From contig NJBN01000007.1 of NCBI GenBank assembly GCA_005223185.1, positions 126,001-190,000 of the forward strand: a stretch of 64,000 nucleotides of DNA, given 5' to 3'. Made by a program: the position numbers and the translations under genes. The DNA is from a candidate division LCP-89 bacterium B3_LCP (GTDB lineage Bacteria; Electryoneota; B3-LCP). The stretch's first letter is position 1. Each line of letters opens with the position of its first letter. The notes beneath the pieces were generated by a model. It saw only the letters and a list, made by a program, of their open reading frames with translations. It was not told where the DNA came from and did not search any database. Of the stretch, positions 1 through 64,000 are shown piece after piece.

Positions 1-358
1 CTGTCTCGATTACCTCAGAAGATTGCAGTTCAAACTGCTGCCAATAATCCATCCTCAGACATTCAAAGTAGGCGTATACGGAAAGTTCACGGATATTATC
101 GGCCTGCTTATTACTTTTCAATGATTCATTCTGGAGCAACTGGTTGAACAGGGTGAAAGCTTCTGGAAATGAACCATTAAAATACAGTGCTAAAGACAGC
201 ATGTAGGCAACACCGACATTTTGAGGTTCCCGTTCAAGCGCCTGGTACAGAGTACGCTGGGCTTCACTGAAGCGCTTGGTTTGCAGTAACTGCGTCCCCA
301 AATCCACAAGATGAGAAACTGATGATGAATCTTCCAGAGTGGAATCCCTGTGGTTATG
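1..358 (-). CDS. TPR-repeat protein, partial (runs off left edge), start unclear
   Basis: The minus-strand frame is open from a TAG at 359-361 to the window edge and encodes a helical, TPR-like sequence (alternating A/L/Y/G helix pattern, for example around FSEAQRTLYQALEREPQN). There is no ATG in the first 50 codons. Candidate starts are CTG at 337, with AGGGA seven bases upstream, or GTG at 307, without a Shine-Dalgarno sequence. It follows the BtuB-like gene after a 100-base gap. No catalytic motif is seen; a protein-protein interaction scaffold is the most that can be said. It may be a 5'-decayed gene. Known family: tetratricopeptide repeats; the rest is inference. Confidence 0.5.
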
Positions 359-458
359 CTACAAGATGCGATGAATACTGAATCATAATATATCTCAACC
401 AGCGGGTATTGTCAACAGCATAAACGTATTTCATACATCGGACAGGGGTCATAATCTT

Positions 459-2651
459 TCAGTAAGTTTCAACTCCAATGGTAAACCATAATTCGCGCAA
501 TGGCGTAGGAGCTGTATCAACTATTCGGTAGGCTTCATTAAAGACGTTTCTGACTTCTACTTGCAGTCTCAGAGTAGTTTTTGCTTTGAACATCAGGAAA
601 CGCTTTGATACGAAAATATCCCAGACCTTGTAAGGGCTTAGCGACTTAGTATTAGCTTCATTGGTAAAACGTCTGCTGACCCAGCGCGAAGTCGTATTAA
701 TTACCCATGATGCGATTTCTTTGCGGATGGATAGTGTGAAAGTATTTACGGGTCTGTAGGGCAGGTAATTGCCATCAGTGTTGGATTCACCTGAACGATT
801 GATCGCCTGCAGCCACCTGTAGGCAAAATGTACTTCAGGGATAATAGACTTAGCTACAGCACTTTTTCTCAACGTAATTTCTGCACCATATATGTAAGCG
901 CTGGACATGTTTAAGGGTTTCCACCTGTTGTCGAAATCGAGTCGCCAGTAGATCAGATCCCACACGTCACGGTCGAAATAGGTGACGCCAAATTCCGTAC
1001 CCGCTATTCCCATCTTAGCAGATATTTCGCGGTTGTAGCTTCTCTCCGGTTTCAGGTCGGGATTGCCAGTGGATTGAAGGTCTTCCTGCCAGAACAGCGA
1101 GTTGAAGGAAGGCAGTCTGTAAGCTCCGGCTATTTCAGCTCGAAGGGACCAGTACAGGTTGGCGCTCTTTCCAATTTCAATTCCCAACCGGGGCGTTATG
1201 AAAACTTCATCGTCATCATACCCATCTGCGCGCAAACCGGTGAATATGCCGATTTTTACCGGTAGAGTTTTTTCATGCCAGGGATAACCCTGCACCTGAA
1301 GGTAGCCAAATTGGTGAAAGCGTTGGGCATAATCCTCCTGGATCTGATCTGACCACAAACGTTCCAAATCCAAGCCTCCGCCGAAACCGATATCATGCCA
1401 GCCTGAACCTGAGAAGCGCCAATCTAAATAAGACCGGTACGCTTCACCGCGCAACTGGGTTGAACTGCCCAAAAGAGGAAACTGCGCACCGTAATCGGTC
1501 TTAGTTTTCTGATTATAACCTTCTACCTTCACACTCGCTGCAGGTAGAAACCTGATGGTATCAGGGGAAAAAGTCAAAGTCAAATCCTGCCTATCGTCTT
1601 CGGTGAAGGATTCGTGTTCAAACAGTGACAATGGTAAGTAATCGGGATTATTCCTGTGCAGGATGGTGCGACGGTAACTTAGATCAAACCAGGATGGCGG
1701 CGCTATTTTTACCGAAAAGTAATCTCTACGGTAGTCTGCAGTAAGGCGCGTAAAGGTTTCGCCCACGTTGCGTGTATATAAATCAATACCATCATCAGAG
1801 ACGATTTCATAGCGATATTCACCGGTCGATTCCTTATGTTCGATATTTCCTAAGATTGACCAGGAATGCACGTTTTCTCCGACGGTAACAGCGGCCCGCT
1901 TCTCTCCATAACTGGATAAGCCCGCCTGCAACTGATACTGCCTGGCTCCGGGTTTTAAGGTAACCAAGTTGATAACGCCTCCGATAGCCTGAGCACCCAG
2001 CGATGAAGGAGCTTCATGGTAAACTTCGATATGAGAAATCTCCGCAAGGGAAATGCTGGATAGATCAGCTATACCAGTGGAGACATCGTTCAATGGTTTC
2101 CCATCAAGCAAGACCAGAACCTGATCTGAGGCGCTGCCGCGGATGGTAACCGTCTGCTTGCCGCCGGGAGTTCCATCTGATGAAACGGTAACCAACCCTT
2201 CCCTCTCAAGTGCGCGGGCAATATCCACAGAACCTGAACTTCTTAATCGCTCACGATCAACTATGACAGCGCCAGAAAGTTCACCCTGAGTTGGTTTCAA
2301 TCTGGAATTTACGCTGACTTCAGGGAGAACTACAGGTTGTGGCTGGAGTTGTATTTCCATAGAGGATTGTCCCCCAGCAGTAACGATTACTCCCCAGCGG
2401 TGTTCTGTTTTTAAACCAATGTGGGTTACCTTCAAATCATATTTCCCCGGGGGTATTCCGTAAAAAAAGAAACGGCCGGTCTGATCAGAAACTGCTGCGA
2501 AGTGAGTATCAATCAGGATGACGTGGCAAGCGGTGATCGGCAGTCCTGTGCGCTCGTTTAATATTATGCCTTCTAAATCGGTCTGACTGTAGGCTGTGGC
2601 AGTTAGGAAAAGCACGAAGACTAAAGAAGAGGTTTTCAGAAGGTAATTCAT
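459..2651 (-). CDS. TonB-dependent outer-membrane receptor, BtuB-like (probable vitamin B12 uptake)
   Basis: 730 aa. A signal peptide (about residues 1-22, ending AYSQ) is followed by a carboxypeptidase-regulatory-like beta-sandwich (about 25-110), a TonB plug (about 115-230, with TIRGSASDQVLVLLDGKPLND and IGGVINL signatures), and a 22-strand-type beta-barrel to the C-terminus. The last residues (LWFTIGVETY) are the usual aromatic-ended outer-membrane strand. The substrate is inferred from position: it is the last gene of a minus-strand unit that starts at a cobalamin riboswitch and includes an ECF S component. A 200-base gap holding a MITE-like repeat separates it from the preceding gene, so it may have separate expression. 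Length and domains are normal for the family. Confidence 0.85.
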   Translation of the reverse strand: MNYLLKTSSLVFVLFLTATAYSQTDLEGIILNERTGLPITACHVILIDTHFAAVSDQTGRFFFYGIPPGKYDLKVTHIGLKTEHRWGVIVTAGGQSSMEIQLQPQPVVLPEVSVNSRLKPTQGELSGAVIVDRERLRSSGSVDIARALEREGLVTVSSDGTPGGKQTVTIRGSASDQVLVLLDGKPLNDVSTGIADLSSISLAEISHIEVYHEAPSSLGAQAIGGVINLVTLKPGARQYQLQAGLSSYGEKRAAVTVGENVHSWSILGNIEHKESTGEYRYEIVSDDGIDLYTRNVGETFTRLTADYRRDYFSVKIAPPSWFDLSYRRTILHRNNPDYLPLSLFEHESFTEDDRQDLTLTFSPDTIRFLPAASVKVEGYNQKTKTDYGAQFPLLGSSTQLRGEAYRSYLDWRFSGSGWHDIGFGGGLDLERLWSDQIQEDYAQRFHQFGYLQVQGYPWHEKTLPVKIGIFTGLRADGYDDDEVFITPRLGIEIGKSANLYWSLRAEIAGAYRLPSFNSLFWQEDLQSTGNPDLKPERSYNREISAKMGIAGTEFGVTYFDRDVWDLIYWRLDFDNRWKPLNMSSAYIYGAEITLRKSAVAKSIIPEVHFAYRWLQAINRSGESNTDGNYLPYRPVNTFTLSIRKEIASWVINTTSRWVSRRFTNEANTKSLSPYKVWDIFVSKRFLMFKAKTTLRLQVEVRNVFNEAYRIVDTAPTPLRELWFTIGVETY

Positions 2652-2688
2652 GGGGGGTATAGCGGAATTAATTCTGGCTTGTCACGCT

Positions 2689-2819
2689 GGAGCTGTCCTA
2701 AAAGTGTCACTCTGAGCGAAGCGAAGAGTCTCATTAAGTTCGTAAGCAGCATAATAACAAGAGATTCTTCACCCCAATAAATTGGGGCTCAGAATGACAT
2801 ACATGTTTTTGGGACAGCC
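2689..2819. repeat. MITE-like palindromic repeat, copy 1
   Basis: The core at 2705-2799 has inverted ends TGTCACTCTGAG and CTCAGAATGACA, with internal arms GCGAAGAGTCTCA and GAGATTCTTC plus an inner hairpin CCCCAATAAATTGGGG. A second outer inverted repeat (GCTGTCCTAAAA / TTTTTGGGACAGC) extends it to 2689-2819. A related copy in the opposite orientation lies at 42077-42157. It encodes no transposase, so it is either a non-autonomous element or a REP-type palindrome. It sits inside the B12 uptake unit. Confidence 0.75.
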
Positions 2820-2853
2820 CTCTTTGATAGGAGATTTCACGATTCATCGCACG

Positions 2854-4644
2854 TCAGTTTATGAAATTCCAGGCAATGCCCCAGACCTCTTCCTTGTGCA
2901 TCATGGGGTAGCCAGGGAGAAGTTCGTAATGGTGATCGAATATGTTGTTGACTCCCCAATAGATGTGGAATCCGTATAGATGAGCACCAATGCGGACCGA
3001 GAGGATATTGTCAACATCTCTCTTCGACCAGCCGTTTTCCATAGGAAAGGAGCGATCTCCCCAAAAATCATCCCACAAGCGGAAACGGAGATCCAGATCG
3101 TCGTGGAAAAGCAGAAGTCTGTACTGTATCCAGGTATGAGCAATTAATTCGGGGAAGAGTCTGTCTTCATCATCTGCTTTAGGTAGATAGCTGCCCGTTC
3201 CACCGATTTCCAGATTTCCGGTAAAGACAAACCGAATTGAGCCAAGGATGCCGCCAAATTCCTCTTTAGTCGCATTAAAAGCGGTAATTTTGCCGGATTG
3301 CAATTCCCAGGAAATCGGGTCTTGTATCAGGTAGTGACAATATGAAAGACTACCAGATAGGAATTCATGATCCGACTGGATTCCCAGACAGAAGTCGTTA
3401 CAGGTCTCGTTCTTTAGATAATAGTTTCCCTTTACACTGGAATCAGGATATTGGTAGAAGAGAGGATCGAAGGGGAGATAATGCGATCCGGATTGGTAAT
3501 CAGCGGAGGTTTCGAAGCGTGAAGGCATCCGTTGATCTTGCGATATTCCGGTAAATAGGAACAAACCACTTTTCAATGAAGCTGTAGCTGATACACCAAA
3601 ATGCCGGGCGAGATCGAAATCATCGGATAGGTCAAGAGCTGCTGAAGATCCTATCGACAGCCAGTTCAGAGGCGCGGACGTCAGGGATATTCCGACGTCA
3701 CCGAAGGTGGTTGCCGACCAGTCCATCTGCTTCAAGCGCCAGTTTGCCAGCGCTGCGCGTAGGCTGATTTCGCCTGAAACGATAGCTCCAGTTTTATGAG
3801 CCTTAGCGATCATTCCCACTTCATTCCAGGTATCAGCATCACCACTGGCGTAAGTCTCATTCTGCTGGATGCCGTAAGCGTTAAAGGATAACTCACCCCA
3901 GTTCAGTACGGCGTCTAATTCATAGCGTTTGCGGTTATGATCAATATCAGCAAAAGGCACCTGAGAAAGGAGATGATTCTGAGTAACTCCGAACCAGCCG
4001 CGCACTCTGTTATCAGCATCGTCTGTTTGTGCAGAATCGATCCAGACAACTTCAGCCCGCAAATTCAAGCCGTAGGCAGCAGAATGGTACAGATGACCGT
4101 CATAAGTGGCTATTCTGCCTCCACCGTTGAGGATCAACTGAGGCGCTATTTTTTCTGTTAGATCGAAATCAACCAGACCAAGTCCGTAGTACCCATCACG
4201 AGAAGCGATCCTGCTGGACGGAGGAACGGGATTCAAACTGCGTAGTGTGGTATTCAATCCAATCCCTGCAGATGGGACGCCTGTTATCTGCATATCCATA
4301 CCGACAAGCGCTTCGGGAGGAATCCAGCTCAATTCCGGTACGCCCAGCAGATGGTCTTCCAGCCGACGCCCTCGATAATGTGAATTCAAGTAATTGCAGG
4401 GCTTTCCTAAGAATAGAAACCTCATAGGCTGCCCGAAACCGCCCTGATCGAGAGGATAAAATCCGGGCAGAAGTGAGACCCAATCTCCGAACTCCTCATG
4501 ATCACGGTCAATCAGGTTTTGGGGACTAAATGAGATGAAGTCAGGGTCAGCAGTTTTGACGGAATCTTGCGATAGAACTTCTGCATTTGTCAGCAGCGCA
4601 AATGCAGCCAGATAGAGGAGGAAGGTAAGCGGACGTTTTAACAC
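2854..4644 (-). CDS. Outer-membrane beta-barrel protein with degenerate TonB-receptor plug
   Basis: 596 aa with a signal peptide (about 1-25). Residues 50-120 resemble a receptor plug in pattern (LLPGFYPLDQGGFGQP, then a section corresponding to the 'LLDG' and 'IERIEV' strands), but the usual IRG and DGxP residues are altered and there is no N-terminal regulatory domain. The rest is a beta-strand-rich barrel, with a C-terminal region (NNIFDHHYELLPGYPM) like that of TonB receptors. It overlaps the ECF S-component gene by 7 bases, so the two are probably translationally coupled and under the same cobalamin riboswitch. It is best read as a divergent receptor or porin working with B12 or a precursor; the function is inferred from context. 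Confidence 0.65.
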   Translation of the reverse strand: MLKRPLTFLLYLAAFALLTNAEVLSQDSVKTADPDFISFSPQNLIDRDHEEFGDWVSLLPGFYPLDQGGFGQPMRFLFLGKPCNYLNSHYRGRRLEDHLLGVPELSWIPPEALVGMDMQITGVPSAGIGLNTTLRSLNPVPPSSRIASRDGYYGLGLVDFDLTEKIAPQLILNGGGRIATYDGHLYHSAAYGLNLRAEVVWIDSAQTDDADNRVRGWFGVTQNHLLSQVPFADIDHNRKRYELDAVLNWGELSFNAYGIQQNETYASGDADTWNEVGMIAKAHKTGAIVSGEISLRAALANWRLKQMDWSATTFGDVGISLTSAPLNWLSIGSSAALDLSDDFDLARHFGVSATASLKSGLFLFTGISQDQRMPSRFETSADYQSGSHYLPFDPLFYQYPDSSVKGNYYLKNETCNDFCLGIQSDHEFLSGSLSYCHYLIQDPISWELQSGKITAFNATKEEFGGILGSIRFVFTGNLEIGGTGSYLPKADDEDRLFPELIAHTWIQYRLLLFHDDLDLRFRLWDDFWGDRSFPMENGWSKRDVDNILSVRIGAHLYGFHIYWGVNNIFDHHYELLPGYPMMHKEEVWGIAWNFIN

Positions 4645-5186
4645 TCAAACCTCCAACTTTTGGTTCGGATTAAGAAAGCTGGGATCAATATAGCGAAAAT
4701 CAGGCAGTTTACAGTTATATGCACTACTGTGAAGGGTATTCCCAGAACCATAGCCATATAAATCTGCTTAAGGTTAAAACCGGCTGCGATGGGAAAAGAC
4801 AGAGTGGTTAAGATATCAAAGATAACCGTAAGCACAATACCGGTTAAGCCTAATAAGACATGCTCGATCCAATGGCTACGGGAGAAGAACCTGTATTTGG
4901 TAAGTAGATTTCTAAATAACCCGCCCGTTAGACCAACCAGAGACATGGCTGCAACCTGCGAAACAAGCAGTGGCGGTGGTGGAAAACCCATAGGATTGAA
5001 CAGCGAATAGATCGCTTCTGCGATAAACCCGATGAACATGCCGTATTTCGGTCCCATCCAGATTCCGGATAGGAAAATCCCTGCTGTGATCATCTCCACG
5101 TTTGGAATGGGCATGAATATGTATCCCAATACCACGCAAACTGCGATCAGAAATGCTGATCTGGTCATCTTCTGAATGGGTTTCAT
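4638..5186 (-). CDS. ECF transporter S (substrate-binding membrane) component, probable cobalamin/corrinoid type
   Basis: About 182 aa from ATG 5186 (an in-frame TTG at 5201 would add five residues). It is strongly hydrophobic with five to six membrane helices, and shows the S-component features FLSGIWMGPKYGMFIGFIAE and a loop of prolines (NPMGFPPPP), followed by a Gly-rich helix. S components bind the vitamin and dock on a shared EcfAAT energy module, which is not encoded here. The cobalamin riboswitch directly upstream makes B12 or a corrinoid the likely substrate. The stop codon overlaps the next barrel gene. No strong Shine-Dalgarno sequence lies just before the ATG; the nearest AAGGAG is buried in the expression-platform hairpin. 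Confidence 0.8.
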   Translation of the reverse strand: MKPIQKMTRSAFLIAVCVVLGYIFMPIPNVEMITAGIFLSGIWMGPKYGMFIGFIAEAIYSLFNPMGFPPPPLLVSQVAAMSLVGLTGGLFRNLLTKYRFFSRSHWIEHVLLGLTGIVLTVIFDILTTLSFPIAAGFNLKQIYMAMVLGIPFTVVHITVNCLIFAILIPAFLIRTKSWRFEC

Positions 5187-5202
5187 AGTATTATAACACA
5201 AA

Positions 5203-5230
5203 AGGAGCCCGGATGGCTCCTTTTAGTCCT
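5203..5230 (-). terminator. Hairpin in the riboswitch expression platform
   Basis: On the minus strand a perfect 10-bp stem (AAAAGGAGCC / GGCTCCTTTT, loop ATCCG) is followed by TGTGTT. It sits between the riboswitch and the ATG of the S-component gene. It could act as an intrinsic terminator or sequester the AAGGAG it contains. A second perfect palindrome (CTTTCTAAAA / TTTTAGAAAG, 5231-5250) lies just upstream and could be an alternative pairing partner. Confidence 0.6.
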
Positions 5231-5231
5231 C

Positions 5232-5392
5232 TTTCTAAAATTTTAGAAAGTACAACCAGAGGCGCCTTCCCGCGAAGGCATTTCATAACCGGCACCAGGT
5301 GTCTGACTTACGCCATGTTGGCGTTTACAGTTGCGGGGCAGTGACGGATTTTCACCATCTTCCCTATCAGCCGATTGTATGGAAGTTGCTTA
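5232..5392 (-). promoter_or_regulatory. Cobalamin (adenosylcobalamin) riboswitch
   Basis: Read on the minus strand, the conserved core is present in order: AGGGAA, then GGTGAAAATCC, then CACTGCCCCGCAACTG, then GTCAGACACCTGG (B12-box type), then a CGCGGGAAGGCG loop region. It starts right after the rplS stop codon and ends before a terminator-like hairpin ahead of the ECF S-component gene. It is expected to turn the B12 uptake unit off when cobalamin is plentiful. The core motifs are seen directly; the exact boundaries are estimated. Confidence 0.92.
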
Positions 5393-5394
5393 TT

Positions 5395-5742
5395 TTATCG
5401 TGTGGTCTTCTCCTTGATTCTAGCAGCTTTTCCGTGCAATTTACTCAGATAATGCAGCTTAGCACGACGTACTTTGCCCCTGCGCAACGTTTCAATTTTG
5501 GCAATACGCGGTGAATGTAAAGGGAAGATGCGTTCAACGCCGACACCAGCGGATACTTTCCTTACGGTGAACATTTCATTTAAACCGGAACCGTTGCGTT
5601 CCAATACAGTACCTTGAAAGACCTGTATTCTCTCCTTATCACCCTCTATCACGCGCACGTGCACTTTTACGGTATCTCCAGCTCTGAATTCCGGCAAATC
5701 TTCTTTAAGCTGGGAAGATGAAATTAAATGTAATTCCCTCAT
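5395..5742 (-). CDS. rplS: Large ribosomal subunit protein bL19
   Basis: 115 aa, usual length for L19. It carries the family pattern [28 protein letters not shown] and [14 protein letters not shown]19 lies at the 30S-50S interface. It is the last gene of the ffh-rpsP-khpA-rimM-trmD-rplS cluster and starts 3 bases after trmD ends, as in many bacteria. The cobalamin riboswitch begins at its stop codon, so rplS transcripts may read into the riboswitch. Confidence 0.98.
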
Positions 5743-5744
5743 GG

Positions 5745-6473
5745 TCAGCCTTCTTTATTTTTGTCTCTTTTTATCGTTTTATCAGCTTCAATATAGCGTT
5801 TCCAGAGATCGGGACGATTCCTGCGGGTAACTTCCATCGCCTTTTCCTTACGCCAATCAGCGATACTCTTATGATTACCTGAAAGAAGAACCTCAGGGAC
5901 TTTCAGATCCATGAATTCTTCCGGTCTGGTATATAGCGGACCTTCCAGCAAACTCGCTTGAAAACTATCCGAACGGGCGGAATCCAGGTCGTTGATAACT
6001 CCGGGGATCAGCCGGGTCAACCCTTCCAGCATGACCATAGCGGGAAGTTCACCACCGGATAATACGTAGTCTCCAATGGAGACCAGGCGGTCAACTTTTT
6101 CATCTATAACGCGCTGGTCAACGCCTTTATATCTGCCGCAGATGAAAATGAACTGATCAATATCTTTTAATTCTTCTAAAAGATCCTGATCCAGTAGTTC
6201 ACCCGAAGGCGCAAAATAGACCGTAACAGGTTTTGCATCTCTATTTTGCAGAAGATCATCAACGGCTTGAAAGAGCGGTTCGGGTTTTAAAACCATGCCA
6301 GGTCCACCGCCGAATTGATAGTCATCCACTTGCTGATGACGGCTGCGTGCCCAGGACCTCAAGTGCCAGATATGCAGGTTCAACAGTCCCTTCTGGCAGG
6401 CACGCTTTATCAAGGCATCTTTGATGAACCCATCGAAGAGTCCCGGGAATAACGTAAGAACGTCCACTCGCAT
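5745..6473 (-). CDS. trmD: tRNA (guanine-37-N1)-methyltransferase
   Basis: 242 aa. TrmD is a SPOUT-fold enzyme that methylates G37 of tRNAs using S-adenosylmethionine and prevents +1 frameshifting. Visible signatures are the N-terminal [28 protein letters not shown], the knotted SAM site [11 protein letters not shown] and [13 protein letters not shown]. Length is typical. It lies 6 bases after rimM and 3 bases before rplS, so it is co-transcribed. Confidence 0.98.
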
Positions 6474-6479
6474 AGTTCA

Positions 6480-7016
6480 TCATTCCGTGGAATTGGTTAA
6501 ACCCTTTAGACCTTCAATAAGATGCACGGTAATTAATCGTTTATCAAGATCGATATTCAATATTACATCGGAAATGGCGGGGATCAATAATTCGCCGTCC
6601 CTACCCTTGACGACATATATGTCATTTCCGGACAATTCCATGACGTCAACAACACTGCCCAGTTCATCACCCTGGTCAGATATGACGGTTAGACCGATGA
6701 GATCACAAATTCGATATTCATCTTCTTCTAAAATAGGAAGCTGATCGGTGTGAATATGCAGGTTCTCTCCCTGCAGAAGTTCAACCTCTTCCCTACGGTC
6801 AATTCCTGAAAATTTTAACACGGCTGAGTTTGACTGCATACGAAAGCGGTCCAGGCGATATTCATTCACAGATCCATCAGTACGGAACATGTAAAAAGAG
6901 CGATACCTCTCAAGCTCCTGCGGTGACCGTGTAAAGCTAAGAACCTTGAACTCGCCACGCAATCCGACCGGTTTGGTTATCGTGGCAATTTCGATAAAAT
7001 CAGATTTATCGCGCAT
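6480..7016 (-). CDS. rimM: 16S rRNA processing protein RimM
   Basis: 178 aa. RimM binds ribosomal protein S19 and helps mature the 30S head. The N-terminal beta-barrel (IATITKPVGLRGEFKV) and C-terminal PRC barrel (LIGLTVISDQGDELGSV, then NDIYVVKGRDGELLIPAI) are both present. The canonical partner order rpsP-khpA-rimM-trmD is kept, with spacings of 6-10 bases. Confidence 0.97.
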   Translation of the reverse strand: MRDKSDFIEIATITKPVGLRGEFKVLSFTRSPQELERYRSFYMFRTDGSVNEYRLDRFRMQSNSAVLKFSGIDRREEVELLQGENLHIHTDQLPILEEDEYRICDLIGLTVISDQGDELGSVVDVMELSGNDIYVVKGRDGELLIPAISDVILNIDLDKRLITVHLIEGLKGLTNSTE

Positions 7017-7025
7017 TTCGGGCGA

Positions 7026-7268
7026 TCAGCGTTCCGACCCGTCCAGAATCTCTAAGGCAGCTCGAATGCCCTGTCTCGCTGCAACAGCGATCAACAGAGT
7101 CCTTATCGATCTGGCAGTACGACCTTCTTTTCCAACTACCCGACCAATATCGGATTCTCCAACAGAGAGCTTCAGCAATAATCCCTTGTCGCTCTCCACC
7201 TCAGTAACATTCACCTGATCCGGATCGTCCACCAGATGTTTTGCTATAAACTCAATAAATTCTTTCAT
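7026..7268 (-). CDS. khpA: KH-domain RNA-binding protein KhpA
   Basis: 80 aa. A single KH domain with the GxxG loop in the form GKEGRTARSIRTLL. Members of this family (YlqC/KhpA) bind RNA and influence cell growth and division in Firmicutes; in this conserved position between rpsP and rimM it is a standard member of the cluster. The start ATG at 7268 gives the usual length. The stop lies 10 bases before rimM. Confidence 0.95.
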   Translation of the reverse strand: MKEFIEFIAKHLVDDPDQVNVTEVESDKGLLLKLSVGESDIGRVVGKEGRTARSIRTLLIAVAARQGIRAALEILDGSER

Positions 7269-7373
7269 TCCAGACTCCGGTTGGACTCTTGAGCTTTGTT
7301 TCCCCTTTTTCGCCCTACTTTACATTTCAGACGAAGCCCCTCCCAAGTATGTTTACCGGTGTCCCTTAAGACC

Positions 7374-8390
7374 TTAGGAATCGTCTTCTGAACTTGGAGA
7401 GTTTTCCTTTTTATCTTTTATATTCGCATCCGCTGCTTCCTCCTCAGCAACAGATTTCTCTTCAGTATTTTTCTTGGGAGCTGCCTTTTTCGTCTCAGTT
7501 TTAGCTTTAGGTTTTGCTTCCTGTTTTGCTTCTTCTGTCTCTGCTTCTGGCATACTCTCAGCTTCTTCTGCAACCGGAGTTTTATCTTCTTCCGCAGGAG
7601 CTGCAGTTTCTTCAACAGTTTCTGCCTTCACTTCTTCAATAGCTTCGGCGCTGGCTTTATCTGCGCTTTCGGCTGCCTCTTTTGCAGGAGCTTTTTTCTT
7701 CTTCTCTGAAGTTTCGGCTTCCACCTTTTCCGGTTCAGCATCTGCTGGTTCTGCTTCGGCAACTTCTGTTTCAGGTGCGCTGTCGGCTTCCGCTTCTGCA
7801 GGAGCTTTTTTCTTCTTCTCTGAAGTTTCGGCTTCTACCTTTTCCGGTTCAGCATCTGCTGGTTCTGCTTCGGCAACTTCTGTTTCAGGTGCGCTGTCGG
7901 CTTCCGCTTCTGCAGGCACTTCTTCTTTCTTCTCAGAAGTTTCGGCTTTTACCTTTTCCGGTTCGGTATCCGCTGGCGTTGGCTCTGCAACGGCTTTTTC
8001 TTTCTTCTTGGCAGCTTCCACCTTTGCCTTAGCATCAAGAATTGCCTCATGCTTAGCTTGCAGCTTATCCTCCGATTCGATACGGAAGCGCGACACCTTA
8101 TCCCAGATCTCCTCGTCTTTCAACCCTCTCTTCTGGAGATCGAACGCCATCATGATACCACGGCGCGAAAGAATCTTCCTGACGGTATCGCTGGGAATTG
8201 CTCCCACACTCAACCATTTCAGGGCTTTCTGATCGTCAACCAGGATCTCTGATGGCTGCGTTCGGGGGTTGTAGTGCCCGATTTTTTCGATATAAGCTCC
8301 ATCCCGCTTTTTACGGGAATCCACTGCCACAATCCGATAAAATGATTGCTTTTTACGCCCCATGCGCATGAGGCGAAGTTTTACTGCCAC
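7374..8390 (-). CDS. rpsP: Small ribosomal subunit protein bS16 with a very long repetitive C-terminal tail
   Basis: 338 aa against about 80-90 aa for the family. Residues 1 to about 88 are a normal S16 (VKLRLMRMGRKKQSFYRIVAVDSR, GHYNPRT, ALKWLSVGAIPSDTV). The rest is a low-complexity Ala/Glu/Lys/Pro tail. It includes a 38-residue unit (114 bp at 7684-7797 and 7798-7911, with one mismatch seen between copies) and a diverged third copy at 7912 onward. No stop or frameshift breaks the tail, so it is presumably translated. It is the first gene of the khpA-rimM-trmD-rplS cluster, with ffh upstream. The tail is predicted to be disordered and highly charged; its role is unknown. Confidence 0.95.
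   Translation of the reverse strand: MAVKLRLMRMGRKKQSFYRIVAVDSRKKRDGAYIEKIGHYNPRTQPSEILVDDQKALKWLSVGAIPSDTVRKILSRRGIMMAFDLQKRGLKDEEIWDKVSRFRIESEDKLQAKHEAILDAKAKVEAAKKKEKAVAEPTPADTEPEKVKAETSEKKEEVPAEAEADSAPETEVAEAEPADAEPEKVEAETSEKKKKAPAEAEADSAPETEVAEAEPADAEPEKVEAETSEKKKKAPAKEAAESADKASAEAIEEVKAETVEETAAPAEEDKTPVAEEAESMPEAETEEAKQEAKPKAKTETKKAAPKKNTEEKSVAEEEAADANIKDKKENSPSSEDDS
7684..7990. repeat. 114-bp tandem repeat inside rpsP
   Basis: Copies at 7684-7797 and 7798-7911 differ at a single visible position (CCACC against CTACC); a third, more diverged, partial copy follows from 7912. The period is a multiple of three, so each copy adds 38 residues in frame. Near-identity of two copies indicates a recent duplication or ongoing length change by slippage or recombination. 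Confidence 0.9.
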
Positions 8391-8451
8391 GAATTGGCCT
8401 CCGTAATATATTTACTTCGGTATTATTTGCTGTTTATTGAATGCCCCTAAC

Positions 8452-9783
8452 TTAATTCAACGGAAACGGCATCTTGGGTAGAACGCCTTGGTGTCCTTTA
8501 GCCTTTCCCATACGTTTCATCATGGATTTTAACTGATTGAACTGGTTGAGAAGTTGATTGACGTCCTGAACCCTGGTTCCCGACCCTGCTGCTATTCTCT
8601 TCCTGCGGCTGCCGTTGATTATATTCGGTTTGCGTCTCTCTTCTAAAGTCATGGAATAGACGATAGCTTCCGTTTTCTGCAACTCCCTCTCATCCAGATT
8701 CAGGTTTTTCATCTGTTTACCTAAACCAGGGATCATCCCTAAAAGATCCTCCAGCGGTCCCATTTTCTTGATCTGGTTTAGCTGACTCAAGAAATCTTCA
8801 AAGGTGAATCCCTGTTTGGCTAGTTTAGTAGCCAGTTTCTCCGCTTCTTCCTGATCGACGTTCTCCTGGGCTTTCTCTACCAAGGTAAGCACATCACCCA
8901 TACCCAAAATTCGTGAAGCCATCCTGTCAGGATGAAATTCTTCCAGCGCATCAGGTTTTTCACCGGTTCCTATGAACCGGATGGGTTTGCCGGTTACAGC
9001 ACGGATGGAAAGCGCGGCGCCACCTCTGGCATCACCATCCATCTTGGTGAGGATAATTCCGTTGAAATCCAGGCGGTTCTGGAACTCCTGAGCTGCCTTA
9101 ACGGCATCCTGACCTGTCATACCATCAGCGATGTAAAGAATTTCAGGCGGTTTGACGGCGTCGCGTATGCGTTCCAGTTCCTGCATCATCTCATCGTCGA
9201 TATGCAACCGCCCGGCAGTATCCAAAAGAACGACGTCATAGCTGCTGCGTTTTGCTTCTGAAAGAGCGTCTGTACAGATTTTAACCGGGTCTATTTCACC
9301 AGGCGCCCAGACAGGGATATCAATCTGTTTACCAAGTTGCTTTAACTGGTCTATCGCAGCCGGACGATATACGTCAGCTGCAGCTAAAAGCGGAAATCTC
9401 CCCTTTCTGCGCAGATGAAGAGCCAATTTGGCGCACAGTGTAGTCTTACCGGATCCCTGCAGACCAACAATCATAACCGGTACTGGAGGAAGTCCTGAAA
9501 GCTCCAACTTAGCGAGACCTTCACCCAACAGCGTTATCAGTTCATTATGGATGATCTTAACGACCTGCTGACCAGGAGTGATGCTTTTGAGCACCTCATG
9601 ACCTAACGCCTTCTCCTGCACTCTCGCGATAAAATCCTTGGTGACCTTGAAATTGACGTCCGCTTCTAAGAGAATGCGGCGAATTTCTCGCATGGTCTGC
9701 CGGATGTTATCTTCGGTCAGCTTGCCGTGTGAGCGAAGCTTCCTGAAAAAACTATCGAATCTTTCGGTTAATTGTTCAAACAT
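8452..9783 (-). CDS. ffh: Signal recognition particle protein Ffh (SRP54)
   Basis: 443 aa. Ffh binds 4.5S RNA and signal sequences and delivers ribosomes to FtsY. An N-terminal helical domain (1-85) is followed by the G domain, with P-loop GLQGSGKTT, DTAGRL, TKMDGDARGG and GEKPDALEEF, then the M domain with a methionine-rich tail (SMMKRMGK and the RKRIAAGSG RNA-binding motif). Usual length. It is the first gene of the cluster leading to rpsP. No SRP RNA gene is seen nearby. Confidence 0.98.
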   Translation of the reverse strand: MFEQLTERFDSFFRKLRSHGKLTEDNIRQTMREIRRILLEADVNFKVTKDFIARVQEKALGHEVLKSITPGQQVVKIIHNELITLLGEGLAKLELSGLPPVPVMIVGLQGSGKTTLCAKLALHLRRKGRFPLLAAADVYRPAAIDQLKQLGKQIDIPVWAPGEIDPVKICTDALSEAKRSSYDVVLLDTAGRLHIDDEMMQELERIRDAVKPPEILYIADGMTGQDAVKAAQEFQNRLDFNGIILTKMDGDARGGAALSIRAVTGKPIRFIGTGEKPDALEEFHPDRMASRILGMGDVLTLVEKAQENVDQEEAEKLATKLAKQGFTFEDFLSQLNQIKKMGPLEDLLGMIPGLGKQMKNLNLDERELQKTEAIVYSMTLEERRKPNIINGSRRKRIAAGSGTRVQDVNQLLNQFNQLKSMMKRMGKAKGHQGVLPKMPFPLN

Positions 9784-9823
9784 ATCCTAGTACTTCAGGA
9801 ATTAAGAATAATGAGCGAATAGA

Positions 9824-10315
9824 TCAATACTTTTTCTTAATAGTATCAATCAAAGAACTGGTGGACAGACCTTCCAGCAGAGGCACACGGTGAACCTTTC
9901 CACCGGCTGATTTAACTTCATCAGCGCCGACAATCTGGTCTTCAGTGTAGTCAGCTCCCTTAACTAACACGTCCGGTCTTAATAAGGTAATCAGTTTTTT
10001 CGGTGTATCTTCCTTGAATATCACAATGGCGTCCACCTGACGCAGGCAGGAAAGTGCGAAAGCTCGGTGTTCCTGTACGATCAATGGTCTGGGATCGCCT
10101 TTTAGACGCTTGACGGAAGAATCGGAATTCAAGCCGACGATCAACCTGTCCCCCAATTCCTTTGCTTTAGCAAGATAATCAAAATGCCCGGGATGCAATA
10201 TGTCAAAGACACCGTTGGTGAAGACGATCTTTAGCCCCCGCCGTCTCCAATCCTGACATTTATCGAAAAGTTTTGACCAATCATGGTATATTTTCGCCAG
10301 GCTCAGTTCGGTCAT
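9824..10315 (-). CDS. rfaE2: D-glycero-beta-D-manno-heptose 1-phosphate adenylyltransferase (HldE C-terminal half)
   Basis: 163 aa. It transfers AMP from ATP to heptose 1-phosphate on the way to ADP-heptose for lipopolysaccharide core. Cytidylyltransferase-fold signatures are TNGVFDILHPGHFDYLAKA and GLNSDSSVKRLKG. In enterobacteria this domain is fused to the kinase; here the kinase is a separate gene at 10575-11576 with a tRNA gene between them. Length fits the stand-alone form. Confidence 0.95.
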   Translation of the reverse strand: MTELSLAKIYHDWSKLFDKCQDWRRRGLKIVFTNGVFDILHPGHFDYLAKAKELGDRLIVGLNSDSSVKRLKGDPRPLIVQEHRAFALSCLRQVDAIVIFKEDTPKKLITLLRPDVLVKGADYTEDQIVGADEVKSAGGKVHRVPLLEGLSTSSLIDTIKKKY

Positions 10316-10365
10316 ATTCGCTCAAAATATTTATTTCCAGAACACAAAGTTTAAAATTTCTTAAC

Positions 10366-10440
10366 GTGGGGCTGTTGGATTCTTCCGTAGTTCCATAGGA
10401 ATGCCTATGGCAGAATGCCTTTGGCAGAACCAATGCCCCT
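10366..10440. repeat. Imperfect inverted repeat with inner palindrome
   Basis: Outer arms GGGGCTGTTGG and CCAATGCCCC surround CCATAGGAATGCCTATGG (10393-10410) and a short direct duplication (GCAGAATGCCT / GCAGAACC). It lies between the tRNA gene and rfaE2. It is too irregular to call a terminator; it may be a decayed palindromic element. Confidence 0.4.
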
Positions 10441-10462
10441 CTGCTTGTTCAGTTTTCAACTG

Positions 10463-10538
<76 letters not shown>

Positions 10539-10574
10539 AAGTTTCATGATTGATAGGGATCAAGATATTGATAA

Positions 10575-11576
10575 TCATTTGTCAATATCTTTGAGCAGCT
10601 CTTCATTCAGTCTATGGCACTCAATAGGTACAACTCCAACTTCAGCACAGACGATACCTGCAGCATAATTAGCGAAATGAGCGCTTTCAACCAGCGTCGC
10701 ACCAGCCAGCTTCGCTACTATAATTGTAGAAATAACAGTATCTCCTGCACCTGATACGTCATGTATCTTCATGGCATGTGTTGGTATATGCAAAGGTTTC
10801 TCACCTGCCTTTTCAAAGAGCGACATACCCTTAGGGCCGCGGGTAATTAAAATAGATTTGCAGCTCAATCTCTCAAATAGTGTCTGTGCCGCATTAAAGA
10901 TATCTTCATCAGTACGGATGACTCTCCCCAAAACCTGTTCAGTTTCCCGCCTGTTAGGTTTAAAAAGGTTTACCTTAGTATATGAAAAAAAGTTATTGAA
11001 TTTTGGATCAACCGTTACAAAGATATTGTGAGCAGAGCATAAATCCACAACTTCTCGAATAAGCCTGTCGGTGATTACGCCTTTATTATAATCCTGGAAA
11101 ATGACGCCGTCAATTTCATCGACCATTTCCTTGAATGTCGACAGCATGAGTCTTTCCATATCACCGCTTAGATCCGATTTGGATTCCACGTCAGCGCGGA
11201 CGACATGCTGATCGTTGGCGATGATGCGGGTTTTAATCGTGGTCGGTCTGGAAACGTCTGTTACTACACCATTTACCTGAAGACCTAACTGGGAAAACAG
11301 ATGCCGTATCTGTTCGCCTGATATATCATCACCCACCACTCCAAAAGGAATGGCTCGTGCTCCTAAGTTAATGATATTGTTAGCTACATTGGCAGCGCCT
11401 CCAAGCTTGACCGATTCTGACATCACTTCAACCACCGGTACAGGCGCCTCTGGTGAAATCCTTTTGACGTCCCCCCACATGTAGCTGTCGAGCATTAGGT
11501 CGCCGATTACAGCTACGCGGCAATCCTTAAAACTGTCAAAGAGTTCTTTTATGCGGGATTTAGTGAAATTGCTCAT
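10575..11576 (-). CDS. rfaE1: D-glycero-beta-D-manno-heptose-7-phosphate kinase (HldE N-terminal half)
   Basis: 333 aa PfkB-family kinase that makes heptose 1,7-bisphosphate for ADP-heptose and LPS core. Signatures: N-terminal VAVIGDLMLDSYMWGDVKRISPEAP (typical of RfaE kinases), LGGAANVANNI and the catalytic DVSGAGDTV near residue 275. Start ATG 11576. It is read divergently from the MerR-flagellin unit and followed by tRNA-Val and then the adenylyltransferase. Confidence 0.95.
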   Translation of the reverse strand: MSNFTKSRIKELFDSFKDCRVAVIGDLMLDSYMWGDVKRISPEAPVPVVEVMSESVKLGGAANVANNIINLGARAIPFGVVGDDISGEQIRHLFSQLGLQVNGVVTDVSRPTTIKTRIIANDQHVVRADVESKSDLSGDMERLMLSTFKEMVDEIDGVIFQDYNKGVITDRLIREVVDLCSAHNIFVTVDPKFNNFFSYTKVNLFKPNRRETEQVLGRVIRTDEDIFNAAQTLFERLSCKSILITRGPKGMSLFEKAGEKPLHIPTHAMKIHDVSGAGDTVISTIIVAKLAGATLVESAHFANYAAGIVCAEVGVVPIECHRLNEELLKDIDK

Positions 11577-11740
11577 TGGTTACATTCAGTATTACGCTGG
11601 CTCAATATAACAATATTTTACGTTGAAAGCAACAGATATTTTCATCCTAATATAAGCGCATCAACACATCTATATGTAAGGACTCAAGGTATCTGTTACT
11701 ATGAGGTTTCGGTTTCATGCCCGAAATATTTATATAATGT

Positions 11741-11767
11741 TAAAGTTCATCTGAAAGATGCCGATAA
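11741..11767 (+). promoter_or_regulatory. Sigma28 (FliA) promoter
   Basis: TAAAGTTC (11741-11748), an 11-base spacer, then GCCGATAA (11760-11767). This matches the enterobacterial FliA consensus TAAAGTTT-N11-GCCGATAA at all but one position. It lies 45 bases upstream of the MerR-type gene, with flagellin next, so the pair is expected to be a late flagellar class operon. Confidence 0.88.
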
Positions 11768-11811
11768 GAATATTAGACGAGCGCAAAACAAATAGCTAAA
11801 GGGGGTGACCA

Positions 11812-12171
11812 ATGAAACCAATTAAGCTACCTGAAGAAACCCTGTATTCGATTGCACAAGTTAACGCAATCACAGGAGTCGCAAAACCGACAATTCGGTT
11901 CTGGGAGAAAGAATTCAGGGATTTTTTAAACCCAATGCGCACGCAGGGCAACCAGCGGCGTTACAAACGAACGGACATTAACATGATCGAGCGAATTAAT
12001 CATCTAGTACGAACCGAGGGCTTCACTCTTGAAGGCGCTCGCAGAAAATTAGACACCGAGTACGATGATGAACCCAGGGCAAAGATACCGGATGATGATC
12101 AACTGGCGAAATTAGCAGATACAATGTCTGATTATCTGCTGAAGAAACTTCTAGAAAAATCAACCGCCTAA
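11812..12171 (+). CDS. MerR-type DNA-binding regulator in the flagellin operon
   Basis: 119 aa. The N-terminal MerR winged helix-turn-helix is clear (SIAQVNAITGVAKPTIRFWEKEF, then RRYKRTDINMIERINHLVRTEGFTLEGARRKL). The C-terminus is short (about 45 residues), with no obvious metal-binding cysteines or ligand domain. A strong GGGGGTG ribosome-binding site precedes ATG 11812. The gene is transcribed from a sigma28 promoter together with flagellin (39 bases downstream). It could regulate flagellin or other motility genes, or be the small stand-alone type that needs a partner. Target unknown. Confidence 0.85.
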   Translation: MKPIKLPEETLYSIAQVNAITGVAKPTIRFWEKEFRDFLNPMRTQGNQRRYKRTDINMIERINHLVRTEGFTLEGARRKLDTEYDDEPRAKIPDDDQLAKLADTMSDYLLKKLLEKSTA

Positions 12172-12210
12172 AAACAAAATGAGATATAATCTCTAAGAGG
12201 GTGAACCGAG

Positions 12211-13044
12211 ATGAGCACACGAATCAATCACAACATACTGTCCATGGTGGCACAGCGAAGTATCTGGAATACCCAGAACGACTTAGATAGGTCCGTACAA
12301 CGCCTGTCATCGGGGCTCAGAATCAACAACGCATGGGATGATCCCGCGGGGTTGGCAATTTCCGAGCGCTTCCGAGCGCAAATCTCCTCAATGGAAGAAG
12401 CTGAAAGAAACGCAAACTCTGACATTAACCTGATGCAGACGGCTGAAGGCGCGCTGGCTGTTTTGGATGAAACTCTAATACGCATGAGAGCACTGTCTAT
12501 TCAATCATCCAATGGTGCGCTAACCTCATCTGACCGTCAAGCGTTAGACGTTGAATTCCAGCAGCTTCTGTCTGAAGTTAACCGTATCTCACAGGTTACG
12601 AACTACAACGGTTTATACCTGTTAGATGGGTCCTTCTCCTCCACAGGTGTAAAGTTCCATATCGGGACTTACAACACTCAAGGAGAGGACTATTATTACG
12701 TTAACTTCAACTCAATGACCTCCTCGGCACTGGGCATAACCGGGCTGGATATAACCTCAACCGTAACTGCACAGAATGCCATTAATTCCATCGATACTGC
12801 GATCGATTCCAAGGACACTGAAAGAACCAGAATCGGCGCTTACGTGGAACGTTTGCAGGGAACTATATCACAACTGATGACAGCACGTGAAAGAGCATCA
12901 GCTTCAGAATCAATGATCCGCGATGCTGACATTGCGGCTGAAATGTCACAATTCGTACGCTCGCAGATTCTAATGCAGACCGGCATATCCATGTTAGCCC
13001 AAGCTAATATGGTGCCCCAGATGGTTGCCAGTCTGATTGGGTAA
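12211..13044 (+). CDS. Flagellin
   Basis: 277 aa, a short flagellin with only the D0/D1 domains. The conserved N-terminal block (RSVQRLSSGLRINNAWDDPAG, LMQTAEGAL) and C-terminal block (ERASASESMIRDADIAAEMS, MLAQANMVPQ) are intact, with about 100 less conserved residues between. Subunits are exported by the flagellar type III system and form the filament. An AGAGGGTG ribosome-binding site precedes ATG 12211. No other flagellar gene is in the window, so the basal body must be encoded elsewhere. Confidence 0.95.
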   Translation: MSTRINHNILSMVAQRSIWNTQNDLDRSVQRLSSGLRINNAWDDPAGLAISERFRAQISSMEEAERNANSDINLMQTAEGALAVLDETLIRMRALSIQSSNGALTSSDRQALDVEFQQLLSEVNRISQVTNYNGLYLLDGSFSSTGVKFHIGTYNTQGEDYYYVNFNSMTSSALGITGLDITSTVTAQNAINSIDTAIDSKDTERTRIGAYVERLQGTISQLMTARERASASESMIRDADIAAEMSQFVRSQILMQTGISMLAQANMVPQMVASLIG

Positions 13045-13060
13045 ATCTGCTGTAATTATC

Positions 13061-13094
13061 AAAAAAAGTCCGGCGCCTCGTGCCGGACTTTTTT
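13061..13094. terminator. Bidirectional rho-independent terminator
   Basis: AAAAAA-GTCCGGC-loop-GCCGGAC-TTTTTT gives a perfect GC-rich 7-bp stem (longer with the A/T runs). It lies between flagellin (plus) and the ferredoxin gene (minus) and can end both convergent transcripts. Confidence 0.93.
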
Positions 13095-13108
13095 GCTTTA
13101 GATTAAGG

Positions 13109-13923
<815 letters not shown>

Positions 13924-13927
13924 GATT

Positions 13928-14644
13928 TTACCTCACAACAAGAGTGCCGACGTTTTCCCCCTGGATTATTTTCTTCAAGTTACCGGGAACCATAATGTTA
14001 AATACCCTTATAGGTATTTCATTATCCATGCAGAGGGCGACTGAGGTGGCATCCATGACTTTCAGTTCTTTCTGGATTACCTCTGTATAGGTAAGAGTTT
14101 CGTATCTTTTGGCATCAGGATTCAATTCTGGATCGCTATCGTAAACTCCATCCACCCGCGTACCTTTGAGGATTAAGTCCGCATGTATTTCGATGGCTCG
14201 CAGAGTGGCTGCAGTATCGCTGGTAAAATATGGATTACCGGTTCCGGCAGCGAAGATCACCACACGTCCCTTTTCGAGATGCCGAATAGCCCGGCGTCGA
14301 ATGAAAGGCTCAGTCAGTTCCTGTACTGAGATTGCGGAAAGAACACGGCATATAACGCCCACGTTTTCCAACCCATCCTGCAGAGCCAGTGCATTGATTA
14401 TCGTAGCTAGCATGCCCATGTGATCGGCTGTAACCCGGTCCATGCCCTGGGCTGCAGCCTTCATACCGCGAAAGATGTTGCCCCCGCCAATGACAACGGC
14501 AACGTCTGTCCCCAAACCTCTGATCACCTTAATTTCCTGCGCTGCTCGCGAGACTGAATCCAAATCGATACCATAACCCGCAGTACCGGTTAAGATATCA
14601 CCGGTCAGCTTTAAGAGGATGCGTTTTGACTCAGATTTGCTCAC
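13928..14644 (-). CDS. pyrH: Uridylate kinase
   Basis: 238 aa. It phosphorylates UMP to UDP in pyrimidine nucleotide synthesis. Amino-acid-kinase-fold signatures are [42 protein letters not shown] and [14 protein letters not shown]. It overlaps the end of tsf by 4 bases (ATGA), so the two are coupled. Confidence 0.98.
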
Positions 14645-15240
14645 TCGCCAACCTTCAACCTGCTGAATCGGCGCAGCATTATATTCTCACCAAGTTTAGC
14701 GGCTGCTTCCGTTACCAGATCGCCTATGGTTTTTTCGGTATCCTTCACGTATGCCTGTTCAAGCAGACAATTTTCTGTGTAGAACTTTTCCAGTTTTCCG
14801 GTCAGTATTTTTTCTAAAATATCAGGTGGTTTTTTCTTTCCGCTCTCTTCTATCTGACCCTTGTATATCTCTTTTTCTTTCTCGATTAAGTCAGGTTGTA
14901 TCTCTTCCCGGCTGATAGCCAGAGGATTGGAAGCAGCAACGTGAAGCGATATATTCCTCGCTAATTCTTTGAATTCATCAGTATTAGCGACAAAATCGGT
15001 CTCACAGTTAAGTTCCACCATAACGCCAAGCTTGGATCCAATATGAATATAGGCGTCAATCAGCCCTTCCTTAGCTTCGCGTCCTGATCTTTTGGCAACA
15101 TGCGCCAGTCCCCTCTTGCGTAGGAATTCTATCGCTTTTTCTTCGCTTCCTTCGGCTTCGACCAATGCTTTTTTACAATCCATCATGCCTGCGCCGGTTT
15201 TCACACGCAGGGTTTTTACCGCTTCTGAGGTTATTGTCAT
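14641..15240 (-). CDS. tsf: Elongation factor Ts (short form)
   Basis: 199 aa. EF-Ts recycles EF-Tu by GDP release. The N-terminal UBA-like domain ([34 protein letters not shown]) and core motif [16 protein letters not shown] are present. It is the shorter form found in several phyla, with one core subdomain less than the E. coli protein. It is 24 bases downstream of rpsB and coupled to pyrH. Confidence 0.97.
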
Positions 15241-15264
15241 TTATATTCTCCAGAAAAAATCAGA

Positions 15265-16293
15265 TCAAGAAGCACCCGCTTCTTCATGATCTTTCTTGGT
15301 TTCTTCTTTAGTATCTTTAACTTTACTCTCTGTCTTTTCTATCTTTTTGACATCTTCGGTCGGTTTTACAGGCTCAGGCTTATCGTCTGATTTCGCGGCT
15401 GCTTTTTCTGGCGCTGCCGTTTTTGTTGAATCCGCAGGTGGTTCACCCTTTTCGCTGGCAACTTTGGCTTCTCTGAACGCTGCCGCTGCAACAGGAGGAG
15501 TATCTGTCTTCGGGCGGCGCCGCGGGCGGCGCCTGCTTCCCTGTTTATCCTGCGGAGGTCTCTCTTTAATGCCGGTAGTTATGGCCTGCTCAGTAACTCG
15601 CATTTCCGCAGCAACTGCGGCTGCTTCCATAACTGCATCAGCCAGAGAACGGGTTATCAAACCGACTGATTTAAATGCATCATCGTTACCCGGGATGGGG
15701 TAATCAACAATTTCGGGGTTGACGTTGGTATCGACGACTGCGACTATCGGTATGGATAATTTTCGCGCCTCTGCTACAGCGATATGCTCCTTCTTTATAT
15801 CCACGATGAAAACAGCGCCGGGGAGTTTTTTCAGGTCACGGATGCCACCCAGAGCTTTCTCCAGCTTGGCTTTCTCTTTATCAATGGTAAGTCTTTCTTT
15901 CTTGGATAATTTTTCGAATGTGCCATCGGTTGAAATTCGTTCTAAGGATTGCAAATTTTTCAGGCTCTTTCTTATAGTGGAGAAGTTAGTCAGCATGCCG
16001 CCGAGCCAGCGCTCACAGACGAAGGGCATATTTATGCGATTCGCTTCGGAACGAATTATATCCTTAGCCTGCTTTTTGGTGCCGACGAAAAGGACTTTTT
16101 CACCCACTTTTACGATATCCTGCAGTGCCTTGCAGGCTTTATCTATGCAAACTTGGGTCTTTTTCAGATCGATTATATGGATACCATGCTTGGAATCGAA
16201 GATGTACTTGGACATCTTGGGATTCCAGCGGCGAGTCAGATGACCGAAATGCGTGCCGGCCATTAGCAGCTGTTGAATTGATACGTTAGGCAT
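15265..16293 (-). CDS. rpsB: Small ribosomal subunit protein uS2 with charged C-terminal extension
   Basis: 342 aa against about 230-260 for the family. Residues 1 to about 225 are normal S2 (LLMAGTHFGHLTRRWNPKM, FVGTKKQAKDII, RWLGGMLTNFSTI, VDTNVNPEIVDYPIPGNDDA). The last ~110 residues are rich in Arg, Pro, Ala, Lys and Glu, with an RRRPRRRPK cluster followed by an A/K/E-rich tail like that on S16. A GAGGAGCG site precedes ATG 16293. It starts the tsf-pyrH-frr run. Confidence 0.96.
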   Translation of the reverse strand: MPNVSIQQLLMAGTHFGHLTRRWNPKMSKYIFDSKHGIHIIDLKKTQVCIDKACKALQDIVKVGEKVLFVGTKKQAKDIIRSEANRINMPFVCERWLGGMLTNFSTIRKSLKNLQSLERISTDGTFEKLSKKERLTIDKEKAKLEKALGGIRDLKKLPGAVFIVDIKKEHIAVAEARKLSIPIVAVVDTNVNPEIVDYPIPGNDDAFKSVGLITRSLADAVMEAAAVAAEMRVTEQAITTGIKERPPQDKQGSRRRPRRRPKTDTPPVAAAAFREAKVASEKGEPPADSTKTAAPEKAAAKSDDKPEPVKPTEDVKKIEKTESKVKDTKEETKKDHEEAGAS

Positions 16294-16456
16294 TCGCTCC
16301 TCTTATGATAGTCTTCGGGTTGATCGATCACAGCCTTCATTTCGCACCTTAATTCCCACTTATCTGGGGAACACCCAAGGCGCGATCCAAGCTGCGTGTT
16401 TTTCGTTCGTATTTGATAAACCGCCGTGCAGCATGATAGCCAAAGCGGCAAATTGA

Positions 16457-16861
16457 TTATCTCTTGGAATACTGGAAACGTTTACGCGCACCGGGTTGAC
16501 CGTACTTTTTGCGTTCCTTCTCTCTGGGATCACGGGTCAAGAACTTCATCTTCTTCAGTTCCGGGCGATGTTCAGGATCGTACTCAATCAGAGCGCGTGC
16601 GATTCCCAGCAGTATAGCTCCAGCCTGACCACTCTTTCCGCCGCCCTTGACATTGGCAATGACGTCGAATTTGCCAATAGCATCGACTGTTTCAAAGGGT
16701 TGTTCTACCAGGAGTTTTAAGACTTCTCTGCCAAAGTAATCCAGGAAGTCCTTCTGGTTTACGGTCATTTTGCCTGTGCCGGGCATCAGCCAAACGCGTG
16801 CTGTAGAAGTTTTCCTTCGTCCAGTTGCGTAATAGGATTTTTCCGTATCGGTACTTGCCAT
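16457..16861 (-). CDS. rpsI: Small ribosomal subunit protein uS9
   Basis: 134 aa. Signatures are [16 protein letters not shown], the [11 protein letters not shown] glycine-rich loop and the basic C-terminal tail [11 protein letters not shown] that reaches the P-site tRNA. It follows rplM by 25 bases, the usual L13-S9 pair. Confidence 0.98.
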
Positions 16862-16886
16862 TTATTCCTCTTATAGACGTTTCTGA

Positions 16887-17315
16887 TTATGCGTTTAGCG
16901 GTTCCGGATGCTGAGCTTCATGCGGATGATCCGGACCTGCATAGACCTTGAGCTTGCGAAACTGTCGCCGCCCCAATGGTCCTCTGGGGAGCATTCCCTT
17001 CACGGCATGCTCGATAATCCTTTCAGGATGCTGAGCGCGCACCTGAGCCACCTTGGTGAAGATCTCTCCACCTGGATAGCCCGTGTGTCTAAAGTACGTT
17101 TTCTGCTGCTCTTTCTTTCCGGTCAAGCGCACTTTTTCCGCATTAACGACGACCACGAAATCACCTGTATCCAAATGCGGTGAAAAGATGGCTTTATGCT
17201 TGCCTCTTAGAACGGTAGCAATCTTTGTCGCTATGCGCCCCAAAATGAGGTCCTCAGCATCGACGATATACCATTTCCGCTCGATCTCAGCAGGTTTTGA
17301 ATGATATGTTTTCAC
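16887..17315 (-). CDS. rplM: Large ribosomal subunit protein uL13
   Basis: 142 aa, typical. Signatures: [41 protein letters not shown] and [16 protein letters not shown]. It is the first gene of the rplM-rpsI pair, and presumably of a transcript running into rpsB-tsf-pyrH-frr, although a 163-base gap before rpsB may hold a second promoter. Confidence 0.98.
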
Positions 17316-17406
17316 TTTTACCCCAAAATTATTGAACCCTAAATTTATAAAAATAAGAGTCCAAAGTCAAGTAAATTATGGAATTTTATTAAAAATGTTT
17401 TTATGG

Positions 17407-17448
17407 GTATCGGGTTTTATTCGTCGGTTGATGTATAAAACCCGATAC
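17407..17448. terminator. Long perfect hairpin between gene clusters
   Basis: GTATCGGGTTTTAT and ATAAAACCCGATAC form a perfect 14-bp stem with a 14-base loop. It lies between the end of the glycosyltransferase cluster (17467) and rplM. It has no clean U-run on either strand, so it may be a terminator-like or REP-like palindrome. Confidence 0.5.
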
Positions 17449-17466
17449 TACAGGAGAATATCCGAT

Positions 17467-18609
17467 TTATACAGACAGTTCCTCAACAGCCTGCAACATC
17501 TCATCCCAGGAATATTGCTGCTTGATATCCTTAATGTTACGCTTCATTTCAGCAGATTTATCCTGATTGAAAAAGTCAGCTACTGCGCCTGCTAATTCTG
17601 CAGGATTATCAGGTGGAACCAGGTAACCGGTCTGACCTTCAATAACAACCTCCGGAAGTCCGCCTACTTTAGTGGAAATCACTGGCAGTTCAAAGTTATA
17701 AGCTACCTGCACCACTCCTGACTGGGTAGCAGATAGATACGGAAGAACCAGCAAGTCTGCGGCTTTGAAGTAAGTTCCCACCTCTTCATTGGGAATGTAG
17801 CGATTTTCCAATACGACCTCACCCTGGATGCCTGAATCGCTTATCCTGCTCCTGTATTTTTCTTCAGGTTCATAGAATTCACCAGCGATAAGAAGACGAA
17901 CATCACTGCCTAATGCCTGGATTATTTCAGGCATTGCATCAAGTAATACTTGAAGACCCTTATATTGTCTGATCAGCCCGAAGAAGAGAAGCACTTTCTG
18001 CTGCTGATTCAGCCCTAATTTCTCACGCGCCTCTTCCCTGCTTACAGTTTCTGTTGAATAACAATCATACAGGGGGTGAGCAGTCAAACGGACGTTTCTC
18101 TTCTTAGCTTCGGGAAACCACATATAAAGATCGTCCTGCACGACCTGGGATTGCACGATATAGCCATCTCCCCAGCGAAAACAGAGCCGTGTCAGGATGC
18201 GGTCAAACGGGATTCTTTCGTGTGGGATTACGTTATCAATTATGAAAATAATGCGGGTTTTGGTGAACCATTTAGTCAGTGCGCAGACGGCGGCAAATCC
18301 CGGTGCGAAGAAGGGCATCCAATACTTGATGATGAGGGCACCAGGGCGTTCCCGCCTGATTACCGAAAATGTCCTGAACCAGGATAGTGGATTCCAGGGG
18401 ACAAAGACGGGATGACTGGCAAGTTCGATGACGTCCTTGCTGGTTTCGACCTGTGTCCGACCGGGGAAGAGAATCTTAGGGAATTGCTTTTTAAAGGAGA
18501 GGATTTTTACCTTGTGTTCCCTTTGAAGAAGCTTTTTACCCAGTACTCCGATATATTGGGCTATGCCGCCTCGCAAGGGGTAAAAGGGTCCCAACAAGTA
18601 AATGGTCAC
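17467..18609 (-). CDS. Glycosyltransferase family 4
   Basis: 380 aa GT-B fold enzyme. The N-terminal part begins IYLLGPFYPLRGGIAQY. The C-terminal nucleotide-sugar domain has LLFFGLIRQYKGLQVLLDA, the ADLLVLPYLSATQSGV acceptor/donor EX7E-like region, and ISTKVGGLPEVVIEGQTGYLV. It is likely to work in cell-surface polysaccharide or LPS synthesis; the sugar is unknown. Its start overlaps the preceding GT2 gene by 4 bases (ATGA), so the two are co-expressed. Confidence 0.9.
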   Translation of the reverse strand: MTIYLLGPFYPLRGGIAQYIGVLGKKLLQREHKVKILSFKKQFPKILFPGRTQVETSKDVIELASHPVFVPWNPLSWFRTFSVIRRERPGALIIKYWMPFFAPGFAAVCALTKWFTKTRIIFIIDNVIPHERIPFDRILTRLCFRWGDGYIVQSQVVQDDLYMWFPEAKKRNVRLTAHPLYDCYSTETVSREEAREKLGLNQQQKVLLFFGLIRQYKGLQVLLDAMPEIIQALGSDVRLLIAGEFYEPEEKYRSRISDSGIQGEVVLENRYIPNEEVGTYFKAADLLVLPYLSATQSGVVQVAYNFELPVISTKVGGLPEVVIEGQTGYLVPPDNPAELAGAVADFFNQDKSAEMKRNIKDIKQQYSWDEMLQAVEELSV

Positions 18610-19556
18610 CGCCGCTCCTGGTCAAATCCTTCTTTCAGGCGGATCAGGTATTCATGTTGATCAGAAGAGGAACGGGTTAACATTTCACCGATCAATCCTA
18701 AAGAAAACGATTGTGCTCCGAACACCACTAATAGTATTCCAAGGAGAAATAGCGGACGGTCGCCAATCCATATTCCATTCAGCCAGCCCCAGGTTAGATA
18801 GACCAATATGAGGAAACCGGCGAATGTGAAAATTAGACCTGCGAGCCCGAAGAGATGCATCGGTTTTTTCTTATATCTGACCAGAAACTGTATAGTCAGC
18901 AGATCCAAGAGACCATTCAAGAAGCGCCGAGCGCCGTATTTCGTCTTCCCATACTTGCGAGGATGATGCTGAACCGGTATTTCGGTGACGCGAAAACCCT
19001 CCCAATGCACTATAGCAGGAAGAAACCTGTGCATTTCGCCGTAAACGGGGAGCCTTCTGGTAACTTCCCGACGGTACGCTTTCAAACCGCAGTTGAAATC
19101 ATGTATGCGCAGACCTGTTAATATACTGGTCAACAGATTCCAGATCTTCGAAGGAACTGTCTTGCTGATGGGATCACGGCGTTTTTTCTTCCAGCCTGAA
19201 ACCAGATCATTTCCCTTCTCCAATTCAGCGATCAGGTTGGGTATTTCGCCGGGATCGTCCTGTAGGTCCGCATCCAGGGTGATGATGTACTTGCCTAAAG
19301 CAGCATTAAAACCGGCGTCTAAAGCGGCTGATTTGCCGTAATTCATCTGGAAGGAGATGATTTTAATCCGTGCATCCCTACTGCGCAATTCTTCCAAAAT
19401 TATCAAGGAGCTGTCTGTGCTGCCATCATCTACGAAGATGATTTCCCAGCTATCATATTGAGTTAGATTCTCCGCCAACAGTTCGTATAATTCGCGCAGA
19501 GATTCTTCCTCATTTAGAAGTGGAATCACCGCAGAGACGGTAATTTCATCAGTCAT
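18606..19556 (-). CDS. Membrane glycosyltransferase family 2 (polyprenyl-phosphate sugar transferase type)
   Basis: About 316 aa from ATG 19556, which has GAGG six bases upstream (a TTG at 19568 would add four residues). GT-A signatures: VIPLLNEEESLRE, VDDGSTDSS and LDADLQDDPGEI. Two C-terminal membrane helices (LFGLAGLIFTFAGFLILVYL and LLGILLVVFGAQSFSLGLI) place it with the ArnC/DPM-like enzymes that load sugars onto undecaprenyl phosphate. It is coupled to the GT4 gene downstream and overlaps the lipoprotein gene upstream. Confidence 0.9.
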   Translation of the reverse strand: MTDEITVSAVIPLLNEEESLRELYELLAENLTQYDSWEIIFVDDGSTDSSLIILEELRSRDARIKIISFQMNYGKSAALDAGFNAALGKYIITLDADLQDDPGEIPNLIAELEKGNDLVSGWKKKRRDPISKTVPSKIWNLLTSILTGLRIHDFNCGLKAYRREVTRRLPVYGEMHRFLPAIVHWEGFRVTEIPVQHHPRKYGKTKYGARRFLNGLLDLLTIQFLVRYKKKPMHLFGLAGLIFTFAGFLILVYLTWGWLNGIWIGDRPLFLLGILLVVFGAQSFSLGLIGEMLTRSSSDQHEYLIRLKEGFDQERR

Positions 19557-20358
19557 GATGAGCCTCAAGAGAATCAGCAGTTACATCATGTTGAATCGAG
19601 AATAGGTCGGTCTTTAGACCGCGATTGATCCACAGCCTGTTGATCTTAATCTTGATATTGTACATTCCTTCATCGCCCTCAATGCTGACATTCCAAAAAT
19701 AAGGAAAATAGACTCCGGAACGTCTTCGGAATTCGCCTGATCGCCTATAATAGATCGTATCGAAATCAGCGGTTTGCAGCAATTCACAGGTAACGACAGG
19801 TGCATAGGGATCAAACCAGACAGTTTGAATTTCCTCTTCATCGGTAATCATAACGGTCTTAAAAGCCTGCTTTTGATAGTCTTTACTGAGCGTCGCTTTA
19901 GTTGAATCTAATGGCTTAAATGCTAAGGGAATCAGGAGGTTGAAAATATCATTGCCATCCAAGGGCAGTCCAAATTTTTCCAGTAGAGAAAGAGAGTGCA
20001 ATTCCCCCACGTCGTCGAACGCTTTATTGGAGGATTTCAGCTCATAATAGCCGTCAGCAACAACTAACGAACCCAGACGCACACCCATGGAACCGCTGAA
20101 TTGCATCTTCAGATAATCCGGTACTAGATAAGCCATTCGAAATCCCACGGCAGAACTCACCTCAGGTCCCTTTACCACCAGAATGCCCTCTGCTTCAAAA
20201 TCTTCCAGCGCGGCATAATTACTTTCGCATCTATCAAGTAGAACAAAAAGCGGTGGTATGGGGATATCATCCACAGGTGGACGAGTCTTGGAACAGCCCC
20301 AAAAAATTAGTAATAAATGAGCAGATACTATAAAGAGAAAAGCTCTATTCGGTTTCAT
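19549..20358 (-). CDS. LolB-like / DUF4292-type lipoprotein
   Basis: 269 aa. The signal peptide ends in a lipobox (LIFWGC, lipidated Cys about residue 22). The rest is beta-rich and fits the LolA/LolB-like fold used to carry lipoproteins or lipids (FEAEGILVVKG, FRMAYLVPDYLKMQFSGSMG, then an outer-strand pattern with PYFWNVSI). It is coupled to the TPR lipoprotein upstream (ATG overlaps its stop). A role in lipoprotein delivery to the outer membrane is an inference from fold pattern and lipidation. Confidence 0.7.
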   Translation of the reverse strand: MKPNRAFLFIVSAHLLLIFWGCSKTRPPVDDIPIPPLFVLLDRCESNYAALEDFEAEGILVVKGPEVSSAVGFRMAYLVPDYLKMQFSGSMGVRLGSLVVADGYYELKSSNKAFDDVGELHSLSLLEKFGLPLDGNDIFNLLIPLAFKPLDSTKATLSKDYQKQAFKTVMITDEEEIQTVWFDPYAPVVTCELLQTADFDTIYYRRSGEFRRRSGVYFPYFWNVSIEGDEGMYNIKIKINRLWINRGLKTDLFSIQHDVTADSLEAHHD

Positions 20359-21737
20359 CGTGCCAGTTTCTCGCGAATGGCGATGTTGTCAGGGTCGAAC
20401 TCTAAAGCCTTACGCCAGGTCTTTCTGGCTAACCGTTTCTCGCCCATAGCGTTGTAAATATCACCTAAATGCTCCAATATGACCGGATTTTCAGCATCCA
20501 GTTCATGTGCATGCTGAATGTAATCCTTAGCTTCGGTGAAATCCTCAAGCCGGTAATATATCCAGCCTATAGTGTCCAAATATGATGAATTTTCAGGGTC
20601 GGCTTCCAAGGCTTTCTGAGAATACTCCAAGGCTTCCTGCAAACGCAAATCCTTCTCAGCCAAAAGGTAAGCAAAATTGTTCAGTAAAAGCGCATCATCC
20701 GGCTCGATTATCAGCGCCTGTTCGTAAACTTCGATCGCTCGGTCAAGATCACCACGCTCTTCGTAAATGATCCCCAGCGTCACATAAGGACCGACCTGGG
20801 CGGCATCCAATTCAAGGGAGACGTCCAGAGCTTCCAAGGCTAACGAATCCTGTCCGGCGGATTGATGTGCCGACCCCAGCAGCGCCCATACTTCAGCAGT
20901 TGTTGGGTGATGGTAGGTGCTGTTTTCCAGTATCTCCACCGCCCGGTTGAAATCCCGGATGCGCAGATGCATATACGCCCAGTTGGTAAAATAGCGGGGA
21001 TCATCCGGATTGATTTCTGTGGTTTGGGCAAAAAAGGAATCCGCTTCTGCGTGCTCATCTAATTCAGCCAAAAGAGACGCCAGAGTAAAACAGATGCGGT
21101 CATCACCGGGGTATAGTGCATACAGCTTTCTGCTGGTTTCAAGCGCCGATTGAAAATCCGATAAGGCAATGTACAGCGTGGAAAGTTGACCTAAGGCTTC
21201 GCGTTCTTCAGGGTTTTTATCCAAAATCGCCTGGTACTGCTCTATTGATTCATCGTGTCTCCTCAGGTACTTCAGGATATTTGCAAAACTGTAACGGTAC
21301 TTCTTATTATCTGGATCGATTTCCACAAGTTTTTCAGCGAAAAAAGCCGCACTATCGGGTTGATTCATGTCAAGCAGAAGATCACTGAGATAGAGAAGAA
21401 TGCCGGTGCTGTGAGGATCAGCGCCGTAGCCAAGATGAAGTTGCGTCACCGCATCATCGAACAGACGCAAGGCTAAATAGTCTTCAGCTAAAGCTAAGTA
21501 AATACTGGCAGAAGTTGAATCGAAGCGCAAGGCACGGCGGTATTCGGTGATAGCGCGGGTGATTTCGCCCTGCTGGTCGTAGATAACTCCGCGAATGTAA
21601 TGATCGACAGCCTGTGGGTGCGGCGCATGTTCCTCAGCACCCTCCTTCAGCATTGTGGTTTGCCTCTTAGCGGCACAACCCGATAGGAGGATTGTGAACG
21701 CCAGAATTGGGAGGATTTTTAGGGGATATTTATTCAC
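20355..21737 (-). CDS. TPR-repeat lipoprotein
   Basis: 460 aa starting with GTG 21737, which overlaps the rseP stop (GTGA). A lipoprotein signal (ILLSGC) is followed by about eleven tetratricopeptide repeats (for example IYLALAEDYLALRLFDDAV, LLNNFAYLLAEKDLRLQEALEYSQKAL) covering the rest of the protein. Probably an envelope-anchored scaffold. No enzyme motif. It is in one operon with rseP and dxr. Confidence 0.88.
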   Translation of the reverse strand: MNKYPLKILPILAFTILLSGCAAKRQTTMLKEGAEEHAPHPQAVDHYIRGVIYDQQGEITRAITEYRRALRFDSTSASIYLALAEDYLALRLFDDAVTQLHLGYGADPHSTGILLYLSDLLLDMNQPDSAAFFAEKLVEIDPDNKKYRYSFANILKYLRRHDESIEQYQAILDKNPEEREALGQLSTLYIALSDFQSALETSRKLYALYPGDDRICFTLASLLAELDEHAEADSFFAQTTEINPDDPRYFTNWAYMHLRIRDFNRAVEILENSTYHHPTTAEVWALLGSAHQSAGQDSLALEALDVSLELDAAQVGPYVTLGIIYEERGDLDRAIEVYEQALIIEPDDALLLNNFAYLLAEKDLRLQEALEYSQKALEADPENSSYLDTIGWIYYRLEDFTEAKDYIQHAHELDAENPVILEHLGDIYNAMGEKRLARKTWRKALEFDPDNIAIREKLAR

Positions 21738-22813
21738 TGTCCAATCGTTTTGAGGACTCTGATTATGTCGTTATAGCTGACAATGAGGAAGAATGCTAAG
21801 ATTAATGCCAATCCCACTTTCTGAATGTTCAGCTTGATCTTGCTGGAAATTTGCCTGCGTATCACCGCTTCGACGCTTATAAAGATGATGTGTCCGCCAT
21901 CCAGTACGGGGAAAGGAAGAATGTTCAAAAGACCTATACTCACCGAAATTTGGGCGATGAGTGAAATGTAGTCTATGAATCCTGACCTGATTGTCTGCCC
22001 CGATATCTGAGCGATACCGATAGGCCCAGCAAGCTCGTTGATATTAGCCTTGCCAAATATCAGCATCTTCAGGACTTTCAGGCTCTCGGTTATAATGAAT
22101 CCAGTCAATCTGACGCCATTACCGAACGCTTTGAAAATGCCCACCTCGGTGAAATCCACCTGGGGGTTAATCCCAATTCTTCCGAACTCTATAGCACTGT
22201 CGCCCTGCATGAACTGACCCAAAACAGGAACGACCGTAGCAGAAAATATCTCCCCTTCATGCAGCCAGCTAACGCTGATGGTGTCATCTGCCCGCGGGTG
22301 TATGGCATCGGTCAGATCCGTCCAGGTGATAATGCTGTCACCGTCAACTGCGACTATGCGGTCTCCGATTTCAATGCCGATTTCAGCGGCGGGATAACCA
22401 TCCGGGACGTACCCGGCAACCGGTTCGTTATTGGGTTCAGCGATACCTATATTCCAGGTGAGGAGAAAATAGACGATGATGCCCAAAAGGAAATTCATCA
22501 TCACACCGGCGGTGATGACGAAGATCTTCTGCAGATAGTTCTTGGACATGAATTCCCAGGAAGCACCGGTTAGTGGTTTATCATCCATACTTTCATCCAC
22601 CATACCGGACATTTTCACGTAACCGCCCAATGGTATCCAGGCGATAACGTATTCGGTTTCGCCGATTTTCTTAGAAACCATCTTGGGCGGGAAGCCCAGC
22701 GAGAAGGTTTCCACGCGGATTCCCACAAGTTTGGCGGCGATGAAATGTCCCAGTTCGTGGACAAAAATGACCACGCCTAAAACAACGATGAAAGCCAGCA
22801 GAGTTAATATCAT
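21734..22813 (-). CDS. rseP: Site-2 intramembrane zinc metalloprotease RseP
   Basis: 359 aa. The HELGH zinc motif is in the first helix (FVHELGHFIAAKLVGIRVETFSLGF), and the third-ligand motif is NILPFPVLDGGH near residue 310. A single PDZ domain lies between (AEIGIEIGDRIVAVDG). It cleaves anti-sigma factors and leftover signal peptides in the inner membrane. It lies 15 bases after dxr, as in many bacteria. A possible client is the anti-sigma factor at 57224-57823. Confidence 0.96.
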   Translation of the reverse strand: MILTLLAFIVVLGVVIFVHELGHFIAAKLVGIRVETFSLGFPPKMVSKKIGETEYVIAWIPLGGYVKMSGMVDESMDDKPLTGASWEFMSKNYLQKIFVITAGVMMNFLLGIIVYFLLTWNIGIAEPNNEPVAGYVPDGYPAAEIGIEIGDRIVAVDGDSIITWTDLTDAIHPRADDTISVSWLHEGEIFSATVVPVLGQFMQGDSAIEFGRIGINPQVDFTEVGIFKAFGNGVRLTGFIITESLKVLKMLIFGKANINELAGPIGIAQISGQTIRSGFIDYISLIAQISVSIGLLNILPFPVLDGGHIIFISVEAVIRRQISSKIKLNIQKVGLALILAFFLIVSYNDIIRVLKTIGQ

Positions 22814-22828
22814 ATTTAGTTCAAAGTA

Positions 22829-23977
22829 TCACTTAATTAAGCTGTACGCCCACTCTCTACCCCAACGGTCTGCCTTCAAAACCGCATCTAAGTCGAACAG
22901 AGCAGGTGGTTTGTAATTCTGCAACGTTTTTTCTATCAGCACGGGAATTCTGTCAAAAGTCACGTTGCGGCTTAGGAAGGCTTCAACAGCCACTTCATTG
23001 GCCGCATTTAGCACCGTTGGATATCCGATTCCGGCGTCAAGGGCGTCGTATGCCAGTTTCAGGCAGGGAAATCGCTGTAGATCGGGCGCTTCGAACTGCA
23101 AGGAACCGATTTCAACCAGATCATTAGCAACGAACTGCGCCGATATGCGATCGGGATAGGTCAGGCTGTATTGTATGGGAATGCGCATATCAGGTAAGGA
23201 GAGCTGTGCTTTTATGGAACCATCGACGAATTCCACCATAGAGTGAATCACGGATTGAGGATGGATCACCACCTGGATTCTCTCCGGCTGTAAATTGAAC
23301 AGGTAGTGCGCTTCGATTACTTCCAATCCCTTGTTCATCATGGAAGCGCTGTCGATAGTGATTTTAGGACCCATATCCCAATTGGGATGTTCGAGAGCTT
23401 GTTCCGGCGTTATGTATGGGAACTTCTCCTTCGGTGTATCACGAAAGGGTCCACCTGACGCGGTCAGGATCAGCTTATTGACCTGTCCCGGGTTTTCACC
23501 GCGAAAACACTGCAGTACAGCAGAGTGTTCGGAATCGATGGGAATTAAAAGACCGTCATTGTTGGCTGCTGCAACCATGACCAAAGGACCCGCCATGACG
23601 ATGCTCTCTTTGTTTGCCAGCGCCACAGTTTTTCCTGCTTCTAAAGCAGCTAAGGTGGCTTTCAAGCCAATGGCGCCAACCAGAGCGTTGACCACAACGT
23701 CCACTTCCGGATCCTGAGCAATTTTAGTTAACGCTTTTTCACCGGTGATTATTTCAACTTTGTTATCACCGATAAGCGAGCGAATCTCTCCCACATCGGA
23801 CTCATCAGCAAGCGCCAATAGACGAGGATTGTGATCTACGACCTGCTGCGCCAGCCTTTCGATCTGCGTGCGCGCCGCGATGCCATAAACGTTGAAATCA
23901 TCGCCCAACTGTTCTATGACGTCAAGCGTATTGCGTCCAATAGACCCTGTCGATCCTAAAATGGCTATGTTCTTCAT
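22829..23977 (-). CDS. dxr: 1-deoxy-D-xylulose 5-phosphate reductoisomerase
   Basis: 382 aa. It makes MEP from DXP with NADPH in isoprenoid synthesis. NADPH site GSTGSIGRNTLDVIEQ, substrate/metal region IPIDSEHSAVLQCF and KITIDSASMMNKGLEVIEAHYLF are intact. First gene of the dxr-rseP unit; its product line ends in the undecaprenyl lipids made by UppS (36890-37630) and recycled by UppP (59640-60428). Confidence 0.98.
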   Translation of the reverse strand: MKNIAILGSTGSIGRNTLDVIEQLGDDFNVYGIAARTQIERLAQQVVDHNPRLLALADESDVGEIRSLIGDNKVEIITGEKALTKIAQDPEVDVVVNALVGAIGLKATLAALEAGKTVALANKESIVMAGPLVMVAAANNDGLLIPIDSEHSAVLQCFRGENPGQVNKLILTASGGPFRDTPKEKFPYITPEQALEHPNWDMGPKITIDSASMMNKGLEVIEAHYLFNLQPERIQVVIHPQSVIHSMVEFVDGSIKAQLSLPDMRIPIQYSLTYPDRISAQFVANDLVEIGSLQFEAPDLQRFPCLKLAYDALDAGIGYPTVLNAANEVAVEAFLSRNVTFDRIPVLIEKTLQNYKPPALFDLDAVLKADRWGREWAYSLIK

Positions 23978-24047
23978 TCTTGACTAAAGATTAAAGATTC
24001 GATTCCGAACACTTGAAAATTGATGTGTTGGTATCTTCACTAACATA

Positions 24048-24827
24048 TCAGCGTATGCCGATGGCTAAACCTGCGGTAATTTCGGAGAACTTACCCACAT
24101 TATAGTCGGCAAAGATGTTGACGAACGGCATCGGTGATAAGTTCAACCCCAAAGTGAATCTGGTGGTGGAAGCCTTAATATCCTGTGCGATAGGTACATC
24201 CACAGATGGGAAATTTGGATCCACATAAACATATTCGAAACTCATCTTGGTATTATCAAATCCCAAACCGGCATACGGGGTGATGAAGATGAATTTCTTC
24301 GATACCATAATGTCGAAGCTGATGTGGCTTGAACTTAACATGTCACTTGCTTTGAAGGTATGATAGGCGATCATGGCAGAGACATCAGGGAGACCTGGTA
24401 CAGGAATCAAGTGATTGAAGTTCTTCTTCAGACCGATTCCGAATAGTGAGATCGATTCCTCTTCAAATTTAACGCCGAATCCTCTAAGCATGACTTCAAA
24501 ATCCATGGGCAAGCCCACTGATCCCTGCAGGACGGGTATGGGGAACAGGGAAAGGTCTGCATCATCGAAAATGTCGCTCTTACCGCTGGGGATCAGCACT
24601 ATCATGGTGCGAAGACCAACGTCAAACCCTAAAGGTTTATGGGTTTTGGCAGTATGGTAGAGACCTCCACAGACTCCTGTACCGAAAGCCTCCACTAGCG
24701 GTTTAGCCTGCACTTCTAATTCCGCTTCAGCGTAAGCTTGTATCTCATCGTAGAAACCATCTGCTGAAGCAGTGGAAACTGCAAACAGGAAAATGATTCC
24801 CAGCACGGCTATGGAAATGGTCTTCAT
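24048..24827 (-). CDS. Secreted outer-membrane beta-barrel-like protein (DUF6588-like)
   Basis: About 259 aa from ATG 24827, chosen because a GGAGA site lies just upstream and a signal peptide (MKTISIAVLGIIFLFAVSTASA) begins there; the longer frame to 24929 runs into the lipoate-ligase gene. The mature part has alternating beta-strands and ends in an aromatic/charged strand (ITAGLAIGIR), like small outer-membrane barrels. No known function; the family resemblance is from memory of sequence pattern only. Confidence 0.75.
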   Translation of the reverse strand: MKTISIAVLGIIFLFAVSTASADGFYDEIQAYAEAELEVQAKPLVEAFGTGVCGGLYHTAKTHKPLGFDVGLRTMIVLIPSGKSDIFDDADLSLFPIPVLQGSVGLPMDFEVMLRGFGVKFEEESISLFGIGLKKNFNHLIPVPGLPDVSAMIAYHTFKASDMLSSSHISFDIMVSKKFIFITPYAGLGFDNTKMSFEYVYVDPNFPSVDVPIAQDIKASTTRFTLGLNLSPMPFVNIFADYNVGKFSEITAGLAIGIR

Positions 24828-24894
24828 GATGTCTCCTGATTCATATCTTTGATTGATTATTTGAACTATTTCTATACGTAAGGTCTTCGCTACA

Positions 24895-25722
24895 CTAAGG
24901 ATCTGTGGCAACTGTGAAGCCATCATCATATTGCATCACTGCGGCTTTATCCTCGATCAATCCGCATTCTTCTGAACTTATACTCTCCTCTTGGAATATG
25001 ATTTCCCATTGATCGTTAAATGATTCATAAAGAGCGCTCACCAAATCATCCTGCTTAAATTCCCTCACTTCAGTCGCGAAAGCTACCGATTCATCTGGTG
25101 ATTCTCCTGTAGTTATATTCAATAAATCAGATATATTAAGTTCACTCCGTTCCAGCATAATTGATCCATGTTGCAGCAGCACGCCCGGCAGAAAACGTTG
25201 CGCTGAACCGATCCACTTGCGTCCGTTCAAGCGAACTTCCCATCGAGATACACTGTCGAAACATAGTGGGCTTTGTGGGCGCGTTCCCTTATGTTCAGGC
25301 TGGATTCTTTCACCTACGCGAACCAGTTCGGCAGGCAGACCAATGCCGCCCGCAGCTCTCACGAAGACCGTTCCAATGTCCTTTAGTATCTTACTGCGTT
25401 CTATAGAATATATTTCATGATTTTCCGGAATACAAATACAATATGTAATTTCACCATCATGCAGAACAGCACGGCCTCCTGTGGGTCTCCTGACAACCAG
25501 CACGTCATTTAGCAGGCATTGTTGCAGTTGATCTTCAGAAAGCTTCTGATGGTAGCCAACGGAAAGAGTGGGTTTATCCCAGGAATATAGGCGGAGAATG
25601 GGATACTTCAGTTCCCGTGCCTTTTCTGCAAAAAAAAGGTCGGCAGCCATGTTAAAGGCGCCGTTGCGGGCGCCATCAGAGATGAACCGACCGGGAGAAT
25701 ATTTAGATGATGCCCCTTTCAC
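24895..25722 (-). CDS. Lipoate-protein ligase A family protein (biotin/lipoate A/B ligase fold)
   Basis: 275 aa. Signatures of the ligase catalytic domain: VVRRPTGGRAVLHDGEITYCI and a lysine in RKWIGSAQR. It could ligate lipoate or octanoate to E2/GcvH proteins, or be one of the related amidotransferases. The separate accessory C-terminal domain of LplA is absent. It overlaps the end of lpxA by 20 bases, and so belongs to the lipid A cluster transcript. Confidence 0.85.
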   Translation of the reverse strand: MKGASSKYSPGRFISDGARNGAFNMAADLFFAEKARELKYPILRLYSWDKPTLSVGYHQKLSEDQLQQCLLNDVLVVRRPTGGRAVLHDGEITYCICIPENHEIYSIERSKILKDIGTVFVRAAGGIGLPAELVRVGERIQPEHKGTRPQSPLCFDSVSRWEVRLNGRKWIGSAQRFLPGVLLQHGSIMLERSELNISDLLNITTGESPDESVAFATEVREFKQDDLVSALYESFNDQWEIIFQEESISSEECGLIEDKAAVMQYDDGFTVATDP

Positions 25723-26470
25723 TGCCTTCGATAAAATCTATTATGTGTTTGACGTCTCCTGAAATATCCATCTCTTCTTTAATACGAGTGACCCCTTGTG
25801 AAACATTCAGACCACTGTGATATAACAGCTTATATGCCTGTTTAATCTGGGCGATGCGGTCGGCTGAGAACCCTCTTCTCTTCAAGCCAACTGAATTTAA
25901 GCCAGCATAACGCAGAGGTTCATTGGCGGCTAATACAAAAGGCGGCACATCCTTGGGTACGCGCGTTCCACCAGCGATAAACGCATGACAGCCAATTCTC
26001 ACAAATTGATGTATGGGCACCAGACCACCGATTATCACCTGTTCTTCCAAAACCACATGTCCGGCTAAATTAACCGAATTAGCCATGATCACTTTATCTT
26101 CAAGAATGCAATCATGCGCTACATGCGCATAAGCCATTATCAAACATTCCTGACCTATCGCAGTCCTTTCGGATGCTTCAGTGCCTCTATTTACAGTAAC
26201 GAATTCCCTGATTATGGTATTGTCACCCACAATGGCGACAGAAGGTTCGCCCTTGAACTTCAGGTCCTGCGGGAGAGTCCCAATGACGGCGCTCTTATGA
26301 ATACGCACATTCTTACCCAGACGAGCGCCGCTGGCGATCAACGCGTGAGGTCCTATGGTTGTTCCTGAATCTATGGTAACGTCATTTTCGATAACCGTGA
26401 ACGGTCCGATTTGGACGTCATCAGCAATTTCTGCTCCGGTATCGATGACTGCGGTGGGGTGATTATTCAC
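25703..26470 (-). CDS. lpxA: UDP-N-acetylglucosamine acyltransferase
   Basis: 255 aa left-handed beta-helix enzyme, first step of lipid A synthesis. Hexapeptide repeats run from residue 10 to about 190; the catalytic His is in the AYAHVAHDC segment, and the typical GxxxVxxHQFVRIG-like block ([13 protein letters not shown]) is present. The C-terminal helical bundle is intact. Its ATG overlaps the lpxC-fabZ stop by 4 bases. Confidence 0.97.
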
Positions 26471-27870
26471 ATATCCTCCTTATTGCGAACGATTGCGGAC
26501 ATTGTCGCTTCAGCGACACAGGTATCATCAACAAAAGCTTTACCGATCATACGGCAGATCCCCCGGCGAAAGAATTCCATTTCCACCTGCAGTCTCAACT
26601 GATCTCCCGGAAGAACCGGTTTACGGAAGCGCACCTTATCCAGACCGGTAAAAAAGACCAACTTATTTTCAGGATCTTCAACGGAATTTAGTAATAGAAC
26701 ACCCCCGGCTTGTCCCAGCGCTTCGATTACCAGAACGCCAGGCATGATGGGATAACCGGGGAAATGTCCCTGGAAAAACGGCTCATTTATGGTCACACAC
26801 TTGATTCCAATTACCTTTTCCCCAGGCGACAGATCCATGATCTTATCCACTAATAGGAACGGATAACGGTGCGGCAATATCCGCGCTATGGCGGTTGAAT
26901 CAAAGATTATATCATCGGCAGTCTTGCCGCGGTAGGTTCTTATGATCTGCTTCTTCTCATACTCTTTCTTCAGCAGCCGCACCAATTCAACATGTGCAGC
27001 ATGACCCGCGCGAGCTGCCAAAACATGCCCCTGAATGGGGAAACCCAGTAGAGCCAGGTCGCCAATCAAGTCAATCACCTTATGCCGCACTGGCTCATTA
27101 TAAAAGCGCAGTTCGCGGTTATCTAAAATACCGCTTTCACCTCTTATCACATCGCCTTTAAGTCCGAAGAGAGATTTCAACCGATCGAATTCGGAATCAT
27201 CCACGTCCCGGTCCACGATAATGACCGCATTGTCCAGATTACCGCCTTTAATCAATCCCTGGTCTTTCAACGATTCGACTTCCGAAAGGAAGCAGAACGT
27301 GCGTGATCCAGCAAAATCCTTGACGAACTCTTCCTGCAAGTCGTACAGCGACGTATATTGCGTGCCTAAAGCCGGGTTCCGGTAATCAACCATGTAGGTT
27401 ACGCGAAAAGCTGGAGCCGGAACTACCACCAGGTCAATCGCTTGTTCCTCATTGTGGTATATGAGGGTTTTCTCGATCTCTAAATACTCTTTGGGCGCGT
27501 CCTGTTCTTCTATGCCGACTTTCTGTAATACCTCCACAAATGGCATAGCGGACCCATCTCCGACAGGTGGTTCTCCAGCAGTAAGATTAATGGATACATT
27601 GTCTATTTCCAGACCGGCCAAAGCAGCAATCACATGTTCAACGGTGTGTATGGTGATGTCATCCTTGCCGATAATCGTGCCGCGTGATATATCCACCACG
27701 TTGTCTATAATGGCTGGCAAGGGTGGTGAATTGGCTATATCGAGGCGTTTAAAGGTGATGCCGTTACCCACCGGAGCCGGATGGAACGTTAATGAACAGG
27801 GTTCACCGGTATGCAGACCTATCCCCGAGTACGATATCGGTCCTTTTATTGTGCGCTGTTTCTTAACCAT
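26467..27870 (-). CDS. lpxC/fabZ: Bifunctional LpxC deacetylase / FabZ dehydratase fusion
   Basis: 467 aa. Residues 1 to about 310 are LpxC, the zinc deacetylase that commits UDP-acyl-GlcNAc to lipid A ([64 protein letters not shown]). Residues about 325-467 are FabZ, the hydroxyacyl-ACP dehydratase ([26 protein letters not shown]). The fusion links acyl-chain supply to lipid A flux, and is known from Bacteroidetes and relatives, which supports FCB affiliation. Confidence 0.97.
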
Positions 27871-28908
27871 TTAACGCTCGTTTCCCTTTTTCTGATATTC
27901 CTCAATCTGCTTTTCCAGCAGATCCAAACGTTTATAAAAGTCAGTCAATTTCTTCTGCATCACCTGAATAAGAAGTTCCTCTCTATGCGGTTTGGCGGGA
28001 GAGCCAGAAATCTTGCTCCCATCACCGAACGATTTTGGTACTCCGGATTGAGCGCCCACCATGGAGCCATTTCCCAACTTGATATGCCCCACAAATCCAA
28101 CCTGACCGCCTATCATGCATCTTTCCCCGATCTCTGTAGAACCTGAAATTCCTGTCTGTGCGGCAATGACAGTATTCTTTCCGATTACGACATTGTGCGC
28201 CACCTGAATGAGGTTATCCAGCTTGACGCCCTTCTCGATGCGGGTAGCGCCCAAAGTGGCGCGATCGATAGTGCAGCCAGCTCCTATTTCGACGTCATCC
28301 TCAATAATTACATTACCAACCTGAGGAATCTTCTCATAATCGCCCGTTTCCTTAGGCGCAAAACCGAATCCTGCAGAACCGACAACCGAATTATTCTGGA
28401 TAGTAACGCGGCTGCCGATGCGGACGCCATAGCGGACGGAAACGCCTGCATGCAGGGTGGTATCGTCTCCGATTACCACATGATCGCCGATGAAAGCATT
28501 CGGATAGATTATGACGTTTTTTCCTAAACTGGAATCAGATCCAATGACGACATTGGCGCCTATGCAGCAGTTTTTACCGATTTTCGCATTCTCGCTTACA
28601 TGAGCTGAAGAATCTATACCTGGATCAGGGGCTTTTTCAGGCGGATAAAAAACGCCTAATAATTCAGCGAAGGACAGGTAGGGATCCGGCACGCGTATGA
28701 CAGTTTTTCCGGACGCCTTCTGATCGTTCGATATTATTATGGCAGATGCTTGGGTAGTTTCCAAGAAGCGTTCGTATTGGGGATTGGCTAAAAATGTCAT
28801 TTCGCCCGGACACGCTTCTTCTATCTTGGCGATTCCCGTTATTTCAACATTCGGATCGCCTTCAACTTCGCCATTTATAAGTTTCGCCAGTTCCGCTACT
28901 GTGTACAT
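27871..28908 (-). CDS. lpxD: UDP-3-O-acylglucosamine N-acyltransferase
   Basis: 345 aa. N-terminal uridine-binding domain (1-95), left-handed beta-helix with hexapeptide repeats (100-290; catalytic His in IQVAHNVVIGKNT), and a C-terminal helix with a coiled coil. It adds the second acyl chain in lipid A synthesis. Between skp and lpxC-fabZ with spacings under 10 bases. Confidence 0.97.
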   Translation of the reverse strand: MYTVAELAKLINGEVEGDPNVEITGIAKIEEACPGEMTFLANPQYERFLETTQASAIIISNDQKASGKTVIRVPDPYLSFAELLGVFYPPEKAPDPGIDSSAHVSENAKIGKNCCIGANVVIGSDSSLGKNVIIYPNAFIGDHVVIGDDTTLHAGVSVRYGVRIGSRVTIQNNSVVGSAGFGFAPKETGDYEKIPQVGNVIIEDDVEIGAGCTIDRATLGATRIEKGVKLDNLIQVAHNVVIGKNTVIAAQTGISGSTEIGERCMIGGQVGFVGHIKLGNGSMVGAQSGVPKSFGDGSKISGSPAKPHREELLIQVMQKKLTDFYKRLDLLEKQIEEYQKKGNER

Positions 28909-28915
28909 AATTTTC

Positions 28916-29431
28916 CTAATCGTTCAGTTCTTCTAAAACCAGTTTAGTCAGATCCAGTTCATCTCTGGCATAGACGATGTTCCCCAGAGCAGCATCGAAG
29001 ATAATGTCATATTCGCTTTCTTCGCCGATTTTTTGAATTATGGCATTGACTTTATCTATGATGGGCTTGGTCAGCTCTTGGTTCCTCTGATACAGTTTGC
29101 CCGTCTCACCCCAGATTTCCTGCTGGAACTGCTGATATTCCATGTACTTTTTCTCTACTTCCTGAAGCCGTTCCGCTTTCTTCTCTTCTGAAGTTAAAAG
29201 GCTCTGGTTTTTATACTCTTCATCAAGCAAAGTGATCTCATCTTCCATTTTCTTCGCTTCCTCGTACCACTCCCGCTGCTCCTCATCTAAGGTTCTCTGC
29301 GCTTCAATATACTCCTGCGATTCAACCATTATCTGCTGAGAGTTGATATATCCGACTTTCAGGTCCTTGGCGAAAGCTGAAGTTGAGAATATTAACAGGG
29401 CAAGCGTTACGAAGATCAATCTGGTTTGCAT
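28916..29431 (-). CDS. skp: Periplasmic chaperone Skp/OmpH
   Basis: 171 aa. A signal peptide (1-21) is followed by the OmpH fold: VGYINSQQIMVESQEYIEAQ, then a long coiled coil (about 45-115), then YDIIFDAALGNIVYARDELDLT. It holds unfolded outer-membrane proteins on the way to BamA. It lies 60 bases downstream of bamA and 8 bases upstream of lpxD. Confidence 0.95.
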   Translation of the reverse strand: MQTRLIFVTLALLIFSTSAFAKDLKVGYINSQQIMVESQEYIEAQRTLDEEQREWYEEAKKMEDEITLLDEEYKNQSLLTSEEKKAERLQEVEKKYMEYQQFQQEIWGETGKLYQRNQELTKPIIDKVNAIIQKIGEESEYDIIFDAALGNIVYARDELDLTKLVLEELND

Positions 29432-29490
29432 CGGTACCTCTATTTTCTATTGCGTTATATAATCACTGAAACAAACTTATTTTTCATATA

Positions 29491-31899
29491 TCAGAATCCT
29501 CGACCGAACTGAAAATGGGGAATCCATTCACCTTTTCGTTCTCCGGTGGTGGGATCGAAGTAGTCGATACCGTAACCGTAATCCAGACCGATCAAGCCGA
29601 TCATGGGCATGTACAGACGAACGCCCAGTCCCACAGATCTGCGCAGATCGAACACGTCGGTGCTTTCCAGATCATACCAGACGTTTCCAGCTTCGGCAAA
29701 TCCTAACAGAAATATGGTGGGACTGTAAACTACTGGCAGCCTGAGTTCAAAGGACTGCTTGAACATGGTTTTTCCACCAGCAGCATATCCTCCGCTCTGA
29801 GGACCAACAACCCGCTCATCGTAACCACGCAGAGGTATCCCTAACGATAACCCGGACCCTCCCATGAAGAACCGTTCCATGTAAGGCACAGCTTGACCAG
29901 TATTGGTAAATTGGGATACTACACCCATCTCAGTATCCAAATAGAGGACGAAAGGTCCTAAAACCGGTCTGTACCATTGCGAGGTGAAGATATGCTTGTG
30001 GTATCTATCATTGCCGCCTAAAATGCCGCCGGTTAATTCAATGGAATAACGATTCACCGAACCGATGGTGGGGAATTCGGGATTGTCGCGGGAATCGCGG
30101 GTCAATATTGTGGTGATACCTGAAGAGATGCGCGGTTCGTCCTCTACCAACCCTTGCGGATTGGATTGAGCGAAACTCGTGGTGAAATTAGAATAAAGGG
30201 CGCTTTCCAGGCGGTAGATCCAGTCTATGCGGAAGTAGTCATCGGGCCAGCGCAAGCGGCGGCCGGCGCGCAATGATCCGCCAATGATATCCTCATCAAA
30301 ACCATAGTAAGAACCACCGCGTCTGGTATCAAAGAAGCTGACCCCCACCAGCGTAGGCGTATCCAGGAACCAGGGTTCAGTCAAACTTACTGAAAACGTA
30401 CGGTAGATTCTACCAAACTGCCAGTTGAGACTGAAGGATTTACCGGTACCGAAGAGGTTGGGCATGGTGAATCCTAACGACCCTATCATGCCGTCCAATT
30501 CCGAATAGCCAGCGGACATCTGGATCTGATCGGTGGATTTTTCTTCCACTTCGAAGATCAAGTCCACTTCCTGGTCGTTGATCGGCTGAACGTCCGGGAT
30601 TATATTGGAGAAATAATTAAGTATGGTTACCTCCCGGGCGGACCGGTACAGCTTGGTAACGTTGAAGGTATCCCCCGGATCTAAGACGAATTCACGGCGT
30701 ATGACGTTTTCGCGGGTCTTGGTATTGCCTTCTATGAGGATGCGCCGCACCTTAAATTCATTCCCCTCGAATACCTTGAAGTGGATGTTAAGCGTATCAT
30801 CGCCCGTAGGTATTTCAACGGGCGAAACATTCGCATAGATGTATCCACGGTCATAATAAAGGTTAGTGAGCTTTTCATGTACGGTGATGTCCAGCTTCTC
30901 CTTGTCGTACACATCACCTCGTTCGAAGAGCAACTGCTCCACAAGTTCAGCAGCCTCATATAGCGTGTTACCGGAAAAGGTCATTTCGCCAAAATAGTAC
31001 TGTTTGCCTTCATCCACCCAGACGTCCAGAAAGAGACGCCTTTTATCGTCACTGTACTTGACTGAATCGGTGACGATCATGGCATCGCGATAGCCGTGGT
31101 TCTTGTAATGTTCGATAACGAGTTCCTGATCGTCTTGGAACTCCTCTTCGTTGTAGTCTCCGGAACGAAAGATTCCCTTCTGCTTGGTTTCCTTCATCTT
31201 GCCGCGAAGTTTACCGGAAGTGAAGGGATCGTCAGGGAAAAGCCAGTCAACCGTCCAGTAAACTGTGGACAGAGGAAAGAACTTCTTTTTCTTCTCGTGG
31301 GCTTCATTGCCGTGAAAAGTGATGCTTTTAATCTTAACCTTTTTCCCTTCAGCAATATCGAGACGCAAGATAATTCTATCTGTTTCCTCACTAACTGTAG
31401 TTGTGGTATTTACTTCAGCGTGAAGATAGCCTTCATCACCGTAAGCGTCAAGCAATTCACGGCGTGCGGTCATTATCTGGTGCGGTCTGATAATCTGCCC
31501 GGGATAGAAATCCAATACCTCTTCGATTTCATCCTTCTTCATCTTTTTGTTGCCGGAAACCTCTATCTTTTCAAGGCGGGGATATTCATTGACCAGGATT
31601 TTAAGAAAAACACCGTCTGCCACTTCCTGCTCTAAGAGAATCTGTATGTCGGCGAAAAGACCCAATTGCCATATCTGCTTGATAGCCATCTGAATGTTAT
31701 CGCCGCTGATCTCCGATCCCACAATCAAACCGGAATTTGCCCTTATCAGACCTTCATCGGCAGTAACGTTGCCTTCTACAGTAAGACCTAAAAGGCGTAC
31801 ATATCCCGTTTGGCAATAGGCACTAATGGCTATTGACAATATAGCGAGAACAGTAAGGTAATATTTCACTTTCAACATGATTAAATTTTGCTGTTTCAT
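29491..31899 (-). CDS. bamA: Outer membrane protein assembly factor BamA
   Basis: 802 aa. Signal peptide about residues 8-30 (an internal ATG at 31878 could be the true start), five POTRA domains to about 425, then the 16-strand Omp85 barrel, with GxSLGIPLRGYDERVVG-type lid motif (around LSLGIPLRGYDER) and terminal FQFGRGF strand. It inserts beta-barrels into the outer membrane. It follows tamB by 81 bases and precedes skp and the lipid A genes. Confidence 0.97.
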   Translation of the reverse strand: MKQQNLIMLKVKYYLTVLAILSIAISAYCQTGYVRLLGLTVEGNVTADEGLIRANSGLIVGSEISGDNIQMAIKQIWQLGLFADIQILLEQEVADGVFLKILVNEYPRLEKIEVSGNKKMKKDEIEEVLDFYPGQIIRPHQIMTARRELLDAYGDEGYLHAEVNTTTTVSEETDRIILRLDIAEGKKVKIKSITFHGNEAHEKKKKFFPLSTVYWTVDWLFPDDPFTSGKLRGKMKETKQKGIFRSGDYNEEEFQDDQELVIEHYKNHGYRDAMIVTDSVKYSDDKRRLFLDVWVDEGKQYYFGEMTFSGNTLYEAAELVEQLLFERGDVYDKEKLDITVHEKLTNLYYDRGYIYANVSPVEIPTGDDTLNIHFKVFEGNEFKVRRILIEGNTKTRENVIRREFVLDPGDTFNVTKLYRSAREVTILNYFSNIIPDVQPINDQEVDLIFEVEEKSTDQIQMSAGYSELDGMIGSLGFTMPNLFGTGKSFSLNWQFGRIYRTFSVSLTEPWFLDTPTLVGVSFFDTRRGGSYYGFDEDIIGGSLRAGRRLRWPDDYFRIDWIYRLESALYSNFTTSFAQSNPQGLVEDEPRISSGITTILTRDSRDNPEFPTIGSVNRYSIELTGGILGGNDRYHKHIFTSQWYRPVLGPFVLYLDTEMGVVSQFTNTGQAVPYMERFFMGGSGLSLGIPLRGYDERVVGPQSGGYAAGGKTMFKQSFELRLPVVYSPTIFLLGFAEAGNVWYDLESTDVFDLRRSVGLGVRLYMPMIGLIGLDYGYGIDYFDPTTGERKGEWIPHFQFGRGF

Positions 31900-31980
31900 T
31901 AAGCTGGTAAGGTAATCAATTTATCAATAACAATAAAGTGAAAAATGGTCTATTCATCGAAAATGAAGCATCGCTGAATA

Positions 31981-34900
31981 TCAGAAAACGATTGTATAGC
32001 GCAGGGAAACTTCCTGATCCCGCAGGTTCTCCAGGGTATCGTACTCATAGCCCAGATTTAGTACCAGTTTATTGGACACCGGACTCATACGGTATTCCAG
32101 CGCCCAGCGATGCATGAAACCATATCTCCTCTCATCCCTGGCGTTAATTCCGGTGTCCCAGCGTCCGGTATAAGTTAGAAATACGTCATTACTTAAGTAT
32201 TTCCCCACAGAAAACTGCGATTGGCGCAGAAAGTAACTCCCCCAGTCGATACCTTCTTCAAGTTCAGGATCGACACCCAAAACCTGCGCTTCCAAAAAAT
32301 GCTGCGCTATGGTCGGCTGCAATCTGATGAAATCCATATTCAGCATCGATTCAAGTTCCCTCTCAATGGGTCTTATCCAGCGGCGCATGACCGCATCGGA
32401 AATAATCATACCTGAAATGGAAGTCATCTTGTCCTGTATCTGCTCAGGAGAGTAACCCATTGCGGCAAGGATCTGTTCCTGCGAAGATCCAGCATCATCT
32501 TCGATGATGAAAATAAAATCACCCCAGCGCCCTCGACTTTTGCGTTCGCCGGTTATGGGATCTACTACGTACAGGGTCAAATAAACGTTGCGCGAGATGC
32601 CCATAGAGTCGATATATACGGTGGAACCGCGCCCTTCCACCCAGGGTAGAAGGTCATGCAGATCGAAATCGAAAGCGAAACGTTCCACGTTAAATCTCAT
32701 ATCTAAATATTCAATAGTACCACGAGTGGATACCACACTGCCTAAGAAGCCGAAATCGTTCTTTTCAAGACATCCGTGCGCTTTAAGATTACTTAATCCG
32801 GGACTGACGTTCAGATTCACATCAACCGTTGTCAGCAGATCGGAAACTCCGGTGAGGAGTACCGTCTCATTGGCAGTACTGATGGCTTTTGTGTAGCGAT
32901 TATCCCTTTCAGGTTGAATTTCCACATCCCACTGTGCTGAGTTCAGCACGGCGAGCACTCCACGAACAAAGGGAGAAGGAGCCTGTTTTGCTGGTGGCAA
33001 TGGATAAGTAATAATGGTCCCGGCAACCCTGATTTTGCCCATAAAGAGGGGATTGTCAACAGGTCCGGCAAAGAGGAATACTGGCTTTCCTTCCTTACCT
33101 TCAAACTTTAAGTATCCCTTTACCCCCGAAGGCATTAACGAAGGTATCCTGGCGTTTAATCCGCGTCCGCCTGTTTCCAGACCGATCACTCCTAAATCAA
33201 GATCTACTGCAGGGAAATAGAGATGTTGCAATGAATCATATTCCGCCTCTGTAAAATAATTACTCAAGCGCAACCACTGATCGTCAACCTCCCCGCTGAA
33301 TCCCTCAATATGTACCTGATTTTGTCTCAATTTAATATCAACATAGATATTTCTAATTTCGTCCACGACGTCGGAGAACCGCATTAGCCCTTTATCGATG
33401 CTCAGGTGGGCGCTTTTTATGCTCAGTTGATCATTCAGCTTTTCAAGCTCAACCTCAATTTTACCCTGTCCTTCCGATACATGAATGGAACTTTCTATCA
33501 AATTGGGTATTTTTAGAATATTTCCATTTAGAGTGAAATTCAGGTGCAGCGGCGTATTTCCAAAGGGAAGGTAGCCATCTCCTTCAAGGGTAAGATCGGG
33601 CGCTTGCTTTAAGTGAAACTCGGTCAGTTTAAAATGATGGTGTGTGTCAGAATTCAACTGGGCTTTAGCTGCCAACCTTTCAAAGGGGATTTTATATATA
33701 TGTCCAGACGACATCACAACGTCAACGTTTATCTCAGGTTGTGATATGGCGCCTTGAACGGATGCTGCAGCAGTAAGAGGACCTCCCATATCCAGAGGAT
33801 TAGCACCGAGAGTTTTCAAAATATCCGCCAGATCAGCATCATCGGAACCCAAATGGAGATCCAGGCTATCATGGAGGAGATCAACTGATCCATACAGTTT
33901 TAGCAAGCTCAACACGCCGCGTCCTAAGTTGCATTCGGATACGGTAATCTGTTTGTCCGCCATTTCTGCTGAAAAAACAGCCCAGAAATTGGTCTGATCA
34001 TCAAAGAACCCCTTCGATGCATAAAGATGTAAAAGAGCAGAAGGATTATTCACATCACCGAATATTTCAAATCGCCCGTTAATTATACCGCCCATCCGTG
34101 CCGCCAGATCGGGGGCAATGAACTGAACTCCTCTGGAAACATCCCAATTGTTGATTTGCAATTCTAAAGAATTCATATAGCCGGAGCTGGTATTTACCGA
34201 TCCTTGCGCGTAAATGGCATCGTCAAGCTGGAAGTTTTCTATCGAAATTTCCCCTTCATCCATACTCAAGTCAATAGAGCCGCTAAGTTCCGTACCGCCT
34301 ATACGCTGGAAGTTGATATCCCCATTACAAACATATTGTCCATTATTATCAGATGCAACCATACCGTCGAAGGTGAATTGCGAAGGGTCATCCCTGTGAC
34401 CGACCACCATGTTTGTGCTGATTTCATCGGGTGTACCTGATATTTCACCTTCAAGATAAATATTTTTCAAGCTGTTCCAATGTTTCCAACTTAATATATT
34501 TCTGAAGATGGGCAATGGTTCGTACAGGCTCAATATAAATTCCGGTGCGCTGAAGAGGCTGTCACATACCAATTCAATGCTCGATTGGCTATGAGGAATA
34601 TAAATATGTGCCTGAATGGTATTTACACCGGATATAACCGCTGCATCGAAAGAAATCGTTTCACTGGTATTGATGTCGGCAATCCAGTTCCCACTGATGC
34701 TGAGTTCATCAACTTCTTTGTAAAAATCGAAGTTTAAGCTACCGGATAATGAGTTTTTTATTCCCGGGAGCGGTCCAGACCAACTGACGTCTCCTCCGTA
34801 GCCGGTTGAATCAATAGGGAGATTCAGGTTCGCATGGCAATATACTTCCAGGTTCCGGTTATGCGCTTTAAGTTGCCGGATACTGATCTTCTTCCCTTCG

Positions 34901-36069
34901 TAAACTGCGGTAAGACTGATATTACGAAATTCATCCAAAGAGGTTTTAAGGTATCCCAATTCGTTTCTCAATCTAAAAAGAGGTGATAAAAGCTTACCGC
35001 TTACATTGAGGTCAAAGAGTAACTCCCCACCCGGTTCAATACCAGCTTTTTCCGGTAACCAGCTTCGCAGCTCAGTACAATCTGCTGAACGGCCGTTGAG
35101 AGCAATATCCATCTGTGGCTGGCGCAGATCAGGAATTTCGCCCTGTAGAATCCAGGAAGCAGTCAAACCTGAAGCGTAAGCGGGGGAAATTATCAATCGC
35201 CAGTCGTGAACTGCCAATTGCAGAGAATCGAAAGCTATAATCTGTCGGTCTTGAAGGAAAAGCTGTAGGTTCAATAGATCCGTTTTGCCCTCAAATCCAC
35301 TATTGCTGCTATCAGCCCACAGACGATAATGTGCCTTCAACGTATCCAACTTGCCGAACATAGAATCAGGCAGCCCATAATTTGCGCCAACTCTTAAGTT
35401 CTTATATTCAGCAGAAAGAGATGATTCGAAAACACGTCTGCGTTCATCAACCAAAATGCTTATATCCAAACCGCTGGTATGATCGTCAGACGTGTTGCTA
35501 TGGATTTTCCCCTTCAAGAGTCCGGGCAATTCACTCCTGAACGCTCCGCAAAGATTGTCCAACGTAAGGAGGACGTCGCTTGTCGAAGAGAATACATTGA
35601 ACGAACCATTCTCTATATCTAAATTATCAACCCAGAATTCATCAGGAAGTTCACCAATCGCCTCCCAGCCCATTCCATTAACCTCTTTTTTACCACCGGA
35701 TGGGGATTTCTTGGGTTTCAAGTGCAGATTAATCTGGGGTCGGTTGATATTGATGGACTTGATAGACTTCAAAATATCGAACTTCGATCTTAACAACTCA
35801 AATAAGCTAAAGCTGATCCTGATATCGTTTACCTGCAAGTGGTATTTATTCGCCGAATCCTTAACTTCCAGATCATAGAGATTCAAAGCGAAAAAACCGG
35901 GCGCGGCTCGTTTTATCTCAACGGCGCCTTCAAAGGAGCGCCCTAATTGTTCCTGGATGAGGTTGGTGAGATAACGGTCAACATGAAGGAAGGGCCAAGT
36001 CAGCGCCCCGACTAAAATTACTACCAGCAGGGCTAAAGCGACATAGAGCAGGTAGGTGCGAATGCTCAT
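31981..36069 (-). CDS. tamB: TamB/AsmA-like inner-membrane-anchored translocation module protein
   Basis: 1362 aa, usual for TamB-like proteins. One N-terminal membrane helix (YVALALLVVILVGALTWPFL) is followed by an AsmA-like N-terminal region and a very long beta-rich body. The C-terminal DUF490 domain contains GRGSTVYIDSMGISRNVYLTLYV, and the end (VSLRYTIVF) is typical. Such proteins bridge the envelope and carry phospholipid or assist outer-membrane proteins. A TamA partner is not in the window; adjacency to bamA suggests it works with BamA here, as in many non-proteobacteria. Confidence 0.92.
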   Translation of the reverse strand: MSIRTYLLYVALALLVVILVGALTWPFLHVDRYLTNLIQEQLGRSFEGAVEIKRAAPGFFALNLYDLEVKDSANKYHLQVNDIRISFSLFELLRSKFDILKSIKSININRPQINLHLKPKKSPSGGKKEVNGMGWEAIGELPDEFWVDNLDIENGSFNVFSSTSDVLLTLDNLCGAFRSELPGLLKGKIHSNTSDDHTSGLDISILVDERRRVFESSLSAEYKNLRVGANYGLPDSMFGKLDTLKAHYRLWADSSNSGFEGKTDLLNLQLFLQDRQIIAFDSLQLAVHDWRLIISPAYASGLTASWILQGEIPDLRQPQMDIALNGRSADCTELRSWLPEKAGIEPGGELLFDLNVSGKLLSPLFRLRNELGYLKTSLDEFRNISLTAVYEGKKISIRQLKAHNRNLEVYCHANLNLPIDSTGYGGDVSWSGPLPGIKNSLSGSLNFDFYKEVDELSISGNWIADINTSETISFDAAVISGVNTIQAHIYIPHSQSSIELVCDSLFSAPEFILSLYEPLPIFRNILSWKHWNSLKNIYLEGEISGTPDEISTNMVVGHRDDPSQFTFDGMVASDNNGQYVCNGDINFQRIGGTELSGSIDLSMDEGEISIENFQLDDAIYAQGSVNTSSGYMNSLELQINNWDVSRGVQFIAPDLAARMGGIINGRFEIFGDVNNPSALLHLYASKGFFDDQTNFWAVFSAEMADKQITVSECNLGRGVLSLLKLYGSVDLLHDSLDLHLGSDDADLADILKTLGANPLDMGGPLTAAASVQGAISQPEINVDVVMSSGHIYKIPFERLAAKAQLNSDTHHHFKLTEFHLKQAPDLTLEGDGYLPFGNTPLHLNFTLNGNILKIPNLIESSIHVSEGQGKIEVELEKLNDQLSIKSAHLSIDKGLMRFSDVVDEIRNIYVDIKLRQNQVHIEGFSGEVDDQWLRLSNYFTEAEYDSLQHLYFPAVDLDLGVIGLETGGRGLNARIPSLMPSGVKGYLKFEGKEGKPVFLFAGPVDNPLFMGKIRVAGTIITYPLPPAKQAPSPFVRGVLAVLNSAQWDVEIQPERDNRYTKAISTANETVLLTGVSDLLTTVDVNLNVSPGLSNLKAHGCLEKNDFGFLGSVVSTRGTIEYLDMRFNVERFAFDFDLHDLLPWVEGRGSTVYIDSMGISRNVYLTLYVVDPITGERKSRGRWGDFIFIIEDDAGSSQEQILAAMGYSPEQIQDKMTSISGMIISDAVMRRWIRPIERELESMLNMDFIRLQPTIAQHFLEAQVLGVDPELEEGIDWGSYFLRQSQFSVGKYLSNDVFLTYTGRWDTGINARDERRYGFMHRWALEYRMSPVSNKLVLNLGYEYDTLENLRDQEVSLRYTIVF

Positions 36070-36770
36070 TGAACGAAAATTCCATCAGGATCCAGTCTCT
36101 TACAGAGATTGGCATAGATCCATTCGGAGGGATTATCAAGGCTGTCAGAGCGCTTCCCCGGATGGGGAACAGTATCCAATAAGGGCATTCTCTCTAAGTT
36201 TAGAATAAAACGAGTTGCTATGCCAAATCTCCCTCGAGTTCCAACTAAAAAAGACCAGTAGTCATAGCCTGCGACATTCTTAATAGCATGACTCCCGAAT
36301 TTTAACAAGCGCCCCTTAGGATCGATGATTTCAACACCAAGAATACGTCTGCGTAACTCAGCGTGCCTCAAACCCTGCGTATCCGGACCTAAGACAGCGC
36401 CCGCCATTGTGCCAGAATATTTGGACAGAACTTCAGGAAAATCCAGTTGCGTGCCCTCTAAACGTTCCGCTAATTTCGAAGTCAGAATACCGCTTTCAAC
36501 TACAACAGATGCATCTAAATGTTTCAACTCCAACAACTGATTCATCTGTGTTGTCAGAAGGAATATCTGATTCTCTTTAGGCTGATAATTAACGGGAAAG
36601 CTCTGTCCGGTGCCGGTGGCGCATATATGAAGGGTTCTACTCGATGCAATCTTAATCAAGCGCGAGATCGCCTCTCTATTCGATGGTAGAAGGACGATCC
36701 TGGGTAGAAGCTGATCAAGAACCTGGCATCCGCATTCTAAAAACACGTCTCTTAAGTTTTGATCCAACAT
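36066..36770 (-). CDS. Short FAD-binding oxidoreductase domain protein (GlcE/GlcD-like)
   Basis: 234 aa with a PCMH-type FAD-binding domain only: SGTMAGAVLGPDTQGLRHAELRRRILGVEIIDPKGRLLKFG and KNVAGYDYWSFLVGTRGRFGIATRFIL match the GlcE subunit of glycolate oxidase. The usual substrate/C-terminal domain is missing (families are 350-450 aa), and the N-terminus lacks part of the first FAD subdomain motif. The last codons overlap the tamB start by 4 bases (ATGA), so its translation is coupled to tamB. It may be a GlcE-like electron-transfer subunit or a fragment; function unknown. Confidence 0.75.
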   Translation of the reverse strand: MLDQNLRDVFLECGCQVLDQLLPRIVLLPSNREAISRLIKIASSRTLHICATGTGQSFPVNYQPKENQIFLLTTQMNQLLELKHLDASVVVESGILTSKLAERLEGTQLDFPEVLSKYSGTMAGAVLGPDTQGLRHAELRRRILGVEIIDPKGRLLKFGSHAIKNVAGYDYWSFLVGTRGRFGIATRFILNLERMPLLDTVPHPGKRSDSLDNPSEWIYANLCKRLDPDGIFVQ

Positions 36771-36825
36771 ATATATCAGTCCAAAAAATGGAGTCGGTGG
36801 TTACACACTTTTCCTGCAGGATTTG

Positions 36826-36870
36826 TTCCTTTTTCAAAAAAGGCAAAGACCAACCCGGAGGCTGGTCTTT
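36826..36870 (-). terminator. Rho-independent terminator after uppS
   Basis: On the minus strand AAAGACCAGCC and GGTTGGTCTTT form an 11-bp stem (one G-T pair) with a short CTCCG-type loop, followed by GCC and a run of six T. It lies 20 bases after the uppS stop and ends that transcript before the GlcE-like/tamB unit. Confidence 0.85.
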
Positions 36871-36889
36871 CACACAGACGAAAATCCGG

Positions 36890-37630
36890 TTATGGAGAAC
36901 TCAACTGTTCGCTTACTTTACCGAAACGTCTCTCACGTTTTTGATAAGCTCTGATTGCTTCATGCAGCTCCGGCGTCCTGAAATCGGGCCAAAGCGTATC
37001 GGTGACATATATTTCCGTATAGGCTAACTGCCAGAGGAGGAAATTTGACAGCCGCAGTTCACCGGACGTTCTGATCAACAATTCCGGGTCCGGCAGGTCG
37101 GCTGTATAAAGATATTGCGAGAACTCTTTCTCGGTAATACCCTCCCTGCCCTCTCGACAGATCTGCCTGACAGCTTCCATTATCTCCTGGCGACCGCCGT
37201 AGGACAGAGCGAGGTTTAAGATTAATCCCGTGTTACTTTTAAGCTTCTCAATGGCTTTTTGCATACCGGAGCGCGGTTGATCCGGCAGATCGTCTATATT
37301 ACCAATTACCTTAAGTTTGACATTGTTGGAATTCAGGTCCTTCACCTCCCGGTTAATAGTTACCAGCAGGAGTTTCATCAGAGCTGATACTTCGGTTGCA
37401 GGTCTGGACCAGTTTTCAGAAGAGAAGGTATAAAGCGTCAGGACTTTGATGCCCAATTCGCCGCAGGTTTTCACTATCTCACGCACCGAATTGATCCCCT
37501 CTCTATGACCTGCTATGCGGGGTAGATAGCGCTGCTTTGCCCAACGTCCGTTGCCATCCATGATGATGGCAATGTGCTGAGGAATTTTATCGGCATCGAT
37601 AGCCGGTATTTCGGCTGGGGTATTCTTCAT
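36890..37630 (-). CDS. uppS: Undecaprenyl diphosphate synthase
   Basis: 246 aa. It condenses isopentenyl diphosphate onto farnesyl diphosphate in cis to make the C55 carrier. Signatures: IIMDGNGRWAKQR (catalytic Asp), GHREGINSVREIVKTCGELGIK, TLYTFSSENWSRP, DPELLIRTSGELRLSNFLLWQLAYTE. Followed by a clear terminator; the TPR lipoprotein gene is 5 bases upstream. Confidence 0.97.
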   Translation of the reverse strand: MKNTPAEIPAIDADKIPQHIAIIMDGNGRWAKQRYLPRIAGHREGINSVREIVKTCGELGIKVLTLYTFSSENWSRPATEVSALMKLLLVTINREVKDLNSNNVKLKVIGNIDDLPDQPRSGMQKAIEKLKSNTGLILNLALSYGGRQEIMEAVRQICREGREGITEKEFSQYLYTADLPDPELLIRTSGELRLSNFLLWQLAYTEIYVTDTLWPDFRTPELHEAIRAYQKRERRFGKVSEQLSSP

Positions 37631-37635
37631 CGATA

Positions 37636-38685
37636 TTAAGGATTCTGTCCGCGTAGTTCAGTGGCTCTTTTTATGGCATCCGTGCCAGCATCGATTAAGG
37701 ATTGATCATCTTTTTCCTGACCCAAACGAATTTGTGCTATTCCTAAATTGTTCAAAAAATCAGGATTATCAGGGAAGCTTTCCAGTGCCTTTTGATAGCT
37801 ATCTACAGCCTTTGGATTATCCTTCAGTATCTCTAAGTAGATCAAGCCGCATTTCTTTATAGCTGTTTCGTCCTGGGGATTCAGTTCAAAGGATTTTGCA
37901 AACTGAACTACCGCTTCTTCGTATCTCTCCATATCTTCGTAGAGCAGACCCAAATTGAAGATCATATCAGGATCGTCCGGATTATCCTTCATTACCTCCT
38001 GGTAATACTCAAACGCCTTCTCCTGCTGACCAAGCTGGTTATAACAAAAAGCTGCGACTTTGATGGCATCCTTGTTGGCGGGATCGTGACCCTTTATTTC
38101 CATGGCCATATTCAGAGCTTCTTCGACCATGTCCTGATTATAATAAATCTGCATCAAGAGCACACGATCGTCCATCTTCTCGAAAGTCGGATCGAGTTCA
38201 GCAGCTTTCTCCAACGCTGATATAGCATCATCCGGATGCTCAGTGCGGATATATGCCTTACCCAACAGTGCCCATCCCTCCTGATCATCTGGATCAATCA
38301 ATATCGCCATCTTCAACTCATCGATAGCTTTATCAGTTTGTCCGCCGTTAAAGTGTTCCACACCAGCGTTGAATAGATCCCGGGAGTGCTTTGCTTTGAT
38401 ATTATCGATATCAGCTTTATGTTTTTCGCTGATTGCTATGGACGCGTCGAATTCTTCAATCATGGCCGGGTATTCTTTGTGATGGGAATGGATCGTTCCC
38501 AACAGGTAATGCGCCTGTGCATCGTTGGGATTTTCTTTCAATCCTAACTGAAGCTGCTCCTTGGCGTTGTCCAGTTCGTTCTGTTGAAGATAGATCTTGG
38601 CTGAGGTTACATAGGTACTCTGACAGCCGTTCAATCCGAAAGCCAGCAAGCATCCTAACGCCAAAATAGTGATGATAGTCTTCAT
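37636..38685 (-). CDS. TPR-repeat lipoprotein
   Basis: 349 aa. Lipoprotein signal with lipobox FGLNGC (Cys about 21), then about nine TPR units (GWALLGKAYIRTEHPDDAISALEKAAELDP and so on). A membrane-anchored scaffold of unknown partner. It is in an apparent operon with uppS (5-base spacing). Confidence 0.88.
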   Translation of the reverse strand: MKTIITILALGCLLAFGLNGCQSTYVTSAKIYLQQNELDNAKEQLQLGLKENPNDAQAHYLLGTIHSHHKEYPAMIEEFDASIAISEKHKADIDNIKAKHSRDLFNAGVEHFNGGQTDKAIDELKMAILIDPDDQEGWALLGKAYIRTEHPDDAISALEKAAELDPTFEKMDDRVLLMQIYYNQDMVEEALNMAMEIKGHDPANKDAIKVAAFCYNQLGQQEKAFEYYQEVMKDNPDDPDMIFNLGLLYEDMERYEEAVVQFAKSFELNPQDETAIKKCGLIYLEILKDNPKAVDSYQKALESFPDNPDFLNNLGIAQIRLGQEKDDQSLIDAGTDAIKRATELRGQNP

Positions 38686-38746
38686 TTAAGCCTCTGCTCT
38701 TTGTTTATATTATGGTGATTTTATTAGTCTCTCGATGAGTTCCTTT

Positions 38747-39787
38747 TTATCCCCTTAAAAAAGAAAAATCGTACGGCGGCTTGTGTACGCCGCGTTCAGT
38801 GATGATAGCGGCTACCAACTCGTTGGGAGTTACGTCAAAAGCAGGATTGTACGTTTTAATTCCATCCGGCGCCGTGCGGCAGCCGTCAAATCCGGCGACC
38901 TCTTCGGACGCTCGTTCCTCGATGGGGATTAAATCGCCGGAAGCTAAAGATGGATCGACTGTGGAAGTCGGCGCAGCGACGTAAAAAGGCACGTTGTGTT
39001 CCTTAGCTGCCAAAGCAACCGTATAAGTACCAATTTTATTAGCCACGTCACCGTTGCAGGCGATACGGTCAGAACCCACGATAACGGCATTCACCCACCC
39101 TTTACGCATAACTACAGCCGCCATGTTGTCGCATATTAGAGTAACGTCTATGCCGTTCTGCTGAAGTTCCCAGGAGGTTAATCTGGCGCCTTGCAGCAGG
39201 GGTCTGGTTTCATCAGCATAGACGTGGATTTTCTTACCCTGTTCATGAGCTACATAAACTGGAGCCAATGCGGTTCCCATCCCTCCAGTGGCTAAAGAAC
39301 CGGCATTGCAGTGCGTCAATACGGACATTTCATCTGCCAAGAGCGTGGCACCATTTTCACCGATACTTCTGCACATGGCGTCATCCTCTTCATGTATCGC
39401 CAGCGCTTCTTTCGTTAAGGCATCCAGTGCCGCGCGCGTGTCATTCTGCTGGTCTAAAACCGATTCCATGCGGTCGATAGCCCAGGGCAGGTTGACTGCT
39501 GTAGGGCGAGTGGCACGCAGTTCATCCATGATGCGACGGGTTTCTTTACTGAAAGAATCAAACCCGTCCTCTGCAAGTGAGAGCGCACCTATCAATACGC
39601 CATAGGCTCCGGCGCATCCCAGAGCAGGCGCACCTCGAACTGCCAGGCGGCGTATGGCATCGCACATCACCAGGTAGTCATCCGTTTCTATGTATTCTAT
39701 ACTGCCCGGCAATTTGGTCTGTTCAATCAATCTTACCTTTTTCTCATCAGGCAGCCATTCTAAAGTCTTCAAGCGCATTGATTTCAT
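38747..39787 (-). CDS. mtnA: S-methyl-5-thioribose-1-phosphate isomerase
   Basis: 346 aa. It isomerises methylthioribose 1-phosphate to the ribulose form in methionine salvage. Conserved HCNAGSLATGGMGTAL (catalytic Cys), VIVGSDRIACNGDVANKIGTY (catalytic Asp) and RRLAVRGAPALGCAGAYG are present. The related eIF2B-like ribose-1,5-bisphosphate isomerases are shorter or differ at these sites. No other mtn genes are in the window. Confidence 0.95.
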   Translation of the reverse strand: MKSMRLKTLEWLPDEKKVRLIEQTKLPGSIEYIETDDYLVMCDAIRRLAVRGAPALGCAGAYGVLIGALSLAEDGFDSFSKETRRIMDELRATRPTAVNLPWAIDRMESVLDQQNDTRAALDALTKEALAIHEEDDAMCRSIGENGATLLADEMSVLTHCNAGSLATGGMGTALAPVYVAHEQGKKIHVYADETRPLLQGARLTSWELQQNGIDVTLICDNMAAVVMRKGWVNAVIVGSDRIACNGDVANKIGTYTVALAAKEHNVPFYVAAPTSTVDPSLASGDLIPIEERASEEVAGFDGCRTAPDGIKTYNPAFDVTPNELVAAIITERGVHKPPYDFSFLRG

Positions 39788-39947
39788 CCCTACAGAAGGT
39801 ACTGAAGCGTTGTTGGTACTACTTGTCAGAGTTATTTCGACCTATCGGTGAAATTTAACCGATTTATAGATGGAAGTCAAGCTAAAAGCGGAGGAAACAT
39901 TTTGAAGGAGAAATAACAAAAGGGTCAATTAAATATCGACCCACACA

Positions 39948-39977
39948 CGCGTAGGGGTCGGGCTTGCCCCGACCCGC
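39948..39977. repeat. Palindromic element, intergenic copy
   Basis: A 30-base unit CGCGTAGGGGTCGG-n-CTTGC-n-CCGACCCGC. It matches 41878-41907 at 28 of 30 positions. Core hairpin GGGTCGGG-CTTG-CCCGACCC. It lies 36 bases upstream of the -35 box of the secreted-protein gene. A separate small palindrome, GGGTC-n11-GACCC, is at 39922-39942. Confidence 0.8.
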
Positions 39978-40012
39978 ATCCTTTAAAATCTCCCCCCTAT
40001 TTTAAAAAGTGC

Positions 40013-40041
40013 TTGACAAATAGCGGAATTATTGCTATATT
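40013..40041 (+). promoter_or_regulatory. Sigma70-type promoter
   Basis: TTGACA (40013-40018), 17-base spacer, TATATT (40036-40041): perfect -35, near-perfect -10 and ideal spacing. Start of transcription is expected near 40048. The ribosome-binding site AAAGGTGAAATC precedes ATG 40085. Confidence 0.85.
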
Positions 40042-41877
40042 GAAATTATGGTTTCAAAATTATTCATAAAAAAAAGGTGAAATCATGAAATGGAAAATGT
40101 TGCTTATCGCTCTTTTAGCTTCCCTGTTCATATTGGTTTCTATTGTGAATGCGCAAGTGTGGGAGGAATGGGTGGCTATGTACAATGGGCCGGGAGACGA
40201 TTGGGATCGCCCTTACTCTATTGGAATAGATGCAAACGGGAGTATATACGTAACGGGATACAGTTATGGTGAAAGTGGATATGCAGACTATGCAACTATC
40301 AAGTACGACGCAGGTGGCAGGGAACTTTGGGTGGTAAGGTATGATGGCCCTATGAGCGCAGGTGATTATGCAAAATGTCTTGGTATAAGCAACGACGGAT
40401 ATATTTATGTTACCGGCTACAGTAATCACACTTCTTGTTATGATTACGCTACTGTGAAGTATGATTCTACGGGTGAAGAGTTGTGGGTTACAAGGTACAA
40501 TAGTCAATATAACTACAAAGATTATGCACAATCGCTAGCGCTGGATGATGTTGGTAATGTATATGTAACGGGTTATAGTGGTAGTCCTGGAATTCCAGTT
40601 ATTGATTATGATTGTGTAACAATTAAATATAATTCATTAGGGGAAGAACAGTGGGTAGCAACATACAGTGGAGCAGCAGAGGAAAATGATAAATCATTTG
40701 ACGTTGCAGTCGATCATAACGATAATTCTTATATTACAGGATATACATACGGGGCTACAGGTTGGGATTTTCTGACAATTAAATATAATACAGATGGTGA
40801 AGAGCAGTGGGTATCAATTTGGGATAATCCAGGATTGTGGCCATCTCCCACAGATTTAGCTTTGGATAATGACTGCAATGTGTTCATAACTGGATCAACA
40901 GAACCATATGTTGAGGGTCATGCAGTGACCATAAAATATAACTCCGATGGCGAGGAGCGTGGGTGGCAGAATATTTCGGTCCAGGTCCGTTTCAAGAAGC
41001 CTCAGCAAATTCAATTGCAGTTGATGATAGTGGTTACATTTATATTACAGGATGTACAAGAATCAATTCCCAAGATGTAAGAAAGATTTTTACCATAAAA
41101 TACAATACAAATGGAGAAGAACAATGGGTTGCCCTTGCTGGTGAAGAGTGGGGTTGGGGTGGGAATGCAATCGCATTAGATGACAATGGAAATGTGTATG
41201 TTACAGGCACTAACAGCATCGATTACGCGAATTGTTCTTCAGACTATATTACTATCAAGTATAATAACAATGGTGTGGAACAATGGCTTATTACTTACAA
41301 CGGATTAGCTAACGGGAATGATGAGCCTACAGAAATTGTAACTACTGATAACTTAGACATCTATATTACTGGACATTCTTCACCCTACCCTATAGGTGGA
41401 CAAATAGAATATGACTACTGCACCATCAAATACTCCCAATCCGGACCACCCATGCCTGTGGAATTGGTCGGCTTTGATGCTGAAATCCTAACAAATGGAG
41501 TAGAACTCAACTGGCAGACGGCATCTGAGATGGATTGCTACGGCTGGAAAGTTGAACGAAGGCAGGGTGATGAACAATATCAAGACATAAGTCCGCTAAT
41601 CCCTGGTAATGGCACAACAGAAGAGCCGCATAATTACAGTTACATAGACCAAACGACCCAAACCGGTGAAACCTACGAATACCGCCTGGAACAGATAGAT
41701 ATAGGCGGTTCCATCACCTTCTCTGATCCGATTATGGTGTCCTTACCTCCCTTAACAGCCGGAGATTTTCATCTTTTCCAAAACTCCCCCAACCCCTTCA
41801 ACGCCACCACAGTTATCAGTTTCTCGCTGCCGGTGGCGAGTATGGTACAGTTGGATGTTTTTGATGTAACCGGCGCC

Positions 41878-41914
41878 CGCGTAGGGGTCGGTCTTGCGCC
41901 GACCCGCCCCTACA
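41878..41914. repeat. Palindromic element inside coding sequence (copy 2)
   Basis: The 30-base unit matches the intergenic copy at 39948-39977 at 28 of 30 positions, and is extended by CCCTAC to pair with GTAGGGG. It is read in frame as GVGLAPTRPY between the sorting-domain segments VTGARV and TPGTHQIKF, a point where related domains have a short turn. Confidence 0.8.
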
Positions 41915-41988
41915 CACCAGGCACCCACCAGATTAAATTTGATGGATCTGGTTTGCCGTCGGGAATTTATCTTTATAGGCTAACAGCA

Positions 41989-42010
41989 TCGGGGTCAGGG
42001 GCGACCCCGA
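41989..42010. repeat. Second palindrome inside the same sorting domain
   Basis: TCGGGGTC-AGGGGC-GACCCCGA, a perfect 8-bp inverted repeat, read as SGSGATPT between LTASG and MKVGKMVLLK. The GGGGTC/GACCCC arms resemble the other copies. Confidence 0.65.
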
Positions 42011-42076
42011 CTATGAAGGTGGGTAAGATGGTGCTGCTTAAGTAAAAGGGAAAAAGGTCGGTTCAAAAGCAAAGAA

Positions 42077-42157
42077 TGTCATTCTGAGGCCCAATTTATT
42101 GGGGCGAAGAATCTCATTTTAAATATACTGAGACTCTTCGCTTCGCTCAGAGTGACA
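42077..42157. repeat. MITE-like palindromic repeat, copy 2
   Basis: Inverted ends TGTCATTCTGAG and CTCAGAGTGACA, with GCCCAATTTATTGGGGC and GAAGAATCTCA / TGAGACTCTTCGCTTCG arms. These are the same modules as the copy at 2705-2799 but in opposite orientation, with a different central spacer. Confidence 0.8.
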
Positions 42158-42167
42158 TATTCAGTTG

Positions 42168-42215
42168 TGTCAGGTCCTGTCCCGCCCGAGCGGGATGTGA
42201 CCTGACATTATTTTT
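42168..42215. terminator. Long hairpin terminator between convergent genes
   Basis: TGTCAGGTC ... GACCTGACA (9-bp outer stem) encloses TCCCGC-CCGA-GCGGGA (6-bp inner stem), followed by TTATTTTT on the plus strand. It ends the secreted-protein transcript. The inner palindrome TCCCGC..GCGGGATGT also occurs at 53924-53944 in a palindrome-rich spacer. Confidence 0.75.
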
Positions 42216-42228
42216 GTGCACATCCGCT

Positions 42229-43128
42229 TTAAAATTTTGTAATCTCTTCCAAATAGCGGCGGCGTTCTTCAATCTCTACCATGGTAAGGTCTTTCAGTCT
42301 GTCCACTGAGAATTTCTCTACGGCGAATGATGCGGTAATGGTGCCGTAAACTAATGCCCGGCGGAAGGATTGGTGCGAAAGATCGTCCACCTTAGACAGG
42401 TAGCCGATCAATCCACCGGCAAAGGAATCGCCTGCACCAGTGGGATCGTAGAGGCTTTCCAGAGGGTAAGCCGGCAAAGTGAAGAAATCATCTTCAGAAA
42501 TGATGAAAGCGCCGTGCTCGCCCTTTTTAATTATAACCGTTTCCGGACCTAATTTAATCACTTCCCGGGCAGCTTTTATGACATTCAGTTCTCCCGTTAT
42601 CTGGCGCGCTTCCTGATCGTTTAAAATTACTGCATCAACCTTAGCCAATACCTGCTTTAACACAGTTAAATCGGTGTCTATCCACAAGTTCATCGTATCT
42701 AGCATAACTAACTTGGGGTCTTCAACTTGAGAAAGCACTTCAAGTTGTAACCCCGGGTGGATATTTGCTAAAAAGACATAAGGCGTATTTCTCACCTGAG
42801 CGGGTATTTTTGGTGAAAACGTTTCGAAGACGTTTAAGTGGGTGAATAGAGTGTCACGCTGATTCATATCCTCATGATAGACTCCCCCCCACCTGAAGGT
42901 CTTCCCCTGGGCAACTTCCAAACCGGAGAGATCGACATTTCTACTCTTTAAAAACTCAATACTCTGCATGGGGAAGTCTTCGCCCACAACGGCGACAATC
43001 TTCACAGGAGTGAAATAACTCGCTGTAGCCGCAAAAAAGAAGGCTGACCCGCCTAAACAATCATCAACCTTTCCGTAAGGTGTTTCTATTGAATCCAGCG
43101 CCGCAGATCCAACCACTAATACGCTCAT
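42229..43128 (-). CDS. PfkB-family sugar/nucleoside kinase
   Basis: 299 aa. The anion-hole and catalytic base motif DPTGAGDSFAGGLIGYL and the N-terminal GGSAFFFAATASYF identify a ribokinase-family enzyme. The substrate cannot be told; the LDTMNLWI and NDQEARQI segments resemble the adenosine kinase/ADP-dependent-like branch found in many uncultured bacteria. A GGAGGAG site precedes ATG 43128; argS lies 10 bases upstream. Confidence 0.88.
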   Translation of the reverse strand: MSVLVVGSAALDSIETPYGKVDDCLGGSAFFFAATASYFTPVKIVAVVGEDFPMQSIEFLKSRNVDLSGLEVAQGKTFRWGGVYHEDMNQRDTLFTHLNVFETFSPKIPAQVRNTPYVFLANIHPGLQLEVLSQVEDPKLVMLDTMNLWIDTDLTVLKQVLAKVDAVILNDQEARQITGELNVIKAAREVIKLGPETVIIKKGEHGAFIISEDDFFTLPAYPLESLYDPTGAGDSFAGGLIGYLSKVDDLSHQSFRRALVYGTITASFAVEKFSVDRLKDLTMVEIEERRRYLEEITKF

Positions 43129-43138
43129 TTTTCTCCTC

Positions 43139-44764
43139 CTACATGGCTTCCGGAGCGGACATGCCCAGTAAACGCAGTCCTTCCCCCAGTACTATCTTCA
43201 CAGCGTGGCATATAGCCAGTCGCGCTCTGGTGAGATCATCGTCATCTGAAAGCACACGGCATTCGTGATAAAATCTAGTGAATGACGTTGCCAGATCGTT
43301 AAGATAACTATTAATTCGGTTGGGCGCAAGCTGTAATGCGGCGCTTTCAACCGTATCGGGGAAAACCGATAAATTACGCAGCAATTTCTGCTCTTCAGGA
43401 GCTGTCAGTTTCAGCAGACATTCCGAATCAGCTTCCTGAACGTCACCAGCCTTGCGAAAGATCGAACAGATACGAGCGTGCGCATATTGCAGGTAATATA
43501 CCGGACTCTTTTCTGAACGGTCTTTGGCAGTTTCGATGTCAAAATCAAGGTGTGAAGACCAGCGCCGTGACAGAAATATCTGTTTGGCAGCATCAGGACC
43601 CACTTCTTCGATAAGCTCCTTTAAGGTGATTATCTCACCGGTGCGCTTGGACATTTTTACCGGTTTGCCGCTGCGCATGAGATTGACCTGTTGAACGATC
43701 ACCACTTCTAAGAAATCATCTGGCAATCCTACAGCCTTCATGGCTGCCTGCATCCTCAACCCATGACCATGGTGGTCAGGACCAAGCAGGTCTATCACCT
43801 TATCGTATCCCCTTTTGGATTTATTAACATGGTAAGCGATATCCGGCAGAAAATAGGTCGGTCGTTCATCGGAAGTGATCAATACCCTGTCTTCATTATC
43901 CCCAAAACTGGTACTGCGGAAGAAGAGCGCGCCATCTTTGCTGTAAGTATGCTCTCTCTCTTCCAGTAATTTCAGCGCCGTCTGATGTTCGTTATTTCTT
44001 CTCAGTTCACTCTCTTTGAACCAGTTATCAAACTGAATTCCGTAATCTTCCAGGGTAGAACGCTGATTTTCAACGATTCTGTCAGCGCTCCAACACCCCA
44101 AATCCTCATCAGGTAAGGTGAAAAGCGCATCACCGAATTCATCAATAGCTTCTGCGGCAATCTGCTTGACATAACTGCCGTGATACCCGCCTTCGGGGAT
44201 CTCCCGGCTATTACCTTTTACTTCCCCGGCACGAGCTTTAACAGAAGCTCCCAAAAGCATTATCTGCTTTCCAGCATCGTTGATGTAGAATTCACTATCT
44301 ACTGAGAACCCTATCTTACGCTGTAGCTTCACCATGGAATCCCCCAGAGCAGCAGCCCGCGCACTAACCACGTTCATCGGCCCGGTGGGGTTGGCTGATA
44401 CGTATTCGAACAACCGCCGCTGTCCAGCGCCTCTGTCAGAATTGCCGAAATCGCTATTTAATCTCAAGATGGCTTGCAACAGATGAATCAGGGCGTTTTC
44501 AGAAAAAAAGAAATTCAAGTAACCCGGACCGGCAATTTCAACTTTAGTTATTGGATCCGAATCAATCGGAAGGACGTTTTTGATCTGTTCTGCTATTTGG
44601 CGGGGCGGTTGTTTCAACTGTTTCGCCAGACTAAGCGCCACCGTGCAGGATCGATCACCCATATTAGGATCGGGCGGCACTTCGATGACGATAGGAACCT
44701 CAGGGAAGTCCAGATCACCTAAGGACTTTACTATCAGGCCCTTTACTATAAGCGTTAGATTCAC
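43139..44764 (-). CDS. argS: Arginyl-tRNA synthetase with non-standard HIGH region
   Basis: 541 aa, GTG start at 44764. The N-terminal Arg-S domain (DPNMGDRSCTVALSLAKQL), class I catalytic domain and C-terminal DALR anticodon domain (YLNDLATSFTRFYHECRVL) are present. KMSK motif: GKPVKMSKRTGEI. The HIGH motif position reads ANPTGPMNVVSARAAALGD, so the usual HxGH is replaced by NVVS; a similar variant exists in a subset of bacterial ArgRS enzymes. The gene is 65 bases downstream of rsfS. Confidence 0.95.
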   Translation of the reverse strand: MNLTLIVKGLIVKSLGDLDFPEVPIVIEVPPDPNMGDRSCTVALSLAKQLKQPPRQIAEQIKNVLPIDSDPITKVEIAGPGYLNFFFSENALIHLLQAILRLNSDFGNSDRGAGQRRLFEYVSANPTGPMNVVSARAAALGDSMVKLQRKIGFSVDSEFYINDAGKQIMLLGASVKARAGEVKGNSREIPEGGYHGSYVKQIAAEAIDEFGDALFTLPDEDLGCWSADRIVENQRSTLEDYGIQFDNWFKESELRRNNEHQTALKLLEEREHTYSKDGALFFRSTSFGDNEDRVLITSDERPTYFLPDIAYHVNKSKRGYDKVIDLLGPDHHGHGLRMQAAMKAVGLPDDFLEVVIVQQVNLMRSGKPVKMSKRTGEIITLKELIEEVGPDAAKQIFLSRRWSSHLDFDIETAKDRSEKSPVYYLQYAHARICSIFRKAGDVQEADSECLLKLTAPEEQKLLRNLSVFPDTVESAALQLAPNRINSYLNDLATSFTRFYHECRVLSDDDDLTRARLAICHAVKIVLGEGLRLLGMSAPEAM

Positions 44765-44829
44765 TTTGCTTGATGTGGATTATAATCTGGTTGGATTAGT
44801 TTAAAATACGCTAAGGGAAATGTTCTCGA

Positions 44830-45195
44830 TCAATCACCGGTCACAAAGGGAAGCTCAACCTTCTCACCTTCCCCCCAGAGGGCTTCCAAATCGTAGAAAT
44901 GCCGCACTTCCGGCATGAATATATTAACCAGCACGTTCAGGTAATCTATCAGGATCCACTGTAGGTTATCGAGACCTTCCGTGTGATGCGGTCTGATACC
45001 ATCTTCTTTCAGCGTATCCGATATATGGTTAGCGATAGCCTTTAGATGCTGTTCCACCTGACCGTTTATCAGAACCAGATAATGAGCGAACTGCGAGATC
45101 TGGCGCACATCCAAAACCGTTATCGCTTCGCCTTTCTTATCCAGGGCGATTTGGGCTATTTGTAAAGCAAGCTGCCGACTTGCTCCTTCTTCAAT
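44830..45195 (-). CDS. rsfS: Ribosomal silencing factor RsfS, apparently lacking a standard start codon
   Basis: The conserved RsfS domain (LVLINGQVEQHLKAIANHI, EGLDNLQWILIDYLNVLVNIFMPEVRHFYDLEALWG) binds L14 and blocks subunit joining. The first standard start, TTG at 45114, would cut off helix 1 and the first strand. The upstream frame clearly codes for these (RQLALQIAQIALDKKGEAITVLDVRQ) but holds no ATG, GTG or TTG up to the TAA of the preceding gene. ATT at 45195 (AAGAAGAGG three bases upstream) or ATA at 45216 (GGAG upstream) are candidates; ATT was chosen. About 121 aa, right for the family. Confidence 0.85.
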   Translation of the reverse strand: MEEGASRQLALQIAQIALDKKGEAITVLDVRQISQFAHYLVLINGQVEQHLKAIANHISDTLKEDGIRPHHTEGLDNLQWILIDYLNVLVNIFMPEVRHFYDLEALWGEGEKVELPFVTGD

Positions 45196-45216
45196 TGACC
45201 TCTTCTTTGGCGTTAT

Positions 45217-45810
45217 TTACTCCGTTTCTAAATTTAACTGTTTATGGTCCCTACCAATTACCAGAGTAACCATGATGTCCACCAGCGATGAATTGACGTC
45301 CTTACTTATGTTATCCGCCTCTATACCAAGCGATTCCGCCAGCAATTTTGCGGCATGTTCGCTATTAGTGCCATTCTTGCGGATTATCAATTGAGAGGCT
45401 GAATAGTTCTGACTGCGGGCATTGCCGTAGCTCATCACGTCAAAACCGCGATCCCGTAATACACCCTTTACGCGCGAGGCGATACCACGCACACCGCATC
45501 CGTTCAAGACTTGCACCTTAACGTCAGCTAATGAGATCGATTTTTGAACCACAGAGGCTGTCTCTTCAGGAATCTCTCTCTCCTGTAGTGGCTCTTCTTT
45601 TACCTCTACAGGTTTACTTTCTTCAGTAGTCTGTTGCTGAAGTGCTATTGGTTTCTGCTTTGTTTCAGGTGCGGGTTTGAAATGATCCAAATATAGATCG
45701 ACAGCAGTAAGCAGCACCAATAGGCACAAAAGAATGATGATGTAATATTCCTTTCCACCGTAACTTGCTCTGGAAGGGGTTCGCGACCGACCGCGGGGAG
45801 GTTTCTTCAT
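45217..45810 (-). CDS. LytR C-terminal-domain protein with N-terminal membrane anchor
   Basis: 197 aa. A basic N-terminus and one membrane helix (YYIIILLCLLVLLTAVDLYL) are followed by a Glu/Pro/Gln-rich linker (about 50-95) and a LytR_C domain (VQVLNGCGVRGIASRVKGVLRDRGFDV). Such domains accompany cell-wall glycopolymer ligases in Gram-positives but occur alone in many other phyla. Function unknown. Its stop directly precedes the rsfS frame, with no intergenic base if ATA is the rsfS start. Confidence 0.82.
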   Translation of the reverse strand: MKKPPRGRSRTPSRASYGGKEYYIIILLCLLVLLTAVDLYLDHFKPAPETKQKPIALQQQTTEESKPVEVKEEPLQEREIPEETASVVQKSISLADVKVQVLNGCGVRGIASRVKGVLRDRGFDVMSYGNARSQNYSASQLIIRKNGTNSEHAAKLLAESLGIEADNISKDVNSSLVDIMVTLVIGRDHKQLNLETE

Positions 45811-45912
45811 GGTTTACTCGTTCACATTTAAAAGCGCCACACAGTTCAGCGCGGCGCTGCTCTTATAAATTTAATCTAAAGTAATAAAATGTGTTTTGTT
45901 CCACTTATATAC

Positions 45913-46464
45913 TTATTCGGTTTTTACTTCTGTAACAAATCCCTGGGTCTGCTCAACCGGTGTTACAGGAGAGTTGGCATTGGGGGAGGTTACCCACCAG
46001 GGATAGTAACCGTAATTGGAAGGCCTCCCGTAGTTGGCTACTTCAAAGTGCAGGAACATGTTCTCGGCAGGTTTCCAAGTGAGAGCTGCACCCCCCACGA
46101 AGGAACCCGATCCAGACCAGGCATCTCCCTGATTGAAGGAAGAATAGGGTTGGTGCAAATATCCCAGGTTGAGGATTAGCGTCAATGGATTGGAAAGACG
46201 GTAACCGATGGTTTCCATGAAGAGACCCTGCGCCAACCCTTGTCCACCTGATGATAAATAACTCATGGAATAGGAATGCGACATAGTCATACGACTGGGA
46301 TCCAACAACCCAAAGGTCTGGACGCCCAAATAACCATCGCTTCCGGAACGGAGATAATCACTTATGCCCGTATCGACTACACCGCCCTCGGTCTGTGACC
46401 AGCACAGACCGGCGCTTGATAGAATCAGTAAGAAAGTGATTATTAGTGTGCAACCGGTTTTCAT
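45913..46464 (-). CDS. Secreted protein of unknown function
   Basis: About 183 aa from ATG 46464, which has GAAGGAAA upstream and begins a signal peptide (MKTGCTLIITFLLILSSAGLCWSQ). The mature protein is rich in Gly, Ser, Tyr and Met, with beta-strand character (MTMSHSYSMSYLSSGGQG, NPLTLILNLGYLHQPYSSFNQ). It may be a small envelope barrel. I do not recognise a named family. It lies between the LytR_C protein and the GlmU-like gene. Confidence 0.75.
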   Translation of the reverse strand: MKTGCTLIITFLLILSSAGLCWSQTEGGVVDTGISDYLRSGSDGYLGVQTFGLLDPSRMTMSHSYSMSYLSSGGQGLAQGLFMETIGYRLSNPLTLILNLGYLHQPYSSFNQGDAWSGSGSFVGGAALTWKPAENMFLHFEVANYGRPSNYGYYPWWVTSPNANSPVTPVEQTQGFVTEVKTE

Positions 46465-46573
46465 CGGGCTTTCCTTCATATATAAAAATATAATAGCAAG
46501 AAGAGAACTGAAAGTCAAGCGCTTTTTCCAAAAAAATATTGAAATGCGGCGCTTTATCAGCTTATACACACTT

Positions 46574-47314
46574 CTATCCGCTTAGTTCCTTTTCTGCGGC
46601 TTGAAGTTCAGCGACCGTATTTATGCCTAAGGTCTCTCTGAAGTTTCCTTCAAAAGCAGCTATTATTTCGCCACTATCTGAAAGCAGACGAACGGCATCG
46701 GTCAAGTAATATTCTTTCTGGTCGTTATCGTCACTAAGTAAGGGTAATACTCGTCTTAAATGCTCTGCTTCAAAGACGTATATTCCACTGTTGATTTCGT
46801 TTATCTTGCGTATTTCATCGCTGGCGTCGCGTTCTTCGACTATGCCACTAAGGTGACCACCATTCTGGCGAATAATGCGCCCGTATCCGAAGGGTTCATC
46901 CATAGTGGCAGTCAAGACCGTTGCGGCAGCGCCCTCATCCCGGTGATGCTGCCATAAACTCTTCAGAGTTCTAGTTTTGATCAGAGGCACGTCGCCGGAC
47001 AAAATCATCACCGAACCGTCAAAATCTTCAAGTTGCGGCATGGCGCACCTTATCGCATGTCCCGTGCCTGCTTGAGGTTCCTGTATAACGAATTTAATCC
47101 CTATTCCGGTGAACTCCTTTATGACCTGTTCCTTCTTATGCCCGATTATGAGTACTATAGGATCTGCCTTAAGTTCTCTGGCTGTATCCACCACATAGTG
47201 CGCCATCGCTCTGCCGCGCAACTTGTGCAGAACTTTGGGAAGGTCGGATTTCATCCGCGTGCCCTTCCCCGCAGCCATTATCAACGTGGCAATTTTTCCT
47301 GAACTATCGTTCAT
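46574..47314 (-). CDS. GlmU-like nucleotidyltransferase (N-terminal domain only)
   Basis: 246 aa. GlmU pyrophosphorylase signatures: IMAAGKGTRMKSDLPKVLHKLRG, QAGTGHAIRCAMPQL, LSGDVPLI, and EINSGIYVFEAEHL. The left-handed beta-helix acetyltransferase half of GlmU (a further ~200 aa) is absent, so this enzyme probably makes UDP-GlcNAc only from a supplied GlcNAc-1-P, or uses another sugar phosphate. Its start overlaps the panC stop (4 bases). Confidence 0.88.
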   Translation of the reverse strand: MNDSSGKIATLIMAAGKGTRMKSDLPKVLHKLRGRAMAHYVVDTARELKADPIVLIIGHKKEQVIKEFTGIGIKFVIQEPQAGTGHAIRCAMPQLEDFDGSVMILSGDVPLIKTRTLKSLWQHHRDEGAAATVLTATMDEPFGYGRIIRQNGGHLSGIVEERDASDEIRKINEINSGIYVFEAEHLRRVLPLLSDDNDQKEYYLTDAVRLLSDSGEIIAAFEGNFRETLGINTVAELQAAEKELSG

Positions 47315-48159
47315 TTGGGTTCTATAATAATATTATCTATCAGACGCGCTTTGCCCAACCATATAGCGCCTGCCAGCAGCGCCGGACGTTCGATTTTGTC
47401 TATCGGTTCCAGGGTTTGGGCATCCACAACTTCAATATAATCGATGCGTACTTCAGGTATCGTCAGAATCGCCTGCACCATTTCGTCACGCAGGCGGGCG
47501 GTGTGCAGTTCACCGAACTCGTAAAGCCTTCTGGCTCTCTGGAAAGCGTTAACCAGACATATTGCCCGCTTTCGTTCTTCAGGCTGCAAGTAACTGTTGC
47601 GTGAACTCATCGCCAGACCGTCTTCTTCTCTCACGGTGGGACAGATTAACACCTCAAGATCAAAATTCAAGTCTTCCACCATGCGGCGAATAATGATAGC
47701 CTGCTGATAATCTTTCTGTCCGAAAGCCACCACGTCACACTTGGTAATCAGAAACAGCTTGGTAACTATGGTGGTCACGCCCTGAAAATGAGCAGGGCGG
47801 CTCCTGCCGCAGAGGATTTCTCCCAATTTATCCACCTGTATAAAAGTCAGGTAGTCCTCCGGATAGATCTCATCTGCTTTCGGAAAGAAAATAGCGTCCA
47901 CACCCCTATCCTGCAACAGCGACTTATCCCGGTCGAAATTGCGGGGATACTTGTCCAGGTCTTCTCCGGGGCCGAACTGTTTGGGATTTATGAATATAGA
48001 GGTTATAATGAAATCACAATGCGCTTTTATATTATCGACAAGGGAGAGATGTCCTTCATGCAGAAACCCCATAGTGGGCACCAAACCAATTCGTTTGCCC
48101 GCCTGTTTTTCACGGCTAATGCAGTCTCTAAGGTCTGGGATAGTGCGGTATGTTTTCAT
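47311..48159 (-). CDS. panC: Pantothenate synthetase (pantoate-beta-alanine ligase)
   Basis: 282 aa. It joins pantoate and beta-alanine with ATP. Signatures: LVPTMGFLHEGHLSLV (HIGH-like), FINPKQFGPGEDLDKYPR, FGQKDYQQAIIIRRM and MSSRNSYL. Its first 32 bases overlap the end of panB, so the two are coupled. panD is not in the window. Confidence 0.97.
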   Translation of the reverse strand: MKTYRTIPDLRDCISREKQAGKRIGLVPTMGFLHEGHLSLVDNIKAHCDFIITSIFINPKQFGPGEDLDKYPRNFDRDKSLLQDRGVDAIFFPKADEIYPEDYLTFIQVDKLGEILCGRSRPAHFQGVTTIVTKLFLITKCDVVAFGQKDYQQAIIIRRMVEDLNFDLEVLICPTVREEDGLAMSSRNSYLQPEERKRAICLVNAFQRARRLYEFGELHTARLRDEMVQAILTIPEVRIDYIEVVDAQTLEPIDKIERPALLAGAIWLGKARLIDNIIIEPK

Positions 48160-48973
48160 CTTCTTTGGTTTCGGTATAATAGCTCTCTTCAGCAGAAGGG
48201 AAATTCCCTTCCTTCACATCGGTAATAAACTCCTTCACCGCGCCGCGGACTTCCTCACCTAATTTTCGATACTGACGCACGAACTTCAGGCACATCTGTT
48301 CGTATAGACCCAGCATATCATAGTTTACCAACACCTGCCCGTCGCAATCAGGACCGGAACCGATACCGATAGTGGGTATCTTCAGCGCCTGGCTGACCTT
48401 GGCGGCTAACTGCGCAGGGATCTTCTCCAGAACGATGGAAAACGCACCAGCCTCTTCTAAAGCTAAAGCATCTTCATAGAGTTGTGCTGCTTCTACTTTG
48501 CCCTTGGCACGAACGCCCCAGCCTCCGAATTTGTGGATGGATTGCGGCGTCAAACCTAAATGCCCCATCACCGGAATGCCAGCATCGACCAACCTCTTCA
48601 CCGTTTCGATGACGGGCTTGCCGCCTTCCAGTTTGACCGCTTCAGCGCTGGCTTCAGCTAAGAACATACCAGCATTTTCCAGTGTCTCTTCCGGCGTTAT
48701 CTGAAAGGAGAGGAAAGGCATGTCAGCTACCAGTAGAGCCCGTTCGATGCCTTTGGAGACGCAACTGACGTGGTAGAGCATCTGGTCCATGGTGGCTGAT
48801 AAAGTGGTAGAGTCACCAGCCATGACCATAGCTGCAGAATCACCCACTAAAATAACGTCAATGCCCGCACGATCCTGAAGCTGGGCGAAGGTCGCGTCAT
48901 AAGCGGTTAAAACCGCGATTCTTTCAGCGCGCTTCTTCATTTCAAGTAAAGAAGCGGTGGTAATCTTTTTCAT
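48128..48973 (-). CDS. panB: 3-methyl-2-oxobutanoate hydroxymethyltransferase
   Basis: About 281 aa from ATG 48973 (AGAGG eight bases upstream; a TTG at 49006 would add 11 residues). It makes ketopantoate with methylene-THF. Signatures: VLTAYDATFAQLQDRAGIDVILVGDSAAMV, VADMPFLSFQ, MGHLGLTPQSIHKFGGWGVRAK, GIGSGPDCDGQVLVNYDMLG. Overlaps panC. Confidence 0.97.
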   Translation of the reverse strand: MKKITTASLLEMKKRAERIAVLTAYDATFAQLQDRAGIDVILVGDSAAMVMAGDSTTLSATMDQMLYHVSCVSKGIERALLVADMPFLSFQITPEETLENAGMFLAEASAEAVKLEGGKPVIETVKRLVDAGIPVMGHLGLTPQSIHKFGGWGVRAKGKVEAAQLYEDALALEEAGAFSIVLEKIPAQLAAKVSQALKIPTIGIGSGPDCDGQVLVNYDMLGLYEQMCLKFVRQYRKLGEEVRGAVKEFITDVKEGNFPSAEESYYTETKEDENIPHYPRP

Positions 48974-49024
48974 GGGATAAACCTCTAAAGTTTCAGGGAT
49001 TCCCAAATGAGTTGCACTGAGTGT

Positions 49025-50176
49025 TTAAAGGGGAAGAACTTCCCTTATTCTCCCACCCCCGATTAACCTCTCATCGTTGAAATAAAAGACGGCAGATTGT
49101 CCCGGCGTTATCGCTTCAACCGGTTCGGTGAATTCTACTTTCCAACGTTTATCTTCATTATCGCTATCCTTCAGTGGAGATATCACCGCCGGAAACGCTC
49201 CCGAACGGTATCGTATCTGCACGTCAGCTTCCACTTCCCCTGCGGGCACTGGTATCAACCAGTTGACTTGATCCACATGGAAAGTTCTGGCGTAAAGTTT
49301 TTCCTTGGCTCCTATAACAACCCGGTTTGATTCGGGTTCTATGCGAATAACATAGCGTGGATCAGGAAAACCGCCTCCCAAACCCTTCCTCTGCCCCACC
49401 GTGTAGTGAGGAAATCCTGGATGTTCTCCCAATTTCTGCAGACCCTCATCACCTTCACAAACCAGTTCGCCACTGCCCAGATCAGCGAAGAATTGCGGTT
49501 TCTGTTCTTTTAGAAAATCCACATAGTGACCATCCGGAACAAAGCAGATTTCCTGGCTTTCAGGCGTTTCGGCTGATTTCAACTTCAACCGGGAAGCTAC
49601 CTTTCGCACCTGCGTCTTGGAATAGGTACCTAACGGCAAAAGCGTATCAGCCAGACGATCCCGGGGGATTCCCCATAAGGCATAAGATTGATCTTTATAT
49701 CTGGAATTAGCCCTTAATAGTTTAAAACTACCGCTATCCTCTGCTATTCTGGCGTAATGCCCTGTGGCTATTTTATCGCACCCTAACATCTTCGCCTTAT
49801 CGAATAGTTTACCCCATTTCAAATAGCTGTTGCAGCGAATACAGGGATTGGGCGTTCTGCCGCTTAAATATTCATCGATGAAATCTTCGACTATAAAATT
49901 AAAGAAATCTTCTGCGAAATCCAACGGATAATGTGGAATTCCCAGTAAATGACAGACCGATCTCGCTCGCCCAATAGCATCTATATTGCAGCAGCCTCTC
50001 TCTGAAGAAAATACATCAGGGATCAGCTCCTTGTCGAACAGCTTCATGGTCAATCCGACGACGTCGTACCCCTGGTCTTTTAGAAGCGCGGCTGTGACTG
50101 AACTATCCACACCGCCACTCATGGCAACGGCAACTTTCAGGCAGCGATTGCCGCTTTTAGACAGATCACTTTTCAG
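49025..50176 (-). CDS. mnmA: tRNA-specific 2-thiouridylase MnmA, probable non-AUG start
   Basis: It thiolates U34 of Lys, Glu and Gln tRNAs with sulfur from a cysteine desulfurase (encoded at 51186-52346). Motifs: PP-loop MSGGVDSSVTAALL, NPCIRCNSYLKWG, catalytic Cys in ESQEICFVPDG, and GQRKGLGGG. The first standard start is ATG 50122 (365 aa), but that begins inside the PP-loop and drops the preceding strand KVAVA, which is encoded just upstream. The open frame extends to CTG 50176, which overlaps the previous stop as CTGA with GGGG upstream; this start was chosen (383 aa). Confidence 0.9.
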   Translation of the reverse strand: MKSDLSKSGNRCLKVAVAMSGGVDSSVTAALLKDQGYDVVGLTMKLFDKELIPDVFSSERGCCNIDAIGRARSVCHLLGIPHYPLDFAEDFFNFIVEDFIDEYLSGRTPNPCIRCNSYLKWGKLFDKAKMLGCDKIATGHYARIAEDSGSFKLLRANSRYKDQSYALWGIPRDRLADTLLPLGTYSKTQVRKVASRLKLKSAETPESQEICFVPDGHYVDFLKEQKPQFFADLGSGELVCEGDEGLQKLGEHPGFPHYTVGQRKGLGGGFPDPRYVIRIEPESNRVVIGAKEKLYARTFHVDQVNWLIPVPAGEVEADVQIRYRSGAFPAVISPLKDSDNEDKRWKVEFTEPVEAITPGQSAVFYFNDERLIGGGRIREVLPL

Positions 50177-51162
50177 AGTAACCCCACAGCACGAAATTCT
50201 TCATACGTAATAGCTATAATCTGATCGATCAAATCTTCTGTATCAGGCATAATATGCCAGGAATCAACCCATACCAACTTTTTCGGTTCCTTCGCCGAAT
50301 CGTAAAGCGTCAGAGCGCTGAACCGGGGTATCATTTCATCCTTGGTTCCGTTGATCTGCAGGTAAAATCTGGGCGAGATATGACTCACATAATCCACCGG
50401 CTCCAGAGGGCGAATCATCCATGTGGCTAAGACCGCCGCCGGAAAGGATAGCAGTCGTGAAGAAAGATGACCACTCCGCCGTAAATTCCAGTCAAACAGG
50501 GATCGTAAGTGACCTCCGCCCATCACCGAAATGACGGCTTGGGGACGGTCATCGACCCCGCCGGTAAAGACCGAATAGAAGGCACCCAGGGAAACGCCGA
50601 TTATGGTAATCTGCTCCTCGTCAACATAGTCCAGCGACTCCAAATAGTCTATGGCTAAACGTACTGCTTCAACAGTGTCATACAGACTCTTCTTTATTCG
50701 GGGAATGTTCCGGATAAAATCCAAAGCTTCGAAATGCAACGGTCCATCATAGGGGTAATCCAGGGACAGGAATACTCCCAACCTGGCAATTTCGGGTCGT
50801 TTGGCAATTATATGAATGGCGTCTCGCCCGGTATTGATACCCCCGATCAGTATAAATGCGGGGAGTAGCTCCTGTACATCCTGTGGTTTACATTCGAAAG
50901 CGTCAAAAGTGACGTCATAATCGAAATTACCTGATTTCCTGAAACCTTCTATCCGCAGAGATTTCATCTGGGATCCCCTCTCATGCCAGGAGGATTCCAC
51001 ATCAAATTGAATCTTTTGCGACCTTCTCTTTTCAAAGAACTCCACTGGATCGGGCTGCCTGGAATAGATGAAGAACCAGGAAAGCGCAATCATGACCAGC
51101 AAGGCTAAATGCCATAACCGCCTGTAACGTTTAGGAGGTGACCTTTTTTCAACATCCGACAT
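50173..51162 (-). CDS. Membrane-anchored alpha/beta hydrolase
   Basis: 329 aa. One N-terminal membrane helix (LWHLALLVMIALSWFFIY). Then an alpha/beta-hydrolase core with nucleophile elbow GVSLGAFYS, a putative acid in INGTKDEMIP and a C-terminal His in VDSWHIMPD. Likely an esterase or acyl hydrolase facing the periplasm; substrate unknown. It sits between the cysteine desulfurase and mnmA genes, with its stop overlapping the mnmA frame. Confidence 0.82.
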   Translation of the reverse strand: MSDVEKRSPPKRYRRLWHLALLVMIALSWFFIYSRQPDPVEFFEKRRSQKIQFDVESSWHERGSQMKSLRIEGFRKSGNFDYDVTFDAFECKPQDVQELLPAFILIGGINTGRDAIHIIAKRPEIARLGVFLSLDYPYDGPLHFEALDFIRNIPRIKKSLYDTVEAVRLAIDYLESLDYVDEEQITIIGVSLGAFYSVFTGGVDDRPQAVISVMGGGHLRSLFDWNLRRSGHLSSRLLSFPAAVLATWMIRPLEPVDYVSHISPRFYLQINGTKDEMIPRFSALTLYDSAKEPKKLVWVDSWHIMPDTEDLIDQIIAITYEEFRAVGLL

Positions 51163-51185
51163 GCCGGATAGAAAAATGTTATTGG

Positions 51186-52346
51186 TTACATATCAAATGA
51201 CATCTGACGAAGCTTGGTTACCAGTTCGGGCACAACTTCTAAAAGGTAACCGACTGCCTCGTCATCGTTCTCTCTGCCCATGGAAAATCTGATGGAAGAC
51301 TGCGCAATTTCCGGGGTTATCCCCATAGATAATAGAACGTGAGAAGCGGTTGTTTTTCCAGAACTGCAGGCGGATCCGGTGGAAGCAGCGATACCTTTTA
51401 AATCCAGCGACAGAAGCAGAGCTTCGCCTTCAACTCCCGCGAAAGAAATGCTGTTCAATCCCGGCAGTCGCTTTTCAGGATGACCGTTTAAGTGTATGTC
51501 TGCAAGCTTGTCGGACAGACCGTTCCATAAACGGTCTCGCAACTTTGTCAACCGACTGGATTCGTCTGCTATTTTTTCCTGACAGATTTTAGCTGCCTGT
51601 GCCAAACCCACAGCACCTGGGAGATTTTCAGTTCCCGTTCTAACATCCCTCTCCTGATGTCCGCCGAAAGTGCGAGGTGTGACGTCTACACCCTTGCGCA
51701 GATAGAGTGCTCCACAACCTTTGGGACCGTAGATCTTATGGCTGGAAATGGAGAGCAGATCTGCATTGATCTTCTCCACATCAACCTCGATTTTACCGAA
51801 GGACTGAACGGCGTCAGTGTGAAACAAGATATTCTTTTGCTGAGCTATCTTGCCTATCTCTTCAACCGGATTGATAGTTCCAATTTCATTGTTCACGTGC
51901 ATGATGGATATTAGAACGGTATCCGGGGTGATGGCGTCTGCAACTTCTTCAGGTTGAATCATCCCGTAGCGATCCGGTGATACATAAGATACTTTGAATC
52001 CATGCTCTTCCAGGTAATGCGCTGCATCCAGGACGGCGTGGTGCTCTATCTTGCTGGTAATTATGTGATCGCCGCGCTTGCGGTTGGCTTCCATAACGCC
52101 AATCAAGGCGATATTGTCAGCTTCGGTGCCTCCGGAAGTGAAGAATACCTCAGCAGGATTAGCATTCAACGTACCCGCTATGATTTCGCGCGCATCTTCT
52201 AAAAGTACTCGAGCATCTCGACCGAAACTGTGCACTGATGAAGGGTTGCCAAAATCCGTATTCATCGCTTTCACCATAGCTTCGCTGACTAAAGGGTCAA
52301 CGCGCGTGGTGGCGCTATGATCGAAGTAAAACCGTGTCTCTTTCAT
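51186..52346 (-). CDS. Cysteine desulfurase (IscS/NifS type)
   Basis: 386 aa PLP enzyme releasing sulfur from cysteine for Fe-S clusters and tRNA thiolation. Motifs: FDHSATTRVDP, NPSSVHSFGRDARV, PLP-lysine SISSHKIYGPKGCGALY, and the active-site Cys loop STGSACSSGKTTASHVL. No iscU follows. It likely feeds MnmA (two genes downstream). Start overlaps the end of rdgB by 4 bases. Confidence 0.96.
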   Translation of the reverse strand: MKETRFYFDHSATTRVDPLVSEAMVKAMNTDFGNPSSVHSFGRDARVLLEDAREIIAGTLNANPAEVFFTSGGTEADNIALIGVMEANRKRGDHIITSKIEHHAVLDAAHYLEEHGFKVSYVSPDRYGMIQPEEVADAITPDTVLISIMHVNNEIGTINPVEEIGKIAQQKNILFHTDAVQSFGKIEVDVEKINADLLSISSHKIYGPKGCGALYLRKGVDVTPRTFGGHQERDVRTGTENLPGAVGLAQAAKICQEKIADESSRLTKLRDRLWNGLSDKLADIHLNGHPEKRLPGLNSISFAGVEGEALLLSLDLKGIAASTGSACSSGKTTASHVLLSMGITPEIAQSSIRFSMGRENDDEAVGYLLEVVPELVTKLRQMSFDM

Positions 52347-52948
52347 TTAGAATCCGTGATGTGTATCTCTTTCCGCAGGTGATCGACCCAGGCATCAAGA
52401 GCAAGCCCTCTGTGCGATATGGCATTTTTCCTCTCGAGCTGCAATTCGGCAAAGGTTTTTCCTTCATCCGAAACGTAGAAAACAGGATCGTACCCGAAAC
52501 CTGATTCACCGGCAGGGGTTTTACTGATAAATCCGTCAACCTTCCCTTCGAATGTATTCAACTGTCCATCCCTGATATAGGCTATCACACAACGAAACCG
52601 AGCGCCTCTCTGACCTTCAGGAACACCTTGCAGTTCCCTGATCAACTTGTCCACATTATCCTGATAGGTGGCATCAGGGCCGGCATAGCGAGCAGAATAG
52701 ACTCCCGGTTGACCATTTAGAAAATCGACTTCAAGACCAGTATCATCCGCGATGGTGGGAACGCCGGTAAGTTGGTGAAGCGTTCGGGCTTTCTTGGAGG
52801 CATTTTCTTCCAGAGTATCGCCATCTTCAACAACTTCAGGCAGATCGGGGAAATCATCGGGAGTCAGAATCTCGATATGCAGAGAGGACACCTTTTCTCT
52901 GATCTCTCTCTGTTTATCCCTGTTTCGTGATGCCAGTAGTATTTTCAT
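52343..52948 (-). CDS. rdgB: XTP/dITP pyrophosphatase
   Basis: 201 aa. It removes non-canonical purine nucleotides. Motifs: LASRNRDKQREI, ADDTGLEVDFLNGQPGVYSARYAG, GFGYDPVFYVSDEGKTFAEL, KNAISHRGLAL. First gene of a unit running through the desulfurase, hydrolase and mnmA. Confidence 0.97.
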   Translation of the reverse strand: MKILLASRNRDKQREIREKVSSLHIEILTPDDFPDLPEVVEDGDTLEENASKKARTLHQLTGVPTIADDTGLEVDFLNGQPGVYSARYAGPDATYQDNVDKLIRELQGVPEGQRGARFRCVIAYIRDGQLNTFEGKVDGFISKTPAGESGFGYDPVFYVSDEGKTFAELQLERKNAISHRGLALDAWVDHLRKEIHITDSK

Positions 52949-52959
52949 GATTTGATATT

Positions 52960-52994
52960 AAAAGGGCAACCGCTGCTAGAACCTTATGGTTGCC
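52960..52994 (-). terminator. Probable terminator after the EutN pair
   Basis: On the minus strand GGCAACC and GGTTGCC form a 7-bp stem with a 17-base loop, followed by CTTTTAAT. It separates the EutN/CcmL pair from rdgB, implying that the pair is a separate transcript. Confidence 0.55.
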
Positions 52995-53029
52995 AATGTT
53001 GTACGAATACCCCGTTAATTATCTTTGTA

Positions 53030-53311
53030 TTATTCTGAATTACTGTAAACTTCTACTCGGTCTATGATGCCCACAATTGCCGCATCGACAGGAGTCAACA
53101 GCGGTTCCGGAAAGCCCAGTGCAGCTTCTCTGGAAGTGACGTAGAAGACCACTTCATTCTGACCCGCACCGACAGTATCGACGGCAGTTAAAGGCTGCCC
53201 CATCTTCTCGCCTTTTTCATTCAAGGGCTGGATTATCTGCAGTTTGGAACCCTGCAGATGATCGTCCTTAACTGTCGCCCAGATGGTGCCTATGACCTTA
53301 GCGATGTTCAC
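53030..53311 (-). CDS. EutN/CcmL-type bacterial microcompartment vertex protein
   Basis: 93 aa, the usual length. Family pattern: IAKVIGTIWATVKDDHLQGSKLQIIQPL, AVDTVGAGQNEVVFYVTSREA, and the C-terminal VDAAIVGIIDRVEV. Pentamers of these proteins cap the vertices of microcompartment shells. It is the second of two coupled vertex genes (ATG overlaps the stop of the first). No shell hexamer (BMC-H), trimer or cargo enzyme gene is within at least 10 kb to the right and 50 kb to the left. Confidence 0.95.
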   Translation of the reverse strand: MNIAKVIGTIWATVKDDHLQGSKLQIIQPLNEKGEKMGQPLTAVDTVGAGQNEVVFYVTSREAALGFPEPLLTPVDAAIVGIIDRVEVYSNSE

Positions 53312-53607
53312 TTAAGCGCCTCTTCCCATTCTGATTCAGGAACTTCAACGTCCAGACGATCCACGATAGCCATGATGACGGCATCAACCGGTTTGTCCTT
53401 GGTCAGCCAGGTCAGGCGTCCCGATGAACCTTGTGCTATCAGGACGATTTCGCCAGCTCCAGCGCCTACGCTGTCCACTGCTACCAGAAAATTATTGAGT
53501 GGTCGATAGTCTAAATCGACAGCCCGTACTATCTGGAATTTCATCCCTTCCAGTTTTTCGTCTTTCTTCGTAGCCCAAATGGTTCCTACGACGCGGCCTA
53601 AAAGCAT
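53308..53607 (-). CDS. EutN/CcmL-type bacterial microcompartment vertex protein
   Basis: 99 aa. Pattern: GRVVGTIWATKKDEKLEGMKFQIVRAV, AVDSVGAGAGEIVLIAQGSSGR, VDAVIMAIVDRLDVEV. It is clearly homologous to its downstream partner but about half its residues differ, so this is not a recent duplication. Two vertex paralogues in tandem are seen in several microcompartment loci. It is the first gene of a two-gene transcript that starts next to a palindrome-rich spacer. Confidence 0.95.
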   Translation of the reverse strand: MLLGRVVGTIWATKKDEKLEGMKFQIVRAVDLDYRPLNNFLVAVDSVGAGAGEIVLIAQGSSGRLTWLTKDKPVDAVIMAIVDRLDVEVPESEWEEALK

Positions 53608-53631
53608 AGTATGCCTCAGGTTTGTATTTAC

Positions 53632-54063
53632 TTATTGGATACTCTCACGTAATCGTTCTGTCGGATCATATCTCTTCAAGGAGTCAAGACCCAGCTGAAC
53701 GGGAAATCCCCGAAGGGGATACACTATAGTAGCCGCAGGTGAAACCTGCGGAAGCATGAAATCACATTGTTTCTTACGATCCTGAAGGGATCGAATAGCA
53801 AACTGCACCTGGTTTGACCCTTTTAGGGTCAACTTTGGGTGTTCTGTCGGGTCTTGGCTCGCCATGTCTAAATAAGACCTGGTTAAGCTCACACGGGAAT
53901 GAATTCCCGAGCTATTACATTTCTATCCCGCTTAAGCGGGATGTAAACTATTTGAAGCGTCCTACTTTAGTAGGACTGCATTGTACTAGTCCGGGAATTC
54001 ATTCCCGGGCGGTGTAAGGCTATTTAGTCAAAAACCTTTTACGCAGAAAATATGAACCCCACA
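53632..54063. repeat. Palindrome-dense spacer (REP-like array), no gene
   Basis: This 430-base spacer holds a series of short perfect palindromes: ATCCCCGAAGGGGAT (53706-53720), CCGCAGGTGAAACCTGCGG (53733-53751), GATCCTGAAGGGATC (53778-53792), TGACCCTTTTAGGGTCA (53815-53831), CGGGAATGAATTCCCG (53894-53909), ATCCCGCTTAAGCGGGAT (53924-53942), CCTACTTTAGTAGG (53961-53974) and CCGGGAATTCATTCCCGG (53991-54008). All have short loops. Such clusters resemble REP/BIME arrays or the ends of IS200-like elements. No transposase is present, and the small open frame at 53632-53892 is not credible as a gene. Confidence 0.8.
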
Positions 54064-55641
54064 CTACCACAAAACCTTCTTACCATCCTCAATGGTGAAA
54101 GGTCGCTCTTCTTCATCCGAATCAGTTTCTATCAGCCAATATAAAGCTCCCGCAGGAACTTCATCGAAGCTGAGCGCTTCTTCTCCGGCAGTAGTTTTGC
54201 CTAAAGACTGCCAATCCTCATCCCAATAGAACAATTCATATTCTGTCCCTTCAGTCAAGGATTTTTCTGCAATTCCATCAGTTGAGACAGCTAATACTCT
54301 CATGGTTGTACTGGCAATTTCAGCAGAGATCTTCTCTTCGCTCTGTGGCCGGAGTACCCTCTTGCTACCGTCATCACAGAGGATGAAGGGAGGTCCGTAC
54401 GGCACTATCTCTTTATTCAGATATAGCGCTGGCAGATATAACACCCCTGGATTCATATCCGTAAAAGTAGCTGCATTCTGCTTTATCCGTCCCCAATGAA
54501 TCGGTTTCCATTCCCCGGAATTGAAAACACAAATATAAGCAATATCTACCGAATCAGGCGTCTCCGACTGAAAAGAGATAGGAACGTCATGTACGTCGGC
54601 ATATTCTTTAGTTACGTCTATGTAGTTCTTGCCTTTCAACCAGCGAGGTACATCTTCCTGCTTTCTATCCTGAAAAACAAGGTTGCCCTTCTGTTTAGCA
54701 TACATCTTTCGGTAAATCTTACCGAATTTATGGCCTAAGCGATACTCACGGGGATTAGCCTCTGCGCCCATAAAAGGTATGACTTTCCCGCCTGGAATTA
54801 CTATAGAATTCCAGGCATGGTTGTTACCGGTATTAGCCCAATATGGCGTATAATCACTGGTGACAGCCAGACCATTAGCTCGCAACGCATAGATGGTCAG
54901 ATTGGTCATATCTTCACAGCGCCCCAATTTCGTGTCCATCATCTCTGACAGCCCCTGGTCGGTGGGATGCATATAATACCTTGCATCAAACCTGAACCAG
55001 GACCTTATATCGTTGTTGATCAGGGATGCTGCTTCGATGGGATCGGAAGCATCATTCATCTGTTCTGATATGGTTTTGTGTTGCTCCAGAAAAAACGCGC
55101 GCCAGGGTTCAAGCGGCTCATTGCTGCCGCGATAAGGCAATATGTAATTGCAGAACTGTTCAAATGAAAGATAGTGTGCCCAAGGTTTTTCTCGCCAGGC
55201 ATGAAAGGCAAGATCAATCTGTTTAATTAGAAACGCTGCTGTAATCGTCTCTACGTCCTGAATCTTTTCCTTCTTTTTGAAGTCGAGTTCTCCAACTTCT
55301 TCTTCTACCCCTCGAAAATGAGTCAATAGACTATCGAAGTTGGGATAATCCAGTACGTCGAGTTCAATCTCAACACCGCTGCTATCCTGCAAACTGTATA
55401 TAGCAAAACAGTGATCTTCCATGTTGGCGATGAGGAAAAAGGCAGCTTCAAGCTTTAATGTATCATCTTGTTCACTGTAATGCTCAATAACCTTTTCAAG
55501 CTCCATTCGGTTTTCGCCAGCTAGTTCTAACGTGGCATTTACTTCCGCTGGATTTTCATCATCACCGGCTAATGCGAAACCTGAGAAAACCAGTTGTATT
55601 GTTAATAATAGAATACAGATTTTGCCAGAAGTTTTTCTCAT
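54064..55641 (-). CDS. Secreted transglutaminase-like protein
   Basis: 525 aa. Signal peptide (about 1-25, ending FALAG). The middle region contains a transglutaminase-like core: the GRCEDMTNLTIYALRANGL block with the putative catalytic Cys, and NHAWNSIVIPGG with the His; the third acid may be in PFMGAEANP. The flanking beta-rich C-terminal part is like the DUF/carbohydrate-linked extensions of such proteins in Bacteroidetes. Could be a peptidase or cross-linking enzyme in the periplasm; substrate unknown. Confidence 0.8.
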   Translation of the reverse strand: MRKTSGKICILLLTIQLVFSGFALAGDDENPAEVNATLELAGENRMELEKVIEHYSEQDDTLKLEAAFFLIANMEDHCFAIYSLQDSSGVEIELDVLDYPNFDSLLTHFRGVEEEVGELDFKKKEKIQDVETITAAFLIKQIDLAFHAWREKPWAHYLSFEQFCNYILPYRGSNEPLEPWRAFFLEQHKTISEQMNDASDPIEAASLINNDIRSWFRFDARYYMHPTDQGLSEMMDTKLGRCEDMTNLTIYALRANGLAVTSDYTPYWANTGNNHAWNSIVIPGGKVIPFMGAEANPREYRLGHKFGKIYRKMYAKQKGNLVFQDRKQEDVPRWLKGKNYIDVTKEYADVHDVPISFQSETPDSVDIAYICVFNSGEWKPIHWGRIKQNAATFTDMNPGVLYLPALYLNKEIVPYGPPFILCDDGSKRVLRPQSEEKISAEIASTTMRVLAVSTDGIAEKSLTEGTEYELFYWDEDWQSLGKTTAGEEALSFDEVPAGALYWLIETDSDEEERPFTIEDGKKVLW

Positions 55642-55674
55642 TATGTCTTATCCTATATTTGGGATTGAATCTGA

Positions 55675-56856
55675 TTATTCGTATATCTGAGGTAAAAAAC
55701 TCACCCCTGCACCCGTTCCCCGTATTCCAAAATAATCCGCGATGGAAGCACCTAAATCTGCGAAGGATTTCCGCACGCCTATATCCACATCCGGCTTTAG
55801 TGACTTACCATAAATAATAATAGGAACATATTCACGGGAGTGGTCGGTAGAGATAGTAGTCGGATCACAACCGTGATCGGCAGTAAAAATTAGCATATCT
55901 TCCGGCTTTAAAGCTTCCAATAAAGTCGGTAGGAATTGATCAACCTCACGAAGTCCACTATAATAGCCGTCGGGGTCGTTGCGATGTCCCCAGAGCATAT
56001 CGAAGTCCACTAAATTTGTGAATATGAGACCGGTGCGTTCACTTTGAATTGCCTTAGTGGTTTCCTCCAATCCCTGCATATTGGATTTGGTATGAACAAC
56101 TTCGCTTAAACCCCTCCCTCCGAAGAGGTCATCTATCTTGCCAATCCCCAGGACTTCTATTCCTGCTTCAATCAGCAGGTCGAGCACAGTATTATCGGGC
56201 GCCTGCAGAGCGAAATCCTTGCGGTTAGTGGTGCGCACGAAATTGCCTTCTTCTCCCACAAAGGGCCGGGCGATTATCCTGCCCACAGCGTCCTTACCAT
56301 CCATTATGCGGCGGGCAGTCCGGCAGATTTCGTAGAGTTCGTCCAGCGGAACGATCTCTTCATGAGCAGCTAATTGCAGAACAGAATCCGCCGATGTGTA
56401 AAGGATGATCTCACCGGTGCGGACATGTTCACCGCCCAATTCTTTTATGATCTCCGTCCCGGAAGCAGGGTAGTTACCAATATACTGATGACCGGTTTCC
56501 TCCCTCAGACGGTTCACAATGCGTGCTGGAAAACCTTCCGGATAAGTCGGCTGCGCCCGGGATGCGACATGCCCCATCAGTTCCCAATGACCGGTAATAC
56601 TATCCTTTCCCGGCGCCTTTTCCGCCATCAGTCCGTAAGCCGCCGTGGCTTTCACCGTATCCGACAGCCCCGGTAGAGGGCTGATTTTGCCCAAGCCTAA
56701 AGCTTCGAAATTCGGCAATTGCAAACCACCAACGGCATATCCCAAATTGCGCAAGGTGTTTGACCCGATATCGCCATACTGATCAGCATCGGGCAGTTCT
56801 CCTATGCCAACGCTGTCCAGAATGATGACGATCAGGCGGCCGTTCGGCGGTTTCAA
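55675..56856 (-). CDS. deoB: Phosphopentomutase
   Basis: 393 aa alkaline-phosphatase-superfamily enzyme that interconverts (deoxy)ribose 1- and 5-phosphates. Metal and active-site motifs: VIILDSVGIGELPDADQYGD, GKDSITGHWELMG, NLVDFDMLWGHRNDP, FTADHGCDPTTISTDHSREYVPII. It overlaps the upstream zinc-ribbon gene by 4 bases. PgeF (60454-61179), a nucleoside phosphorylase relative, could supply its substrate, but this is conjecture. Confidence 0.97.
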   Translation of the reverse strand: MKPPNGRLIVIILDSVGIGELPDADQYGDIGSNTLRNLGYAVGGLQLPNFEALGLGKISPLPGLSDTVKATAAYGLMAEKAPGKDSITGHWELMGHVASRAQPTYPEGFPARIVNRLREETGHQYIGNYPASGTEIIKELGGEHVRTGEIILYTSADSVLQLAAHEEIVPLDELYEICRTARRIMDGKDAVGRIIARPFVGEEGNFVRTTNRKDFALQAPDNTVLDLLIEAGIEVLGIGKIDDLFGGRGLSEVVHTKSNMQGLEETTKAIQSERTGLIFTNLVDFDMLWGHRNDPDGYYSGLREVDQFLPTLLEALKPEDMLIFTADHGCDPTTISTDHSREYVPIIIYGKSLKPDVDIGVRKSFADLGASIADYFGIRGTGAGVSFLPQIYE

Positions 56857-57050
56857 CTCCCCATCAGTTCGGTATTACTGCACTTGCAGATCTTTTCCAT
56901 CCTGGGACGAAAGCGAAACTGACCTCCCGGTAACTGCACTGGATCAATCACCTTCACGTAACTTAAAGCAGCTCCGCAAACGGGACAGGTCTTCTGCTGT
57001 TTCAATTGAGCTTTGGCGACCTTCTCACCAAATGTCTGTGCTTTTGCCAT
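56853..57050 (-). CDS. Small zinc-ribbon protein coupled to deoB
   Basis: 65 aa. A CPVCG knuckle in the middle pairs with a C-terminal CKC, consistent with one zinc site; the N-terminus is a basic amphipathic helix (FGEKVAKAQLKQQ). The stop overlaps the deoB start (ATGA). No family name recognised. It looks real because of the overlap, the Cys pattern and an AGGAAT site before ATG 57050. Confidence 0.75.
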   Translation of the reverse strand: MAKAQTFGEKVAKAQLKQQKTCPVCGAALSYVKVIDPVQLPGGQFRFRPRMEKICKCSNTELMGS

Positions 57051-57166
57051 TTATTCCTCGGTTTTTTTATGTTCGTTATATACTGTCGGGGTCAGAGGCA
57101 CCATAGGCGCAAGCGACACCGATTACGGGAAAGATATAATATAACAAATAGACAGGCAAAGTCAAC

Positions 57167-57200
57167 AAAAAATCCGTCCATTCACAAATGGACGGATTTT
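57167..57200. terminator. Bidirectional rho-independent terminator
   Basis: AAAAAATCCGTCCATT-CACA-AATGGACGGATTTT: a perfect stem of more than 12 bp, with a T-run on the minus strand (TTTTTTG). It ends the holA-sigma-anti-sigma transcript and lies 117 bases upstream of the zinc-ribbon/deoB unit. Confidence 0.92.
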
Positions 57201-57223
57201 CAAATATTCGCTTATAATTCTAT

Positions 57224-57823
57224 TTAATTATCATCAGGAGTGGTTGATACCTGGTTTAACTGCCAGAAATCGTCTTCTACCGGAATGGGAATCGAATCCT
57301 GGCCCGCAGGTTCAGGAAGACGATGTTGAGAAGTGTCAATCTGAACATTATCGGCAGCTAACCAATCCTGGGAATAGTCTATGGGGGAGGTTTCTTCCAA
57401 CGTGGCGTCAGAAGCGCCATCCTGTAGGGATCGTTCAGCCGTAATTGAAGGGTCTGTCTGCAAGAAGCCGGGCTGATGATTGCCTTGCTGCAGAAACAGA
57501 AAACCACAAATTAAGGCTAAAGCAAAACCTGAAGCCACAGAGGCAAAACGTGGTAGTAAACTCGCATTAAAACTTGGCTTCTTCTGCCCGCTTTCTATCC
57601 GGTTGATCTCTCGTTTGAGATTCGTCCAGAAATAGGGAGGCGTTTTCATTTCCGGCAAGGTTCGCAAGGCATCCCTTACCAAATGCTGGGATTGGGTGTA
57701 AAGTCTGCAAGCAGGGCAGGTGGTCAGGTGTTCTTCCAGCGCCTTCGCCTTTGAAGAATCTAATTGACCTCCGGAGAAGTCCTCATATCCTCTCTCGAAA
57801 TCTTCGCAGCTTACTTTCATCAT
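57224..57823 (-). CDS. Anti-sigma factor with zinc-finger domain
   Basis: 199 aa. The N-terminal zinc-binding anti-sigma domain has Cys5 and the HLTTCPAC (HX3CX2C) motif, typical of ZAS/RsrA-like factors. One membrane helix (VASGFALALICGFLFLQ, about 90-108) and a Pro/Ser/Asp-rich periplasmic tail follow. It probably binds and inhibits the ECF sigma factor encoded upstream (156-base gap). Release could involve RseP (21734-22813). Confidence 0.9.
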   Translation of the reverse strand: MMKVSCEDFERGYEDFSGGQLDSSKAKALEEHLTTCPACRLYTQSQHLVRDALRTLPEMKTPPYFWTNLKREINRIESGQKKPSFNASLLPRFASVASGFALALICGFLFLQQGNHQPGFLQTDPSITAERSLQDGASDATLEETSPIDYSQDWLAADNVQIDTSQHRLPEPAGQDSIPIPVEDDFWQLNQVSTTPDDN

Positions 57824-57978
57824 AGAATCAGTCTCACGTCAATCCATATCGGTGTTTTTTTGCCTGTATTGCCTCCACCGTTTTTCAGGGATCCACTTAT
57901 TTGAACACCTCCAGATCGGTCAGGGTTCCCGAATTTATTAAATTATTTCCCTCAATTTCCTTTAGTTTATGAATAATT

Positions 57979-58587
57979 CTACAGCCGTCCTTTGAGTTTC
58001 TTCTGAATTTGCGTCCTTCCGCGATTGACGCGTGATTTCACGGTTCCCAGAGGAACTTTCAATATATTACTGATCTCTTCATAGGAAAGATCCTGAACGT
58101 CCCGCAGGATTATCACTTCCCGAAAATAGACCGGCAATGTGGTGATCGCCTTCATTACTTGTTCTTTGTTGATCTTTCTCTCCACCTGTTTTTCAACGTC
58201 GATACTTGTATCTGGGATTTCATAATCCTTCTCGGTATCTCCGCGCTGTGATATGGAGAAGAAATTTCTGATCTTCCTACGGCGAAGTTCAGTTCTGGCT
58301 AAGTTTCCCGCAATGGTATAGATCCAGGTGGAAAAACGTGCAATTTCCCGGTATCGATGTTTATTTCTGTAAACCCGTAGGAAAGTTTCCTGAACAATAT
58401 CTTCTGCCGCTATGCGGTCATTTAGGAGTCGCCCCACGAAATTGATCAACTGCCCCTGATATCTGTAAACGATCTCCTCAAAAGCAGACAGATCACCATT
58501 TTGAAAGTCGGCGATAAGTCTCTCATCGGTTATCCGCTCAGAATTTGTCTTGGGGATAATGATGTTTTTTATCACTTTATCGGTCAT
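57979..58587 (-). CDS. ECF-family RNA polymerase sigma factor (RpoE-like)
   Basis: 202 aa. Region 2: EEIVYRYQGQLINFVGRLL, DIVQETFLRVYRN, FSTWIYTIAGNLARTELRRRK. Region 4: LPVYFREVIILRDVQDLSYEEISNILKVPLGTVKSRVNRGR. It is paired with the anti-sigma gene downstream. The start overlaps the holA stop (ATGA), so basal expression comes from the holA transcript; no autoregulatory promoter was identified. Confidence 0.95.
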   Translation of the reverse strand: MTDKVIKNIIIPKTNSERITDERLIADFQNGDLSAFEEIVYRYQGQLINFVGRLLNDRIAAEDIVQETFLRVYRNKHRYREIARFSTWIYTIAGNLARTELRRRKIRNFFSISQRGDTEKDYEIPDTSIDVEKQVERKINKEQVMKAITTLPVYFREVIILRDVQDLSYEEISNILKVPLGTVKSRVNRGRTQIQKKLKGRL

Positions 58588-59612
58588 GGTTGTAATAATT
58601 TTTCTGTGAGAGTCTGCAGGATGAAATCATCCTGCACGGCAGAAGTTTTTCGTTGTCTATCCGCTTCTTCAATAATCTCCAGAGACCGTCCCAGTTCTCC
58701 TCTGGAATAATTGGGAAGATATTTTCTGTACCGGTTCAGAAGAAAAGTGGGCCAAATGGCAAGATTCTGCTGCCACTTCCCAAACGGAACCTTCCTTTCC
58801 TGTAGATACTTCATCCGAAACATAGCCCAGATCTGCCGGTAAAGCATATGGAATAGCGAGCCTATTTCCACTTTTCCACGGAGCAATTGTTCACAGGTGT
58901 CACGCGTTTCGATCCGATTCCGGTCGCCGATAGCTTGCAGCAGTTTATAAATATTAACTTCGCGCGTAAAGACCGTACATTGCTCCACATCCTCCAAATC
59001 AATAGTTTTCTTGTCGCCTGAGTAGAAAACCAGCACTTCCATCTTCGATAGTAATTCGCGTAACCCGGGATTGGTCTGAGTTAGAATCCTTTCGATGGCA
59101 GCATCGGAAAGTTCCTTGCTAAATCCAGAAGCGAAATCCTTGAGGTGCATTTGCAATTCTGCGGGTTTTACTTCGGGGAATGTCACACAAATGCTTTTTT
59201 CTAGCAGTTGTTTAAAAAAAGCATTACGCAGATCAGGGTTCTCTTCGATTAAAATGAGCGTTAAATCCGGCGCTGGTTCCTGGACGTTAGATTCTATCAG
59301 TTTAATTACGGACTTATTACGAAGAACCTTATTTAGCTTCTTAAGAACGACAACGCGGCGTGAAGGAATCAGAGGAATTGCGGTCAAAGCATCAGCGAAA
59401 AGGGGCCAGTCCATTCCATCTGCATCAGCGTGAAAGACCGACCAGTTGAAATCCTCCGATGATTGGTCAATGGCGGCTTCCTTAATCCGTTCCAGTGCGC
59501 GATCGATTAACACACCCTCAGGACCGAAGAGGAAATACGTTGAATCAATCTGTCCTCCTTCGACTCGCTTAAGGAACGAAGTGTAAGTCAACGTGTTTGC
59601 GGGTGCGTACAT
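58584..59612 (-). CDS. holA: DNA polymerase III subunit delta
   Basis: 342 aa clamp-loader subunit. Characteristic pattern: TYFLFGPEGVLIDRALERIKEAA at the N-terminus, RRVVVLKKLNKVLRN, and a C-terminal helical collar (NIYKLLQAIGDRNRIETRDTCEQLL, LFHMLYRQIWAMFRMK). Standard length. In one run with the ECF sigma gene. Confidence 0.92.
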   Translation of the reverse strand: MYAPANTLTYTSFLKRVEGGQIDSTYFLFGPEGVLIDRALERIKEAAIDQSSEDFNWSVFHADADGMDWPLFADALTAIPLIPSRRVVVLKKLNKVLRNKSVIKLIESNVQEPAPDLTLILIEENPDLRNAFFKQLLEKSICVTFPEVKPAELQMHLKDFASGFSKELSDAAIERILTQTNPGLRELLSKMEVLVFYSGDKKTIDLEDVEQCTVFTREVNIYKLLQAIGDRNRIETRDTCEQLLRGKVEIGSLFHMLYRQIWAMFRMKYLQERKVPFGKWQQNLAIWPTFLLNRYRKYLPNYSRGELGRSLEIIEEADRQRKTSAVQDDFILQTLTEKLLQP

Positions 59613-59639
59613 AGTATAAAAAGTATCTCTGTGGCTAAT

Positions 59640-60428
59640 TTAGGTTAGGAGTAATCCCAGCAGACCGACAACGAACAGATAGATGGAAAACTTCCATAGT
59701 TTTCTCTTAATGACCATTTTCATCAGGATATCGATAGCCAGATAACCGGAATAAAATGCAGTTAGGGCAGCTAAAGAATATGGTAGATAATCTTGTGCGC
59801 CTATATTAACAATTTCCCCGAATTCCAAAATGGTCGCACCCATAATCGCGGGTACGGACAGTAAGAATGAGAACCGGGCAGCTATTTGGGGATTCAACCC
59901 GCTGAACAACCCCATCGAAATAGTTGATCCCGACCGGGAAATCCCGGGAATTATGGCTAATCCCTGAACTATTCCGACCATTATTGCACGCGGAACGGTC
60001 AACCTACTCCGGGATGAATTGACTTTCACGCGCACTCGGTCCGAAGCGATGAGGATTATCGCTGTTACCCACAGCATAACTGCAGTCAGTTTGGGCGTGG
60101 CAAAGATCGCTTCAAACTGCTCTCTAAAGGTAAAACCGATGATTGCAGTGGGAACGGTTCCAATGGCAATCATTAAAAGCCAGCGGCGACCATCAATATT
60201 ATCATCCGATCTGGCCAATGCAGAGCTAAAAATGCTTAAGATATCTTTGCGAAAATATAAAACTACTGCAAACAGCGTAGCCAGATGAACCAGTACGTCA
60301 AAGGCTAAGTTGGGACCGTGAAATCCCAGCAGATGTTGCGACAATACTAAATGTCCGGAACTGGAAACAGGTAGAAATTCGGTTAATCCCTGAATAAGTC
60401 CCAATAGTATAGCCGAAAGAATATCCAT
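59640..60428 (-). CDS. uppP: Undecaprenyl-diphosphatase (BacA/UppP)
   Basis: 262 aa polytopic membrane enzyme that recycles undecaprenyl diphosphate to the monophosphate. Signatures: GLIQGLTEFLPVSSSGHLVLSQHLLG and GLAIIPGISRSGSTISMGL. About eight helices. Spaced 27 bases from holA. Functionally linked to UppS in this window. Confidence 0.97.
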   Translation of the reverse strand: MDILSAILLGLIQGLTEFLPVSSSGHLVLSQHLLGFHGPNLAFDVLVHLATLFAVVLYFRKDILSIFSSALARSDDNIDGRRWLLMIAIGTVPTAIIGFTFREQFEAIFATPKLTAVMLWVTAIILIASDRVRVKVNSSRSRLTVPRAIMVGIVQGLAIIPGISRSGSTISMGLFSGLNPQIAARFSFLLSVPAIMGATILEFGEIVNIGAQDYLPYSLAALTAFYSGYLAIDILMKMVIKRKLWKFSIYLFVVGLLGLLLT

Positions 60429-60453
60429 TTAATTTGTTAATATCTTTTAGGAA

Positions 60454-61179
60454 TCAGGCTTTATTTATACCGATCATTGCGGTCATTCTGCCTGTATCAG
60501 AACCATCTCTTCGGTAGCTGAAGAAGATATCAGGTTGACAGCTTGTGCAGGAAGGATCGGAAAAAATGGATTCTTCTTCCAAACCCGCACCCAAAAGCTG
60601 GCGATAATTGGCTTCTCTGATGTCTAAATAATGACGTCCATCAGAATGCGTATCGACACACGCTGGATCGAACTTATCCGCAACTTCAGACCCCACTTGA
60701 TAGCAGGATTGACATACACAAGGACCTAAGAGCGCGCCGATTTGCGCTGGTAGTACATTATAAGTCTCCGATAGACTCTTGACGCCCTCCCCGGCAATGT
60801 TCCCAACACTTCCTCTCCAGCCTGCGTGCAGCAGTGCAATATATTTTCCTTTCTTATCCCAGAGATAGATGGGCAGGCAATCAGCAACCCTGATCGTCAG
60901 CATCACTTCAGGAGCATCGGTCATCACGCCATCTACTCCGTAAACATAATTCCTCTCACCCGCGGGTGCGACCTTATTGCCATGCACCTGTTCTGCCATA
61001 ATAACAAAAGTTTTCGGAATGCGCAGAACAGTTGCCAAACGCCATCCCAATGCTTCATCGTGGGCCCTGCTACGCCTTTCTGAGAAAGCCCGCAGGGACA
61101 GCACCGGAATTATGTTCTTGGGACACAAATCGTAGTATCGGCGATATTCCGTCTCGCTAAAATAATCTGCAGTTATCAT
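60454..61179 (-). CDS. pgeF: Multi-copper polyphenol oxidase-like / purine nucleoside phosphorylase PgeF (YfiH family)
   Basis: 241 aa. Zinc-site motifs of the LACC1/YfiH family: VRVADCLPIYLWD, ALLHAGWRGSVGNIAGEGV, and GPCVCQSCYQVG. Family members act as purine nucleoside phosphorylase/adenosine deaminase and have been linked to peptidoglycan editing. Its start overlaps the larE stop by 4 bases. Confidence 0.95.
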   Translation of the reverse strand: MITADYFSETEYRRYYDLCPKNIIPVLSLRAFSERRSRAHDEALGWRLATVLRIPKTFVIMAEQVHGNKVAPAGERNYVYGVDGVMTDAPEVMLTIRVADCLPIYLWDKKGKYIALLHAGWRGSVGNIAGEGVKSLSETYNVLPAQIGALLGPCVCQSCYQVGSEVADKFDPACVDTHSDGRHYLDIREANYRQLLGAGLEEESIFSDPSCTSCQPDIFFSYRRDGSDTGRMTAMIGINKA

Positions 61180-62006
61180 ATTAAAGTTTTGGTAGATTGA
61201 GCTATCCCTTCGTTCATGCTGCCGGTGCGATAGCCTTCAAGATCAACGGTGATGTAGTTATACCCCGCATCCTTCAATATATGGACCAGATCTTCTTTGA
61301 TATTATCTTCGAAAAGTCTTGGTAGTTCATCAGGTGCGAGTTCTATGCGCGCCATATCCCCATAATGCCTCACCCGAACCAAGCGGAAACCGCGCTCGAA
61401 AAAAGCATTCTCCGCCGTTTCCACTTTCCGAAGAGCTTCCGGGGTTATCTCTGTACCGTAGGGAAAGCGGGAAGCCAAACATGCAAATGAGGGCAGATCC
61501 CAGGTTTCCAATCCCAGTTCCCGGGAACGTTCACGAATGTCAGCTTTGGTCATCCCGCACTGACGTAGAGGGCTGATTACACCCAGCTCACTCAAAGCCT
61601 TCATCCCGGGGCGATGGTCTCCCAGGTCATCCAAATTAGACCCATCAGCCACGTGGTTTATTCCTTCCGCCTGAGCACGCTGAATTAACTTATCAAACAG
61701 CGTAGTTTTACAGTAATAACACCGATCAGTTGGATTGGATGTGAAATCCTCACAATCCATTTCATCCGTCTCGATGGTGAAAATGCGTATGCCCAATTCC
61801 TGCCCCATGCGAGAAGCACGCTGATGTTCCCTCTGAGGATAGGTAGGTGATACTGCGATGACGCCAATAGCATTATCCCTTAACTCTTCTGATGCTACTT
61901 TCAGGAGATAGCTGGAATCGACGCCACCGGAAAAAGCAACGGCTAAATCGCCGTTTTCACGCAGCATCAAGCGGAGTTCATTCTCTTTTTCCAGAGGTGT
62001 TCTCAT
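61176..62006 (-). CDS. larE: ATP-dependent sacrificial sulfur transferase LarE
   Basis: 276 aa. PP-loop VAFSGGVDSSYLLKVA (about 23-38). Cys96 and Cys99 (DRCYYCKTTLF) and Cys176 (ACLASRFPYG) are present; position 176 matches the sulfur-donating Cys of the Lactobacillus enzyme, and a CxxC plus third Cys suits the cluster-bearing form. It makes the nickel-pincer cofactor from P2CMN. larB, larC and a larA target are not in the window. Coupled to the downstream pgeF and overlapping the upstream binding-protein gene. Confidence 0.93.
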   Translation of the reverse strand: MRTPLEKENELRLMLRENGDLAVAFSGGVDSSYLLKVASEELRDNAIGVIAVSPTYPQREHQRASRMGQELGIRIFTIETDEMDCEDFTSNPTDRCYYCKTTLFDKLIQRAQAEGINHVADGSNLDDLGDHRPGMKALSELGVISPLRQCGMTKADIRERSRELGLETWDLPSFACLASRFPYGTEITPEALRKVETAENAFFERGFRLVRVRHYGDMARIELAPDELPRLFEDNIKEDLVHILKDAGYNYITVDLEGYRTGSMNEGIAQSTKTLI

Positions 62007-63784
62007 TTATACAAACTAACCGTTTCTTCAGGACTGCGTAGCTGATGAAATTCTCCATCTTGGAACGTTAAGACATACATGGAGAGATTGACATGTCCCT
62101 CTTCGGAAAAGTGCATGGAGATCCTCTCCCCATCGAATGATGAAATTGCGCCCAAACGTTTGCTGATCTCCATTGCATTCAAATAACCTGCACCCCTGAA
62201 AACTTCAGCAAGGTAATTAAACGCATCCCATCCGATTATATTCCATTGGTTCGCTACTGGTGCAGGGTAGTCGCTGTATTCCTTCATGAAACCGGAACCG
62301 GTCTGCAGTTCAGGCGGCGACTTGAAGTGAGCGGGAAAGATAATTCCATTATAATACCGCCAGTCCTTTTCCAGGGATATTTGATCCAAGCAATTGGAAC
62401 TGCACACTATGTAGCCATGAAAGCCGCTAGCGGCTATTTGCGGAGCCAAATAGGATATCTCTTCACCCTGAATGGGCACGTACAAGGCGTCGAAGTAATT
62501 AATCGGTGATATATAAACTTCTAACAGTGAATCCAGAAAGGAGACCTCTAATACTGAATCAATCTCAGCTTCAAGTTCTTCTTCAACTTCTTCATCTTTA
62601 TCTGCATCCCATTCGATGAATTCTAATATCTCCTCCTCTGTCAGTAACGTATCACCTAACGCATAAGCACCGATCTCTTTCAGAGCATCTAACTGCCTTT
62701 TATAATTAGTCGCTCCCCGGTAATACCACTGTACAGAATCTATTTCACCGCCTAAAGACGAAAAAAGTAATTCAAATCCTTCTGACCGCGTTTTCCCGCT
62801 TTCGTTAGCCGGAGCTAATATAGCAGCGCGTTCAGAATCGTATTCATTACACAACAGCGCCGCGCATACTGCACCTTCACGAAAAGCACCGGGCATAAGT
62901 TGAAAGATATTCTGACCAATATCTGTGAAATCGGCATGCTGGATGTATGGCACTATCTGCGGCACACCAGTCTCTGAAGTTACACCCGCTATCGCTGCGG
63001 TACACTCATCTGACAGATCACCAATTATAACGCTGACTTCTTCATCGTGTATCAAGGCGCGAACTGCCTTGACCGCTTCTTCAACCTGACCTTCACTGTC
63101 CCTAACGATGAGTTCTAATCCCATGGAACTGGAAACGTTCGAATGGGAATGCGCCGCTTCCAGACCATCTAACACTCCTTGACCAGCCACAGCGTTTCTG
63201 CCGCTCAGATCCAATATTAGTCCAATCTTCAGTGAAGGCTTATACCCACGCATTACCGCTTGAAGTTCACGCTTGATCTGCGGCAACTTCACCCAACGCA
63301 GGATTTCTTCGCATTCCCGTGTGCCTAAATGCGCTTCGAAGAGTCCTGCCAGTTTCTCCCGCGCTAACAGTTCCAGTTCATTGTCTCGCGTTATCTGCGC
63401 ACATGTCAACAGGTACATAGCGCTATCGAAGTAGTTCTTTTTACGGAATTCAACCTGGGCAAGAACGTATTTCCCATGTGCTTCATAGCGGCTGTTGGGG
63501 AATTTCTGGATCAGTTCCTTAGCCGATATCTCCGCAAATTCTAACTTTTTCAGGCTGAGATAGCACTTCGCCAACAATAGTCGTGCGGAACTTTCATAAC
63601 CCGAAATCCCGGCTTCTATTAAACCTTTCAGATCAACTACAGCGGCTTTATATCGTCCTTTTTCGTACTTATCCTGAGCGGACAGCCAGAGTGCTTCATC
63701 GCCAGTTCCAGCGCTACTCAAACTTGTCAGGAGCAGCAAAACTGCCAACATTATCAAGGGAAACGTATGTTTTCTATACATCAT
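62003..63784 (-). CDS. Periplasmic-binding-type protein with N-terminal TPR region (LpoA-like / ABC substrate-binding fold)
   Basis: 593 aa. Signal peptide (1-25), TPR-like region (about 30-180, GRYKAAVVDLKGLIEAG, RLLLAKCYLSLKKLEFAEISAKELI), then a type-I periplasmic-binding domain (KIGLILDLSGRNAVAGQGVLDGLEAA, VIIGDLSDECTAAIAGVTSETGVPQI). An acidic insert (about 385-415, DADKDEEVEEELEAEID) interrupts the domain. The same TPR-plus-PBP arrangement is seen in LpoA, the activator of PBP1A, and in some ABC receptors; no ABC transporter genes adjoin. Stop overlaps larE start. Confidence 0.85.
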   Translation of the reverse strand: MMYRKHTFPLIMLAVLLLLTSLSSAGTGDEALWLSAQDKYEKGRYKAAVVDLKGLIEAGISGYESSARLLLAKCYLSLKKLEFAEISAKELIQKFPNSRYEAHGKYVLAQVEFRKKNYFDSAMYLLTCAQITRDNELELLAREKLAGLFEAHLGTRECEEILRWVKLPQIKRELQAVMRGYKPSLKIGLILDLSGRNAVAGQGVLDGLEAAHSHSNVSSSMGLELIVRDSEGQVEEAVKAVRALIHDEEVSVIIGDLSDECTAAIAGVTSETGVPQIVPYIQHADFTDIGQNIFQLMPGAFREGAVCAALLCNEYDSERAAILAPANESGKTRSEGFELLFSSLGGEIDSVQWYYRGATNYKRQLDALKEIGAYALGDTLLTEEEILEFIEWDADKDEEVEEELEAEIDSVLEVSFLDSLLEVYISPINYFDALYVPIQGEEISYLAPQIAASGFHGYIVCSSNCLDQISLEKDWRYYNGIIFPAHFKSPPELQTGSGFMKEYSDYPAPVANQWNIIGWDAFNYLAEVFRGAGYLNAMEISKRLGAISSFDGERISMHFSEEGHVNLSMYVLTFQDGEFHQLRSPEETVSLYK

Positions 63785-63786
63785 AC

Positions 63787-64000
63787 CTATTCTACGGTTA
63801 CGCTTTTTGCCAGGTTACGCGGCTGATCAACGTCGCATCCGCGCATCACCGCGATATGATAAGCCAGAAGCTGCAAGGGGATTACAGCCAAGATTGGCAT
63901 TAAAAAATTCATAGTGCGTGGTATTTCAATGGTGAAGTCGGCTTTGCTCTTCATCTCCTTATCCCCTTCAGTGCAGATTGCTATCACCGTCCCCTGCCTC
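63787..64000 (-). CDS. glmS: Glutamine-fructose-6-phosphate aminotransferase, C-terminal part (runs off right edge)
   Basis: About 70 C-terminal residues remain, ending in the GlmS hallmark [23 protein letters not shown], preceded by PLQLLAYH. It makes glucosamine 6-phosphate, the source of UDP-GlcNAc for peptidoglycan and lipid A. The start lies beyond the window. Confidence 0.95.

Follow-up and report, generated by a model that had tools for sequence, protein, structure and literature searches.

The locus lies on the plus strand of a 64-kb window (the whole stretch of DNA that was analysed) from a genome of the phylum LCP-89/Electryoneota, referred to here as G000. It comprises a promoter, two genes and a terminator:

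11741-11767, + strand: sigma28 (FliA) promoter, TAAAGTTC-N11-GCCGATAA (the sequence itself; sole match in the window; orthologous loci)
11812-12171, + strand: merR, 119 aa (Pfam MerR_1, E 3.4e-19; alignment; AlphaFold2 model)
12211-13044, + strand: flagellin, 277 aa (Flagellin_N, E 1.2e-39; Flagellin_C, E 6.7e-20)
13062-13094, + strand: intrinsic terminator, a 15-pair stem followed by a T run, at the end of the two-gene unit

Both the Flagellin_N and the Flagellin_C domains are found in the 277-aa protein, which places it among the flagellins. The gap of 39 nt between merR and the flagellin gene matches the distance claimed in an earlier note on this DNA. We infer that the stretch from 11741 to 13094 is one FliA (sigma28)-dependent unit of promoter, merR, flagellin and terminator, which would be transcribed as a single message. 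Convergent with this operon, a small ferredoxin-like protein with two cysteine clusters is encoded on the minus strand of the window at 13112-13303. Also on the minus strand, at 7374-8390, is the gene of a bS16-like ribosomal protein of 338 aa in total, with a long acidic, alanine-rich and repetitive C-terminal extension.

A predicted sigma28 promoter upstream of merR

The promoter that the earlier note had placed ahead of the MerR-type gene can be read directly in the sequence, with TAAAGTTC at 11741-11748, a spacer of 11 nt and GCCGATAA at 11760-11767, leaving 44 nt to the merR ATG at 11812. Compared to the sigma28 consensus, TAAAGTTT-N11/12-GCCGATAA, the merR promoter agrees at 15 of 16 letters. 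It is the only match to the motif in the window, even when three mismatches are allowed. Shuffled sequence gives a mean of about one weak match (three mismatches or fewer), so that a match with no mismatch at the start of merR stands out.

The genome scan suggested in the earlier note found its only perfect match in the whole 3.79-Mb genome at the merR promoter; degraded matches showed no excess over a reversed-pattern control, and the members of the regulon therefore cannot be told from a plain scan of the genome. Conservation was evaluated with the pattern TAAAG-N14-16-CCGATA within 160 nt upstream of merR. The pattern is present in 24 of the 25 orthologous loci that are directly readable, and the spacer at the orthologous merR promoters is 11 or 12. 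The decisive evidence for the predicted promoter is its position together with this conservation. One could argue from the loose genome scans that the motif arose by chance and that another promoter drives the operon. However, dinucleotide shuffles of the same upstream stretches gave the motif in only 3 of 10,000 cases, and no sigma70-like site was found upstream of merR on the plus strand, which makes the probability of a chance match practically negligible.

No conserved operator, palindrome or dyad was found at the merR promoter, nor was a GlnR box (TGTNAN7TNACA). What is conserved there is limited to the sigma28 elements, the ribosome site and an A-rich stretch ahead of the -35. A conserved upstream block in family f6 was rejected as a regulatory element, being the end of the upstream gene. 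Activation of the MerR type through an overlong spacer was likewise rejected for merR's own promoter, whose spacing equals that of other flagellin promoters. In five loci of family f1 (L053, L087, L088, L089 and L090), the leader that separates the sigma28 site from the start of the main flagellin is conserved around AGGGGTGGACTCT; a similar sequence, GCAAGGGG, occurs in other families.

Conservation of the unit and its flagellar context

As judged by E-value and identity, a MerR orthologue is present in 33 of the 39 phylum genomes, the copy in G021 being a contig-edge fragment. Across the phylum merR lies nearly always directly before a flagellin gene, and a flagellin adjoins it in 29 of the 30 best loci, the exception being G024. 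At five f3 loci merR is located between two flagellins, with the sigma28 motif preceding the first of them. In f6 the unit is found inside the late flagellar cluster, flanked by flgK/flgL and glycosyltransferase-like genes on one side and by flagellin-fliD-fliS-flgM on the other. The promoter-MerR-flagellin unit is kept phylum-wide, and the lack of conservation that the earlier note had allowed for is not what the relatives display. The orthologue is missing from G003, G004, G018, G022, G037 and G038. G004, G018 and G022 are non-flagellate and lack FlhA, which is found in 34 of the phylum genomes; G037 and G038 are flagellated, yet have no MerR orthologue.

FliA is found across the phylum and FliS in most of its genomes. 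The earlier note had advised looking for fliA and flgM, and both are present in G000. FliA is encoded at C7:195336-195995 (TIGR02479, 245.7 bits against a cut-off of 189.6), which removes the objection that the genome might have no FliA gene. FlgM escaped the genome search but emerged when its protein was scanned (33.6 bits against a Pfam cut-off of 25). The main late cluster, on C1, contains flgK, flgL, glycosyltransferase-like genes, a FliT-like gene, flagellin, fliD, fliS and the FlgM gene. Another flagellin gene (C6:1174-2007) is preceded, at a distance of about 43 nt, by TAAAGTTC-N12-GCCGATA. Both fliW and csrA are absent from G000; in the phylum, 38 of the 39 genomes have neither CsrA nor FliW, the exception being G003, which lacks this MerR. 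Mutual exclusion of FliW and MerR was considered and set aside, as it involves this single genome and is not statistically meaningful. The G003 genes are arranged flgL-fliW-csrA (L072:2831-4523), and no flagellin was found in G003 beyond the FlgL-like protein.

Flagellin sequences tend to cluster by genome, whether MerR-linked or not, as expected from repeated homogenisation; the merR tree, by contrast, tracks lineage. It is therefore the regulator, and not the sequence, that marks out the MerR-linked flagellin copy, and the idea that this copy is a distinct paralogue was rejected.

The MerR protein

The protein matches the MerR_1 winged helix (PF13411) at 69.2 bits against a cut-off of 21.6, and its fold matches as well. 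A winged helix-turn-helix at about residues 12-81 is followed by a variable linker (86-94) and a conserved C-terminal helix (95-117). The AlphaFold2 model has a mean pLDDT of 81, with a confident winged helix and the separate helix 95-117 at lower confidence. Among solved structures, the closest to it are CueR, CarH, GlnR, TnrA and HiNmlR, which has no sensor. The domain scan found no effector, ligand or metal domain beyond MerR_1 in the 119-aa protein, and no NCBIfam equivalog reaches its cut-off.

Overall identity among the orthologues is 50-60%. In their alignment the DNA-contact fold and wing are nearly invariant, the linker is hypervariable, and the C-terminal LAxTMSDYLLKKL is almost invariant, with L101, A102, M105, S106 and L110 unchanged throughout. 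It was also asked whether this tail resembles known segments. As a mimic of the flagellin C-terminal segment it scored 4.2 bits, with many unrelated sites scoring higher among 52,000 positions, and over the same positions the tail profile did not single out the C-terminus of FlgM; both candidates were rejected.

The MerR copies of the phylum form one clade (90/87) in sequence trees built from a short alignment. Nested within the clade of these copies (MerR1) are duplicates, MerR2, with a tail similar to that of MerR1 and no flagellin neighbour; in several MerR2 loci a sigma28 motif lies some 100-120 nt ahead of the gene. Such sigma28-like promoters were noted at L060, L061, L064, L065, L066 and L069 (families f2/f3).

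Possible roles of MerR

The late stage of flagellar regulation is understood in a small number of model bacteria, where it involves FlgM, FliW-CsrA and secretion chaperones. Elsewhere, FliW and FliS are flagellin-binding proteins that couple the synthesis of flagellin to export (PMC6070490). GlnR and TnrA are described as small proteins resembling MerR whose flexible C-terminal part is an effector-binding sensor, and glnR lies within the glnRA operon (PMC6191146). The MerR studied here can be compared to each of these systems.

Like GlnR and TnrA of Bacillus and relatives, it is small, has a winged helix and a conserved C-terminal tail, and lacks a ligand domain. Its gene directly precedes a structural gene, as in glnRA, where the repressor senses the product of the gene that follows its own. 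In contrast to glnRA, the downstream gene encodes flagellin and not glutamine synthetase, the promoter is of the sigma28 type and there is no GlnR box. The tail itself has no profile match to GlnR or TnrA, the matches stopping in or before the linker. The layout resembles theirs, with the tail as a putative sensor. FliW-CsrA of Bacillus, Campylobacter and Clostridioides is similar in having a regulator beside flagellin and a proposed job of matching flagellin synthesis to need. FliW-CsrA, however, works at the level of mRNA, and MerR would be expected to act on DNA. Both kinds of regulator stand side by side on two Fibrobacterota contigs, in the order flagellin-fliW-csrA-MerR (L128:2240-4231 and L130:2042-4285). 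The FliA-FlgM checkpoint shares the sigma factor and promoter type, with FlgM also present here, but FlgM is an exported anti-sigma factor and MerR a DNA-binding protein. Classical MerR, CueR and SoxR have the same winged helix and MerR_1 domain. They differ in that MerR here has no metal or drug domain and has a flexible linker that separates off its C-terminal helix; its own promoter has spacing that is ordinary for sigma28 rather than stretched, with no conserved dyad.

From sequence, MerR is near certain to belong to the late (sigma28) flagellar regulon. Since the shared promoter and the pairing with flagellin are kept across almost the whole phylum, its action very probably falls in the late part of flagellum assembly. 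The earlier note had proposed this membership, which is supported by FliA, FlgM and the conserved unit, and had further suggested feedback at the filament stage; the latter goes no further than plausible, by analogy with glnRA and from the absence of CsrA and FliW.

As a whole, the best explanation, to which we assign a probability of about 0.5, would be a FliA-dependent unit whose MerR is a GlnR-like late modulator of filament-stage genes. Hook completion would free FliA from FlgM and switch the unit on, so that MerR would be made together with flagellin. MerR would then modulate filament-stage transcription, in a direction and at DNA targets that we infer, these being its own operon, the other flagellin genes or both. 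With no ligand pocket, it could use the flexible conserved C-terminal helix to govern dimer formation or to bind a putative partner protein, which would report the amount of filament protein made or exported. MerR may thereby fill the flagellin-homeostasis job done elsewhere by FliW-CsrA. That the sigma28-made MerR reads unexported filament protein or its carrier through the C-terminal helix, sets late transcription and replaces FliW-CsrA is, in these specific terms, unlikely.

The points that count for this explanation are the order of the unit, FliA/FlgM, the 33 of 39 orthologues and their absence from the three non-flagellate genomes, the position in the f6 cluster, the protein anatomy and structural relatives, the description of GlnR/TnrA, the absence of CsrA/FliW, the neighbourhoods in Fibrobacterota and in Dive96_bin2.216, and the contrast in grouping between flagellin and merR. 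For feedback in particular, the likeness to GlnR/TnrA, the absence of CsrA/FliW and the Fibrobacterota neighbourhoods are circumstantial supports. Against it count the lack of an operator and of a GlnR box, the retention of merR in f5, the MerR2 genes with no flagellin neighbour, and G037 and G038 with no orthologue.

Two f5 genomes, G024 and G025, have lost FlhA, FliS and intact flagellin and retain FliA and an intact MerR with the sigma28 motif. Between them merR has a dN of 0.17 and a dS of 0.90 (dN/dS about 0.19). In G025 a flagellin remnant of 71 codons still follows merR, suggesting that the loss of the flagellum may be recent. The f5 genomes therefore count only moderately against feedback, as the constraint on merR may predate the loss. 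Their keeping FliA and MerR with no flagellum also means that the target of MerR may not be flagellin alone. A FlgM-like gene, judged by eye, lies downstream in G024 (L078).

It is somewhat unlikely that MerR acts outward, the sigma28 promoter serving as a signal that the flagellum is finished, the targets lying elsewhere than in filament assembly (lifestyle, surface glycosylation or chemosensory genes, for instance) and flagellin being a mere operon partner. The MerR2 duplicates that keep a sigma28 promoter with no flagellin, the retention in f5 of FliA and of a constrained merR, the lack of an operator at merR's own promoter and the fusion of relatives outside the phylum to a PseB-like dehydratase would all agree with such targets. 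However, MerR1 stays directly before flagellin through lineage changes in all its surroundings, which suggests a functional tie to flagellin. It is quite improbable that MerR tunes FliA promoters directly through a conserved tail that contacts FliA, as the last FlgM helix does, or else RNA polymerase. MerR and FliA do stay together, also in the f5 genomes that have lost flagellin and FliS, but the DNA-binding domain is intact and the tail profile fails to pick out FlgM. Highly improbable is a merR carried in the operon with no flagellar role; the failure to find an operator would fit, whereas the linkage is retained phylum-wide and the tail is invariant in proteins of 50-60% identity.

To return to the preferred late modulator, a little-known uncultivated phylum pairs MerR with flagellin under sigma28 control, with neither CsrA nor FliW, and the feedback reading, if true, would add to the known means by which filament protein is kept in step with demand. 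No description of the MerR-flagellin pair was found in the part of the open-access literature that was searched.

In Dive96_bin2.216 a related MerR gene adjoins a flagellin. Single reading frames on Aerophobetes and Nitrospirae contigs (L149:3890-5263 and L153:3962-5257) combine a helix-turn-helix of the MerR type with a PseB-like sugar dehydratase. The two fusions share 45% identity in the dehydratase part, and the Aerophobetes fusion has a sigma28-like motif (3873) at the start of the gene.
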